Shown here piece after piece: positions 1-47,431 of a stretch of 47,431 nucleotides of DNA (its first letter is position 1; each line of letters begins with the position of its first letter). The notes under the pieces were generated by a model that saw only the letters and a program-made list of their open reading frames with translations, ran no database searches and was not told where the DNA came from. The position numbers and the translations under genes were made by a program. The stretch spans positions 1 to 47,431 of the forward strand of contig JAJRQY010000146.1 in NCBI GenBank assembly GCA_024280015.1, in the 5' to 3' direction. Source of the DNA: Actinomycetes bacterium. GTDB taxonomy: Bacteria > Actinomycetota > Acidimicrobiia > Acidimicrobiales > SZUA-35.

Positions 1-961
1 CAGGAACGAGACCATCAACGTGAGCCCGCGGACCAGTAACAAAGACCCGGGCAATAACGCGTCGATCTAGTTCGGACTGGTAGTAGGAGAGCGTTCTGCG
101 CACCCCTTCGACCACCGTTGACAACCCGGCCTGAGCAACGGAGGCGCGGCGTTCTGACTCGGTTTGACCATCGGTCCGCGACCGATACCCAGACAATCCT
201 TCAAGATGGGACTCAAGCTCGTCAGCGACATTAAGCGCCGTCACCCCAACGCCGACGGTAAGGGTACGAGAGAACAGGATTCCTCCGCCATCGCGTATGA
301 CGACATCGGTCTGATTCTCCCCTACAGCAACAACGGCAATGACATCAGCTACGCCGTCCTCGGAAGGAATCTCCTCACCAGCAGGCCCAGATGGCTCGCC
401 GGTGGAGGCGACACTTCTCGCCAGTGCCTCAGACGCCAGGTACAGACCGCCAGGCTTCAAGCCCGCGGCAACAACAACATCCAGGAGAGATCGGCGAGTT
501 GATTCATGAATTGCAATCACGATGGCGGAGCTCCACGCGGTTTCTTGATCCTCCGTGTTCGCTGCCTGCTGATCTGTTGTTGATTCCGCCTCTTCAATTT
601 CGGAGACATCAAAGATGGCCTCGTCAAGGGGGTAGCTCAACAGCTCTTCAATGTCGAATCCCGCGGCACGCCTCATGCCATCGGCGGAGTCAGTAGGAAG
701 ATCTGTTCTGCGAACTATTGCTTGGCGACCATCAATGCTGAGAATGACACGCTTGCTGCCAAAGCGTTCGGCTCGCCACAGGGTGCGCAAGGCAGAGCTG
801 ACGGCCTCAGGATCGATGATGAGACCATTGACAAAGGCCGAGGGAGGTAGCTGGATTTCACCCGCGCGAATGGCTCTTGGGTTGGCCCCTTTCCATTTTT
901 GGACCTCAACTGCTCTGATCTTGTCCGAATCGATCATCAATCCGATGACGGAATCCGCCAT
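1..961 (-). CDS. pilM: PilM-like type IV pilus assembly ATPase (partial, C-terminus cut by left edge)
   Basis: An open minus-strand frame runs without a stop from an ATG at 961 to the window's left edge (about 320 residues). It begins MADSVIGLMIDSDKIRAVEV, an actin/FtsA-like opening typical of PilM (first phosphate-binding strand). Further on come a segment VILSIDGRQAIVRRTDLP, a DVVVAAGLKPGG stretch, a GILFSRTL strand, the conserved RRTLSYYQSEL helix and the start of a second nucleotide-binding loop (VFVTGP). PilM is a cytoplasmic ATP-binding protein that links PilN to the inner-membrane platform of type IV pili. The gene reads away from the minor pilin operon; pilN and pilO would be expected just left of the window. 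A Ser/Thr/Gln/Glu-rich insert near residues 120-138 is unusual. The family assignment rests on fold motifs and pilus context. Confidence 0.85.
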   Translation of the reverse strand, partial: MADSVIGLMIDSDKIRAVEVQKWKGANPRAIRAGEIQLPPSAFVNGLIIDPEAVSSALRTLWRAERFGSKRVILSIDGRQAIVRRTDLPTDSADGMRRAAGFDIEELLSYPLDEAIFDVSEIEEAESTTDQQAANTEDQETAWSSAIVIAIHESTRRSLLDVVVAAGLKPGGLYLASEALARSVASTGEPSGPAGEEIPSEDGVADVIAVVAVGENQTDVVIRDGGGILFSRTLTVGVGVTALNVADELESHLEGLSGYRSRTDGQTESERRASVAQAGLSTVVEGVRRTLSYYQSELDRRVIARVFVTGPRAHVDGLVP

Positions 962-1106
962 ACACCAACCTGCTCTCATGATGAGACGATGCGCTACACC
1001 AAACTGGCTAACGCTTCCTAAGAATGGTCGGCCACCTTTGTCGCTGCATAAGCAAATGTGTCTACACAACCTTATTGATCACCGCATCTAGCCGAAAACA
1101 AAGGGT

Positions 1107-1724
1107 GTGACCTTCCTCCGACACGGGTGGCAGCTTCTTGATCATTGGTTCAAGAATCGTTCCTTCCCCGCAGCTGACCTCTCCCAACGAGAAGCCAGCT
1201 CTACGCGCTTGGGCGCTAGTGCACAGCGCGGGAGCCGGTGTCGCGACTCTGGATTCACCCTGGTTGAAGTATTGGTTGCCACCATGTTGATGGGAGTGGG
1301 AATAGTCGGCGCCGCCAGTGTCTTCACGCTATCCAGTCAAGCCAGTTCGGCAGCAGAGCATCGAACCCAGGCGTCTCACCTCATCGTCTCTGAGATGGAA
1401 GCAATTCGAGCCATCCCCTATGAACGAGCCGGTCTCGATCCGAACGACAAGGGATTCGAGCCATCATTCCGAGGCCACGAGAGCGTCATTTGGACCAAGG
1501 ATCCTGCGAGCAACATCAATCCTGTTTCTCCCTACAACACTCGCATGATCGATGGGACCGAATACACCATTGTTCGAAGGATCACCTGGGCAGATACTGG
1601 CACGGATGTGTACCTGGTCAAAAAGAGCTACAAGGTCGTGAATATCGAAATCAAGTGGGCCGATAGCTCGGGCACACACATCATCCAACAAGAGTCCGGC
1701 CTCTTTGAAGGGGGCGGAAGATGA
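1107..1724 (+). CDS. Type IV minor pilin, PilV-like
   Basis: The gene encodes 205 residues from a GTG at 1107. The start is uncertain because the purine run AAAGGG lies almost against it; a TTG downstream is possible. The type IV prepilin signature is clear: DSGFTLVEVLVATMLMGVG, with cleavage expected between Gly and Phe and the usual Glu at mature position 5, followed by a hydrophobic helix. The leader before the cleavage site is long (about 48 residues), as is the main pilin's leader in this window. The segment after the helix (EHRTQASHLIVSEMEAIRAI) resembles PilV/GspI minor pilins. It overlaps the next gene by 4 bases (ATGA), so both are probably translated together. The expected role is as a minor pilin or priming subunit of the pilus. 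Confidence 0.8.
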   Translation: MTFLRHGWQLLDHWFKNRSFPAADLSQREASSTRLGASAQRGSRCRDSGFTLVEVLVATMLMGVGIVGAASVFTLSSQASSAAEHRTQASHLIVSEMEAIRAIPYERAGLDPNDKGFEPSFRGHESVIWTKDPASNINPVSPYNTRMIDGTEYTIVRRITWADTGTDVYLVKKSYKVVNIEIKWADSSGTHIIQQESGLFEGGGR

Positions 1725-2317
1725 ACTCTCGCCTAGACCGAGTGAACAACGAGAGCGGTATCACCATCGCCGAAGTTCTGGTTGCTCTCGCCTTGTTCGC
1801 TGCCCTGTCCGTCACCCTGATGTCAATGCTGCGAAGCTCAGCCAACCATGCAGCCGTGCAAGATCAACGAATCACGACCGAGACCGAGGCCTGGAGGGCT
1901 CTAGATCAGATCGTGGATGATGTCCGGATTGCCAGATTCGCCCCAGAGCTCTCCACCGCAAGGGACCTCAGGCAATCCCTTGCTCTCTCACTGACCAATA
2001 CTGATGGCAAGCCGGTCCTGGTGCAATGGCAGGTTGACAAAAGCGGGCTGCAACGTCTCCTAAGCGAGCCAGTACGGGGAGCAAAGCCGTACCCGACCTT
2101 GACCATGTCGCTGGTGGTACCCGACGAAGAGGAAGCAACCTTTGTCTACCTTGCCACTGACGGACAACAAATTGATCCACGGACAGACCCAGAAAAGCTT
2201 CGTCTCTGTACCGCCCAAATCAAGATTCTCATCCATAGTCCGCGGCCCGACGGAGGACTTGATCTTCGGCAGGCATCGGCGACCTTTCGACTCAATCCGG
2301 AACTCTTGTCATGTTGA
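1721..2317 (+). CDS. Type IV minor pilin, PilW/GspJ-like
   Basis: A 198-residue protein with a short leader and the prepilin motif ESGITIAEVLVALALF: Gly before the cleavage site, Ile in place of Phe at position 1, and Glu at position 5. A single hydrophobic helix follows, then RALDQIVDDVRIARF, which resembles the region after the helix in PilW and GspJ pseudopilins. The start codon overlaps the stop of the preceding minor pilin, and the end overlaps the following gene by 7 bases, so the three form one translation-coupled set. The PilW/GspJ label comes from position and architecture; only the prepilin motif is diagnostic. Confidence 0.75.
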   Translation: MNSRLDRVNNESGITIAEVLVALALFAALSVTLMSMLRSSANHAAVQDQRITTETEAWRALDQIVDDVRIARFAPELSTARDLRQSLALSLTNTDGKPVLVQWQVDKSGLQRLLSEPVRGAKPYPTLTMSLVVPDEEEATFVYLATDGQQIDPRTDPEKLRLCTAQIKILIHSPRPDGGLDLRQASATFRLNPELLSC

Positions 2318-3411
2318 AATCTAGCTCATCCTGGCTACGAAACAAGCAACACCATTCGGTAGATCAGCAGCGTGTTGATTCCGAAACCGGAAGCGTTGCC
2401 ATCGCCCTGATGATCATGATGATTATCGCCCTTCTTGGAGCGGCGGCCCTATCAAGAAGCCAGCAAACCCTCCACCACTCCCAGCAGCTGGATCAACGCG
2501 CTGCGGCAGAAGCTGGGGCGGAGCGATCGCTGGCGGAGGCAGTCTCACGTCTCAACAATGGGGAACCCCTCCCGTTCAAGGGCGAGGGAGAACTCATCCA
2601 GGGATCGTTCTTCTACAGGGTTGAACGCACCGACGAACAGACCGTTCAGATCCGAGCCGAGGCCGAGATCAACGGTGTTCACCGGGCAATTGATGCCCGG
2701 CTAGAAGGCTCAGTCAGGTATGGCTTCAGTCTCTTCACCAATTCCTGGTTGGTCAGTGACGACAACCAAGGGCGAATCAGCGGCGCAATCGGCAGCAATG
2801 GGACAATCAAGTTCAACGGGTCAGAACCCGGCGACACCCAAGAGATTTTCTCCCCGAACGGGACATGCGAAGAGTGTCAGAATCTGATCAAGTCTGAAGG
2901 CCCGTTTCTGACCCAAGAACCCGAGTTTCCGACCGGCCCTGTCCAGAAATGCGCCGACGAGATTGTTTTCAACGAGGTCGTCGATGGACAGGGTGGAGTG
3001 CCATTTGTCTGTGAGACCAAGGGCGAGGCGGTGATCTTCAAGGGCGAACTCAAGGTCGAAAACCCACCCCTCATCGTCTATGTCGGAGAATGGACGACAT
3101 TGATGTTCTACGAAGCCACGGTCAATATTGAACAGCCATCATCTGATGTTCAGATCTATGTTCGCACCAATGAAAAGGAGCGAACCCTGTTCCTTGGCCA
3201 GACCTCGACGATCTCTGCCAACATCTATGCGCCGGGCCGCGATTTCGTGCCGCTGGATTTCTCACTGCGCGGTTCGCTAACCGTTCGGTCACTGGAGATC
3301 CGATCAAAGGGGGTCGTCTCCATCGAGCCAGACTTGACAAATATCAGCCAGGAACCGGGCAACTGGACAATTACTTCATGGCAGATGAGTCCAGAACTTC
3401 CTCGCCGGTGA
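2311..3411 (+). CDS. PilX-like pilus assembly protein, third member of the minor pilin set
   Basis: A 366-residue protein with one N-terminal transmembrane helix (SVAIALMIMMIIALLGAAAL) right after a Gly-Ser, then an AAAEAGAERSLAEAVSRLN helix. This is the layout of PilX/GspK-type proteins, whose residues after the helix are typical of 'pilus assembly PilX N-terminal' domains. The long C-terminal part is predicted to be beta-rich and contains repeated short Gly/Asn-rich strands (GAIGSNGTIKFNG) and a CEEC pair. It has no Glu at mature position 5, as GspK/PilX members often do not. It is probably a tip or scaffold subunit exposed outside the membrane. The function of the C-terminal region is not recognised. 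Confidence 0.65.
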   Translation: MLKSSSSWLRNKQHHSVDQQRVDSETGSVAIALMIMMIIALLGAAALSRSQQTLHHSQQLDQRAAAEAGAERSLAEAVSRLNNGEPLPFKGEGELIQGSFFYRVERTDEQTVQIRAEAEINGVHRAIDARLEGSVRYGFSLFTNSWLVSDDNQGRISGAIGSNGTIKFNGSEPGDTQEIFSPNGTCEECQNLIKSEGPFLTQEPEFPTGPVQKCADEIVFNEVVDGQGGVPFVCETKGEAVIFKGELKVENPPLIVYVGEWTTLMFYEATVNIEQPSSDVQIYVRTNEKERTLFLGQTSTISANIYAPGRDFVPLDFSLRGSLTVRSLEIRSKGVVSIEPDLTNISQEPGNWTITSWQMSPELPRR

Positions 3412-3442
3412 ATCCAGCCAGCTAGAGGCATGGAACAAAACA

Positions 3443-4120
3443 ATGACCGTACTCATCTCGATGACCTGTTTCATAGCGGGTATTGCCGTTGGCAGTCAGA
3501 TCAACAAGCAAGCGCTCCGATCTCACCAGCTTCACGGCGGACAGGCCGTGCCAAGCCCAATAACAATTCGAGCAATATCCGCAGTGACCTTTGCCCTGGT
3601 TGGTTTTCAGACAGGTTGGTCGATGCGACTCATCCCATTGCTCTTGCTGGCCGGTGCTTTGTTAGCAGTCTCCATCATTGACTGGTGCCAACAACGGATA
3701 CCAAGCGTCATTGTCAAGCCAGCATTCGCCGCATCTGTTGCTTCCTTGCTGCTCTTGTCAGCAGTCGGCGAACCGGGCTCGCTTACCCTTGCTCTTCTGG
3801 GATCGCTGGCCTTCTCGGGTCTGCTCGGTGTTATCCATCTCCTCAACCCATCAGCCATGGGTATGGGCGATGTCCGCCTTTCCGCGCTCCTTGGACTCTT
3901 TGTTGGATGGCTGTCCTCGGACTGGTTGGATACGGGATGGAGGCTCGGCTTCGTCTTGTTGCTCGCTTCAACTATCGGACTAGTTGGCATCGCGGTCAGC
4001 GCCGGCCGAACCAGGGGTTCACCGGCTAGTCGCTCACTGCTGGCAATGAGACACGTCCGTGTTCCCTTTGGGCCTGCACTCTCGTTAGCAACCGGGGTCG
4101 TCATCCTCGGATCCTTCTAG
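3443..4120 (+). CDS. pilD: Prepilin peptidase, short form (A24 peptidase domain)
   Basis: A 225-residue polytopic membrane protein. Both catalytic aspartates of family A24 are visible: SIIDWCQQRIPS in one helix and MGMGDVRLSALLG (the GxGD motif) later on. The end, VPFGPALSLATGVVIL, is also typical of PilD. The N-terminal methyltransferase part and its four-cysteine zinc motif are missing or reduced, so the protein is shorter than proteobacterial PilD (about 290 residues). N-methylation of pilins may therefore be absent or done by another protein. It lies directly after the minor pilins and converges with pilB, with only 31 bases between them. It should remove the leaders of the four prepilins in this locus. 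Confidence 0.85.
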   Translation: MTVLISMTCFIAGIAVGSQINKQALRSHQLHGGQAVPSPITIRAISAVTFALVGFQTGWSMRLIPLLLLAGALLAVSIIDWCQQRIPSVIVKPAFAASVASLLLLSAVGEPGSLTLALLGSLAFSGLLGVIHLLNPSAMGMGDVRLSALLGLFVGWLSSDWLDTGWRLGFVLLLASTIGLVGIAVSAGRTRGSPASRSLLAMRHVRVPFGPALSLATGVVILGSF

Positions 4121-4151
4121 CCCTCGTTTGGTTCCAAGGTCCGACTACGAA

Positions 4152-5861
4152 CTAGGCGACGACGCGGTGGAGCTCTTCCAAACTGGTCATTCCAAGGGCA
4201 ACCTTGGCGATGCCGTCCGCCTTCAGGGTTGTCATGCCCTGCTGGACAGCCAAGCGCTCAACCGCATCCGACGTCGCCCTAGTCAAGATGAGTTGAGCAA
4301 TTTCTTCCGTCATCACCATCACCTCATGGATAGCGAATCGACCCAGATAGCCGGTATTACCGCACGAAGAACAGCCACCGGCCTGGAAGACCTGAAGAGT
4401 GCCCTGTTCAGTCAGGAACTCCTGAGGGATACCAATGGCAGTGACAGCTTCAGCCGTAAGTTCCACTGGCTTCTTGCAGGAGTCGCAAAGCAAACGAGCC
4501 AGGCGCTGAGCTACCACTGCGGTGACCGACGATGTCACCAGGAAGGGTTTCACCCCCATCTCAAGCAACCGCATCGGAGTTGCTGCTGCACTGTTGGTGT
4601 GCAAGGTCGAAAGCACCAGGTGACCTGTTAGTGAGGCCTCGATGGCAATTGTCGCTGTCTCGCCATCACGAATCTCGCCGATCAGCAACACATCAGGATC
4701 AGCACGCAAGAACGACCGCAACGCGGTCGGAAACGACATGCCTGCCTTATTGTTGACCTGCACCTGCTTGATACCTTCAATGCGGTACTCAACCGGATCC
4801 TCGATGGTGATGATGTTCCGTGTTGGGTCCCGGAGCTCCTCAAGAGTCGCATACAAGGTTGTGGACTTTCCTGATCCGGTGGGACCAGTAACCAAGATGG
4901 CGCCCCAGGGACGCCGAAAGGCTTCCTCATACTTGGCCAGCTGGTGGGGCAAGAAACCAAGCGACGCGACGCCGACCCCTTCTCGGTCGTTCTTCAGAAT
5001 GCGAAGTACGACTGCTTCTCCATGCACCGTCGGCAGGGTGACGACTCGAAGGTCGATATCGGCTCCTCCTACGGAGATGGTCATACGTCCATCTTGGGGA
5101 ATTCGACGCTCAGCAATGTCGATCTCCGACATCACCTTCAGCCTGCTTACAATTCCGGCCTGCAGCGACTTTGGCGGAGACATGGCGTCGTGAAGAACCC
5201 CATCAACACGGAACCGAACCCGGAGTTCATCCGCGGTTGGCTCGATGTGAACATCGGATGCTCGTTCTTGCACGGCCTTGGAAAGCAAGAGATTGACAAA
5301 CTGCACAATGGGCGACTGATCCGCGCCGGTTGCCAGCGGTTCGACCCGGTCAGTGATGGTCTCCTCACTACGAGACGCACCGACAGCAGCCTGGATTGCC
5401 TCTTGGACTCGGGTATCGCTGAGACCTAGCCGGTCCAGGATGCCGAAAATCTGTTGGGCCTCAGCCATCACAGGATGAACCTGCCGCCCTAAGACGCTGC
5501 GGATGTCATCCAAGGCCAGAACATCTGCAGGGTTCGCCATGGCAATGACAACCCGGTCACCGCTCAGCCAGACTGGCACGGCACGATGACGGCGTGCTAA
5601 CTGCTGTGGCACCTTCTGGGTGAGTTCAAGATCGATCACATGGTCATCAAGATCGACGAATTCTTGACCAAACTGGGCGGCCAACGCTTGGAGCAGCTGA
5701 CGCGAGGTCACCAGACCTCGGTCAAGAAGGACGTCACCCAAGCGACGACCAGTCGCACCTTGTTCCTCTAAGGCCACGTTGACGTCAGCATCAGAAACGA
5801 TGCCTAACTCAACAAGAATCTCACCCAATCGCCTTCGAGTGGCGGTACGCGCAACGGCCAT
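4152..5861 (-). CDS. pilB: Type IV pilus extension ATPase PilB
   Basis: A 569-residue GspE/PilB-type ATPase. Residues 1-150 form the MshEN/N1 region, with the repeated RLGEILVELGIV and RLGDVLLDRGLV motif that in relatives binds c-di-GMP. The ATPase core has Walker A GPTGSGKSTTLYA, an Asp box (IITIEDPVEYR), Walker B-like DVLLIGEIRDGETA and a His box (TGHLVLSTLHTN). The C-terminal zinc ribbon is present (LCDSCKKP and CSSCGNTGY). It powers pilus polymerisation from the cytoplasmic face. The gene sits on the minus strand between the prepilin peptidase and pilT, so the pilus locus is arranged in opposing blocks. The ATG at 5861 is the first start and gives the expected full N-terminal domain. Confidence 0.95.
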   Translation of the reverse strand: MAVARTATRRRLGEILVELGIVSDADVNVALEEQGATGRRLGDVLLDRGLVTSRQLLQALAAQFGQEFVDLDDHVIDLELTQKVPQQLARRHRAVPVWLSGDRVVIAMANPADVLALDDIRSVLGRQVHPVMAEAQQIFGILDRLGLSDTRVQEAIQAAVGASRSEETITDRVEPLATGADQSPIVQFVNLLLSKAVQERASDVHIEPTADELRVRFRVDGVLHDAMSPPKSLQAGIVSRLKVMSEIDIAERRIPQDGRMTISVGGADIDLRVVTLPTVHGEAVVLRILKNDREGVGVASLGFLPHQLAKYEEAFRRPWGAILVTGPTGSGKSTTLYATLEELRDPTRNIITIEDPVEYRIEGIKQVQVNNKAGMSFPTALRSFLRADPDVLLIGEIRDGETATIAIEASLTGHLVLSTLHTNSAAATPMRLLEMGVKPFLVTSSVTAVVAQRLARLLCDSCKKPVELTAEAVTAIGIPQEFLTEQGTLQVFQAGGCSSCGNTGYLGRFAIHEVMVMTEEIAQLILTRATSDAVERLAVQQGMTTLKADGIAKVALGMTSLEELHRVVA

Positions 5862-6050
5862 GATCGCAGCCTCGGCCTCTTCAGCCGGGCTATGACCTCT
5901 TCTCGGGCTTCAGCTGTTCGCTACTCCACACACGACCCGCTTTGCCCCGGACTTGGCAACCCAGTAGCCCACCTCGCACCTCACACCCTTGCTTGTCTAG
6001 CCGAGCCTGAGGGCGTTCGCAGGAGCAGCGGCACAACAGGAAGGCAACCA

Positions 6051-7337
6051 ATGGCAACCGAAGACGCGATGCTGTCGCTGCAACCATCATCTCAGCCGAC
6101 GGTGCCAGGCTGGGCCGAAATCGACGATGACGGCATCGCCTTTCTCAGTAACGCCTTGGGCCCAACAGCTCCGATTCCTTCCGACAGCGCCCCGCTGGAC
6201 CACAACAACCTCAGCCCGTCACCGGCCAGCCCAAATTTGCCATTAGCTGACGGGGCCCCGGTGACACCTGCAGGCCTGACCGAGCTACTGGACATCGCTA
6301 TCCAATCCGGAGCATCGGACCTTCACCTCAGCGCCGACCTGGCCCCCCACGTCCGCATCAATGGTGAGCTTCGTCCCATTCGAGGCGTCGGCCCTCTTGA
6401 TCACCAGGCCATTGATCATCTACTGCTTGAGCAGCTAACACCGAGCCAGCGACAAACCTTGACTGATTGCGGGGACCTCGATCTCGCTATGGAATGGCGC
6501 GGATCTCAAGGCCGAAATCAGCGATTCCGAGTATCCATATTCCGTCAGTCAGGCTCATTCGCCGGCGCTTTTCGGGTGGTGTCCAAGGGTATACCAACCA
6601 TTCAGGACCTCGGCCTGCCAGACATCGTCCGTGCCTTTGCCGACCTCAACCACGGGCTCGTACTTGTAACTGGCCGCACCGGATCGGGCAAGTCGACGAC
6701 CCTGGCGGCAATGATCGAGCACATCAATCGCACCCGGTCGACCCACATCATCACCATTGAGGACCCGATCGAATACCGCCACGTTACCGACCAGTCAATC
6801 ATCCAGCAGCGAGAGGTTGGCGTTGACACCTCATCGTTTTCCTCCGCCCTGCGTCATGCACTGAGACAGGACCCCGACGTGATCCTTATCGGTGAACTAC
6901 GAGATCTGGACACCATGCGTACTGCCTTGACTGCGGCCGAAACTGGCCATCTTGTTCTCGCCACCTTGCATTCCAGTGATACCACCGGGGCAGTCACCCG
7001 CATGATTGACGTCTTCCCCGGCGATCAACAACCTCAGATTCGTTCGCAACTGGCCTTGTCCTTGCAAGGAATCATCACCCAAGATCTGGTACCGACCACA
7101 GCTGGCACCCTACTCCCGGCCACCGAGATCCTCCGAGCAACATCAGCAGCAAGAAATCTCATCCGCGAAGACAAGCTGCATCAGCTCCGATCCTTACTTG
7201 AAACCGGGAGCGAGGACGGCATGCACTCCTTCGAACAGTCACTTGCGGACATGGTTCGCAGGGGCCTAGTGGCCCGCGAGGCCGCCATGACCACAGCTCG
7301 AGACCAGGCCACGCTTGCCTCACTGGTCGCATCATGA
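6051..7337 (+). CDS. pilT: Type IV pilus retraction ATPase PilT
   Basis: A 428-residue protein. I chose the ATG at 6051 because a good AGGAAGG ribosome site lies 6 bases before it; an in-frame ATG at 5892 would add an unconvincing arginine-rich extension. Residues 1-70 are an acidic, proline-rich tail not found in typical PilT (about 345 residues). The PilT core follows: LLDIAIQSGASDLHLS, Walker A TGRTGSGKSTTL, Asp box (ITIEDPIEYRH), Walker B (DVILIGELRDLDTM) and His box (TGHLVLATLHSSDT). PilT depolymerises pili for twitching and DNA uptake. It overlaps pilC by 4 bases and diverges from pilB across about 190 bases that must hold both promoters. Confidence 0.93.
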   Translation: MATEDAMLSLQPSSQPTVPGWAEIDDDGIAFLSNALGPTAPIPSDSAPLDHNNLSPSPASPNLPLADGAPVTPAGLTELLDIAIQSGASDLHLSADLAPHVRINGELRPIRGVGPLDHQAIDHLLLEQLTPSQRQTLTDCGDLDLAMEWRGSQGRNQRFRVSIFRQSGSFAGAFRVVSKGIPTIQDLGLPDIVRAFADLNHGLVLVTGRTGSGKSTTLAAMIEHINRTRSTHIITIEDPIEYRHVTDQSIIQQREVGVDTSSFSSALRHALRQDPDVILIGELRDLDTMRTALTAAETGHLVLATLHSSDTTGAVTRMIDVFPGDQQPQIRSQLALSLQGIITQDLVPTTAGTLLPATEILRATSAARNLIREDKLHQLRSLLETGSEDGMHSFEQSLADMVRRGLVAREAAMTTARDQATLASLVAS

Positions 7338-8677
7338 CCGCAACCCAGACTCGTCCAACTAAGAAGAGGAGTGAGACCAAGTCCCGTCTAACTAGACGAA
7401 CAAAGACTCGGCCCCAACCTCGCCCAACCGGCAAACCTGCTGCTCCGGCGACCACGACACTCATCGACTATGAATACACGGGAATCGATGCCAGCGGCAT
7501 GGTTCGGACCGGACGACTGCTCTCCGCGACCGAGGCCGAAGCGACCCAGCGGATTCGCCGTTTGGGCTTGCGACCTACCGAGGTCCAACCTGTTTCCAAG
7601 TCGCTTCTAACCACCGAGCTACGTATTCCTGGGTTTGGTCCAAAGGTCGATGAGCGCGAAATTGCTGTCCTCTCTCGACAGTTAGCCACCATGGTGGGGG
7701 CTGGAGTTCCTCTGCTGAGAAGCCTGTCTGTCCTCACCAAGCAAACGGAGAACCAGTTTCTGGTCGAGACCCTCGCTCGGGTTCGAACCGATGTCGAGTC
7801 TGGCGACTCGTTGAGCGATTCAATCGCCCGGCATCCCCGGGTATTTGACGATCTCTATGTCCCCATGGTTCGGGCAGGTGAAACCGCCGGTGCTCTGGAT
7901 GAGATCTTGGCACAACTGGCAACCACCATGGAACGCTCGGTCGCCTTGCGGCAAAAAATCAGGGCCGCGCTCACTTATCCGATAGCTGTTCTTGTACTCA
8001 TCACCTTTGTGATTGCGGCCATGCTGATCTTCGTGGTGCCGGTCTTCGCCGGCATCTATGACGACCTCGGAGGCGAACTGCCGCTGCCAACAAGGATCCT
8101 TGTTGGCGTGTCCGCAGCTTTCAGTGACAAGCTTCCCCTCACCCTGTTGATCGTTGGTACAACGACCTATCTGGTCCGACGTTGGAAGCAATCAGAGAAC
8201 GGTCGACTGAAATGGGACAAAGCCAAGCTTCGGTTGCCACTGGTTGGAGATCTTCTTCACAAGAGTGCCATTGCTCGATTGACTCGCGTGCTTGCCGTTC
8301 TGAATCGATCCGGGGTTCCCGTACTCGAAGCTTTAGCCATCAGCGCACAAACGGTCGGGAACGCAGCCATTGAGCAGGCCGTGGTCGACACCCGCCAAGT
8401 CGTCCGACGAGGTGGCTCCATGGGAAGCCAGATGGCCGACAATCCACTCTTTCCGCCAATGGTGGTGCAACTCGTCTCAATCGGGGAAGAGACCGGGACG
8501 TTGGATGAGATGCTGGAGACCGTTGCCGCCTCCTTCGAAGCCGAGGTTGAGTCTGCCGTCGCTGGCTTCGCCTCGCTGATCGAGCCGCTACTGATGGCAT
8601 TCATCGGCGTAGTCGTTGGCAGCATGGTGATCTCGCTCTACCTCCCAATGTTCCGTATCGTCGATCTCATCCAATAG
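7334..8677 (+). CDS. pilC: Type IV pilus inner-membrane platform protein PilC
   Basis: A 447-residue protein with two T2SSF domains. Each begins with a conserved helix: REIAVLSRQLATMVGAGVPL near residue 120 and ARLTRVLAVLNRSGVPVLEA near residue 315. Hydrophobic segments follow (IAVLVLITFVIAAMLIFVVP and, at the end, MAFIGVVVGSMVISLYLPMF). The first 45 residues are very rich in Lys, Arg and Thr, an unusual basic cytoplasmic tail. PilC is the polytopic platform that couples PilB and PilT motion to pilin insertion or removal. It overlaps pilT by ATGA and comes before the major pilin gene. Confidence 0.93.
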   Translation: MTATQTRPTKKRSETKSRLTRRTKTRPQPRPTGKPAAPATTTLIDYEYTGIDASGMVRTGRLLSATEAEATQRIRRLGLRPTEVQPVSKSLLTTELRIPGFGPKVDEREIAVLSRQLATMVGAGVPLLRSLSVLTKQTENQFLVETLARVRTDVESGDSLSDSIARHPRVFDDLYVPMVRAGETAGALDEILAQLATTMERSVALRQKIRAALTYPIAVLVLITFVIAAMLIFVVPVFAGIYDDLGGELPLPTRILVGVSAAFSDKLPLTLLIVGTTTYLVRRWKQSENGRLKWDKAKLRLPLVGDLLHKSAIARLTRVLAVLNRSGVPVLEALAISAQTVGNAAIEQAVVDTRQVVRRGGSMGSQMADNPLFPPMVVQLVSIGEETGTLDEMLETVAASFEAEVESAVAGFASLIEPLLMAFIGVVVGSMVISLYLPMFRIVDLIQ

Positions 8678-8770
8678 CTGCCCCATATTGTTGGTTCACC
8701 GCCGGGGCGTTTCCCTAATGCTCTGCTTGGCCATACCGAGACTGCGATCACACTTATGAGGAGAGAACTG

Positions 8771-9331
8771 ATGACCAGTACCGCGGCTACGGCCACGACA
8801 GACGCCTTGGATGCAGAAACCAAGGTCGATCACGTAGCAAGCTCGAGATCACCCCGCAACCGCGTCCCCCGGATCCGGCGTTCAGTCATCGATACTGAAG
8901 GCGGATTCACCCTGGTCGAGGTCATGGTCGTGGTCTTGATCATCGGCATCTTGTTGGCAATTGGCGTACCGACCTTTCTCGGAGCGCGCAACCGGGCCCA
9001 CGACCGGGCGGCCCAGTCCAGCCTTCGCACGGCCCAGAACACTGCCCTCATCATCTACACCGACAACGCCAACTTTTCCGAGGCCAGCATCACCGCATTG
9101 AGAGCCGCTGAGCCCCAGGTCAAGTGGATTGCGGGAAGTGACAAGTCCAGCGACCCCAACGCTGTGAGCGTCACCGCCAAGCCGACCGATGTCGGAGCGG
9201 CGGCCATGTCTAACTCCGGAACCTGCTTCTACATCCACATCCGGTCCACCGGAAGCACCCAGTACGGCAGCTCGATAGACAAGTCCTGCACCGGCGACAT
9301 TGCCATCAGTGTGACCGGTGACGGCTGGTAA
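8771..9331 (+). CDS. pilA: Type IV major pilin, PilA-like
   Basis: A 186-residue prepilin. I chose the ATG at 8771 because GAGGAGAG lies 5 bases upstream; the ATG at 8756 overlaps that site. The leader is about 45 residues long and hydrophilic. The signature GGFTLVEVMVVVLIIGILL follows, with cleavage after Gly and Glu at position 5. The C-terminal domain carries a Cys pair (GTCFYIHI and KSCTGDI) probably forming the D-region disulfide loop. It is separated from pilC by about 90 bases with its own ribosome site and is followed by a terminator-like hairpin, which suits high, separate expression of the main fibre subunit. Confidence 0.9.
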   Translation: MTSTAATATTDALDAETKVDHVASSRSPRNRVPRIRRSVIDTEGGFTLVEVMVVVLIIGILLAIGVPTFLGARNRAHDRAAQSSLRTAQNTALIIYTDNANFSEASITALRAAEPQVKWIAGSDKSSDPNAVSVTAKPTDVGAAAMSNSGTCFYIHIRSTGSTQYGSSIDKSCTGDIAISVTGDGW

Positions 9332-9385
9332 CTCTGGAGTACCGGACACCACCGGACTTCCCCAGCAAGACCAACAGCAACGAGC

Positions 9386-9422
9386 AGTGTGTCGGAATCT
9401 CCGTCACACTACTCACATTTTT
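9386..9422 (+). terminator. Putative intrinsic terminator after pilA
   Basis: A hairpin with arms AGTGTG/CACACT and an inner CGGA/TCCG stem, broken by a single T-T mismatch, ends at 9410. Five T residues follow at 9418-9422 after an 8-base spacer. It lies between the pilin stop at 9331 and the convergent acyl-CoA dehydrogenase, whose stop is at 9426, so it could end pilin transcription. The distance from stem to T-run is longer than usual, which lowers confidence. Confidence 0.45.
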
Positions 9423-9425
9423 GGC

Positions 9426-10652
9426 CTACTTCAGTAGGTCTCGAGCGATTGCCACCGTCTGGATCTCGTCGGTCCCGGCATAAATCTGCAACACCTTGGC
9501 GTCCCTGGCCAATTGCTCAACGTGGTATTCCGCCATATAGCCGTTGCCTCCGTGAAGCTGAACGGCTTCCAGGGCAACGGCTGTTGCCTGTTGAGCCGAA
9601 TAGAGTTTCATGGCTGAAGCCTCAGCGAAGGTCATGGTCTTGCCATCCTGGGACAATTCGATGGTACGGAAGACCAGGTTCTGCACGTTCATTCGGGCTA
9701 CTTCCATCATGGCCAGCTTCTGTTGGATCAGCTGGAAATCGCCGATTCGCTGGCCGAACTGCTCACGGTCTTTGGCGTAGCCGATTGAAAGCTCCAGACA
9801 CTCTTCGATGATGCCAAGCGACATGGCGGCAACCCCAGACCGCTCCTGCTGGAAGGTTGACTTGGCCCCGTCACGGCCACCTTTCTTCACGTCCTCGGTC
9901 TCCCCAATCAGGCGATCCCGTCCTACCCGGACGTCGGTCAAGAACAACTCACCGGTTGGCGAAGAATGCATACCCATCTTGCGCAACGGTTTTGACTGGA
10001 CAAGTCCGTCCATCCCCTGATCCAGAACAAAGCTCAGAACCTTGCGGTCTTTGCGATCGTTGCCTTCGTCCAGCTTGCAGATGTAGACAATGGTGTCGGC
10101 GTAGGGTCCATTGGTAATAAAGGTCTTTGAACCATTGAGAATGTATTCCTCACCGTCACGCTTGGCCGTAGCCAACATTGAACCAAAAGCGTCAGACCCC
10201 GAGTTGGGTTCGGTAATGGCCCAAGCACCGATCTTCTCCATCGTTAACAGTTCGGGCACCCACCGCTCGCGTTGGGCGATCGTTCCCTTCTTGTTGATGG
10301 CGGAGGCGGTGAGGCCCATAGAAACGCCCATTGCAGTCACCAATCCAGGAGACTGGCGGCAGAGCTCGATGGTCGGGATCAGGCTGAATGCAGGATCCAT
10401 GCCACCCTTGTCGTTGTCCTGATCTGTGCCAGCGACCTCGCCGGCCGCAACCGCCTTGTCACGCGCAATACGTTTATCGAAGTTGGCCCTGGCCATCTCG
10501 TCCATACCGAAGTTCTTGAACATCTTTCGCAAGAGTTCATAGGGCGGCAGGTCGCCATGCTCCAATTCTTCTCGAATCGGGATCAGCTCCTTGGCAATGA
10601 AGTCCTTCATTGCCTGGCGAAGCATGTTGTGTTCATCTGACCATTCGTACAT
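9426..10652 (-). CDS. Acyl-CoA dehydrogenase (isovaleryl-type catalytic Glu position)
   Basis: A 408-residue flavoprotein of the acyl-CoA dehydrogenase family, which oxidises acyl-CoA to enoyl-CoA with FAD and passes electrons to ETF. Seen: WAITEPNSGSDA and FITNGPYAD (substrate and FAD loop), the REQFGQRIGDFQLIQQKLA helix, LHGGNGY, and the C-terminal IYAGTDEIQ. In medium-chain enzymes the catalytic Glu is in IYEGT; here that residue is Ala. A Glu in FQQERSGVAAM aligns with the G-helix Glu used by isovaleryl-CoA dehydrogenase, so the enzyme is probably active with that geometry. An AAGGAG site precedes the ATG at 10652. It stands alone; its acyl chain preference cannot be read from sequence. 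Confidence 0.9.
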   Translation of the reverse strand: MYEWSDEHNMLRQAMKDFIAKELIPIREELEHGDLPPYELLRKMFKNFGMDEMARANFDKRIARDKAVAAGEVAGTDQDNDKGGMDPAFSLIPTIELCRQSPGLVTAMGVSMGLTASAINKKGTIAQRERWVPELLTMEKIGAWAITEPNSGSDAFGSMLATAKRDGEEYILNGSKTFITNGPYADTIVYICKLDEGNDRKDRKVLSFVLDQGMDGLVQSKPLRKMGMHSSPTGELFLTDVRVGRDRLIGETEDVKKGGRDGAKSTFQQERSGVAAMSLGIIEECLELSIGYAKDREQFGQRIGDFQLIQQKLAMMEVARMNVQNLVFRTIELSQDGKTMTFAEASAMKLYSAQQATAVALEAVQLHGGNGYMAEYHVEQLARDAKVLQIYAGTDEIQTVAIARDLLK

Positions 10653-10730
10653 CGCTACTCCTTGAGAACCTCAGTGGGCCAGCGTGACCCTACATCGGTC
10701 CAGCTAGTCACAAGAAACTGGATCCAGTGA

Positions 10731-11558
10731 TCAAAAAGCGAGACCTGCGGCGACCACGAAAACTACTCCCATGACCAGTTGTTGGATACCAACGATCTTG
10801 GGAGGAGGCACTGGCAGCCGACTTAATGCCAGATGAATACTGACAATGACCATCACCAGCATCGTGACCGTCCACGGCAGCAGCACAGAGGACTCTGTTA
10901 ACGGTCCGATCAACCATGCGGCCAGGGCAATGGTGGCAACGAGAGCCTGAACCATGCCGGTCTCCAGTTCGGAGGCTCGATCTTGGCCTTTGGCTCGGGC
11001 CAGTTGAAACCGGACGAAGAAGATGGCCGCGATTGACCGGATGGAAATTGCTAGCCAGGCGCCAAGGGCCAGGCGGGTTGATCCGCCCCCAACCATAACG
11101 ACCGATGCAGCTAAGGCGCCGACTCCAAGTGGGCCAGAGAGCAGGGCCACCAGGCGGCGCCCACGGCTGTGCATGTCGTACCAGAGCTCAACAGCAAATA
11201 GTGGTGTCGCCAGCACAATCGGCCACCACCACCCAGTGTGCGTTGTCAGGACAAAGGCCAAGCCAAGCAGGAAAGCCAGAAGGGCCATCTCGGTCGACGC
11301 AATACGTTCGGCTAGGACTGATCGATCAAGCCGGCGGTGACGCCACCGGTCAACCAACGCCACCTTCAATGGTGTGCGGGTGACGAAGGCCAAGAGGCCG
11401 ACGAGGCTGAGCATGACGCCAGACCATGACGGGGCGACCAGGAGCCCCAGAATGGCTGGTTCCAGCGAGAGACTCCAGCCACCATGCTCGTTGGGCAGGG
11501 CTACGGCCCGAATCCGGCCAACAGCTTTGGGGGCCGTGACCGGATCAGCCATGTGCAT
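10731..11558 (-). CDS. YwiC-like integral membrane protein
   Basis: A protein of about 275 residues with 8 or so hydrophobic segments. The N-terminal motif LPNEHGGWSLSLEP matches the PxEHGaWxm signature of the YwiC family, and an Asp-containing helix end (VELWYDMHSRGRR) follows. The family's function is not established. In Bacillus subtilis ywiC lies near the nitrate respiration genes, and here it closes the bc-complex operon next to a nar operon, so a role in respiratory complex assembly or quinone/heme handling is reasonable but inferred. I chose the ATG at 11558, six bases after AAGAAG; a TTG at 11564 and an ATG at 11552 are alternatives. It lies 21 bases after the cytochrome c gene. Confidence 0.75.
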   Translation of the reverse strand: MHMADPVTAPKAVGRIRAVALPNEHGGWSLSLEPAILGLLVAPSWSGVMLSLVGLLAFVTRTPLKVALVDRWRHRRLDRSVLAERIASTEMALLAFLLGLAFVLTTHTGWWWPIVLATPLFAVELWYDMHSRGRRLVALLSGPLGVGALAASVVMVGGGSTRLALGAWLAISIRSIAAIFFVRFQLARAKGQDRASELETGMVQALVATIALAAWLIGPLTESSVLLPWTVTMLVMVIVSIHLALSRLPVPPPKIVGIQQLVMGVVFVVAAGLAF

Positions 11559-11579
11559 GATCAACTTCTTGGAGAGCCA

Positions 11580-12086
11580 CTACTCCGAATCGTCGGCTGC
11601 GGCTGTGTCGTCGCCTGAGTCGGCGGTAGCTTCTGCTGGTGCTCCTGCTCGCCAATTCGGGTTGGACGGTGCCTCATCTTCCAATGAACGAAGATAGGTA
11701 CTAAGAGCACGAATCTGAGCACTGGTTAGCGGGCCAGCAAAGTCCTGGGAGTAGGCGCCCATCGCACTACCTGGCACACCGACGGCAACGATGAGCTCGA
11801 TCTGCTCGTCAGATGCTGCTTGCAAAAATTCCTTGGAGTTCAAGGCTGGCCCAATTCCGCCTAAACCGGTTTCACCGTGGCATGAGGCGCAGTTGAAGCC
11901 CCAAAGATTCTCGCCCTCATGAGCCAGGGAGGCTACTTGGGTTGCACGCGCCTCTTCCCTGTTGGCTGGTTCAAGAATCCGGTAGAGAGGAAAAACCAGG
12001 ATGAAGGCCAGCATCAACACCAGGCCGAAGGCCATCACATTGGTCGTTGACCGTTCAAGATCGTCGTCTTCTGCCCCGTATCTCAT
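11580..12086 (-). CDS. Membrane-anchored monoheme cytochrome c of the bc-type complex
   Basis: A 168-residue protein. One N-terminal transmembrane helix ([20 protein letters not shown]) is followed by a cytochrome c domain with the heme site CASCH and a possible distal Met in [11 protein letters not shown]. The C-terminus is acidic and Ala-rich (low complexity). It overlaps the Rieske gene by 4 bases (ATGA), so it is almost surely the c-type subunit of this bc complex, carrying electrons from the Rieske centre to an acceptor such as the diheme cytochrome of the divergent nar operon or a terminal oxidase. The heme is expected on the outer face of the membrane. Confidence 0.88.
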
Positions 12087-12595
12087 CCGTGACCCTCCGC
12101 TTTACAGGCCGGACCAGTTGCGGGCTCGTCAAGCACGAAGGTGCCAGGCGCTGGACCGTCCATGCGTGATCCGGTGTCGATATAGAGCAGGCCATCGTCA
12201 CCGACCTCGACCGGGTACTGGTCCATGCCTCGAGGTGCCGGTCCCTTGATGTAGTCGCCGGACTGGTTGAACACCGAGCCGTGACAAGGACACTCAAAGC
12301 GGCTGGAGGAGTCACAAAAGGGAACCCGGCAGCCAAGGTGGGTGCACTTTTCGGAGTAGGCAACGATTGCGCCGTCGGGATCCTTCCCCAGGTAGGCCCG
12401 AGCCGCTGGAACCTCAATGACACCCTTGTCTGGAACCGCAGACGGAGCGACCGTGCGGACTTTCCCACCAAAACCACTGGTCGGTAGTGGCTGGATCAGA
12501 TCCCACGAGGTCCAGGCTCCAGCGATCCCGATCAGACCAGCACCACCGACACCAGCCTTGGTTATAAATGATCGACGCTTCATATTGTCACTCAT
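12083..12595 (-). CDS. Rieske iron-sulfur protein
   Basis: A 170-residue protein. I chose the ATG at 12595 because it overlaps the stop of the preceding gene (ATGA) and gives a compact Tat-type signal ([19 protein letters not shown]); the upstream ATG at 12625 would lie inside the other gene. Both Rieske cluster motifs are present, CTHLGC and CPCHGS, providing two Cys and two His for the [2Fe-2S] centre; an extra CRVPFC-type Cys lies between them. It takes the first electron from quinol at the Qo site and hands it to cytochrome c. The signal anchor probably stays uncleaved, as in other bc complexes. Confidence 0.92.
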
Positions 12596-13194
12596 AGTTC
12601 TCCATGCCATTCTTGCCATGGCCATACCCAGCCCCAGTTAGGGCCGCGGAAGGCGAAACCGACGATTGTCAATGCGATCCAGACCACCATGAAGGTGGTA
12701 AAAGTCGCCACTGCTACCTTGCGATGAGAAGTCAAGATGAACAGGCTTCGATCGATGTAGGGAAGCGCAACCAGGCCCATGATGATGGCACCCGGGATAA
12801 GCACGCCAGCGATTAGAGGATGGAAGTGGGCCAGCAGTTCCTGCAGCGCAGCGAAGTACCACGGTGCTTTCTCTGGGTTGGGTGTAACTGTTGGGTTGGC
12901 AATGGCACGCAGCGGCGCATCAAAGAAGATGGCGATGACCAAGACGGCCAACAGGATCGACATTGCCGCAACTGCGTGGCGAACCAGCAGGTGAGGGAAC
13001 ACCATGACCATGTCGTCTTCGGCTGGGTCTTTCCGGTCACCGGCCAGCGGCTTACCCGGGACCATGCCGAGCACTCGGCGGCCCTTGAGAACATCAGGCG
13101 TCCCAAAGGCTGGGGTCGCATCGGCCCGACTCTTGGCCCCGATCACAACCGATGTTGTCGTTCCTGACTCTTCAGACACTACTTTTTCAGACAT
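12592..13194 (-). CDS. Cytochrome b C-terminal subunit (subunit IV / PetD type)
   Basis: A 200-residue protein from the ATG at 13194, preceded by GAGGAG. After a hydrophilic N-terminus come three or four transmembrane segments. The motif [17 protein letters not shown] corresponds to the conserved PEWYF Qo-site loop of cytochrome b (here with Ala-Pro before Trp). Together with the preceding gene it makes up a split cytochrome b, as in b6f and Bacillus-type complexes and unlike the fused QcrB of most Actinobacteria. It overlaps its neighbours at both ends (8 bases with the b6-type gene, 4 with the Rieske gene). Confidence 0.88.
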
Positions 13195-13942
13195 TGGGCT
13201 CTCCTCGATCGAGATCCAGCATGGAGTCCTTGCGCCAGCGCCACAGGTGGAAGGTGATTCCAATTGTCAAGAAGATCGGCAAGACTGCGACGTGAAGAAC
13301 ATAGAAACGAATCAAGGTGGCTTGGCCAACCGTATTGCCACCCATCAGGATGCTTTGCACCTTCTCACCGGCGAAGGGAACGTAGGCCGCCATCTCCGTA
13401 CCGACGGTCACTGCCCAATAGGCCAGCTGATCCCACGGAAGCAAGTAGCCAGTGAAGGACAGCAACAGGGTCATGACCAGGAGGATGACTCCAATCACCC
13501 AGTTGAACTCGCGTGGGGCCTTGTAGGCACCCCGGTAGAACACCTTGGCCATATGCATGGCAACGGCCAACACCATCAGGTGAGCAGACCAGCGATGCAC
13601 ATTGCGAAGGTACTGTCCAAAGGGAACCTCGGTCTGCAGGGTTTGGATGTTGGTGTAGGCCTGCCCCGGTGAAGGAACAAAGAAGAACATCAACCAGACG
13701 CCCGAAGCTGCCAGCGAGGCGAACAATACGGTCGAGATCACGCCCAAGTACCAGGAGTACTGGAAGGACAGCTCTTCCTTGCGGACCTTCACTGGGTAGA
13801 TATGGAGTAGGAAGCTGGACCAATGGGCAGCTGCTCGGTCTCGGGGGGTCACCCGGCGAGGTGTTCGCCAGATGGAACGACCAACTCGTGTTTCGCGCAC
13901 GCGATCAATGAGATCGGTGTCAGCGGTGTTTCTTACGTCCAT
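13187..13942 (-). CDS. Cytochrome b N-terminal subunit (b6 / PetB type)
   Basis: A 251-residue membrane protein from the ATG at 13942, with GGAG 7 bases upstream and a 10-base overlap with the flavoprotein gene. Two His pairs ligate the b hemes: HRWSAHLMVLAVAMHM in one helix and RFYVLHVAVLPIFLTIG..FH in another. GYLLPWDQLAYWA is the conserved segment after the second helix, as in b6 and cytochrome b. With subunit IV next to it, it forms the quinone-binding core of a bc-type complex. It sits second in a minus-strand operon led by a GltD-like dehydrogenase. Confidence 0.92.
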   Translation of the reverse strand: MDVRNTADTDLIDRVRETRVGRSIWRTPRRVTPRDRAAAHWSSFLLHIYPVKVRKEELSFQYSWYLGVISTVLFASLAASGVWLMFFFVPSPGQAYTNIQTLQTEVPFGQYLRNVHRWSAHLMVLAVAMHMAKVFYRGAYKAPREFNWVIGVILLVMTLLLSFTGYLLPWDQLAYWAVTVGTEMAAYVPFAGEKVQSILMGGNTVGQATLIRFYVLHVAVLPIFLTIGITFHLWRWRKDSMLDLDRGEPNV

Positions 13943-15735
13943 TCTGGCACTCCAACTCCACTCCACATACCCATCGACAAGGCGTCGGGGGGGCAACGTT
14001 CAATACAAAGCCCGCATCGAATGCAGGCCGTTTCATCCAACAGCAAGACCGTGCCGCCCTTTTCCTCGGGGTTGAGTTCTTCGGTCGGCACGAGTGAGAT
14101 CACATCTACGGGGCAGACATCTGCGCACAGGGCACACAGCACACACTTCTGAGGGTCAAGCAAGATGTTGGCGAAGCATCGCAAGCAACGCTTGGCTTCA
14201 CATCGTGCTTGTTCTTCAGTGAAACCAAGCTCGACCTGGGCGAGGCCGGTGCGGCGCCCGGTTTCGAGAACCGGAACACTCAACCGGTCAATTCGGTCAT
14301 AGTCGTCGTCCAACCGGTGGAATTGCTTGAGCTCAACCATCTTGCCCGGCTTCTCAGACTCGAGCACTCCTCCGAAGGACTTGTGGATTTCTGCCGCAGA
14401 GGCCCTGCCGTCGGCAATGGCAGTAATAAGGGTGCGTGGTCCCTTCGCGGCGTCTCCGCCGGCCCAGACTCCGTCCATTGAGGTTGCCCCGGTATCCCAG
14501 TCAATCCCGATGGTTCCGCGTGGCCCCTCATCTGGTCCATTTTCGCCAAGAACTTCTAGCTCGATAGCCTGACCAATGGCCAAGATCACGGTGTCGGCTT
14601 CGAGAATCTGGATGTCATCTTCATCAAAGACCGGGCTGAAGCGGCCTTCAGCGTCAAAGACCGATTTCACACCGACGGTTTTGAGCCCAACCACAACCCC
14701 GTCTTTGACCATGATGGCTCTTGGCCCACGGCGATTAACAAAGCGAATCTTCTCGTGCTCGGCCTCTTCAATCTCAAAGGCGTGGGCTGGCATCTCTTCT
14801 CGAGACTCCAGCGACATGATGGTCAGATCCCGGCTGTCGTCACCAGTAAGGCTGCGAGCAACATCAAAGGCTTCAGTCATGGGCGAGCGGTCATCAACCG
14901 ACAAGGCCAGGGCCTCTTCTCGCTTGATGTCATAATCGTCACCGCGCAAGGCTGTACGGGCCGCATCCATGGCGACGTCACCGCCACCAATGACAATGAC
15001 CTTTTCACCGATATCGACCTGGAAGCCTCGGTTCATATTGATCAAGAACTCAATAGCGGTCACGACTCCGTCGGCATCGACGTTGTCGATAGGAATCTTG
15101 CGTCCAAGACCAGCACCAATAGCTAAGAAAAGTGCGTCGTGTCGCTCTCGCAGTTCATCGAAACTGATATCAACACCAATCTTGGTGTTGTACTGAACGT
15201 CGACACCCAGATTGACGATCTGGTCAATGTCTCCCTGGAGAATACCTCGATCTAACCGGTACTCGGGAATGCCGAGCCACATGGCTCCACCCAGCTTGTC
15301 GGTCGCCTCATAGACGGTGACCTGATAGCCCCAACGCCGAAGATCGTGGGCCGCACCCATGCCGGCCGGGCCACCGCCGACAATGCCAATACTCTCTGGC
15401 CGCTCCAGGGAAGGCGGGGCGATGACCTTCTTCCAGACCTCGCCCCCCTCTTCAATGTTGCCTGATTCTGGACCATACTTTTCGGTCACAAAGCGCTTCA
15501 AGGCGCGGATGGCAATAGGGCGGTCGATCGCACCTCGACGACACGCGTCTTCACAAGGAGCAGCACACACCAAGCCACAAACCGAGGCGAACGGATTGGG
15601 CATGCGCGCCGTTAGGTACGCCTGCTCGTCGTCGCCATCAGCAATGGCGGCCACATACATGCCGGCATTGGTATGAACGGGACACGCGGCCAGACAAGGG
15701 ATGTTCTCGTCGAAGAAGGAGAGTTCACTCGACAT
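13933..15735 (-). CDS. GltD-like FAD/NAD(P) oxidoreductase with N- and C-terminal Fe-S domains
   Basis: A 600-residue protein. Residues 1-100 have the Cys pattern of the glutamate synthase small-subunit Fe-S domain (PCLAACPVHTNAG, then CGLVCAAPCEDACRRGAI). A first Rossmann fold for FAD follows (GIVGGGPAGMGAAHDL), then a second for NAD(P) (VIVIGGGDVAMDAARTAL). The C-terminus is an added 2[4Fe-4S] ferredoxin domain (CVLCALCADVCPV and CIRCGLCIERCPP). No large glutamate synthase subunit is present. Its place as first gene of a cytochrome bc operon, overlapping the b6-type gene, suggests it exchanges electrons between NAD(P)H or ferredoxin and the quinone/bc system. I recall similar NAD(P) oxidoreductases with Rieske/cytochrome b complexes in anammox bacteria, but the role here is inference. 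Confidence 0.85.
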   Translation of the reverse strand: MSSELSFFDENIPCLAACPVHTNAGMYVAAIADGDDEQAYLTARMPNPFASVCGLVCAAPCEDACRRGAIDRPIAIRALKRFVTEKYGPESGNIEEGGEVWKKVIAPPSLERPESIGIVGGGPAGMGAAHDLRRWGYQVTVYEATDKLGGAMWLGIPEYRLDRGILQGDIDQIVNLGVDVQYNTKIGVDISFDELRERHDALFLAIGAGLGRKIPIDNVDADGVVTAIEFLINMNRGFQVDIGEKVIVIGGGDVAMDAARTALRGDDYDIKREEALALSVDDRSPMTEAFDVARSLTGDDSRDLTIMSLESREEMPAHAFEIEEAEHEKIRFVNRRGPRAIMVKDGVVVGLKTVGVKSVFDAEGRFSPVFDEDDIQILEADTVILAIGQAIELEVLGENGPDEGPRGTIGIDWDTGATSMDGVWAGGDAAKGPRTLITAIADGRASAAEIHKSFGGVLESEKPGKMVELKQFHRLDDDYDRIDRLSVPVLETGRRTGLAQVELGFTEEQARCEAKRCLRCFANILLDPQKCVLCALCADVCPVDVISLVPTEELNPEEKGGTVLLLDETACIRCGLCIERCPPDALSMGMWSGVGVPEWT

Positions 15736-16295
15736 CGTTTGATCCTGCCGTAGGGGGTTTCAGGGCCATGGGTCTAGCTAATCCTCTTTGCTGAAAGAAT
15801 CCCCACCTGCGAGCGGAAATTCACTGTGTCGGGATTCACATAAGCGTAGTAGACCGCCGATCCAGAATCCGGACCCGATCGGGTTCTGGATCGGCTAGTC
15901 GAATGTGGCGATCGCAATCGCCTCGATCGTTCGTGCCTGGGTGGCGGTCGATGTACAGACACCTTGGCAACCTATGGCCGAAGCCCTTTGCTCCATTAGG
16001 GCCCTTGGTCCCTATTTACGGCAGGTCCAATTGGGCACAGTGTTCACTGCTACGCGTTGGCCATTGGGTTCGTCTTGCAGAACGATTCGCCGAACACTTA
16101 TCGAGTCGAGACCTATCGAATTGGATGCAGCCACTCGCAACACAGTCGCTGGAAGTTGATTCCACACATCCGGGTGGAGCGGTCAGAGGTGGATCCGCTC
16201 CACCTTTTCGCTTTTTGAAGCAGCGAGCGTGCTGGGTTCGGATCTCGGGACGTTGTTCCCTAGTGAATGCACCGTCGTCCGCCAAGAATCCTCTG
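15736..16295 (+). promoter_or_regulatory. Divergent control region and long leader between the bc operon and the nar operon
   Basis: These 560 bases separate two divergent respiratory operons. No convincing gene lies here; in-frame open reading in both strands lacks recognisable protein features. Two structures stand out. An 11-bp perfect inverted repeat (CCGATCCAGAA, 15857-15867, and its complement at 15884-15894) has a 16-base loop. A terminator-like hairpin lies at 16173-16216. I did not find a clean TTGAT-N4-ATCAA FNR site. The region must contain promoters for both operons, but I cannot place them with confidence. Confidence 0.5.
16173..16216 (+). terminator. Terminator-like hairpin in the leader of the nar operon (possible attenuator)
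   Basis: Perfect 10-bp arms GGTGGAGCGG (16173-16182) and CCGCTCCACC (16195-16204) enclose a 12-base loop and are followed directly by TTTTCGCTTTTT. On the plus strand this looks like an intrinsic terminator. No plus-strand gene lies upstream, because the neighbour is the divergent flavoprotein gene, so it would act on the nar operon's own leader transcript. That is the geometry of an attenuator. Confidence 0.55.
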
Positions 16296-17219
16296 GTGAG
16301 CCGCAATCAGAGACAAGATGCTGCGCAGGCTGGCCCCGATCGATCATCATCAGATCAATTGACAAAACGGTCAGCTCACCGACAGCACCCATTCCACCTT
16401 CCTCGATTCGTACCAGCCCTGGCCCTTGTGGCCGCTGCTGGCGCTGCCCTGTTTGCCAACCAGCAACCAGTTGAGGCGCAAGACAACAGTGGTGCTGGCG
16501 AAGAGCTGTTCGCCAGCAACTGCGCCTCTTGCCACCAGGCTGGGGGCGTTGGTCTACCCGGGACCTTTCCACCACTGGCAGGCAACCCAAACGCAACAGA
16601 TCCAGATTATGTTGCGGAGGTCATCGCCAACGGACGTACCGGTCAGTTAGAAGTCGACGGTGTCAGCTATGACTCCGTCATGCCAGCCATCGGTGCACTA
16701 AGCGGAGCCGAACTGGATGCCGTTGTTGGCTATGTCACCGGCATTGCCGGCGCTGAACAAGCTGAACCAAGCGACGAGGAGCCAGTAGCAGCACCAATCG
16801 TTGGCGACAAGGACAGGGGACACGACTTCTTCCTCGGCGCTAACGGCTTCGCTGAAGGCGGGCCAGCCTGCGCCGCATGCCACACGGCTGGCGAAGTCTC
16901 CAACCTTGGCGGCTCAAGCCTCGGCCCCGACCTAACCAATGTGTTGGGAACCTTGGGCGGAGAAGCTGGCTTCGTTGGCTGGATGGCCAATCCGCCAGCC
17001 GAAACTATGGCCCCCATATTCGAGGATCATCCGTTGACTGAGCAGGAGTTGGCCGACGTTGCCGCCTACCTCAGCGACACGCCGAACCAAGACAGAGCAA
17101 GTGGACCCGACCGACTACTGCTGGCCGCACTTATTGGCACAGCAGTCCTGATCGGTGGCATGGCGTTCTTCTGGCGTGGCATGCGTCAGACCTACGTCGA
17201 GCGACTGAGGAGCAAGTAA
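16296..17219 (+). CDS. narC: Diheme cytochrome c of the nitrate reductase operon, NarC-like
   Basis: About 307 residues from a GTG at 16296. The start is uncertain: a TTG at 16359 would give a shorter leader, and an open frame reaches back to 15903 but crosses the terminator-like hairpin. A hydrophobic segment near residues 38-56 (LVAAAGAALF) serves as anchor or signal. Two cytochrome c domains follow, with heme sites CASCH (residues 76-80) and CAACH, then a C-terminal helix (LLAALIGTAVLIGGMAFFW). The stop overlaps the start of narG (TAATG). In Thermus the nar operon begins with narC, a diheme cytochrome c needed for NarGHI function, and gene order and heme number match here. It may link NarGHI with the divergent bc complex. 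Confidence 0.8.
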   Translation: MSRNQRQDAAQAGPDRSSSDQLTKRSAHRQHPFHLPRFVPALALVAAAGAALFANQQPVEAQDNSGAGEELFASNCASCHQAGGVGLPGTFPPLAGNPNATDPDYVAEVIANGRTGQLEVDGVSYDSVMPAIGALSGAELDAVVGYVTGIAGAEQAEPSDEEPVAAPIVGDKDRGHDFFLGANGFAEGGPACAACHTAGEVSNLGGSSLGPDLTNVLGTLGGEAGFVGWMANPPAETMAPIFEDHPLTEQELADVAAYLSDTPNQDRASGPDRLLLAALIGTAVLIGGMAFFWRGMRQTYVERLRSK

Positions 17220-20200
17220 TGACCCAGTGGATAAAAGAGACGGTCGACCCGGCTGCACGCAAGTGGGAAGAGTTCTACCGCAACCGTTTCCAACACGACA
17301 AGCGAGTGCGCACCACCCACGGAGTGAACTGCACCGGCAGCTGCTCCTGGGAAGTCTTTGTCAAGGACGGGATCGTGACCTGGGAACTCCAGGCCACCGA
17401 CTACCCCCAACTGGAAGCGGGACTCCCTCCCTATGAGCCACGGGGTTGCCAGCGCGGCATCTCCTACTCCTGGTACCTGTACTCCCCTATCCGGGTGAAG
17501 TACCCCTACGCCCGTGGCGTTCTGGTTGACATGTTCCGCGAAGCCAAGAAGGAATATCTTGGAGACGCCGTTGCCGCCTGGTCCAGCATCCAGGCTGACC
17601 CGGCCAAGCGCCAGCGCTACCAGCAAGCGCGAGGCAAGGGTGGTTTCCGCCGAATCTCTTGGGATGAAGCCCTGGAAATGGCCGGAGCTTCCACCGTTCA
17701 CACCATCAAAACTCATGGCCCGGACCGGGTGGCAGGCTTCTCCCCAATTCCCGCCATGTCCCAGGTCAGCTATGCCGCGGGCAGCCGCTTCATGTCACTC
17801 ATCGGCGGCGTGGTGCTGAGCTTCTATGACTGGTATTGCGACCTGCCGCCGGCATCACCGGAAGTCTGGGGCGAGCAGACCGATGTGCATGAGTCTGCCG
17901 ACTGGTACAACGCCCGTTTCGTCGCCGTCATGGGCGCCAACCTGAACATGACCCGTACTCCGGATGCCCACTTCATCTCCGAAGTTCGCCATGCGGGAGC
18001 AAAGCTCACCGTCTTCAGCCCCGACTTCTCTCAGGTGGCAAAGTTTGCCGACTGGTGGATCCCCTCTAACCCAGGTCAAGACACTGCCTTCTGGCTGGCT
18101 GTAGACCACGTACTACTCACCGAGCTCTATCACCAGCGCAAGGTGGACTACTTCGAGGACTATTCCCGTAAGTACACCGACATGCCCTTCCTGGTGGAAG
18201 TGAGCGACGGGAAAGCAGGCAAGTATTTGCGTGCTAACCGGGTTAGCACCTACGCCGACGTGCAAAACGGCGACTGGCAGCTGCTGGTATGGGACGAAGA
18301 GGTCAACGAAGTCCGGATGCCCAATGGCACCATCGGCAACCGTTGGGCCGACAATTCCCAGTACGAAGACGGCAAGGCCCGTTGGAATCTGGAAATGCAC
18401 GACTCGGTTCTTGGCACCGATATTACTCCTGGCATCAGCTTCATCGACAACAACGACAGCACCGTCTCCATTGGCTTCGACCTGTTCGGCGAAGGTGGCC
18501 AGGTCCAACGGTCGGTGCCAACCCGCACCATCCAGACCATCGATGGACCAGTTCAGGTCACCACCGTCTTTGACCTGCTCAATGCCCGCTTCGGTGTGGA
18601 ACGAGGCCTCGCAGGCTCTCACGCCATTGACTATGACGACGAAGCCGCCGCCTACACCCCGGCCTGGCAGGAGCAGTACAGCGGTATCTCTCGCGACACC
18701 GTGATCAAGTTTGCTCAAGAGTGGGGTCGCAATGGCGAGCTCACCAACGGCAAGAATATGATCATCATCGGTGCTGGTGCCAACCACTGGTATCACAACA
18801 ACCTCTTGTATCGAGCTGGCATCACTGCCCTCATGCTCACCGGTTCTGTCGGTATCAATGGTGGCGGCTTAGCTCACTATGTTGGCCAGGAGAAACTGGT
18901 AGCCCACGCATCCTGGGGTTCCATTGCCTTTGGTGCCGACTGGGGCATGGCTCCCCGTCATCAGAACACTCCGTCCTTCCACTATGTGCACTCTGACCAG
19001 TGGCGCTATGAGCGGGGCTACCGCGACTACGACTCTCTACCTGAGGACCATCCCGGAAACTTCGATCACACCCTGGACCATCAGGCTCGGGCCGTTCGAC
19101 AGGGCTGGCTCCCCTTCTTCCCCCAGTTCAAGGAAAACCCGTTGGACACGGTGCAAACGGCTCGCCGCAGTGGTGCCACCACCGACGACCAGCTCTCCGA
19201 GAACATCAAGGACCGGCTCGTCTCCGGCGACCTGGAACTCGCAATCGAGGATCCGGATGCCCCGGAAAATTGGCCACGAACCTGGTTTATCTGGCGAGGC
19301 AATGCCATTGGTACCTCGGCCAAGGGCCACGAGTTCTTCATGCGTCACTACCTTGGTACCACCTCAACCGCTATCGCCCGTGAACCCGTGGACCATGGAG
19401 TCACCGAAGTTCGCGTTCGAGAAGATGCCCCAATTGGCAAGATGGACCTGGTTGTTGACCTGAACTTCCGCATGGACACCACGGCGCTCTATTCCGACAT
19501 CGTGCTGCCTGCGGCCACCTGGTATGAGAAGGACGACCTCAATACCACCGACATGCACTCCTTCTTCAACCCAATGCAGGCGGCAGTGCCACCGGCATGG
19601 GAGTCCAAGCCCGACTGGGACATCTTCGTCAAGATTGCGGCCAAGGTTTCCGAGCTTTCACCCGGTCACCTACCGGCCGAGGTCGAAGACGTTGTCATGC
19701 AACCGCTGGTCCATGACTCGCCCGACGAGATCAGCCAGACCAAGGTTGGTGACTGGACCAAGGGCGAGGTTGAGCCTATTCCTGGTAAGACCATGCCCAA
19801 GTTCAAGGTGGTCAAGCGCAGCTACCGTCAACTCGAAGAGCAGATGACATCCCTCGGACTCGGGGTTCGCAACAATGGCGTCGGCGCCCACGGCCTCAGG
19901 GTCCAGGTTGATGACTTCTACGATGAACTTGCTCGTAAGCAACCCTATGGTCCCAGCTTGGCTGGCACCGACGATGCCCCCTTGCGTCCAACTCTGGAAC
20001 GAGGACGTCAGGTCGTCGAAGCCATTCTGGCTCTCGACCCCGCATCCAACGGCGAACTGGCCCACCGAGCCTTCCTTGCCGAAGAAAAGAAGACCGGCCT
20101 TGACCTGACCCACCTCGGAGCAGGACAACGAGACACCAGGATCACCTATCGAAACCTGATCTCTCAACCTCAACGCATCCTGACCACTCCGACCTGGAGT

Positions 20201-20860
20201 GGCAAGGTGGCCAAGGGTCGGGCCTATGCCCCCTTCACCCTGAACGTCGAGGACCTGATCCCGTGGCGGACCCTCACCGGTCGCCAGCACTACTACCTGG
20301 ATCATGAGATGTATCTGTCCTGGGGTGAGAGCCTTCCGGTGTACAAGCCACGGCCCGACCACGCAATGCTCAGTGAGACCGAGGCATCCTTGGCCGAAGG
20401 CCAAGATGGAGTGCTGTTCAACTTGATCACTCCCCACGGCAAGTGGTCCATCCACTCGACCTACTCAGAGAACGACCGGATGATGACCCTCTCTCGGGGT
20501 GGTTATCCGATCTGGATCAACAACAAGGACGCCAAGGCTCTCAATATTGAAGACAACGACTGGGTCGAGCTCTACAACGACAACGGTGTCTTCGTGCAAC
20601 GCTGCGTGACCTCGGCCAGGATCCCAAGCGGAACCGTCTTCTTGTACCACGCCACCGAACGAACCGTTGGTGTACCAATCTCACCCCTGAGAAAGAAGCG
20701 AGCGGGCATGAACAACTCGCTTACTCGGACCCGGTTAAAGCCTGTGCTGATGAGTGGCGGATACGCCCAATTCAGCTACGCCTTCAACTACTGGGGCCCA
20801 ACCGGTGTCAACCGAGACACGTTCGTATATCTCCGCCGCATTGATCGACCCGAATACTAG
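17219..20860 (+). CDS. narG: Respiratory nitrate reductase, alpha subunit NarG
   Basis: A 1213-residue Mo-bisPGD enzyme that reduces nitrate to nitrite; E. coli NarG has 1247 residues. It lacks a Tat signal, so it faces the cytoplasm. Seen: QHDKRVRTTHGVNCTGSCSW (the His plus three-Cys FS0 cluster region; the third Cys is further on in GCQRG), then SFYDWYCDLPPASPEVWGEQ, which includes the Asp region binding Mo in E. coli NarG, and GPDRVAGFSPIPAMSQVSYA. Later blocks also match E. coli closely (WYHNNLLYRAGI, ATWYEKDDLNTTDMHSF, LIPWRTLTGRQHYY, GKWSIHSTYSEN). The ATG overlaps the stop of the cytochrome gene, so the two are translated together. Confidence 0.98.
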   Translation: MTQWIKETVDPAARKWEEFYRNRFQHDKRVRTTHGVNCTGSCSWEVFVKDGIVTWELQATDYPQLEAGLPPYEPRGCQRGISYSWYLYSPIRVKYPYARGVLVDMFREAKKEYLGDAVAAWSSIQADPAKRQRYQQARGKGGFRRISWDEALEMAGASTVHTIKTHGPDRVAGFSPIPAMSQVSYAAGSRFMSLIGGVVLSFYDWYCDLPPASPEVWGEQTDVHESADWYNARFVAVMGANLNMTRTPDAHFISEVRHAGAKLTVFSPDFSQVAKFADWWIPSNPGQDTAFWLAVDHVLLTELYHQRKVDYFEDYSRKYTDMPFLVEVSDGKAGKYLRANRVSTYADVQNGDWQLLVWDEEVNEVRMPNGTIGNRWADNSQYEDGKARWNLEMHDSVLGTDITPGISFIDNNDSTVSIGFDLFGEGGQVQRSVPTRTIQTIDGPVQVTTVFDLLNARFGVERGLAGSHAIDYDDEAAAYTPAWQEQYSGISRDTVIKFAQEWGRNGELTNGKNMIIIGAGANHWYHNNLLYRAGITALMLTGSVGINGGGLAHYVGQEKLVAHASWGSIAFGADWGMAPRHQNTPSFHYVHSDQWRYERGYRDYDSLPEDHPGNFDHTLDHQARAVRQGWLPFFPQFKENPLDTVQTARRSGATTDDQLSENIKDRLVSGDLELAIEDPDAPENWPRTWFIWRGNAIGTSAKGHEFFMRHYLGTTSTAIAREPVDHGVTEVRVREDAPIGKMDLVVDLNFRMDTTALYSDIVLPAATWYEKDDLNTTDMHSFFNPMQAAVPPAWESKPDWDIFVKIAAKVSELSPGHLPAEVEDVVMQPLVHDSPDEISQTKVGDWTKGEVEPIPGKTMPKFKVVKRSYRQLEEQMTSLGLGVRNNGVGAHGLRVQVDDFYDELARKQPYGPSLAGTDDAPLRPTLERGRQVVEAILALDPASNGELAHRAFLAEEKKTGLDLTHLGAGQRDTRITYRNLISQPQRILTTPTWSGKVAKGRAYAPFTLNVEDLIPWRTLTGRQHYYLDHEMYLSWGESLPVYKPRPDHAMLSETEASLAEGQDGVLFNLITPHGKWSIHSTYSENDRMMTLSRGGYPIWINNKDAKALNIEDNDWVELYNDNGVFVQRCVTSARIPSGTVFLYHATERTVGVPISPLRKKRAGMNNSLTRTRLKPVLMSGGYAQFSYAFNYWGPTGVNRDTFVYLRRIDRPEY

Positions 20861-20872
20861 GAGCCAGTTGTC

Positions 20873-22396
20873 ATGAGAGTACGCGCTCAAATGAGCATGC
20901 TTTTCCACCTCGATAAGTGCATTGGTTGCCATACCTGCTCCGTCGCCTGCAAGAACCTGTGGACGGACCGCGAAGGCGCCGAGTACATGTGGTGGAACAA
21001 TGTGGAGACCCGACCAGGGACCGGCTATCCGGTCGGTTGGGAAGACCAGGACCACTACAAGGGTGGCTGGAAGCGAGACAAGAAGGGCAAGCTCAAGCTG
21101 ACCCTGCACTCCAAGGGTGGCGGTGTTGCCAAGGCCTTCTATAACCCTTCCTTGCCCGAGCTTGAAGACTATTACGATCCATTCACCTTCAAGTACGGCG
21201 ACCTTTTCACCGGCCCAGCTCAAGAGCAACAGGCAACGGCTATTCCGATCTCCAAGATCACTGGCCAGCCGGTTGAGATCAGTAGTGGTCCCAACTGGGA
21301 CGATGACCTTGGCGGGTCCGATACCTACGCCAAGAATGATGTTTCCATGCAGGGCGTGACCCAAGAGGTCCGAGCCCAGATGGAAGAGCTGGAACGGGTG
21401 GTCATGAACTACCTGCCCCGCATCTGCAACCACTGTCTGAACCCAGCCTGTGTCGGCGCTTGCCCGTCAGGAGCGATCTACAAGCGAGCCGAAGACGGCG
21501 TCGTCTTGGTCAACGAAGACAAGTGTCGAGGTTGGCGCCAGTGTGTTTCGGCCTGCCCATACAAGAAGGTCTACTACAACTGGACCACCGGCAAATCCGA
21601 GAAGTGCATCTTGTGCTTCCCCCGCATGGAAACCGGCCAGGCTCCAGCCTGTGCTCACTCTTGTGTTGGTCGCATCCGCTACATGGGCGTCTTACTTTAT
21701 GACGCCGACAAGATCGAGGAAATGGCTTCCAGCCCCGAGGACGAACTTCTCCAGGCCCAGATGGACATGATCTTGGATCCCAACGACCCTCAGGTCATCG
21801 CAGCGGCCAAGGCCTCAGGAATTGATGACGGCTGGATGGATTCGGCCCGGCGCTCACCGGTCTACCGGTTCGTGAAGGATTGGGGCCTCGCCCTGCCTCT
21901 ACACCCCGAATACCGCACCGGCGCCATGATGTTCTACATCCCACCACTGTCCCCCATTGTCAGCACCATCGAAGAGGGACTGGTCCGCCTGGACCTGCCA
22001 AGCGAGCGTCGAGACTTCGAATTGCTGGATGAACTGGACAAGGCGCGTATGCCCGTTCAGTACCTGGCCAATCTCTTCTCCATTGGAGATCAAGAGCCAA
22101 TTCGGCACATCCTCAAGAAAATGCTGTCGGTTCGCAGCTACAAGCGTCGACAAAGCGTTGACAATGCGGCAACAGGTCAGGTTGATCAGGCAACGATTGA
22201 CATGCTGGCTGACGCTGGCCTGGATGAGCAGATGGCGGAAGACATCTACCGTCTTACCACCTTGCCAACGATTGAAGACCGCTTTGTCTTCCCGCCCTAC
22301 CATCGTGAGGTCGCAATCGAAGAACTCAACGACCCTCTCAGCGCCAAGGGCAGTACTGGCTTTGGCTACCTGGCCTCACCGAAGCGTGGCGCCTGA
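20873..22396 (+). CDS. narH: Respiratory nitrate reductase, beta subunit NarH
   Basis: A 507-residue electron-transfer subunit with four Fe-S clusters (E. coli NarH 512). Cys motifs in order: CIGCHTCSVACKN, CNHCLNPACVGACPSG, CRGWRQCVSACP and CILCFPRM...CAHSCVGR. As in E. coli, Trp replaces one Cys in the third motif, which fits one [3Fe-4S] cluster. It passes electrons from the NarI hemes to the NarG cluster FS0. An AGGAG site overlaps the narG stop and lies 9 bases before the ATG. The C-terminus is about the usual length. Its stop overlaps the narJ start (TGATG). Confidence 0.98.
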   Translation: MRVRAQMSMLFHLDKCIGCHTCSVACKNLWTDREGAEYMWWNNVETRPGTGYPVGWEDQDHYKGGWKRDKKGKLKLTLHSKGGGVAKAFYNPSLPELEDYYDPFTFKYGDLFTGPAQEQQATAIPISKITGQPVEISSGPNWDDDLGGSDTYAKNDVSMQGVTQEVRAQMEELERVVMNYLPRICNHCLNPACVGACPSGAIYKRAEDGVVLVNEDKCRGWRQCVSACPYKKVYYNWTTGKSEKCILCFPRMETGQAPACAHSCVGRIRYMGVLLYDADKIEEMASSPEDELLQAQMDMILDPNDPQVIAAAKASGIDDGWMDSARRSPVYRFVKDWGLALPLHPEYRTGAMMFYIPPLSPIVSTIEEGLVRLDLPSERRDFELLDELDKARMPVQYLANLFSIGDQEPIRHILKKMLSVRSYKRRQSVDNAATGQVDQATIDMLADAGLDEQMAEDIYRLTTLPTIEDRFVFPPYHREVAIEELNDPLSAKGSTGFGYLASPKRGA

Positions 22397-22926
22397 TGAG
22401 CAACGAGCCTCTCCACCCGGCTCTCGCTATTGCCGTTGGCTTCCGCTACCCGCGGCCCGATTCGCTTGAACTTCTCACCGACGTCGTTGCCAAGACTCGC
22501 GGAGTCATCCACCGGCACCTGCAACAGTTCCTCGACGAGATCAGCAAGTTATCGCTGGCTGAGTGGGAGGAACTGCACACCTCGACCCTGGATCTCTCAT
22601 CCCTGTTTGTCCCCTACGTCGGCCACGTCCAGTGGGGTGACAATTACAAGCGAGGCGAGTTCATGGCCGAGCTCAAGGGAGCCATGCGAAATGACGGCAT
22701 CGCGCTTGATGGGGAACTTCCGGATCATCTCGAACCGATCATGCGTTACTTGGCAGTCTCCTCATCACCAATGGCTGAACTCGTTGACGTCCTTCCTGGG
22801 GCAATGACTCATATGGAGAAGACACTCAAGATCGCCTCTCCCAAGAACCCCTACCTACACCTTCTGGCGGCAACAACCGCCCTCGTCGCCGACCTACGGC
22901 CTCTCACGATTGGATCCCGCCGATGA
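22396..22926 (+). CDS. narJ: Nitrate reductase assembly chaperone NarJ
   Basis: A 176-residue TorD/NarJ-family chaperone that binds apo-NarG and allows Mo cofactor insertion and membrane docking; it is not part of the final enzyme. The family pattern is visible in AVGFRYPRPDSLELL at the N-terminus, LSLAEWEELHTSTLDLS, and PDHLEPIMRYLAV in the middle, which corresponds to the conserved PDHLxxxLEFL of NarJ. It overlaps narH at its start (TGATG) and narI at its end (ATGA), giving the standard narGHJI arrangement. Confidence 0.92.
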   Translation: MSNEPLHPALAIAVGFRYPRPDSLELLTDVVAKTRGVIHRHLQQFLDEISKLSLAEWEELHTSTLDLSSLFVPYVGHVQWGDNYKRGEFMAELKGAMRNDGIALDGELPDHLEPIMRYLAVSSSPMAELVDVLPGAMTHMEKTLKIASPKNPYLHLLAATTALVADLRPLTIGSRR

Positions 22927-23672
22927 CCAGTAACGACTTCCTCTTTGGCGTCATTCCTTATGTGGTGGGCGTCCTTGCCATCATCGTCACCATCCTGCGC
23001 TGGCGCATGAGGCAGTTCACTGTCTCCTCCCTCTCCTCCCAGCTGTTGGAGAGCCGTAAGCTGTATTGGGGCTCCATCCCCTTCCATTGGGGCTTGTCCA
23101 TCATCCTGACCCTCCACTTCATCGCCCTGATCATTCCTCAGGCCTTCGAACTGTGGAATGGTGCACCGCTCCGCCTCTACCTGCTGGAAATAACCGGCTT
23201 GGCCCTTGGATTGTGGGCCCTCTTTGGTATCTGCGTCCTAATCTGGCGCCGTTATTCTGACCAGCGAGTCATGACGGTCACCACCAAATCTGACCTGCTG
23301 GTGCTCGGCGTCGTTCTGGTTCAGATCATCACCGGTGTCTGGATCGCCATTGGCTATCGCTGGGGCTCCTATTGGGGAACCGCAGTCTTTGTTCCTTATG
23401 TGCGTTCCTTGTTCTACTTCCAGCCCAACCCAGATCTGGTCGCCGCCCTGCCATGGGTTCTCAAGACTCACGTCTTGTCATTCTTTGCCTTCTTGGCTGT
23501 CTTCCCCTTCACCCGCCTGGTTCACATCATCACCCTTCCCCTTCAATACTTCGCCCGTCCGTGGCAGAAGGTTGTTGCCAACAGGACCCCATCCACCCCG
23601 GACTTCGAGCCAAACACCACCGGAGGCTCGCGGGCCCCCGTGGTTGTCGGTGCCGACGACTCCCGGGTCTAG
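22923..23672 (+). CDS. narI: Respiratory nitrate reductase, gamma subunit NarI (diheme cytochrome b)
   Basis: A 249-residue membrane protein with five hydrophobic segments. Two His pairs expected to ligate the b hemes are visible: FHWGLSIILTLHFIAL and KTHVLSFFAFLAVFPFTRLVH (two His at each end of a helix). NarI oxidises quinol at the outer face and feeds NarH. The tail after the last helix (about 35 residues) is polar and Pro/Thr-rich. It overlaps narJ by 4 bases. A short CGTGA/TCACG hairpin lies between it and the first transporter gene (23701-23717), which might lower transporter expression but is weak. Confidence 0.95.
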   Translation: MTSNDFLFGVIPYVVGVLAIIVTILRWRMRQFTVSSLSSQLLESRKLYWGSIPFHWGLSIILTLHFIALIIPQAFELWNGAPLRLYLLEITGLALGLWALFGICVLIWRRYSDQRVMTVTTKSDLLVLGVVLVQIITGVWIAIGYRWGSYWGTAVFVPYVRSLFYFQPNPDLVAALPWVLKTHVLSFFAFLAVFPFTRLVHIITLPLQYFARPWQKVVANRTPSTPDFEPNTTGGSRAPVVVGADDSRV

Positions 23673-23739
23673 CAACACCCTCTCATCAAAACACTCTCGT
23701 GACCCGATTCACGGGCACTGAATAGGAGCAAGCTCAGCT

Positions 23740-25323
23740 ATGAGCAACGAAAAGGTCATGAACGGTTCGGCCGCAGGGGACGGGGGTCCTGACGGTGGGC
23801 CACCGAAACTCTTGGACCTAGGACAAGAACGGATCAGGACGCTCCACTATACGTGGATCGCCTTCTTCATGACGTTCTACGTCTGGTTCAACCTGGCGCC
23901 ACTGGCCACCACCATCATCGACACGGTTGACGGGCTAGAAAAGGAACACCTCAAGATCCTGGCCATCTCCAACGTGGCTCTCACCATCCCGGCCCGCATC
24001 ATTGTTGGTGCCTTGATCGACCGGTACGGCTCGCGGGTCGTCTTCTCCATCTTGATGGTGGTGATGGCCGTTCCCACCGTCGTCTTCGCCTTCTCCAACG
24101 GTTTCGTCCAGATGCTCATTGCCCGCCTGATCTTGAGTTCGGTCGGAGCCGGGTTTGTGGTCGGCATCAAGATGGTGGCCCAATGGTTCCCACCCAAGTA
24201 CATCGGCCGGGCCGAAGGCTTCTACGCCGGGTGGGGCAACTTTGGCTCCGCCTTCGCTGCCATGACCCTCCCCTGGGTAGCCCTGACGGTTATGGCCGAC
24301 TGGTTCAACCTCGGTGATGACGCCTGGCGCTGGGCCATGGCCTTGAACGGTGTCGTCATGGGCATCTACGGCGTCATGTACTACTTCCTGGTGAAAGATG
24401 TGCCCGAGGGCAAGACCCTGTTGAAGAGCCACAAGGCTCAACCAATGATGGTCACTTCCTACAATGCGCTCTGGCAGTACCTCTTGCAGTCCATCCCGTT
24501 GGTCGGCGCACTCGGTGTCTTGGCCTGGCGAGTTTCCAGCGTGAAGGTCGATGACAAGGTGGTGATGTCCAGCGGCATCCTCTATGCCATTTACGCCATA
24601 CTAACCCTGGTCTACGTCGGGCACGCTGTCCGCACCCTTCAGGTCAACCTCCCCTACCTCAAGGCCGGAGTTCCAGAAGAAGACAAGTACCACTTCGGTT
24701 CGGTGACAGCACTGAACTCCACCTACTTCGCCAACTTCGGTGCCGAGCTTGCGGTTGTCTCCATGCTGCCAGCCTTCTTCGAAGAAGTATTCTCGACCCT
24801 GACCAATTCCAGCGGAGGTCAGATTGTGACCGCAACGGTCGCTGGCCTCGTTGCTGCATCCTTTGCCTTTGTGAACCTGGTGGCACGGCCCCTTGGAGGC
24901 CTGCTCTCGGACAAGTTCGAAAGTCGCAAGAAGACCATGCTGGTTTACATCCTGGGGATCGGCTTCGGCTTCTTGGGTATGGCCATGATCGGCAAGGGCT
25001 CTGGCGATGACATCGTGCCTCGTTTCGGTGGGGTTGGTTGGCTGGTTATGGCCGTCATCATCACCATTGCCGCCTCGGTCTTCGTGCAGGGTGCTGAAGG
25101 ATCAACCTTCGCCATTATCCCAACGGTCAACAAGAAGATGACCGGCCAGATCGCCGGCATGGCCGGAGCCTACGGCAACGTCGGAGCAGTGATCTACCTG
25201 GTGATCTTCTCTCTCGTCGACTCCAGGACCTTCTTCTTCATCTTGTCTGCTGGCGCCTTTATCAGCTTTGCCATCACCTGGGCATTGATGGAAGACCCAA
25301 AGAACTCCCACGCCGAGGCCTAG
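23740..25323 (+). CDS. narK: Nitrate/nitrite transporter, NarK family (first copy)
   Basis: A 527-residue major facilitator protein with about 12 transmembrane segments. It has the nitrate-signature style motif GWGNFGSAFAAMTLP in helix 5, the IPARIIVGALIDRYGSRV loop between helices 2 and 3, and GNVGAVIYLVIFSLVD as the second nitrate signature in helix 11. An AGGAG site precedes the ATG. A paralogue follows at 25400. In Thermus and Paracoccus two NarK types work together, one importing nitrate with protons and one exchanging nitrate for nitrite. Which type this is cannot be decided by reading alone, though its longer N-terminus and central loop fit the NarK1 type. Confidence 0.9.
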   Translation: MSNEKVMNGSAAGDGGPDGGPPKLLDLGQERIRTLHYTWIAFFMTFYVWFNLAPLATTIIDTVDGLEKEHLKILAISNVALTIPARIIVGALIDRYGSRVVFSILMVVMAVPTVVFAFSNGFVQMLIARLILSSVGAGFVVGIKMVAQWFPPKYIGRAEGFYAGWGNFGSAFAAMTLPWVALTVMADWFNLGDDAWRWAMALNGVVMGIYGVMYYFLVKDVPEGKTLLKSHKAQPMMVTSYNALWQYLLQSIPLVGALGVLAWRVSSVKVDDKVVMSSGILYAIYAILTLVYVGHAVRTLQVNLPYLKAGVPEEDKYHFGSVTALNSTYFANFGAELAVVSMLPAFFEEVFSTLTNSSGGQIVTATVAGLVAASFAFVNLVARPLGGLLSDKFESRKKTMLVYILGIGFGFLGMAMIGKGSGDDIVPRFGGVGWLVMAVIITIAASVFVQGAEGSTFAIIPTVNKKMTGQIAGMAGAYGNVGAVIYLVIFSLVDSRTFFFILSAGAFISFAITWALMEDPKNSHAEA

Positions 25324-25399
25324 CAAGTATCAGGCTCGGCCAACGAAATCTAAGCAAAGCAACTTCCCGAAATACGACAAAACACGAAAGGAGCCCAGC

Positions 25400-27019
25400 A
25401 TGGCTGATATTGCCAACTGGGACGTAGAAGACGAAGCCTTCTGGGAATCCGAAGGTAAGAAAATTGCGTCCAAAAATCTCTGGATTTCGATCCCCAGCCT
25501 GCTGGTCGGCTTTGCCGTCTGGCTGTATTGGGGAATCATCACCGTCCAGATGCTCAACCTGGGTTTCCCGTTCGAGAAAGCGGAGTTGTTCACCATCACG
25601 GCCATCGCCGGTTTCACCGGTGCCACGCTGAGAATCCCCAACTCATTCTTCATCCGGATTGCCGGTGGTCGTAACACCATCTTCTTGACCACGGCCCTTC
25701 TGATGATCCCGGCCCTGGGCACCGGTATTGCCTTAACCAATCCTGATACTCCCCTGTGGGTCTTCCAGTTGCTTGCCTTCCTCAGTGGTATTGGTGGCGG
25801 TAACTTCGCCTCTTCAATGTCTAACATCAGCTTCTTCTACCCGAAGCGGATGCAGGGATACGCCCTGGGAATGAACGCTGGCCTCGGCAATGCTGGTGTG
25901 ACCACCATGCAAATCTTGATCCCGTTGGTCATGACTCGGGCCATGTTCGGAGGGAGCGGCCGGGCCCTGCAAAAGACTTCGGGAACCCTGCTCGGCAAGA
26001 TCCCCGAGGGCACGACCACCTATATTCAGAACGCCGGATTCATCTGGCTCGTCTTCCTGATTCCTCTGGCTTTCGCTGGTTGGTTCGGAATGAACAACAT
26101 TCGAGCGAGCCATGTATCACCCAACATTGGTGGCACTGTTCCGGCCTTCTCCAAGATGCTGCTCATGTTGGGTATCACCCTGATCCCGGCAGCCGTCGGC
26201 CTGTTCATCATCCTCCCTCAACCAACGGGACTGTTCGAGTCTCCCCCGTCCATCATCAAGTGGCCGGTGATCGCAGCGGTCCTGGTCGCCACCGTCTTCC
26301 TACTCAAGCTGATACCGGGTGAGGTTCATGACAGCCTGGATCGTCAGTACAAGATCTTCAACCACAAGCACACCTGGATCATGAGCATCATCTACACCAT
26401 GACCTTCGGTTCCTTCATTGGCTACGCCGCTGGATTCGGATTGGCCATCAAGGTGGTGTTTGGGTTCATGCACGGCGACATTGCCGCCGCCAGCCCTGAG
26501 GGAATCCACGAGTTAGCCAACCCCGACGGCCCCTCCGCCCTGACGTATGCCTGGATGGGACCCTTCATCGGGGCCCTGATCCGTCCAGTCGGTGGAATCA
26601 TCGCCGACAAGGTCGGTGGCGCCAGGGTGACCCAATGGGTGTCAATCATCATGACAATCAGTGCGTTGGGAGTGGCCTACTACTTGAAGCAGGCATACCA
26701 GACGGATACCCCGCAGGACTATTTTGTTCCCTTCCTGCTCCTGTTCCTAGTTCTCTTTGCCGCCACCGGAATCGGCAACGGATCAACGTTCCGGACCATC
26801 TCCCAGGTGTTTGACAAGGAACAAGCTGGGCCAGTGCTCGGTTGGACGTCCGCTGTCGCCGCCTATGGAGCATTCATTATTCCGGCCGAGTTCGGCAGCC
26901 AGATCAAGGCAGCAACCCCAGAGAACGCCTTGTTTGCTTTCGCTGTCTTCTACCTGCTCTGCGCTGCTCTCAACTGGTGGTACTACCTCGGACCCAAGGC
27001 CGAGTACCAGAACCCGTAG
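25400..27019 (+). CDS. narK2: Nitrate/nitrite transporter, NarK family (second copy)
   Basis: A 539-residue major facilitator protein, quite diverged from its neighbour. It shows GMNAGLGNAGVTTMQILIP (nitrate signature in helix 5), GATLRIPNSFFIRIAGGRNT in the helix 2-3 loop, and PVGGIIADKVGGARVTQW in the second half. The last residues (YYLGPKAEYQNP) resemble NarK2-type nitrate/nitrite antiporters. AAAGGAG lies upstream of the ATG at 25400. It closes the nar operon and is followed by a strong stem-loop. The pair probably supplies nitrate to the cytoplasmic NarG and removes toxic nitrite; no nitrite reductase is in this window. Confidence 0.88.
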   Translation: MADIANWDVEDEAFWESEGKKIASKNLWISIPSLLVGFAVWLYWGIITVQMLNLGFPFEKAELFTITAIAGFTGATLRIPNSFFIRIAGGRNTIFLTTALLMIPALGTGIALTNPDTPLWVFQLLAFLSGIGGGNFASSMSNISFFYPKRMQGYALGMNAGLGNAGVTTMQILIPLVMTRAMFGGSGRALQKTSGTLLGKIPEGTTTYIQNAGFIWLVFLIPLAFAGWFGMNNIRASHVSPNIGGTVPAFSKMLLMLGITLIPAAVGLFIILPQPTGLFESPPSIIKWPVIAAVLVATVFLLKLIPGEVHDSLDRQYKIFNHKHTWIMSIIYTMTFGSFIGYAAGFGLAIKVVFGFMHGDIAAASPEGIHELANPDGPSALTYAWMGPFIGALIRPVGGIIADKVGGARVTQWVSIIMTISALGVAYYLKQAYQTDTPQDYFVPFLLLFLVLFAATGIGNGSTFRTISQVFDKEQAGPVLGWTSAVAAYGAFIIPAEFGSQIKAATPENALFAFAVFYLLCAALNWWYYLGPKAEYQNP

Positions 27020-27080
27020 GGAGTTCTACTGGTTGAGCGGGTCCTTTGACCTTCTGCAGACCAGCCGGGCGACACAAACG

Positions 27081-27121
27081 AGAGGCGAGTCAAGGACTGG
27101 GAGAGTCCGAGGCTCGCCTCT
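27081..27121 (+). terminator. Stem-loop after the nar operon
   Basis: Outer arms AGAGGCGAG (27081-27089) and CTCGCCTCT (27113-27121) are perfect over 9 bp. An inner stem GGACT/AGTCC (27094-27098, 27104-27108) sits inside. It lies 62 bases after the narK2 stop and before the convergent flavoprotein, so it probably ends or protects the nar transcript. There is no long T-run (TTCTCG follows). Confidence 0.55.
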
Positions 27122-27207
27122 TCTCGCGTTACTGTCCGCCGCTCCCCCGCTCCCCGACGTTTTCGAGCGCTAGCGAGGAAACTCGCAGCAATCCAAAGGA
27201 TTGCCAA

Positions 27208-28998
27208 CTACCAGTATTCTTCGTAATGCACATTTCCGGGTTGCTTGCGGCGATCCAGGGTGAAGCCCCGCTCAGTCAAGAGCTGCACGACACCAACCAC
27301 CTCAGGGAACTCTTCCTCTCCCGCTTCATTCTTCTCGGGCAGGCCGATCATGGACGGGTTCCCGCATAAGAAGACATTGGTCCGATCCGGGTCGAGGGTG
27401 ATGCCAAAACGATTCTCAAAAACCTCGTTGCGAACAACATCCTGCATGTACTGCTTGGCAATGTCGTCTTCTCGGGTCGGCAACGGCAGGTAGTGATAAT
27501 TCTGATAGCGGCGCTCTAGGGTTCGATGTTGTTCGGCGTAACCAAGGTCAGCCCATTTGCGAACCGAAACCGCTGACACAATCGGACCGCTGTGGCCCTT
27601 TCGTAGCAACTCAACCACCATGGCATTCTGTGGCGCTTCGCCCGTGCCGGTCGAGAAGAAGACAACCGTCGATTCCGGATCAATGACGGAGTCCAAGGTG
27701 TATCGGCCGGCAACCTTTGGGCCCAAGTAGATGCGGTCTCCGGGGCGCTTGAGAGCAAGCCGAGGAGTGAGCGCTGGCACATTGTCCGGTGTCGGAGGAA
27801 CCAGAACGATATAGAACTCCAGCTCGTCCGACGATGATTCATCCGTCAGGTAGCCGTATTCATCAAACATGCGGCTGGAAATCGAATACGAACGGCGAAT
27901 CAGCTTCTCCCAGCGGTCATCAAGACTGGCATCCTCGGCATCATCAATCCGATCTTCCCAGAATCCCAATCCGAGCGAGGCGTATTGCCCCGGTTGGTGG
28001 TTGGTCTCGCCATGGTCGGGACGGACGCGCAAGACCCAAAGGTCAGAATGCGTCGGTTCGAAATGGGTGATGGTGGCGTTGTAGTACTCATCCCGTAACT
28101 CGGAAATGGCCGCGGTATTGCGCCGTCGCTGCTGCACCACTGACGTGCGATGCTCCAGGTCGACGTCGGGGAAACATGCCTGGGCAATCTTGGTTCCGAT
28201 ACACCAACCGGGAGCAGTCGGGATGGGAATTGGCGCTCCCCCCGAAGCCGGGACCAGCTCAGTCAGCGACTCATCTGGTTCACCCAAGAACCAGACCTGG
28301 CCCGTAGCCAGGGCCTCTTCACTCAAGCCGACGTCTTGTGGTGTCAAGGTTTGGCGAGATGACGAGAACACAACATAGTCAAACTGCAGGTCAGGTGTTC
28401 GGCGATCGTCGAAGAACGCCATTGGAAACCCCTTCACCTCACCAATCTGGTCGGGAACAGACCGATACAACAAGGTCGCCCGACGTTCTCGTTCCAAACG
28501 CCGCAACGCATTGTCTGCCGCTGGAGCCAATCGTCCGACATCCATGCCTCCCGCGGCCAACACCACACTGGCACCAGCATTGGCCAGAGTCGCCGCCAGC
28601 TCGATTGCGTGGTCGGTATAGCCAACGACCAGGACGTCTTGCTCCTCAACATGCTCGGGGATGGTGTCGATATGGACCCGTTCGCTTGACGCGACCGAGA
28701 TCGGCGGAGACCAGTCTGGCATGGCCAAACGATCGGCAATCAGACAAGCCTTGGTCCGGTATGCCATGCGATTGGTGTTAACCACCAGGTCGTTGTCCAA
28801 CCGCTCAATCGAGGTGACGGACTCGCCGTAGCCGACATCCAGAAGGTTGTCGCCGACCAGTTCGGGGAAGGCAACACAATTGGACGACTCAATGATCCGA
28901 ATCAGCCCCAATCCTGAACGAAGGGACGAAACGGCAACCGAAAGGCCCCCGGCTGTTCCTCCAACGATGACTAGGTCATAGGCGTTCGATGCGCTCAT
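27208..28998 (-). CDS. Two-flavoprotein fusion: thioredoxin-reductase-like domain plus ferredoxin-NADP+ reductase domain
   Basis: A 596-residue protein from the ATG at 28998 (GGAG about 8 bases upstream; a GTG at 29007 touches that site). Residues 1-300 are a pyridine nucleotide-disulfide type fold: FAD loop DLVIVGGTAGGLSVAV, then a second Rossmann segment VLVVGYTDHAIELAATLANA whose Gly pattern is degenerate (usual form GGGxSAxE). No redox CxxC is visible. Residues 310-596 are an FNR domain: RRSYSIS (FAD), STGTGEAPQNAMV (NADP binding), VFLCGNPSMIG, and an aromatic end EEYW as in bacterial FNRs. It should move electrons between NADPH and a ferredoxin or flavodoxin; the first half may be regulatory or bind a second flavin. 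It converges with the nar operon. Confidence 0.82.
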   Translation of the reverse strand: MSASNAYDLVIVGGTAGGLSVAVSSLRSGLGLIRIIESSNCVAFPELVGDNLLDVGYGESVTSIERLDNDLVVNTNRMAYRTKACLIADRLAMPDWSPPISVASSERVHIDTIPEHVEEQDVLVVGYTDHAIELAATLANAGASVVLAAGGMDVGRLAPAADNALRRLERERRATLLYRSVPDQIGEVKGFPMAFFDDRRTPDLQFDYVVFSSSRQTLTPQDVGLSEEALATGQVWFLGEPDESLTELVPASGGAPIPIPTAPGWCIGTKIAQACFPDVDLEHRTSVVQQRRRNTAAISELRDEYYNATITHFEPTHSDLWVLRVRPDHGETNHQPGQYASLGLGFWEDRIDDAEDASLDDRWEKLIRRSYSISSRMFDEYGYLTDESSSDELEFYIVLVPPTPDNVPALTPRLALKRPGDRIYLGPKVAGRYTLDSVIDPESTVVFFSTGTGEAPQNAMVVELLRKGHSGPIVSAVSVRKWADLGYAEQHRTLERRYQNYHYLPLPTREDDIAKQYMQDVVRNEVFENRFGITLDPDRTNVFLCGNPSMIGLPEKNEAGEEEFPEVVGVVQLLTERGFTLDRRKQPGNVHYEEYW

Positions 28999-29145
28999 GG
29001 GCCTCACTCCTTCTCTTGTCGGTCATGCCTTCACTGCCGCCAATCAGCCACTAACCATCATGTTGAAAAATCGCTGTTGGGAACCGTACCAGTCAGATGT
29101 GGCACACTGATAGGAACCAGAAGTAACACTTGAGGGAGACTCTTC

Positions 29146-29577
29146 ATGCTCGTCAGTGACATCTTGTCCAAAAAGGGGACCGTGGTCCTCACGATTACCT
29201 GTGATGAGACGGTTGGCAATGCTGCCGCCATCCTGGCAGAGAAGAAGTACGGCGTTCTGGTGATCTCATCCAACGGGTCGGCCATCGAGGGCATCATCTC
29301 TGAACGCGACATCGTTCGAGGCTTAGCCGAGCGCGGCGGTGAACTTCTCGGCGATCCAGTCTCCACCGTCATGACCAGCGAGGTGTATACCTGCGAGTCC
29401 GGTGACACGGTCGAGTCGTTAATGAGCCGCATGACTGACAAGCGGATCCGGCATCTGCCAGTATCCACCGGTGGGGTGCTTAGCGGCCTCATCAGTATTG
29501 GCGACGTGGTGAAAGCCCGAGTCTCCGAACTCGAAGAAGAAGCCCGGCATCTGGGCAACTACATCCAGGGGTACTGA
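29146..29577 (+). CDS. CBS-domain pair protein
   Basis: A 143-residue soluble protein made of two CBS domains and almost nothing else. The first spans about residues 1-60 (DILSKKGTVVLTI, then GIISERDIVRGLAE); the second about 70-130 (VSTVMTSEVYTC, then GLISIGDVVKARV). The C-terminal EEEARHLGNYIQGY is typical of stand-alone CBS proteins found widely in Actinobacteria and Proteobacteria. Such domains bind adenine nucleotides and act as sensors; the partner is unknown. GAGGGAG lies 7 bases before the ATG. It diverges from the flavoprotein fusion across about 150 bases. Confidence 0.88.
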   Translation: MLVSDILSKKGTVVLTITCDETVGNAAAILAEKKYGVLVISSNGSAIEGIISERDIVRGLAERGGELLGDPVSTVMTSEVYTCESGDTVESLMSRMTDKRIRHLPVSTGGVLSGLISIGDVVKARVSELEEEARHLGNYIQGY

Positions 29578-29590
29578 ACAGCTTTCTTGC

Positions 29591-29638
29591 TTCTGGCACC
29601 GGTAGAGCACGCTGGTGCGTGCTCTACCGGTGCCAGAA
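29591..29638. terminator. Perfect 21-bp hairpin between convergent genes
   Basis: Two 21-base arms (29591-29611 and 29618-29638) are exact complements around a 6-base loop. The structure starts 13 bases after the CBS gene stop and ends 6 bases before the stop of the convergent Mo hydroxylase gene. It has no T-run of note on either side, so it may act as a bidirectional terminator or as an RNA-stability element. Confidence 0.6.
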
Positions 29639-29644
29639 CGTTAA

Positions 29645-32311
29645 TCACTCTGGGGCAATGTCGTTCTTCAGGGGGAGGATCGTTCGCCAACGGCCATCGA
29701 CGGCCCGTAGCGCCCCAGCAACCGCTGGCGCGGTCGGAACCAGGCCGATCTCGCCGACCCCCTTGATGCCATAGGGCGAATCTGGCTGGGGGGCCTCCAC
29801 CAGGATGACCTCGATTTTCGGAACATCCTTAGCCCGAATGATGTCCAACGAACGCAAGGTCATGTTGGTTGGGAAGGCAGTATCGGGGTCGGTCGGGAAC
29901 TCCTCGCTCAGGGCATAGCCCAATCCCATATGGACGGCTCCTTCCACCTGACCTTCACAAAGAAGCGGGTTTACGGCCTTGCCAACATCGTGCACGGCCA
30001 CGACCCGCTCGATGGTGCCCTTGTCACGGTTGGCGATCATCATCTGGGAGGCATAGCTGAAGGTGGAATGGATCAGCGGCGTCTCCACGTCTGGATCCCC
30101 AAGCTTGGTTGTCCAATCGACCCGGTACTCCCCAACATAGTCGACGCCAATCTCACAACCGCCTGCCATTGCCAGTTCGGCGGCTGCTTTCACCGATCCG
30201 GCGCCCATCAAGGTGCCTCGGCTGCCCGTGGTTTGGCCAAGACCAAGTTCACGTCGGGTGTCGACCAAGACCGTGATCCGGTTGGGATCTATCGCAAGTT
30301 CCTGAGCGGCAACCTGTAAGGCCACCGTGTGAACACCCTGGCCCATTTCAGTCCAGCCGTGCCAAACACTGACCGTGCCGTCTTCTTCAAAGCGGATACA
30401 GGCCTTGCTGATTTCCTTGAAACCATTGCCAAGACCGGAGTTCTTGAGGCCAAGGGCTAAGCCGACGGCTTCGCCTGCCTCGACTGCAGCGTCGTAGTGA
30501 GGTTTGATCTGATCCAGGCAAGCCTCAGCTCCGAGACAGCCATCGTCCATGATCTGCCCGGGGCCCCACACATCGCCGGGATGGACAACATTGCGCTTGC
30601 GAATGTCCCAGCCAGAAATGCCGACCTTCTCGGCCAGCCGGTCCAAACAACCTTCGGTAGCAAACTGGGCCTGGTTGGCACCAAAACCGCGGAATGCTCC
30701 ACAAACGGGGTTGTTGGTTCTGACTGCAACCGCTTCGACTTCTACCGCGTCCCAACGATAGGGGCCCGACGCGTGCCCGGCTGCTCGTTCCAGGACCTTC
30801 ATGCCGACGCTGGCGTAGGGGCCCGAGTCACCAATTGCGTGGAAACGCAAGCCAGTCAGATTGCCCTCAGCATCACACCCAGCCCAGACTTCCATCTCGA
30901 TCGGATGGCGCTTGGCGTGCATCCGGAAGCTCTCTTCTCGGGAGAGTGTGCACTTGACGGGCTGACCCGTCATCCAAGCTGCCAACGATGTGTGGGCCTG
31001 GTTAGACATGTCCTCCTTGCCTCCAAACGCCCCCCCGTTAGAGACCAATTCCACCACGATTTGGTCGTGCTCGATGGCGAGGACTGCGGCTATCTGATTG
31101 CGGTCATCCCAGACGCCCTGGCCGCCGGAGTAGACATGCAGGCTCCGGTTGGTCGAGCCAAGCTCTCCCGATGGGATAGCTAAGGTCGATTCGGGCTCCA
31201 AGAAGGCATGTTCGATGCGTTGGGTATGAAACGTTTCGTGCACAACATGAGCGCTGGAGGCCAGGGCCTCGCTGACATCGCCCCGTGTAAATTCCGTCAA
31301 CGAAAGAGTGTTTCCGTCCAGGCCCCACACCGCGTCCTCATCCGAGGCCAAAGCCACCTTGGGGTCGGTAAAGGGCACCAGAACGTCGTAGTCGACCTTG
31401 ACGAGTTCGACCGCTGCCCGGGAGTTGATACGACTGTCGGCAACAACAATGGCCAGAACATCGCCGGCATAGGACGTGCGCCCGCCGACGGGAATCATGA
31501 CCGGCCAGTCGGTATGGATGATGCCGACCTTCAGATCTCCGGGGATGTCGGCTGCGGTGTAGACGGCGACGACTCCCGCTGCGGCTTGAGCCGCCGAGGT
31601 GTCGATCGAGGTGATGTCGGCGCGTGCGTGATCGGTCAGATACAGCGAGGCATGGAGCATCCCGTCAAGGCTCTGGCCCTGATGAGAACGAATGTCATCC
31701 ACATAATCGCGATCGCCGAGCGCAAGCTCCGACGCTTCGTATTTGACACCGCGTCCACCAACGGTTCCGGCTCGTGCCAGCTCGAGGCGAACACGTTCGA
31801 CCGACACTTCTGAATCGCTCTGCTTGGCAACTGTCTCGATCGCTTCCAACACCTTGACGTAGCCGGTACAACGACAAAGGTTGCCACCGAGGTGACGAGA
31901 CATGGCGTCAGCGGTTAGGGCCGAACCCTTCTTGTCAACTTGGGACTTGGCCCGCATGACGATGCCGGGGATACAGAAGCCACACTGCAGGCCTCCACAA
32001 GCGGAGAACGCGTCGGCGTACGTTTGGCGTTCGGGCTCCTCGACCCCTTCCAGGGTCAAGACCTCACGGTCGGCCACCTTCTCCAACGAGATCTGGCACG
32101 AAACCTGTGCTTTGCCATCCAGGTGAACCGTGCAGCAGCCACACTGTCCGGTCGGAGAGCAGCCATCCTTGACCGATGTCACATGCAGTTCTTCACGCAA
32201 GGCAGCCAGAAGGTGAGGATGGTTGGCAGCGACAGTCACAGGTTGCCCGTTCAGGGTAAATCCCACCCGTTCGCCTGCTGAAATTCCAGTCTCACTAGCA
32301 AGGTCAGCCAT
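29645..32311 (-). CDS. Fused molybdenum hydroxylase, xanthine dehydrogenase family (selenium-dependent type suspected)
   Basis: An 888-residue protein joining a 2[2Fe-2S] subunit to a Mo-binding subunit with no FAD domain. Residues 15-165: plant-type ferredoxin Cys (DGCSPTGQCGCCTVH) and helical [2Fe-2S] (CGGLQCGFCIPG, GNLCRCTGY). The Mo part starts near residue 200 (LGDRDYVDDI) and contains GAFRGFGANQAQFATE, EMGQGVHTVALQ and the catalytic Glu in GIKGVGEIGL. This fused, FAD-less architecture is that of the family called selenium-dependent molybdenum hydroxylase/xanthine dehydrogenase, where selenium is a labile Mo ligand, not selenocysteine. Substrate is not provable; purines fit the neighbours. 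The start overlaps the end of the upstream amidase gene by 8 bases. Confidence 0.82.
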   Translation of the reverse strand: MADLASETGISAGERVGFTLNGQPVTVAANHPHLLAALREELHVTSVKDGCSPTGQCGCCTVHLDGKAQVSCQISLEKVADREVLTLEGVEEPERQTYADAFSACGGLQCGFCIPGIVMRAKSQVDKKGSALTADAMSRHLGGNLCRCTGYVKVLEAIETVAKQSDSEVSVERVRLELARAGTVGGRGVKYEASELALGDRDYVDDIRSHQGQSLDGMLHASLYLTDHARADITSIDTSAAQAAAGVVAVYTAADIPGDLKVGIIHTDWPVMIPVGGRTSYAGDVLAIVVADSRINSRAAVELVKVDYDVLVPFTDPKVALASDEDAVWGLDGNTLSLTEFTRGDVSEALASSAHVVHETFHTQRIEHAFLEPESTLAIPSGELGSTNRSLHVYSGGQGVWDDRNQIAAVLAIEHDQIVVELVSNGGAFGGKEDMSNQAHTSLAAWMTGQPVKCTLSREESFRMHAKRHPIEMEVWAGCDAEGNLTGLRFHAIGDSGPYASVGMKVLERAAGHASGPYRWDAVEVEAVAVRTNNPVCGAFRGFGANQAQFATEGCLDRLAEKVGISGWDIRKRNVVHPGDVWGPGQIMDDGCLGAEACLDQIKPHYDAAVEAGEAVGLALGLKNSGLGNGFKEISKACIRFEEDGTVSVWHGWTEMGQGVHTVALQVAAQELAIDPNRITVLVDTRRELGLGQTTGSRGTLMGAGSVKAAAELAMAGGCEIGVDYVGEYRVDWTTKLGDPDVETPLIHSTFSYASQMMIANRDKGTIERVVAVHDVGKAVNPLLCEGQVEGAVHMGLGYALSEEFPTDPDTAFPTNMTLRSLDIIRAKDVPKIEVILVEAPQPDSPYGIKGVGEIGLVPTAPAVAGALRAVDGRWRTILPLKNDIAPE

Positions 32312-33245
32312 ACTGGGGCCCTTCAGGTTGCACAGCGCCGCGCTGCTCGGTGATTCGGCCGTACAGTTCCGGCCGGCGATAAAGGTCGAAGTCGAACAAG
32401 GTGTCCTTGTACCGGGCGCACCAGTCCAGGTCGCAGTTGGCGACGATCAGTTCATCATCAGTGGTCAGTGCCTGGGCCACGATCTGTCCAGATGGAGCAA
32501 TGATGCAGCTCTGTCCAAGCCCGATCACGCCTTCTTCCACCCCACCCTTGGCCACCCCAACCACCCAGGTGCCGTTCTGATACGCACCGGACTGTAGGAC
32601 GAGGGAATTGTGGAAGCCTTGCAAAATGTCCTGACTCGGGTCGGGCACATAGTGAATGGGCGTGTTGTAGCCGCAGAGGATCATTTCGACTGACTGCAAG
32701 CCCATGACCCGATAGGACTCGGGCCAGCGACGATCATTGCAGATCATCATTCCCACGTTTCCACCAAAGGCTTTCCACACGCCAAAACCCTCGTCACCTG
32801 GTTCGAAGTAGTAGCGCTCAGCATGTTGGAATGGACGATCTGGTTGATGCTCTTGGTGGCCGGGAATATGACACTTTCGGTAGGTAGCGACGATGGTTCC
32901 GTCCCGTTCGACCAGGGTCTGTACGTTCCAGCGGTGACCGTCGTCGTCAAGCAAGGCGTAGCCAAGGCAGAACCCAATGCCCAACCGCTTCGCCTCATCA
33001 AAGAGAGGCTGGGTGGCCTCATTGGGCATTGAGCGCTCGTAGTAATGATCGGCTTCGCTGATGTCTTCGACAAACCAGCGAGGGAAGAATGTTGTCAAGG
33101 CGAGTTCGGGAAAAACAACAATGTCACACCCCCGCTCAGCCCCCTGGGCCAACAAGGCCAGGAGTCGTTGCACAACTTCTTCTCGTGTGTGCTCCTTCTG
33201 GATTGGCCCGAGTTGGGCGGCACCCACAGTAAGCATCCTGGTCAT
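32304..33245 (-). CDS. Carbon-nitrogen hydrolase, N-carbamoyl-D-amino acid amidohydrolase-like
   Basis: A 313-residue nitrilase-superfamily enzyme. The Glu-Lys-Cys triad is visible: Glu in VVFPELAL, Lys in TYRKCHIPG and Cys in MMICNDRRWPE. That last block, with MGLQ..EMILCGYNTP and LQSGAYQNGTWVVG, closely follows the D-carbamoylase family (about 304 residues), which removes the carbamoyl group from N-carbamoyl-D-amino acids made from hydantoins. It overlaps the M20 hydrolase gene (ATGA) upstream and the Mo hydroxylase gene downstream. In this operon it may act on a ureide produced in purine, pyrimidine or hydantoin breakdown; the exact substrate is inferred. Confidence 0.85.
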   Translation of the reverse strand: MTRMLTVGAAQLGPIQKEHTREEVVQRLLALLAQGAERGCDIVVFPELALTTFFPRWFVEDISEADHYYERSMPNEATQPLFDEAKRLGIGFCLGYALLDDDGHRWNVQTLVERDGTIVATYRKCHIPGHQEHQPDRPFQHAERYYFEPGDEGFGVWKAFGGNVGMMICNDRRWPESYRVMGLQSVEMILCGYNTPIHYVPDPSQDILQGFHNSLVLQSGAYQNGTWVVGVAKGGVEEGVIGLGQSCIIAPSGQIVAQALTTDDELIVANCDLDWCARYKDTLFDFDLYRRPELYGRITEQRGAVQPEGPQYG

Positions 33246-34573
33246 GAAGATTCCTTGCCTGATTGATTCAGTTCCGGCGGTGTTGTGTCTGTGTCTGTGT
33301 CTGCCTGGTCGGCCAGACTCAGAACTACTTGGAGCAAGACGTTGGCACCATTCTCGTTGTCTGCTGGCTTGGTGAACTCCGCAATATTGTGACTGATGCC
33401 GTTCACGCTTGGCACAAAAACCATCGCTGCGGGGGCAACCCGAGAAAGCATCTGAGCATCATGTCCAGCGCCCGAGGGCATACGCCGAGTTGAAAGACCA
33501 AGCGCCTTGGCTTGATGCTCAACGGAGTCAACGAGCTGTTCGTTGAACTCAACAGGTTCGAAGCGAGCCAGCGAAACTGCCTCGATCGTCACCCCTTCAG
33601 ACTCGGCAATTTCTTGACAGAACTCGGTCAAGCGAGCCTCCGCCTTCTGGAGGATCTGCTCATCGGTGTTGCGAAGGTCAACGGTGATAGTTGCCGATGC
33701 TGGCACCACATTGATCAGGTTGGGGTGAAGGTCGATAGCGCCAACGGTTCCAACCTGAGGCTCACCAAGCTCCTCAGCCAGTCGACGGACAAAGACCGCG
33801 ATCGCTGCGGCTACGTAACCTGGGTCACGGCGAAGGGTCATGGGAGTCGTGCCCGCATGAGCAGATTGGCCGGTAATGGTGAGCTGTTGCCACGAAATCC
33901 CTTGCACTCCAGTAACAACGCCGATGTCGATAGCTTCTCGTTCCAGAACAGGCCCTTGCTCAATATGCAGTTCGACAAAGGCATGTGGCGCACGACCAGG
34001 ACATGGCGTGGACCCGTGGTAGCCAATTCGCTCTAACTCATCACCGAGTCTCGCTCCGTCAATGGCGACAATGTCATGGGCTTCTTCGGCACTCATTGCT
34101 CCGACATAGACCAGTGAGCCCAGCATGTCTGGCGCAAAACGGGCACCTTCTTCATCGGTGAAAAAGGCAACGGTTAGTGGCCGACGAGGAACAAAACCAG
34201 ACTTCTTCACCGTTTCGATGACTTCAAGCCCAGTCAGGACGCCGAGGTTTCCGTCATAGATCCCACCGGTTTGCACCGTGTCGATGTGGGACCCCATCAT
34301 GACCGGATCCAAGTCTTCACGTCCTGGCAAGGTCGCGGTCACATTGCCAATAGCGTCGATTCGAATATCGAGGTCAAGTTCGGCCATCCAAGCCACAACC
34401 AGGTTGCGGCCCTCCTTGTCCTCATCGGTCAAGGCGAGGCGGGCACAGCCTCCGCCTTCCAAGCCCCCTATCTCCCCCAGCTCAACCAGTCGGCGAGTAA
34501 GCCGGTCACCGTCAATTCGAAGGCGATGCGGACTGAACGAATCATCGAAATTGGGGGCAGTGAGCTTGCTCAT
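33242..34573 (-). CDS. M20-family N-carbamoyl-L-amino acid hydrolase / allantoate amidohydrolase
   Basis: A 443-residue Zn peptidase-fold amidohydrolase. Metal ligands: MMGSHIDTVQTGGIYDG (His, Asp), FTDEEGARF (Glu-Glu), ELHIEQGPVLE (His) and SGAGHDAQML (late His). The lid domain between has the ITGQSAHAGTTPM motif typical of the allantoate amidohydrolase/N-carbamoyl-L-amino acid hydrolase/beta-ureidopropionase group. First gene of a three-gene, overlapping minus-strand operon. The C-terminus ends in an Asp-Thr repeat encoded by a short (GTGTCT)n run near 33281-33303, a possible slippage site. Choice between L-carbamoylase and allantoate amidohydrolase is open. Confidence 0.85.
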   Translation of the reverse strand: MSKLTAPNFDDSFSPHRLRIDGDRLTRRLVELGEIGGLEGGGCARLALTDEDKEGRNLVVAWMAELDLDIRIDAIGNVTATLPGREDLDPVMMGSHIDTVQTGGIYDGNLGVLTGLEVIETVKKSGFVPRRPLTVAFFTDEEGARFAPDMLGSLVYVGAMSAEEAHDIVAIDGARLGDELERIGYHGSTPCPGRAPHAFVELHIEQGPVLEREAIDIGVVTGVQGISWQQLTITGQSAHAGTTPMTLRRDPGYVAAAIAVFVRRLAEELGEPQVGTVGAIDLHPNLINVVPASATITVDLRNTDEQILQKAEARLTEFCQEIAESEGVTIEAVSLARFEPVEFNEQLVDSVEHQAKALGLSTRRMPSGAGHDAQMLSRVAPAAMVFVPSVNGISHNIAEFTKPADNENGANVLLQVVLSLADQADTDTDTTPPELNQSGKESS

Positions 34574-34650
34574 CAGCCATCAGTCTGTCCAGCAATTCAA
34601 CGAATTGTCAAGCTTAGATTGGGCCGAAGAATAGCCAATCTCGCTACCTC

Positions 34651-34674
34651 ATCTGAACAACCATCTGAACAACC
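34651..34674 (+). repeat. 12-bp tandem repeat, two perfect units plus a diverged third
   Basis: ATCTGAACAACC occurs twice in a row, and a similar GTCTGAACAAG follows about 12 bases later (34685-34695). The repeats lie in the divergent spacer upstream of the cytochrome b561 gene. They could bind a regulator or be a slippage product. Confidence 0.5.
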
Positions 34675-34743
34675 GGACAAGATCGTCTGAACAAGTCGAG
34701 AACATCCCCCCAACAGCCACAAAATCCAGACTAGAACTACCGC

Positions 34744-35508
34744 ATGTCACAGTCATCGACGACAGCACAGCGAACGCAGGCAACTCCACCAGCAGGCCGC
34801 GCTGCTATTGAGAAACACCCGGGTCCGAATCGGTGGATGCATTGGATCAACTTCCCCCTGCTAACCATCATGATCTGGAGTGGCCTTCGCATCTACTGGG
34901 CTGATCGAGCCGATCCATTTGGTGTCGGCATCGGTTTCATTGGCTGGCATTGGTTTGACCTCTTCCCCGATTCGGTCAATGAGAAATTGGGGCTCAACCA
35001 GACCTTGGCCCGAGGTATGGCGTTCCATTTCACCGTGGCCTGGTTGTTCACCCTCAATGGTGTTGCCTACGGTCTCTACCTGTGGCGAAGCGGCGGCTGG
35101 CGCCACCTCTTGCCCGAGAAAGAATCGCTTGGTGACGCCGCGAAAGTAGTCGCCAATGACCTACACCTGTCGACGGCTCCACTCCCCCCGCAAGGTCGCT
35201 ACAACGGGGCTCAACGATGGAGCTACACGCTCATCTTGGTTCTCGGTGCGGTTGCTGTCCTTACGGGCTTGTCCATCTACAAGCCGACCCAGCTCAGCTT
35301 TCTCACTGCCCTATTCGGCGGATATGAGATGGCTCGAAGTATTCATTTCTTTGTCACCTTGAGTTTCGTTGCCTTCTTCATCGTCCACATCTTCCAGGTG
35401 GCAATGGCCGGATTCGGAAACTTCTGGTCAATGATTTCCGGATACGAGCTCGAGTCAGAGAAGCCCGTCGGCGACTCCCAAACTGTGAGTGAGGCCGTCA
35501 GTGCCTAA
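34744..35508 (+). CDS. Cytochrome b561-type membrane subunit
   Basis: A 254-residue protein with four transmembrane helices of the bacterial diheme cytochrome b561/formate dehydrogenase gamma type. Candidate heme His: RWMHWINFPLL in helix 1, GMAFHFTVAWLF in helix 2, and SIHFFVTLSF and FFIVHIFQVA in the last helix. It overlaps the next gene (a sulfite-oxidase-fold molybdoenzyme) by about 20 bases, so the pair should form a membrane complex: the b561 exchanges electrons with quinone and the molybdoenzyme sits outside. The relation resembles YedZ with YedY, but this b561 is of a different family. The substrate is unknown. Confidence 0.87.
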   Translation: MSQSSTTAQRTQATPPAGRAAIEKHPGPNRWMHWINFPLLTIMIWSGLRIYWADRADPFGVGIGFIGWHWFDLFPDSVNEKLGLNQTLARGMAFHFTVAWLFTLNGVAYGLYLWRSGGWRHLLPEKESLGDAAKVVANDLHLSTAPLPPQGRYNGAQRWSYTLILVLGAVAVLTGLSIYKPTQLSFLTALFGGYEMARSIHFFVTLSFVAFFIVHIFQVAMAGFGNFWSMISGYELESEKPVGDSQTVSEAVSA

Positions 35509-36352
35509 GAACGAGTCAGTGCCTAAGAGCGAGTCAGTATCGAAGAACCCGACAACCGAGAAAGACCCTTCCTTAGCCAGGGAGCAACGCTATGCCGCAC
35601 TTGAGCGGGGTACACCGCGACTTGACGAGGTCCAGTTCTATCAGCGATCCCGACGCTCGGTCCTGGTTGGTGGGCTCGCTGCTCTGGCTGGTTTCAGTGT
35701 TTTTCGCTCGATACAAACCGCCGACCTTGTCGACCGGGCACCAGGGCCACTTCGAGCCGTTCACGAGAAGAATGAGTCTCTTTGGCGAGCACTCTTTCGA
35801 GAAGACCATCTTGCCCGCACCTTTGACCCATCGGAGTCATCACCAATCAGGGTCAACGGCCGCAAGGGTCTGGATGAAGACTTTGACCCTGCCACGTGGG
35901 AACTCCGAATAGAGGGGCCAGATGGCGAACTCCTAGGCACTCACTCGATGGACGACATCCGAGCATTGGCCAAGGTCGACCACACCATCGAGCACAAATG
36001 CGTCGAAGGCTGGAGCCATGTCGTTACCTGGGGTGGGGCCCGATTCTCTGACCTTGCCAGCCTCTATGAGGACCAGCTTGGCCAGTTGCCCGACTATGTC
36101 GATCTGCGCACTCCCGACGGCGGTTACTACGTCGGGGTTGATCTTGCCACAATGTTGCATTCTCAAACCCTGCTGACCTACGAAATGCAAGGCCAAGAGT
36201 TGGAGCCTGCCCACGGCGCTCCCCTTCGGCTAACCACACCACTCAAGTACGGTATCAAGCAGATCAAGCGGATCGGAACCATCCGATTCAGCCACCAACA
36301 GCCATCGGACTATTGGCATGAGCGCGGTTATGACTGGTACGCCCACCTGTAA
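35489..36352 (+). CDS. Sulfite-oxidase-fold molybdopterin oxidoreductase, Tat exported
   Basis: A 287-residue protein from a GTG at 35489 (a GTG at 35501 is possible). After a Lys/Ser/Glu-rich start coded by a tandem repeat comes a Tat-like signal (RSRRSVLVGGLAALAGF). The Mo-MPT domain shows HKCVEGWSHVVTW, with the single Mo-ligand Cys of the SUOX family, then LRLTTPLKYGIKQIKRI near the end. There is no dimerisation domain and no heme domain, so it is similar in size to YedY/MsrP. It takes electrons from or gives them to the b561 encoded just before it. The reaction (sulfite, sulfoxide or another small molecule) cannot be read from the sequence. Confidence 0.87.
   Translation: MRPSVPKNESVPKSESVSKNPTTEKDPSLAREQRYAALERGTPRLDEVQFYQRSRRSVLVGGLAALAGFSVFRSIQTADLVDRAPGPLRAVHEKNESLWRALFREDHLARTFDPSESSPIRVNGRKGLDEDFDPATWELRIEGPDGELLGTHSMDDIRALAKVDHTIEHKCVEGWSHVVTWGGARFSDLASLYEDQLGQLPDYVDLRTPDGGYYVGVDLATMLHSQTLLTYEMQGQELEPAHGAPLRLTTPLKYGIKQIKRIGTIRFSHQQPSDYWHERGYDWYAHL
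35497..35550 (+). repeat. 18-bp tandem repeat, three units, across a gene junction
   Basis: Units GTCAGTGCCTAAGAACGA, GTCAGTGCCTAAGAGCGA and a diverged third (starting GTCAGTATCGAAGAAC) follow one another. The first unit contains the TAA stop of the b561 gene (35506-35508); in the molybdoenzyme frame the units code for S-V-P-K-N/S-E. Confidence 0.75.
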
Positions 36353-36424
36353 CGCCACCCAGTCTAGTTCGGAGGAGCATTTGTGTGTCCGCCAGCCGGC
36401 CTCGACAGGAGCTAGCCTGTCGCC

Positions 36425-36877
36425 ATGCTCTGCGGCTCGCCAACCTCTCGTTCCCCCCTTCTGGCCATCGCTCTTGCTCTTGGCGCCGGCCTGCTCGCCT
36501 CGGCCTGCGGATCAAATCCGTTGGCAGCAAAAGCACCAACGATCCCAACCGCCGAGGAATCAACAGCCATGTGTGCCGTTGTCGACCGAGGCACCCAAGC
36601 CGTAGCCGCGGCCGCGCCCCAGGGCATTGGTAACCTTGCCTCAGCCAAGGTTACGTACTTCGACGAGCTTGAGACGGTGATCCCTGCCGCATGGCAAGAC
36701 AATCTGACCCTCATTCGTCCGGCCTGGGAAAAGCTAGTCGAGGTGGCAGAAGCAGCTGGCAATGACGCTGACAAGATTGATTTCGACAAGTTTCTGGCCG
36801 ATTTCTCCGATGCCACTGCCAACGAAACGGCGTGGGAAGCCTATTCGGCATTGGTCTGTGGACCGGCCGCTCAATAG
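36425..36877 (+). CDS. Small lipoprotein of unknown function
   Basis: A 150-residue protein with a lipoprotein signal: hydrophobic segment LLAIALALGAGLLASACGS with lipobox ending in Cys (L-A-S-A-C). The mature part is predicted helical and acidic (EKLVEVAEAAGN, DKIDFDKFLADFSDAT) with two Cys (AMCAVVD and ALVCGPA) that could pair. I do not recognise the family. A palindromic stem (CGACAGG/CCTGTCG, 36403-36422) lies right before the ATG and includes the GGAG sequence, so it may limit translation. It sits between the molybdoenzyme pair and the cobalamin genes with short gaps. Confidence 0.7.
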   Translation: MLCGSPTSRSPLLAIALALGAGLLASACGSNPLAAKAPTIPTAEESTAMCAVVDRGTQAVAAAAPQGIGNLASAKVTYFDELETVIPAAWQDNLTLIRPAWEKLVEVAEAAGNDADKIDFDKFLADFSDATANETAWEAYSALVCGPAAQ

Positions 36878-36893
36878 CTCGCAACACCAGCCG

Positions 36894-37799
36894 ATGAAGG
36901 ACACTCAGCACGGCGGTGACGCGCCAGCCATTGCTCGCAACTTGGGGTTGGCCCCTGGAGAGCTGCTTGACCTCAGCGCCAGCCTGAATCCATTCGCCCC
37001 CGACGTCACGGCGTTGGCCGCCAATCACCTCTCGGCACTCGTCCCATATCCCGATGATGGGCCAGCGACCGAACGTCTCGCCAGCGAGTTCGGCGTCGAC
37101 GCCCGACGCCTCGTGCTTTGCAACGGTGGCGCCCAAGCTATTGCTCTGCTCGGCGCCGTGCTCAAACAAGGTGAGGTCCGCCAGCCAGAGTTTTCGCTCT
37201 ATCAACGTCACCTTGACACTGTTGGGCATGGCCTTGGCCGTTGGCGGTCCAACCCATCTAACCCCTTGGGAGACCTGGCCGATACCGATGAGGAGGCCGT
37301 CGTATGGGACGAAGCCTTCTACCCACTGGCGACTGGTCAATGGACGCGCGGTGATAGTGAATCCTGGAGAATCGGCTCATTGACGAAAATATGGGCGTGT
37401 GCCGGTCTTCGGCTGGGATATGTCATTGCTCCTACCGATCAGGGAGCAGACCAGATTCGCAGCATCCAGCCACGCTGGTCTGTAAATGGTCTCGCTCTAG
37501 CCCTCATCAACGACCTCCTCGATCAAACAGATCTTCCCGAATGGTCAAGCCGGATCACACAGCTGGGAAGCGAACTTGCCAACGACCTGGTCGAGTTGGG
37601 CTACAAGGCCCGATCGACGGCGGCAAACTGGGTCCTCGTCGAGAACGAACAAGATCTGCGCAACGAGTTGATTCAGAAGCGAGTCCTGATTCGAGACTGC
37701 ACATCCTTTGGATTACCAGGACTCTTTCGGATTGCGCTTCCAAAACCTGGCGAAGTGGATCGAGTGGTCTCGGCCTTCGAGACTTGCTCGGTTCGATAG
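36894..37799 (+). CDS. cobC: Threonine-phosphate decarboxylase-like aminotransferase (cobalamin synthesis)
   Basis: A 301-residue PLP enzyme of aminotransferase fold type I, shorter than usual (about 330-360). LLDLSASLNPFAPDV matches the start of CobC/CobD-type L-threonine-O-3-phosphate decarboxylases, which make the aminopropanol linker of cobalamin. LVLCNGGAQAIALL is the PLP phosphate-binding region, VVWDEAFYPL the DEAF motif, and GSLTKIWACAGLRLGY carries the Schiff-base Lys. cbiB follows 4 bases after the stop, which supports the cobalamin role against histidinol-phosphate aminotransferase. The ATG at 36894 has no strong ribosome site. The compact length suggests a reduced small domain. 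Confidence 0.8.
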   Translation: MKDTQHGGDAPAIARNLGLAPGELLDLSASLNPFAPDVTALAANHLSALVPYPDDGPATERLASEFGVDARRLVLCNGGAQAIALLGAVLKQGEVRQPEFSLYQRHLDTVGHGLGRWRSNPSNPLGDLADTDEEAVVWDEAFYPLATGQWTRGDSESWRIGSLTKIWACAGLRLGYVIAPTDQGADQIRSIQPRWSVNGLALALINDLLDQTDLPEWSSRITQLGSELANDLVELGYKARSTAANWVLVENEQDLRNELIQKRVLIRDCTSFGLPGLFRIALPKPGEVDRVVSAFETCSVR

Positions 37800-37803
37800 C
37801 GCC

Positions 37804-38862
37804 ATGCTTGCTCAACTACGGACCCACCCAATCGCGCCCGCCATTGGCCTGCTTCTTGACCGACTTGTCGGCGAACCGCCTACAGAGATTCATCCCGTTG
37901 TTTGGCTCGGGAACGGGCTTAGCAAGCTCGAAGAGCGGACGTATCGCGATTCGAGAAGCGCCGGTCTAGTCCATCTCGGAGTGTCCCTCGGTTCCGGTGC
38001 ACTCATTGGTTGTCTACTGAGGAAGACTCTTGGCCAACGGCCCGCGACTGCTGTGAGTGTCGCCCTTGCGTCTTCTGGTCGCATGCTCGGCCAGTCGGCG
38101 GTTCATATTGGTGACCAGCTCATTGCCGGAGATCTTCCAGGAGCTCGCCAATCACTTCCAACGCTGGTCGGGCGAGATCCCACCAATCTCGATCCGCCCG
38201 AAGTGGCACGGGCCGTCATTGAGTCAGTGGCAGAAAACACCGTTGACGCTGTGACTGCCACCGTATTCTTTGGCCTTGTTGGCGGACCGACTGCAGTTGT
38301 TTGCCATCGCGTTAGCAATACCTTAGATGCCATGGTTGGACACCGAACGCCTCGTTATGAGAACTTCGGTTGGGCCTCAGCACGCCTTGATGATGCGCTT
38401 GCTGCTATCCCGGCTCGACTCACCGTGCTTGCGCTCATGATGGTCCGCCCTCGCAAGGCACGATCAATCCTGCGCACGGTTCGCAACGACGCTTGGCGTC
38501 ATCCAAGCCCAAACGGAGGTCTGGTTGAAGCAGGCTTTGCTTGTGCTCTGGATCTGCGTCTCGGTGGTGAGAACAGCTACCGGGGAATCAAGGAGGATCG
38601 AGGCACACTGGGAACTGGCAGTCACCCAGAACCTGCCGACATTGCCCGCGCTGTCAGGCTGTCCAGCCATGTCTCTGTCTTGTTCGTTGCTGTCCCACTC
38701 CTAGCTAGCGCGGGAATCCGCCTCTTCAAGACTTGCATTCTCAGTCATTCTCATTTACGATCGCCGTCATTAGCAGCGATGCCAACACCAGCCACAATCA
38801 CACTGGGCATGATCACACTGGGCATGATCACGCCAGCCACAGTCGGTCCACCAGTGGCCTAG
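37804..38862 (+). CDS. cbiB: Adenosylcobinamide-phosphate synthase CbiB/CobD (with extended tail)
   Basis: A 352-residue membrane protein. The hallmark start is present: LLLDRLVGEPPTEIHPVVWLG, followed by TYRDSRSAG. AVIESVAENTVDAVTA, VSNTLDAMVGHRTPRYENFG and AWRHPSPNGGLVEAGFA are conserved blocks of the family. It joins the aminopropanol group to adenosylcobyric acid. Typical proteins end soon after the last helix (VLFVAVPLLASAGIRLF here). The final 40 residues or so (THR/ILE/GLY/MET-rich, with LGMITLGMIT repeat) are unlike the family and overlap, in another frame, the start of the cation efflux gene. The true stop may have been lost, or the tail may be a by-product of the repeat. Confidence 0.88.
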   Translation: MLAQLRTHPIAPAIGLLLDRLVGEPPTEIHPVVWLGNGLSKLEERTYRDSRSAGLVHLGVSLGSGALIGCLLRKTLGQRPATAVSVALASSGRMLGQSAVHIGDQLIAGDLPGARQSLPTLVGRDPTNLDPPEVARAVIESVAENTVDAVTATVFFGLVGGPTAVVCHRVSNTLDAMVGHRTPRYENFGWASARLDDALAAIPARLTVLALMMVRPRKARSILRTVRNDAWRHPSPNGGLVEAGFACALDLRLGGENSYRGIKEDRGTLGTGSHPEPADIARAVRLSSHVSVLFVAVPLLASAGIRLFKTCILSHSHLRSPSLAAMPTPATITLGMITLGMITPATVGPPVA

Positions 38863-39701
38863 TGGGAGCCGCCTCCATCAATACAGCCTTCGCCATTGTC
38901 CAAATCTTCGTTGGTATCTCCATTGGTTCGATCGTGGTCCTGGCCGACGCCGCACACCAGGTTGTCGATGCCCTTGGCTTACTCACCGCCATGGTTGCCG
39001 TCCTTCTCATGGCGCGACCTTCCAACGCCAAAATGTCCTACGGGTGGGGCAAAGCCGATGCCCTTGGTGGGTTCGTTTCCGCGCTTCTCTTACTCACTTC
39101 CATTGCCTGGATTGCCTATGAATCCATTCAACGGCTCTTCAACCCAGTCGAGGTTGACGGGTCAGGCATCGTCCTCATCGGACTTGCTGGCATGTTTGTC
39201 AACGGCCTCAGTGTGCTCATTCTTGGTGGCGGACAAGCGATTCTTGCTATCCGGGCCGCCCGGCTCCATCTGCTCACCGATCTCGCTGGATCCGTCCTTG
39301 TTGTCCTCACCGGACTAGCTCTTGGGGGTACTGCATGGACCTGGTTAGATCCAGCCGCATCACTACTGCTCTGCGTCCTGGTCATTCGCTCAACCCAGCA
39401 CCTCCTGCGTAGTGCCGTTGCTGAGCTACTTGACCGAACGCCATCAACGATTTCAGCAGAATCAATTTCCCAAGTCTTGGTGCACCAACCCGGCGTCAAG
39501 GAAGTCCACCACATCCACGTCCGACCACTCGGACAACAACGAACCAGCGTCACGGCCCACGTCGTGGTCGACGGTACACAGACCCTTCACGACGCCCAAG
39601 AACGAACGGATGCTCTGTCAGCGGTGCTCGCTGAGGAGCTTCGAGTGGCTCACTCCACCCTTCAGCTGGAGTGCCACCCTTGTTCAGCCGACGTCTGCTG
39701 A
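38733..39701 (+). CDS. Cation diffusion facilitator (CDF) metal efflux protein
   Basis: A 322-residue transporter with six transmembrane helices. HxxxD/ADAAHQVVDALGL in helix 2 and HLLTDLAGSVLV in helix 5 carry the His/Asp metal sites of Zn/Co/Cd CDF proteins (CzcD/ZitB type). An N-terminal His-rich stretch (HNHTGHDHTGHDHASH) is typical of metal sensing, and the C-terminal cytoplasmic domain (VKEVHHIHVRPLG) is complete. The start is uncertain: the TTG at 38733 gives the His-rich tail, while a GTG near 38866 would leave it out. It overlaps cbiB by 130 bases. Cobalt or zinc export fits the cobalamin neighbours but is inference. Confidence 0.87.
   Translation: MHSQSFSFTIAVISSDANTSHNHTGHDHTGHDHASHSRSTSGLVGAASINTAFAIVQIFVGISIGSIVVLADAAHQVVDALGLLTAMVAVLLMARPSNAKMSYGWGKADALGGFVSALLLLTSIAWIAYESIQRLFNPVEVDGSGIVLIGLAGMFVNGLSVLILGGGQAILAIRAARLHLLTDLAGSVLVVLTGLALGGTAWTWLDPAASLLLCVLVIRSTQHLLRSAVAELLDRTPSTISAESISQVLVHQPGVKEVHHIHVRPLGQQRTSVTAHVVVDGTQTLHDAQERTDALSAVLAEELRVAHSTLQLECHPCSADVC
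38797..38826 (+). repeat. 15-bp tandem repeat coding in two frames
   Basis: ATCACACTGGGCATG occurs twice in a row, with ATCACG beginning a third. In the cbiB frame it codes for a Gly-Met-Ile-Thr-Leu repeat, and in the CDF frame for the HTGHD units of the His-rich tail. Confidence 0.75.
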
Positions 39702-39809
39702 CAACCCGTCCTCAAGGCCAATGCCCCTCCACGATGGCCAGAATCGTTGACGATTACGACAAATGCGATGCTACGTCGCATCCACTGGAGCGTGCCCTAG
39801 ACTGAGGGG

Positions 39810-39852
39810 GTCCGTCAGTGGGGGACATTCCCTCCGTTTCTCGCTGACGGAC
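39810..39852 (+). promoter_or_regulatory. Structured 5' region upstream of the pyruvate kinase gene
   Basis: Arms GTCCGTCAG (39810-39818) and CTGACGGAC (39844-39852) are perfect over 9 bp and enclose a smaller GGGA/TCCC stem. It lies about 85 bases before the pyruvate kinase start and 109 bases after the CDF stop, with no T-run. A second short stem (TGCGA/TCGCA) lies about 40 bases upstream. It could be a leader element for the kinase or a stability hairpin for the upstream gene. No known riboswitch was recognised. Confidence 0.4.
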
Positions 39853-39937
39853 ATCCACGTTTCCCCCTTCGCCCAACACCGGATAGACGTCAGCGTTGCC
39901 GTGACTGATGTAGGCACCCCTTTTAGCAGGAGCGCCC

Positions 39938-41368
39938 TTGCGACGCACGAAGATCGTGGCCACTATTGGCCCGGCATCCGAAGACCCAACCACCCTCCGA
40001 GCGATGATTCGCGCTGGCATGGACGTGGCCCGCATCGGCTGCGCTCATGGCACCATCGAGGAGCACCTGGCCAAGTACAAGGCCATCCGGGCAGCTGCGA
40101 AAGAACTCGATGCCAATGTCGGCATTCTCGCTGACCTACCTGGACCCAAGGTTCGCTGCGCTCCATTCCCTGAGGGCGGTGTTGTCTTCGAAGACGGCGA
40201 CGAAGTCCGATTCACGACAGGTGAGACCTCCAGCTCGCGCGAAGTCATCTCCTCTGACTACGAGCAGATGGTTCAATCCGTTGAAGTTGGAGATTGCCTC
40301 GCCCTTGGGGATGGCAATATCAGCTTCGTTGTCCATGACAAGTCCGCCGACACCCTCTTCGCCCGGGTCGTGCGAGGAGCAAAAGTTCAAGGAAAGCCAG
40401 GGCTCCAGATCCCGTCGGACCGGATTCGTATCTCAACACCAACCGAAGAAGACTTTCGATTCGCCGACGCCTTCATTGAAGAAGGTGTCGACATGCTTGC
40501 CATTTCCTTTGTTCGAAGCGCCCACGACATTCGCTCTCTCGGCGTTGAACCCGCCCCGCGGGGGCCTCTCATCGTGGCCAAAATCGAAACTCGGGCCGCA
40601 GTGGAGAACCTCGAAGGAATTATCACGGTGTCTGGTGCGGTCATGGTTGCTCGTGGCGACCTTGGAGTCGACTATTCCCTTTCCGAACTCCCCCATCTGC
40701 AGAAGCACATCATTCGTCGCTGTGTTGCTCGTGGGCTACCAGTTATCACCGCTACCCAGATGCTTGAGTCCATGGTCTATGCACCGACTCCGACCAGGGC
40801 CGAGGCATCTGATGTGGCCAATGCCGTCTTTGATGGCACCAGTTCCGTCATGCTGTCAGGCGAAAGCGCGGTTGGCGTCGACCCGGTCAATGCTGTTGCC
40901 ACCATGGCCGAAATCACCCAGCGATCTGATGTTGGGTTCCCTCACGAAGAATGGGCAAATACGGTAAGCCAGGTCCGCGAGAGCGATGGCGAACTCGGGG
41001 CGGGTGCCCTGACAACCGATGCCATCACCATGGCTGCTCGAAGGATTGCCAAGGAAGTCGGGGCTCAGGCCATCGTCTGCCTATCACGAACCGGCTACAC
41101 GGTTCGATCAGTGAGCCGGTTCCGCCCGACGGTTCCGATCTATGGGTTCAGCCCCGATGAGCGGGCAGTGCGCCAACTGTCTATGAGCTGGGGGACCATC
41201 GCCACCAAGTCTCAAGAGCGGACCCAGCCCGAGGACATGATCGATGATGCCCTGACCCTCCTGAGTGACCACACCGATCTCACAACAGGTGACCGCGTGG
41301 TCGTGATTTCGGGGCATTCAACCTCGACCCGAGCGACTGACACCTTGCGTGTCATGCACTTGCCGTAG
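39938..41368 (+). CDS. pyk: Pyruvate kinase (atypical N-terminal motif)
   Basis: A 476-residue protein from a TTG at 39938, with AGGAG 5 bases upstream. Most family motifs are clear: TKIVATIGPAS at the start, ADLPGPKVR, the catalytic Lys in IVAKIETRAAV, MVARGDLGV, VITATQMLESM and PTRAEASDVANAVFDGT. However, the usual RxNFSHG block reads VARIGCAHG, so the Asn and Ser that help bind K+ and the phosphate are Gly and Ala. It makes pyruvate and ATP from phosphoenolpyruvate and ADP in typical members; here activity may be K+-independent or altered. It could be a second paralogue. The C-terminal regulatory-type domain (LSRTGYTVRSVSR) is present. Confidence 0.88.
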   Translation: MRRTKIVATIGPASEDPTTLRAMIRAGMDVARIGCAHGTIEEHLAKYKAIRAAAKELDANVGILADLPGPKVRCAPFPEGGVVFEDGDEVRFTTGETSSSREVISSDYEQMVQSVEVGDCLALGDGNISFVVHDKSADTLFARVVRGAKVQGKPGLQIPSDRIRISTPTEEDFRFADAFIEEGVDMLAISFVRSAHDIRSLGVEPAPRGPLIVAKIETRAAVENLEGIITVSGAVMVARGDLGVDYSLSELPHLQKHIIRRCVARGLPVITATQMLESMVYAPTPTRAEASDVANAVFDGTSSVMLSGESAVGVDPVNAVATMAEITQRSDVGFPHEEWANTVSQVRESDGELGAGALTTDAITMAARRIAKEVGAQAIVCLSRTGYTVRSVSRFRPTVPIYGFSPDERAVRQLSMSWGTIATKSQERTQPEDMIDDALTLLSDHTDLTTGDRVVVISGHSTSTRATDTLRVMHLP

Positions 41369-41373
41369 TCAAG

Positions 41374-41418
41374 CCCTATCTGACACAGCCCTATCTGACA
41401 CAGCCCTTTCTGACACTG
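41374..41418 (+). repeat. 15-bp tandem repeat, three units, before the selenoprotein genes
   Basis: CCCTATCTGACACAG occurs twice exactly (41374-41388, 41389-41403) and a third unit differs at two positions (41404-41418). The array lies between the pyruvate kinase stop and the glutathione peroxidase start, ending 26 bases before it, in the place where a promoter or regulator site would be expected. Confidence 0.8.
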
Positions 41419-41444
41419 TGCTGCGAGGGGACTAAGGTCGGACC

Positions 41445-41924
41445 ATGTCCACCTTTCACGACCTAGCCATGACATCCATCACCGGCGAGCAGATCAGCTT
41501 CGCTACCTACCAGGACAAGGTCTGCCTGGTCGTGAACGTCGCCAGCGCCTGAGGCCTTACTCCCCAGTACGCAGGTCTGCGTACTCTTCATGAAGACAAC
41601 AAGGATGCTGGCTTCACTGTTCTTGGCTTTCCATGCAACCAGTTCGGCGCCCAGGAGCCCGGCAGTGATGCCGAGGTTCTCGAATTCGCGACCTCCAACT
41701 ATGACGTGACCTTCCCAATGTTCTCCAAGATCGAAGTCAACGGAGATGGTGCCGCTCCGTTGTACAACTTCTTGAAGACTGACCATCCCGACGAGGACGG
41801 CAACTCCGACATTGTTTGGAATTTCGCCAAGTTCCTCGTTGGACGGGACGGAACCGTGCTCAAGCGCTACGCCCCGACCGTCACTCCAGAAGAAATAGCG
41901 GCAGAGTTGGCGAGCTTTCTCTAG
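41445..41924 (+). CDS. Selenocysteine-containing glutathione peroxidase (in-frame UGA at codon 36)
   Basis: The frame from the ATG at 41445 is open to a TAG at 41922 except for one TGA at 41550-41552. Read as selenocysteine it gives 159 residues with a complete GPx fold: VNVASA-U-GLTPQY (Sec36), GFPCNQFGAQEP (Gln70) and WNFAKFLVGRDG (catalytic Trp). The sequence around the TGA is exactly where GPx has Sec or Cys. A hairpin with a GGTC loop lies 13-33 bases downstream of the TGA, as bacterial selenocysteine insertion needs. It lacks the oligomerisation loop, so it is a monomeric-type enzyme. GPx reduces peroxides with a thiol donor such as thioredoxin. Ordinary callers would report only the fragment after the TGA (41706-41924). 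Confidence 0.9.
41566..41585 (+). promoter_or_regulatory. Bacterial SECIS-like hairpin in the glutathione peroxidase gene
   Basis: Eight base pairs, AGTACGCA with TGCGTACT, close a GGTC tetraloop (41574-41577). The loop starts 21 bases after the TGA. The apex GCAGGTCTGC is the same as I recall for the E. coli fdhF selenocysteine insertion element, where the loop G-U contacts SelB and lies 18 bases after UGA. Confidence 0.8.
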
Positions 41925-41942
41925 TTCGGCCATGATCTGTCG

Positions 41943-42776
41943 GTGACCGAGTCCAGCGTCGACCGCATCCCCGTTTCTTACGTTCAGAAATCGCGGGCCT
42001 TCTATGAGGCCCGCGGTTTTGAACGGCCATACATCTGGGCTCAACACGATGCGGCACCCTTCACCAAGGTCGACAAACCCTTGTCCGAGTCTCGGATCGC
42101 AGTCGTCACCACCACGGTCCCCGTCCACGGTCGAGAAAAGCACGGTCAGGGAGATGCACTCCTCGCTGACGCCCCTAAGGGAAGCACCTACGCCCAGGCC
42201 TGCTCCCCACGTCCTCATCAGATGTACACCAATCATCTGTCCTGGCACAAGGAGGCGACCAATACCAACGATGTCGAAACATTCTTACCGCTGGGACGAC
42301 TCAGCGAGTTCGTGGAGCGGGGCCGGCTCGGCAGTCTCTCATCCCGTTTCTACGGGGTACCGACCAACTACAGCCAACGCGAAACCCGCGAGGACGCGCT
42401 AACCATTGCTCAGTGGTGTCACGAAGATGAGGTTGACCTTGTTTTGCTCGTTCCCCTTTGACCAGTTTGTCACCAGACCGTGAGTCTGGTTGCCCGCCAT
42501 CTGGAGTCAGTCGGCATCCCAACCGTCGTCATCGGCAGTGCCCGAGACATCGTTGAGTATTGCGCAGTCCCCCGCTTCTTGTTTGTCGACTTCCCACTCG
42601 GCAACCCGTGTGGCAGGCCAAACGATTCTGCCATGCAGACTGATCTTGTCGGCCAGGCTCTGAGCCTCTTGGAGAATGCCGCCGTTCCACAGACCACGGT
42701 CAAAGCCACCGCGCAATGGGGCGATGACGATTGGCGAAAGAGTTACATGCGTATCCCTGAGGATTCATCCGACTAG
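41943..42776 (+). CDS. PrdB/GrdB-like reductase-family selenoprotein (in-frame UGA at codon 173)
   Basis: From a GTG at 41943, 18 bases after the peroxidase stop, the frame is open to a TAG at 42776 except for a TGA at 42459-42461. Read as Sec it gives 277 residues. The start (VSYVQKSRAFYEARG), HPHQMYTNHLSWHKE-type region, FYGVPTNYSQRE and DLVLLVPL-U-PVCHQTVSLVARHL match the family annotated as glycine/sarcosine/betaine or D-proline reductase selenoprotein B, with the redox motif UxxC; relatives without Sec carry CxxC. A 7-bp stem-loop follows the TGA. True GrdB and PrdB work in amino acid fermentation, with partner subunits (GrdA, GrdC, PrdA) not seen here, so the function is unknown. It is probably transcribed with the peroxidase gene. 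Confidence 0.85.
42472..42490 (+). promoter_or_regulatory. SECIS-like hairpin in the PrdB/GrdB-like gene
   Basis: ACCAGAC (42472-42478) pairs with GTCTGGT (42484-42490) around a 5-base loop CGTGA. The loop starts 17 bases after the TGA, within the usual distance, and holds a G-U pair as bacterial SECIS apices do. Confidence 0.65.
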
Positions 42777-42800
42777 GGGCCGCGTTATGACAACTACCGC

Positions 42801-44012
42801 CTAACGGCTGAAGCGACTGACCGTTTCGATGTGCGAGGTTTGTCCAAACATGTCCACAGTGGTGACCCGGTCAAGTTCGAAACCTTCATCAATGAGCAGT
42901 CTGGCGTCACGGGCAAGCGAAGCTGGGTCACAGCTCACCAGGGCAATGATCGAAGCTTTGGTTTCGAGGAGCTTGCTCACACCGTCGCTGCCGAGGCCGC
43001 GGCGGGCCGGGTCAGCAACAACAACCTGCGCCTCCGTCGCCTTCCAACGTTCCACGCGAGACTTGACGACTACGGCATCGGTGCCGAGATTGACCTTGGC
43101 ATCAGCTATCGACGACTGGCTACTCTCAATCAGTGTTACTTGTCGATTCCGACCAACGGTTGCCCCAAACAGGCCAACCCCACCATAGGCATCGATCATC
43201 GGACCGTCTGTCCCGGCCAGCGCTTGGCCCACCAAGCTGACGAGAGCCTCGGCTCCATCGGGTCTGCACTGGAAGAACGAACTTGCTGAGATTCGGAAGC
43301 GACTCCCAGCGACTTCTTCATGAATCCAAGCGTTCTCTCCAGCAGCCAACTGTTCACGGCTGATGACTTGGACCCCGTCGGGCACGACGGTCTGGGCAAC
43401 CATGTCTGGCGGACAGTCGGTGATGAGCAGGCTTTCCCCGGTTCGCGCACCAACCCGAGCAACAACCTCATGAGCCCCGGGGAAACGACCCTCAACCAGG
43501 ATCTGTTCCACCACCGGATGGGCAGTCTCGCAGCTGTCTATTGGCACAACATCGTTGGATCGAGCCATGCGGAAACCCGCCGAGCTGTCGTGAATCGCCG
43601 CCCTTACTGTTGTGCGGTAGTCAACCGTCGACAATCTCTCCCCCGAGGCTGTCTGGGCTTCGACATCGATGCTGTCAATCTGGCCAAGTCGACGCAGGGA
43701 ATCAACGACAATGAGGCGACGGAGTTCCGTCGCTCCATCCGGACTGCATGGCTGCCAGTCACAGCCACCGCATCCGGAGTGGTAGTGGGCGCAGGTGGCT
43801 GGCAGTCGGTACGGCCCTGGCTCCAACACCTCAATGACCCGACCCTCAATCATGCGCTTCTGTTCCTTAGTGACCTCCACCGCGACACGGTCCCCGGGAA
43901 AGCCGCCATCGATCATCATGATTCGACCATCCGGTGCGTTGGCGATGCCGGCACCGCCAGTCGCCATCCGATCAATTGTCACAAGAATGGGGTTCGGACT
44001 CACCAATGGCAT
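42801..44012 (-). CDS. TrmA/RlmD-family RNA 5-methyluridine methyltransferase
   Basis: About 403 residues from an ATG at 44012 (a GTG at 44003 is possible; open frame upstream to 44192 overlaps the divergent epimerase). A TRAM-like domain opens the protein (DRMATGGAGIANAPDG ... GFPGDRVAVEV). The [4Fe-4S] Cys follow (CAHYHSGCGGCDWQ). The SAM-binding domain shows DAYGGVGLFGATV, then VVADPARRGLG, the catalytic Cys in LVSCDPASLARD (SCNP in most relatives) and the general base Glu in HIETVSRF. Such enzymes methylate a uridine in 23S rRNA or tRNA. Start codon is 10 bases from the divergent epimerase start, so control regions must overlap. Confidence 0.88.
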   Translation of the reverse strand: MPLVSPNPILVTIDRMATGGAGIANAPDGRIMMIDGGFPGDRVAVEVTKEQKRMIEGRVIEVLEPGPYRLPATCAHYHSGCGGCDWQPCSPDGATELRRLIVVDSLRRLGQIDSIDVEAQTASGERLSTVDYRTTVRAAIHDSSAGFRMARSNDVVPIDSCETAHPVVEQILVEGRFPGAHEVVARVGARTGESLLITDCPPDMVAQTVVPDGVQVISREQLAAGENAWIHEEVAGSRFRISASSFFQCRPDGAEALVSLVGQALAGTDGPMIDAYGGVGLFGATVGRNRQVTLIESSQSSIADAKVNLGTDAVVVKSRVERWKATEAQVVVADPARRGLGSDGVSKLLETKASIIALVSCDPASLARDARLLIDEGFELDRVTTVDMFGQTSHIETVSRFSR

Positions 44013-44022
44013 GCTAGGGGAT

Positions 44023-44706
44023 ATGGCTTCTGATCCTTCTGTCCTTATCTCCCCGTCTGTCTTGCCTGCCAACTTTGCCCAGCTCGGCCAAGAGTGTCGT
44101 GACCTAGAGGCCGCCGGGGCCGATCGCATCCATTGGGATGTTATGGACGGGCAGTTTGTACCCAACATGTCCATGGGTGCCAGCATCATCAAGTCATGTC
44201 GAAGCGAAGTCGACCTCCCCTTTGAGGCTCACCTGATGGTCAAGGAACCAGACCATCTCTTGAAAGGGTTCGTTGATGCTGGTTGCGATACTGTCATGGT
44301 GCATGCCGAGGCTTGCACACATCTTCACCGAACTTTGAGCATCATCAAGGCTCTTGGTGCCTCGGCCGGGGTTGTGCTCAATCCCCACACGTCCATAGAG
44401 CCACTTCGCCATGTACTGGACATGATCGACATCGTCCTCATCATGAGTGTGAATCCAGGATTCGGTGGACAAAGCTACATCTCTGCGATCGAGCCCAAGA
44501 TCCGGCTCGCACGGGAGCTGCTGGACACGGCTGATCATCACATCGATCTTGAAGTTGACGGCGGCATCAGTGCCACCACTATTGGTCCGGCTGCAGCGGC
44601 CGGAGCCAACATCTTTGTCGCCGGGTCAGCCGTATTCAATCACCCGGACGGCTACTCGACAGCGATCGAAGAACTTCATCGTGTCGGGGCCAAAGCTCGA
44701 AGCTGA
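44023..44706 (+). CDS. rpe: Ribulose-phosphate 3-epimerase
   Basis: A 227-residue TIM-barrel enzyme that converts ribulose-5-phosphate and xylulose-5-phosphate. Seen: ISPSVLPANFAQLG (N-terminal strand with Ser), HWDVMDGQFVPNMSMG (metal-binding Asp), FEAHLMVKEPDH (His), IMSVNPGFGGQSY and DLEVDGGISATT (second catalytic Asp), and FVAGSAVF (phosphate loop). The length is as usual. The ATG at 44023 has AGGGG just before it. It diverges from the RNA methyltransferase and converges with clpP, with only 6 bases between the stops. Confidence 0.95.
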   Translation: MASDPSVLISPSVLPANFAQLGQECRDLEAAGADRIHWDVMDGQFVPNMSMGASIIKSCRSEVDLPFEAHLMVKEPDHLLKGFVDAGCDTVMVHAEACTHLHRTLSIIKALGASAGVVLNPHTSIEPLRHVLDMIDIVLIMSVNPGFGGQSYISAIEPKIRLARELLDTADHHIDLEVDGGISATTIGPAAAAGANIFVAGSAVFNHPDGYSTAIEELHRVGAKARS

Positions 44707-44712
44707 AACCGG

Positions 44713-45309
44713 CTACTGACCGAGGTCTCCAGCTCGAGCAATGACATGGTCACAAAGCCCGTAGTCGCGGGCCTCTTCAGCGCTAAACCACTTGTCTCGG
44801 TCGGAGTCTTCATTGATCTGATCCGCAGTTTGGCCGGAGTGCTCGGCAATGAGCTCGGCCATCTCCTTCTTGATGTGAATCAGGTTCTCTGCCTGGATGG
44901 CGATGTCGGTTGCCTGACCCTGTACACCAGCGCTTGGCTGATGCATGAGGATTCGGGCGTGAGGGAGTGCATAGCGCTTGCCTGCTGCTCCAGCGGTAAG
45001 AAGGAACTGTCCCATCGAAGCGCCAAGGCCAAGACACACCGTGGCGATGTCGGGCTTGACGAACTGCATCGTGTCATAGATGGCCATTCCCGCGGTGACC
45101 GAACCACCGGGGGAATTGATGTAGAGCCAGATGTCCTTCTCGGAGTCCTGTCCGGCGAGATAGAGCATCTGGGCAGCGATGGCATTAGAAATATCGTCAT
45201 CAACCTGCTGGCCAAGGAAGATGATCCGTTCCTTGAGCAGTTGTTGATAAATATCGAAACCGAACCCACCACTAGGAACTTCGGCGGTTGGCAATCCAGG
45301 GGTTGTCAT
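44713..45309 (-). CDS. clpP: ATP-dependent Clp protease proteolytic subunit
   Basis: A 198-residue serine protease subunit; the ATG at 45309 gives the standard length, and an upstream open frame to 45399 looks spurious. Ser-His-Asp triad: Ser in GLGASMGQF, His in [10 protein letters not shown] and Asp in [32 protein letters not shown] is the oxyanion region. ClpP forms a tetradecamer with ClpX or ClpC for regulated protein degradation. Many Actinobacteria have two clpP genes in tandem with clpX; here it stands alone next to rpe. Confidence 0.95.
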
Positions 45310-45421
45310 AACCAAACAGGCTACCGGTCTTCTGGTCTTGAGCGAAGCATGCAGGCCATGGAAATCACCCGGTAATTGCCGTGTCGCCCCCGCCAACACC
45401 CACTACCCTCAACCTCGTAAC

Positions 45422-45497
45422 ACCCTCACAGGCTTCACACCCCGAAGTTATGAGCCCCCACGGGCTCGGAACTTCCTCAGTGAACGAAGTGAACGAC
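45422..45497 (+). repeat. 76-bp direct repeat, copy 1
   Basis: The first of two identical 76-bp copies, separated by 10 bases (period 86). It holds a stem-loop: GAAGTT (45444-45449) with AACTTC (45470-45475) and inside it GAGCCC (45452-45457) with GGGCTC (45462-45467). It ends in two units of AGTGAACGA. Confidence 0.95.
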
Positions 45498-45507
45498 AAC
45501 CAGCAAT

Positions 45508-45583
45508 ACCCTCACAGGCTTCACACCCCGAAGTTATGAGCCCCCACGGGCTCGGAACTTCCTCAGTGAACGAAGTGAACGAC
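45508..45583 (+). repeat. 76-bp direct repeat, copy 2, directly abutting tRNA-Leu
   Basis: The second copy matches the first at every base and ends immediately before the first base of the tRNA gene at 45584. Its stem-loop is the same. Similar short motifs (GGGCTCCTCACT and GCTCGCTAACGCTC) follow the tRNA at 45688-45721, perhaps a diverged trace. Confidence 0.95.
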
Positions 45584-45667
45584 GCGGACGTGGCGGAATT
45601 GGCAGACGCACCAGGTTTAGGTCCTGGCGCCTTAACAGGTGTGGGGGTTCGAGTCCCCCCGTCCGCA
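45584..45667 (+). tRNA. tRNA-Leu (anticodon UAG)
   Basis: 84 bases. The acceptor stem pairs GCGGACG with CGTCCGC, followed by discriminator A. The anticodon stem CCAGG/CCTGG surrounds a loop TTTAGGT with anticodon TAG. A long variable arm is present (class II tRNA) and the T arm is GGGGGTTCGAGTCCCCC. CCA is not encoded. A 76-bp repeat touches its 5' end, so it may be processed from a longer transcript. Confidence 0.95.
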
Positions 45668-45823
45668 CGTTGTTCTTGGCCCTAGCGGGCTCCTCACTAA
45701 CCGAGTTGCTCGCTAACGCTCACAACATCGCTACTGGGGCGGATTCGAATTCGGTTGCCGGCACCCTGACTCAAGACTAGATTCGTTCTGGTGATGACCA
45801 AGCTCGTATCATCTTGAATCGCA

Positions 45824-46525
45824 TTGGTGACCGGAGTCGGGCGTGAGATCGGGATCGGGCGCTCAATCGCCCAAACGCTCCAAAGCGACGGTTGGACTGT
45901 CATCACCACCGGCTGGCGAGCCTATGACGACAAGATGCCCTGGGGGTCAGACAACACACCCCTTGCCTCCATCGAGGTCGACCTGTCCGACCCGTCGGCG
46001 CCAGCCCGGCTTTTCGCTGAGGTCAACGAAAACGTCGGCACTGTTGATGCCTTGATCATGTGCCACTGCGAGTCAGTGAACTCTTCTATCTTGGACACAA
46101 CGGTTGAAAGTTTCGATCTTCACTTCGCCGTGAACACCCGGGCAACCTGGCTCTTGATCAAGTCCTTTGCTGAGCAGCTTCTTGCTGACCGCCCCTCCTC
46201 GCACCGAAGAATCGTCGCCATCACTAGCGATCACACCCACTTCAATTTGCCCTACGGTGCCAGTAAGGGGGCCATGGATAGAATTGTCTTGGCCGCAGCC
46301 GTCGAGCTAGCTCACCTGGGCGTCGCCGCTAACGTCATCAATCCTGGAGCCACCGAGACCGGTTGGATCGGTGCGGACCTTGCCTCGACAATCGAGGGTC
46401 AGAACCTCCAACCTCGAATCGGCACTCCCCAAGACTGCGCCAATCTGGTCCGCTTCTTGTGTTCAGAGGACGGCAAGTGGATCAACAACCAGTTACTCAA
46501 TTCTGATGGGGGCAAGCTCCCCTAG
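45824..46525 (+). CDS. Short-chain dehydrogenase/reductase
   Basis: A 233-residue SDR. The start is uncertain: TTG at 45824 or GTG at 45827; a stop lies four codons upstream, so the N-terminus is very short before the Rossmann Gly motif (VTGVGREIGIGRSIA). A TATCAT 11 bases before the start may be a -10 element, consistent with a leaderless mRNA. The active site is PYGASKGAMD (YxxxK), with ITSD providing the Ser. The usual NNAG motif reads MCHCES, an unusual change in the segment after beta 4. Substrate unknown. The HAD gene begins 2 bases after its stop. Confidence 0.85.
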   Translation: MVTGVGREIGIGRSIAQTLQSDGWTVITTGWRAYDDKMPWGSDNTPLASIEVDLSDPSAPARLFAEVNENVGTVDALIMCHCESVNSSILDTTVESFDLHFAVNTRATWLLIKSFAEQLLADRPSSHRRIVAITSDHTHFNLPYGASKGAMDRIVLAAAVELAHLGVAANVINPGATETGWIGADLASTIEGQNLQPRIGTPQDCANLVRFLCSEDGKWINNQLLNSDGGKLP

Positions 46526-46527
46526 CG

Positions 46528-47223
46528 ATGATTGACGCCCTGACGTTCGACGCCGATCAGACCTTGTGGGACTTCCACGAAGTGCAACAGCGAGCCCTCC
46601 GTGCGGTCCTTGGGGCGATGGAACGAGCAGGCGAGATCAGGCCTGGGCAGTATGCACCGTCTGATCTGCAAGAAGTCCGAGACCATGTTGTCTCCACTCA
46701 TCGAGGACGACCCCATCGGCTGGAGCAGGTTCGAGAGGCATCCTTCGCAGAGTTCCTCTGCCGCCTCGGCCAAGACAGGGTGACAGCGGCTGCTCGAGCC
46801 GCCTCGCTCCTGGACTTGTTTCTCGATATTCGATTCGGCCAGATCCGGCTCTATCCCGAGGTCATGGCCGCCTTGGCCGACCTCGGCCAGAGCTACAAGT
46901 TGGGGCTTCTTTCCAACGGAAACACCTGCCCTGAACAATGTGGCCTGCCCGGAGTCTTTGATGCTGTGGTTCTAGCGCCGGACTACGGCTTTGAGAAGCC
47001 CGACACACGCGCCCTTGAGATAATCGCCAGCATGCTCGGGGTCCCCACACACAAGATCATGCACATCGGCGACGATGAGGATGATGTCCTCGGGGCGAAC
47101 GCCGCTGGGGCAATTTCGGTCTACTTGAATCGAACGGGTGCCAATCCCCGGTTCAGAACCGCAGCTGTCCACGACGCCCAAGACCTCGACCAGCTGTCAT
47201 CAATCTTGAAGGGGCTGGCCTGA
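46528..47223 (+). CDS. HAD-superfamily hydrolase
   Basis: A 231-residue phosphatase-like protein. Motif I is TFDADQTLWDF, with the nucleophile and acid Asp (DxDxT); motif II is LGLLSNGN; motif III Lys lies in YGFEKPD; motif IV is HIGDDEDDVLGA. A helical cap sits between motifs I and II. The architecture is like YjjG/PGP-type HAD subfamily I phosphatases. The start at 46528 follows the SDR stop closely, so both are probably on one mRNA that ends at the hairpin at 47260. The substrate is not recognisable. Confidence 0.88.
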   Translation: MIDALTFDADQTLWDFHEVQQRALRAVLGAMERAGEIRPGQYAPSDLQEVRDHVVSTHRGRPHRLEQVREASFAEFLCRLGQDRVTAAARAASLLDLFLDIRFGQIRLYPEVMAALADLGQSYKLGLLSNGNTCPEQCGLPGVFDAVVLAPDYGFEKPDTRALEIIASMLGVPTHKIMHIGDDEDDVLGANAAGAISVYLNRTGANPRFRTAAVHDAQDLDQLSSILKGLA

Positions 47224-47259
47224 GCGAGACAGCCCGAGCCCAGGCTCCCAAAACGAAGA

Positions 47260-47289
47260 ATGCCTCCCCGGCAAAAGCCGAGGAGGCAT
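47260..47289. terminator. Bidirectional intrinsic terminator between the HAD gene and the rRNA operon
   Basis: ATGCCTCC and GGAGGCAT pair around an inner CGGC/GCCG stem with an AAAA loop; one C-A mismatch separates the two. T-rich stretches flank both sides (TTTCATTT on plus, TTCTTCGTTTT on minus). It ends the SDR/HAD transcript and, on the minus strand, lies just past the 5S rRNA 3' end. Confidence 0.85.
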
Positions 47290-47346
47290 TTCATTTGGAT
47301 TTCTGGTGATCCGACCCAACAAACACAGGCAGAACCACACAAAGAA

Positions 47347-47431
47347 ATCCGGCGGCGACCTACTCTCCCAGGACCCCTAGGTCCAAGTACCATCAGCGCA
47401 GGAGGGCTTAACTACCGTGTTCGAAATGGAA
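47347..47431 (-). rRNA. rrf: 5S ribosomal RNA (partial, 3' part)
   Basis: The minus strand contains the 5S hallmarks: the CCATTTCGAACACGG region (loop C) at the right edge, TAAGCCCTCCTGCGC, then GGTACTTGGACC and GGGAGAGTAGGTCGCCGCC at the 3' end. The 5' part lies beyond the window. The exact 3' end is approximate (47347-47350). 23S and 16S genes should follow to the right. Confidence 0.93.

Follow-up and report, generated by a model that had tools for sequence, protein, structure and literature searches.

A stand-alone PrdB-like gene with an in-frame selenocysteine codon in an acidimicrobial genome, and its kinship with proline and glycine reductase selenoproteins

Proline reductase has been counted among the selenoproteins of the surface ocean since 2005, when the Sargasso Sea survey ranked "Proline reductase (PrdB)", with 42 sequences, third most abundant among the known selenoprotein families; in the available text of that survey, 42 Sec sequences stand against one Cys sequence, D-proline cleavage is assigned as the function, and prdA is not mentioned. 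According to the accessible portions of later papers, the Global Ocean Sampling survey (2008) listed 235 Sec and 110 Cys sequences of PrdB, an ocean survey of 2021 attributed 6.4% of selenoprotein genes to proline reductase, and reviews of 2022 and 2026 retain the proline reductase name. A D-proline-reducing amino-acid fermentation would be unexpected in the surface ocean, yet "PrdB" appears in these sources among the commonest selenoproteins there. As to relatives outside the ocean surveys, our search of the open-access literature returned no paper on such a family in Acidimicrobiia or under the terms PrdB-like or GrdB-like; the latter term led only to two papers on Synergistota.

The locus described here lies in a stretch of 47,431 nucleotides (the window; GenBank assembly GCA_024280015.1, contig JAJRQY010000146.1) from an Actinomycetes bacterium of the order Acidimicrobiales, with a genome of 4.8 Mb that is 96.6% complete. 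When the in-frame TGA is taken as Sec, positions 41943-42776 form a single open frame with the motif LLVPL-U-PVCHQTV. The features of the gene are as follows.

41943..42776, + strand: PrdB-like gene of a predicted selenoprotein, GTG start, 277 aa, Sec as residue 173 (TIGR04483, E 2.7e-24)
42459..42461, + strand: TGA, predicted selenocysteine codon (U173); 61 TGA and 2 Cys among 63 loci, Sec machinery encoded in the genome
42468..42470, + strand: C176 codon, completing the UxxC pair; Cys in all but one of 57 aligned rows, the exception having Asp
42472..42490, + strand: predicted SECIS hairpin, stem 42472-42478 with 42484-42490, loop CGTGA at 42479-42483; from covariation and a synonymous-codon null

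The window genome encodes three PrdB-like paralogues, the other two being 35% and 32% identical to the window protein and each having one in-frame TGA. Throughout the order, 137 PrdB-like matches were found in 62 of 198 genomes, with up to six per genome, and a count from the match rows gave exactly one in-frame TGA in 131 matches and none in six. Three of these six have Cys at the site (G152:C148, G040:C14 and G121:C13), one stops short of the site (G070:C482), and two were outside the reading (G178:C176 and G173:C62). The site was read in 63 loci hand-selected from the matches of the order (the window, its two paralogues and 60 others), and it is TGA in 61 of them and Cys in two. The proline directly after Sec/Cys (P174) is present in all 57 aligned rows, while identity to the window protein over 56 rows is 46% on the 3' side of the TGA versus 34% on the 5' side. 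The alignment (A1), and hence the tree, takes 57 of the 63 loci, as L073, L078, L087, L089, L093 and L096 were dropped to limit its size. At least three switches between Sec and Cys are needed on the tree, which is of the "quick" kind and has 72 rows; L118 was kept out of it owing to a stop in frame upstream of the site, and L114 and L116, being repeats of L059 and L060, were excluded from the tree as well as from the neighbour count and the free-energy test.

Homologues were also collected by a separate pattern scan, which yielded 13 loci, five labelled actinobacterial and eight proteobacterial; all are Cys forms, and since the scan pattern itself had Cys at the site, they are uninformative on the frequency of Sec. 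A phylum-wide search gave matches in 26 of 149 genomes, but those outside the order (27-38% identity, some without TGA) did not enter the analysis, as genuine PrdB or GrdB may be among them. Within the order, L070 (G166:C65:4749-5534) reads PAUPLDHQ, so that Sec is retained and the resolving Cys is changed to Asp (U-x-x-D), and L098 (9560-10456, minus strand, G139:C16), a divergent Sec copy, reads PAUPDCCQN and sits on a long branch.

SelA, SelB, SelD and tRNA-Sec each score above their cut-offs in the window genome. SelB above cut-off or a tRNA-Sec match of at least 55 bits was detected in 58 of the 62 genomes in which a PrdB-like gene occurs versus 65 of the 136 in which none does (Fisher test, kinship ignored), and the four gene-bearing genomes with neither SelB nor a strong tRNA-Sec match are G001, G170, G173 and G178. 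As well, the SelD match of the window genome (L129, G000:C58:4240-5163) has one in-frame TGA, which probably makes its selenophosphate synthetase another selenoprotein.

A stem-loop of SECIS geometry behind the TGA formed part of the original prediction, and it is upheld by both covariation and the synonymous-codon null. Its letters are ACCAGAC-CGTGA-GTCTGGT, its loop begins at the 18th base past the TGA, and its distance to the TGA is fixed across the Sec loci. The 61 Sec loci, of which 60 are distinct, have 88.3% of their cells paired versus 72.1% after shuffling and at most 38.3% in slid registers; two-sided changes were found in 59 cells versus 13.7 when shuffled, and the covariation score is 0.414 versus 0.118 shuffled and at most 0.086 slid; all slid registers fail. 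The number of pairs with any two-sided change (five) is unremarkable on its own (111 of 500 shuffles). Sec genes keep a mean of 6.18 of the seven pairs versus 4.76 (sd 0.12) under synonymous recoding, while the 15 Cys homologues keep 5.53 versus 5.22 (sd 0.24), the null using pooled codon use in both cases. A G occurs in the first two loop bases of 61 of 61 Sec genes versus 9 of 15 Cys genes. The free-energy z of the 45 bases after the TGA gives no separation (Sec -0.87, n = 61, versus Cys -0.46, n = 15; p 0.15). It is the specific seven-pair hairpin, not plain free energy, that separates Sec from Cys genes.

A mechanical list of open reading frames stops at the TGA and gives 42480-42776 as a separate frame, as would be expected if the TGA were a true stop and the frame beyond it a chance or separate gene. 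This reading is contradicted by the conservation of the site, its replacement by Cys, the covariation of the SECIS hairpin and the presence of Sec machinery, and can hardly be credited. Judged by these comparisons, TGA 42459-42461 is a selenocysteine codon and the gene that of a selenoprotein. The frame proposed in the original prediction, through the TGA to LVPL-U-PVCHQT, was therefore confirmed by a site kept as TGA or Cys in the relatives read. Close relatives do not share a genuine stop here, as those read keep the TGA or have Cys, and the frame beyond the TGA is not merely conserved, it is the better conserved part.

PrdB (TIGR04483; Peptoclostridium, Terrisporobacter, Enterococcus, Ligilactobacillus) is the closest described protein, and it resembles the window protein in the place of Sec/Cys, the UxxC pair, the His after the Cys and homology over 216 columns (hhalign against six PrdB: 100%, E 1.3e-51). 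This profile comparison unites the window family with PrdB in a single superfamily. TIGR04483 is also the best curated match of the window protein, but its 85.9 bits do not reach the equivalog cut-off of 300 bits. The signature G-[U/C]-G-T-C-H-R is present in all seven PrdB-type genes read, whereas the window protein has P-L-U-P-V-C-H-Q and its family P-x-U-P-[VL]-C-H-Q; by the limits of the hhalign alignment, the window protein is also about 17 residues longer at the N-terminus and about 14 at the C-terminus. A redox site of the selenoprotein B family had been predicted for the gene; the kinship with PrdB and GrdB stands, while the identity of the site does not, given P-x-U-P-V-C-H-Q in place of G-U-G-T-C-H-R.

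Six of the seven PrdB-type genes are annotated as prdB, and in five of these prdA lies no more than two genes away. Peptoclostridium PrdB (L122), which has the true signature, shows no prdA in the 4 kb displayed, so a lone gene is insufficient to exclude PrdB. The seventh, a PrdB-type Cys stretch on a Paraclostridium plasmid (L123, 6001-6594), lies under no annotated feature. In the window genome, neither PrdA/GrdE (PF09338, a model that does detect a real PrdA as positive control) nor GrdA (PF04723, searched without a true GrdA as control) was found; with 96.6% completeness, a gene could still have escaped the assembly. PF09338 is above its cut-off in 14 of the 198 genomes of the order, and among the 62 with a PrdB-like gene in G030 alone, whose PrdB-like match is itself weak (29% identical); G139 has a match below threshold with two stops. 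The lack of nearby partner subunits noted in the original prediction was upheld by the genome search. Likewise, the gene had been proposed to encode a stand-alone selenoenzyme of undescribed role: the first part agrees with the partners not found, and the second holds for the literature searched, with the reservation that ocean samples have, since 2005, yielded a Sec family under the name "Proline reductase PrdB".

The comparison with GrdB, GrdF and GrdH (PF07355) is similar. The C-terminal part of that profile, positions 200-345 of 347, aligns with the window protein, which lacks the N-terminal half and narrowly misses the PF07355 cut-off (20.6 bits versus 22); against TIGR01918, a GrdB model of 431 positions, the protein of 277 aa is not full length and reaches 37.3 bits versus a cut-off of 65.45. 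Further homologues are carried by Roseomonas and Haematobacter plasmids, where they are annotated as "glycine/sarcosine/betaine reductase selenoprotein B family protein". They are 41-43% identical to the window protein and, like the lone window gene, have no grd or prd gene within the 8 kb displayed to either side, but differ in that Cys replaces Sec; no glutaredoxin gene was found adjacent to them. On the Roseomonas plasmid (L119, 8878-10350), the Cys homologue abuts a gene for a SelO protein adenylyltransferase.

A true PrdB subunit of D-proline reductase, with its PrdA elsewhere in the genome or missed, would account for the best curated match and the hhalign result, for the occurrence of a canonical PrdB with no prdA in the stretch shown, and for the marine sequences that the ocean papers, as far as available, file as PrdB. 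Against it stand the score of 85.9 bits versus 300, the replaced GTCHR signature, PF09338 above cut-off in only one of the 62 gene-bearing genomes and not found in that of the window, and the presence of three diverged paralogues within one genome, which make it a quite improbable reading. Two defining sequence features and the presence of the partner were tested and each failed, and for this reason the window protein is not assigned to D-proline reductase. The name "proline reductase" is probably wrong, or misleading, for a protein of the window type. Instead, we propose, with a probability of roughly 0.6, that it is a stand-alone Sec oxidoreductase of the PrdB/GrdB superfamily, neither a D-proline nor a glycine reductase, which acts as a UxxC dithiol reductase.

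According to this proposal, the selenolate of Sec173 would attack a small electrophilic substrate, Cys176 would resolve the adduct to give a selenenyl-sulfide, and a protein of the glutaredoxin/mycoredoxin type, or thioredoxin, would re-reduce it. Such chemistry would correspond to the "dithiol" half of proline reductase, with no pyruvoyl half to capture an amino group, and the window protein may still work like that dithiol half. Recycling by small thiols would not set the window family apart, given that genuine PrdB is a dithiol enzyme too. L070, with its U-x-x-D site, has no resolving Cys and speaks against the Cys-resolution scheme. An AlphaFold2 model calculated on alignment A1 (pLDDT 89.9, pTM 0.90) has a beta strand at 166-170, then U173, entered as Cys, and a helix at 174-189. 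The UxxC pair thus lies where a helix begins behind a strand, a usual position of a redox nucleophile. The fold itself gave no hint on function, since the search of the PDB returned no trustworthy match (best Foldseek E 0.049; best hit in the VIA fold comparison a LacI-family regulator, Z 8.9, rmsd 6.2, 150 aligned), and the sequence search of the PDB returned no credible relative (best E 0.087).

Directly upstream of the PrdB-like gene lies a second putative selenoprotein gene.

41445..41924, + strand: glutathione peroxidase gene (gpx), PF00255 E 1.2e-41, in-frame TGA at 41550-41552; not a conserved partner

It reads NVASA-U-GLTPQY and ends 18 bases before the PrdB-like gene. Both genes have an in-frame TGA on the same strand with 18 bases between them, and the arrangement is repeated in G166 (L043), which is why a thiol-redox or peroxide-defence protein cooperating with the adjacent Sec glutathione peroxidase was considered. 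However, the pair occurs in 2 of 76 loci, the window and L043, both of the same genus; conservation of the pair in other genomes, raised as a possibility in the original prediction, did not extend past that genus, gpx was dropped as a functional partner, and the cooperation is unlikely. Downstream, on the opposite strand, the window shares an RlmD-like rRNA methyltransferase gene with L043, L044 and L053, together three genera of one family; we read this as a housekeeping gene in local synteny. No partner gene common to several families of the order was seen in the window's own clade, where sharing is at family level only. In the other subfamilies, synteny was found among close relatives only, as far as it could be judged with neighbours called by a crude rule of length and codon position, which small genes may escape.

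The sister clade of the window's branch has a different neighbourhood. It comprises eight rows (SH-aLRT 99), about 43-45% identical to the window protein: L061 and L102, which belong to the order and have Sec, and six Cys forms from Burkholderiales and their relatives. A glutaredoxin gene lies directly downstream on the same strand in all eight, as well as in L118 (Rhizobiaceae, outside the tree), and none was found within 2.5 kb (E 1e-3) beside the other 67 loci, the window's own branch included; some loci have short flanks (L106, L108, L110 and L117 among them), where a missing neighbour means little. The glutaredoxin link was drawn from the loci of one Cys-pattern scan and from L061 and L102. 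Glutaredoxin in L112, L118 and L102 scores above the PF00462 cut-off, and in L112 the genes for the PrdB-like protein, glutaredoxin and a family III CoA-transferase follow one another 2 and 10 bases apart. L112 is labelled Bordetella parapertussis, from a metagenome bin, and its nearest tree neighbour is L111, from a bin labelled Proteobacteria; the label may be wrong.

Among the six Burkholderiales loci, one of which (L110) has a left flank of only 2 kb, glutaredoxin and family III CoA-transferase genes are present in all six, an IclR regulator and a TctC receptor in five each, and a rhodanese, a cupin resembling mercaptosuccinate dioxygenase and a molybdopterin S/N-oxide reductase in three each. 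The L112 cupin, the one copy tested, has mercaptosuccinate dioxygenase as its best solved relative (8vni, E 2.5e-39) and no Pfam or NCBIfam match at 0.001. According to the accessible text of a study on Advenella (PMC5373536), the mercaptosuccinate dioxygenase gene adjoins a rhodanese gene, and a related cluster includes TctC receptors together with an acyl-CoA transferase of family III; its main text, as available, uses none of the words selenoprotein, glycine reductase, sarcosine and glutaredoxin. In the window genome, one PF00462 match is above cut-off, and no relative of mercaptosuccinate dioxygenase was found in a search run without a positive control. With no glutaredoxin beside the window's own branch and no dioxygenase relative in its genome, both the electron donor and the substrate are borrowed from the sister clade. 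It is from that clade alone that the substrate might be suggested to be organosulfur or otherwise thiol-reactive and not an amino acid, a weaker part of the proposal.

The same neighbourhood, with its CoA-transferase, IclR regulator and TctC receptor, could also point to a catabolic role, in which an electrophilic metabolite other than an amino acid (halogenated, nitro or a conjugate) is reductively cleaved or detoxified, as opposed to a role in redox homeostasis. The presence of up to six matches per genome would suit such a role, and the term "GrdB-like" appears, in the part of the work available, in connection with fluoroacetate metabolism of Synergistota. No substrate-specific neighbour was recognised in the window's own clade, though, and we regard this role as rather doubtful, if somewhat less so than cooperation with gpx.

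The ocean "PrdB" resembles the window family in having Sec in a UxxC pair and in being drawn, according to the accessible text, from surface-ocean bacteria, and the surveys of 2005 and 2008 make no mention of a changed motif in that text. The abundant ocean "PrdB" is likely of the window's stand-alone type; if so, many members would be misannotated, and the demand for selenium that they represent would belong to another reaction. A broader suggestion, which we put forward tentatively and consider less probable than its opposite, is that a large selenoprotein family that now goes by the name "proline reductase", the ocean "PrdB" included, is a new class of stand-alone Sec/Cys dithiol reductases, served by glutaredoxin or mycoredoxin and acting on organosulfur or other electrophilic metabolites in aerobic bacteria, the Cys form of Burkholderiales being the reductive step of a mercaptosuccinate-type cluster. 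The window protein represents a stand-alone form within a known superfamily; its active site is altered, its proposed redox partner can be put to the test, and the glutaredoxin-linked Cys forms of Burkholderiales offer a handle on the substrate.

Finally, a longer subfamily was also identified in the order (L075-L079, L081-L084, L086-L089, L093 and L096), with about 350-390 aa from the match start and the site P-x-U-P-[LFE]-C-T-[RG]. Its members have a C-terminal extension, and the one tested (L075) scores above the PF07355 cut-off with 41.3 bits.
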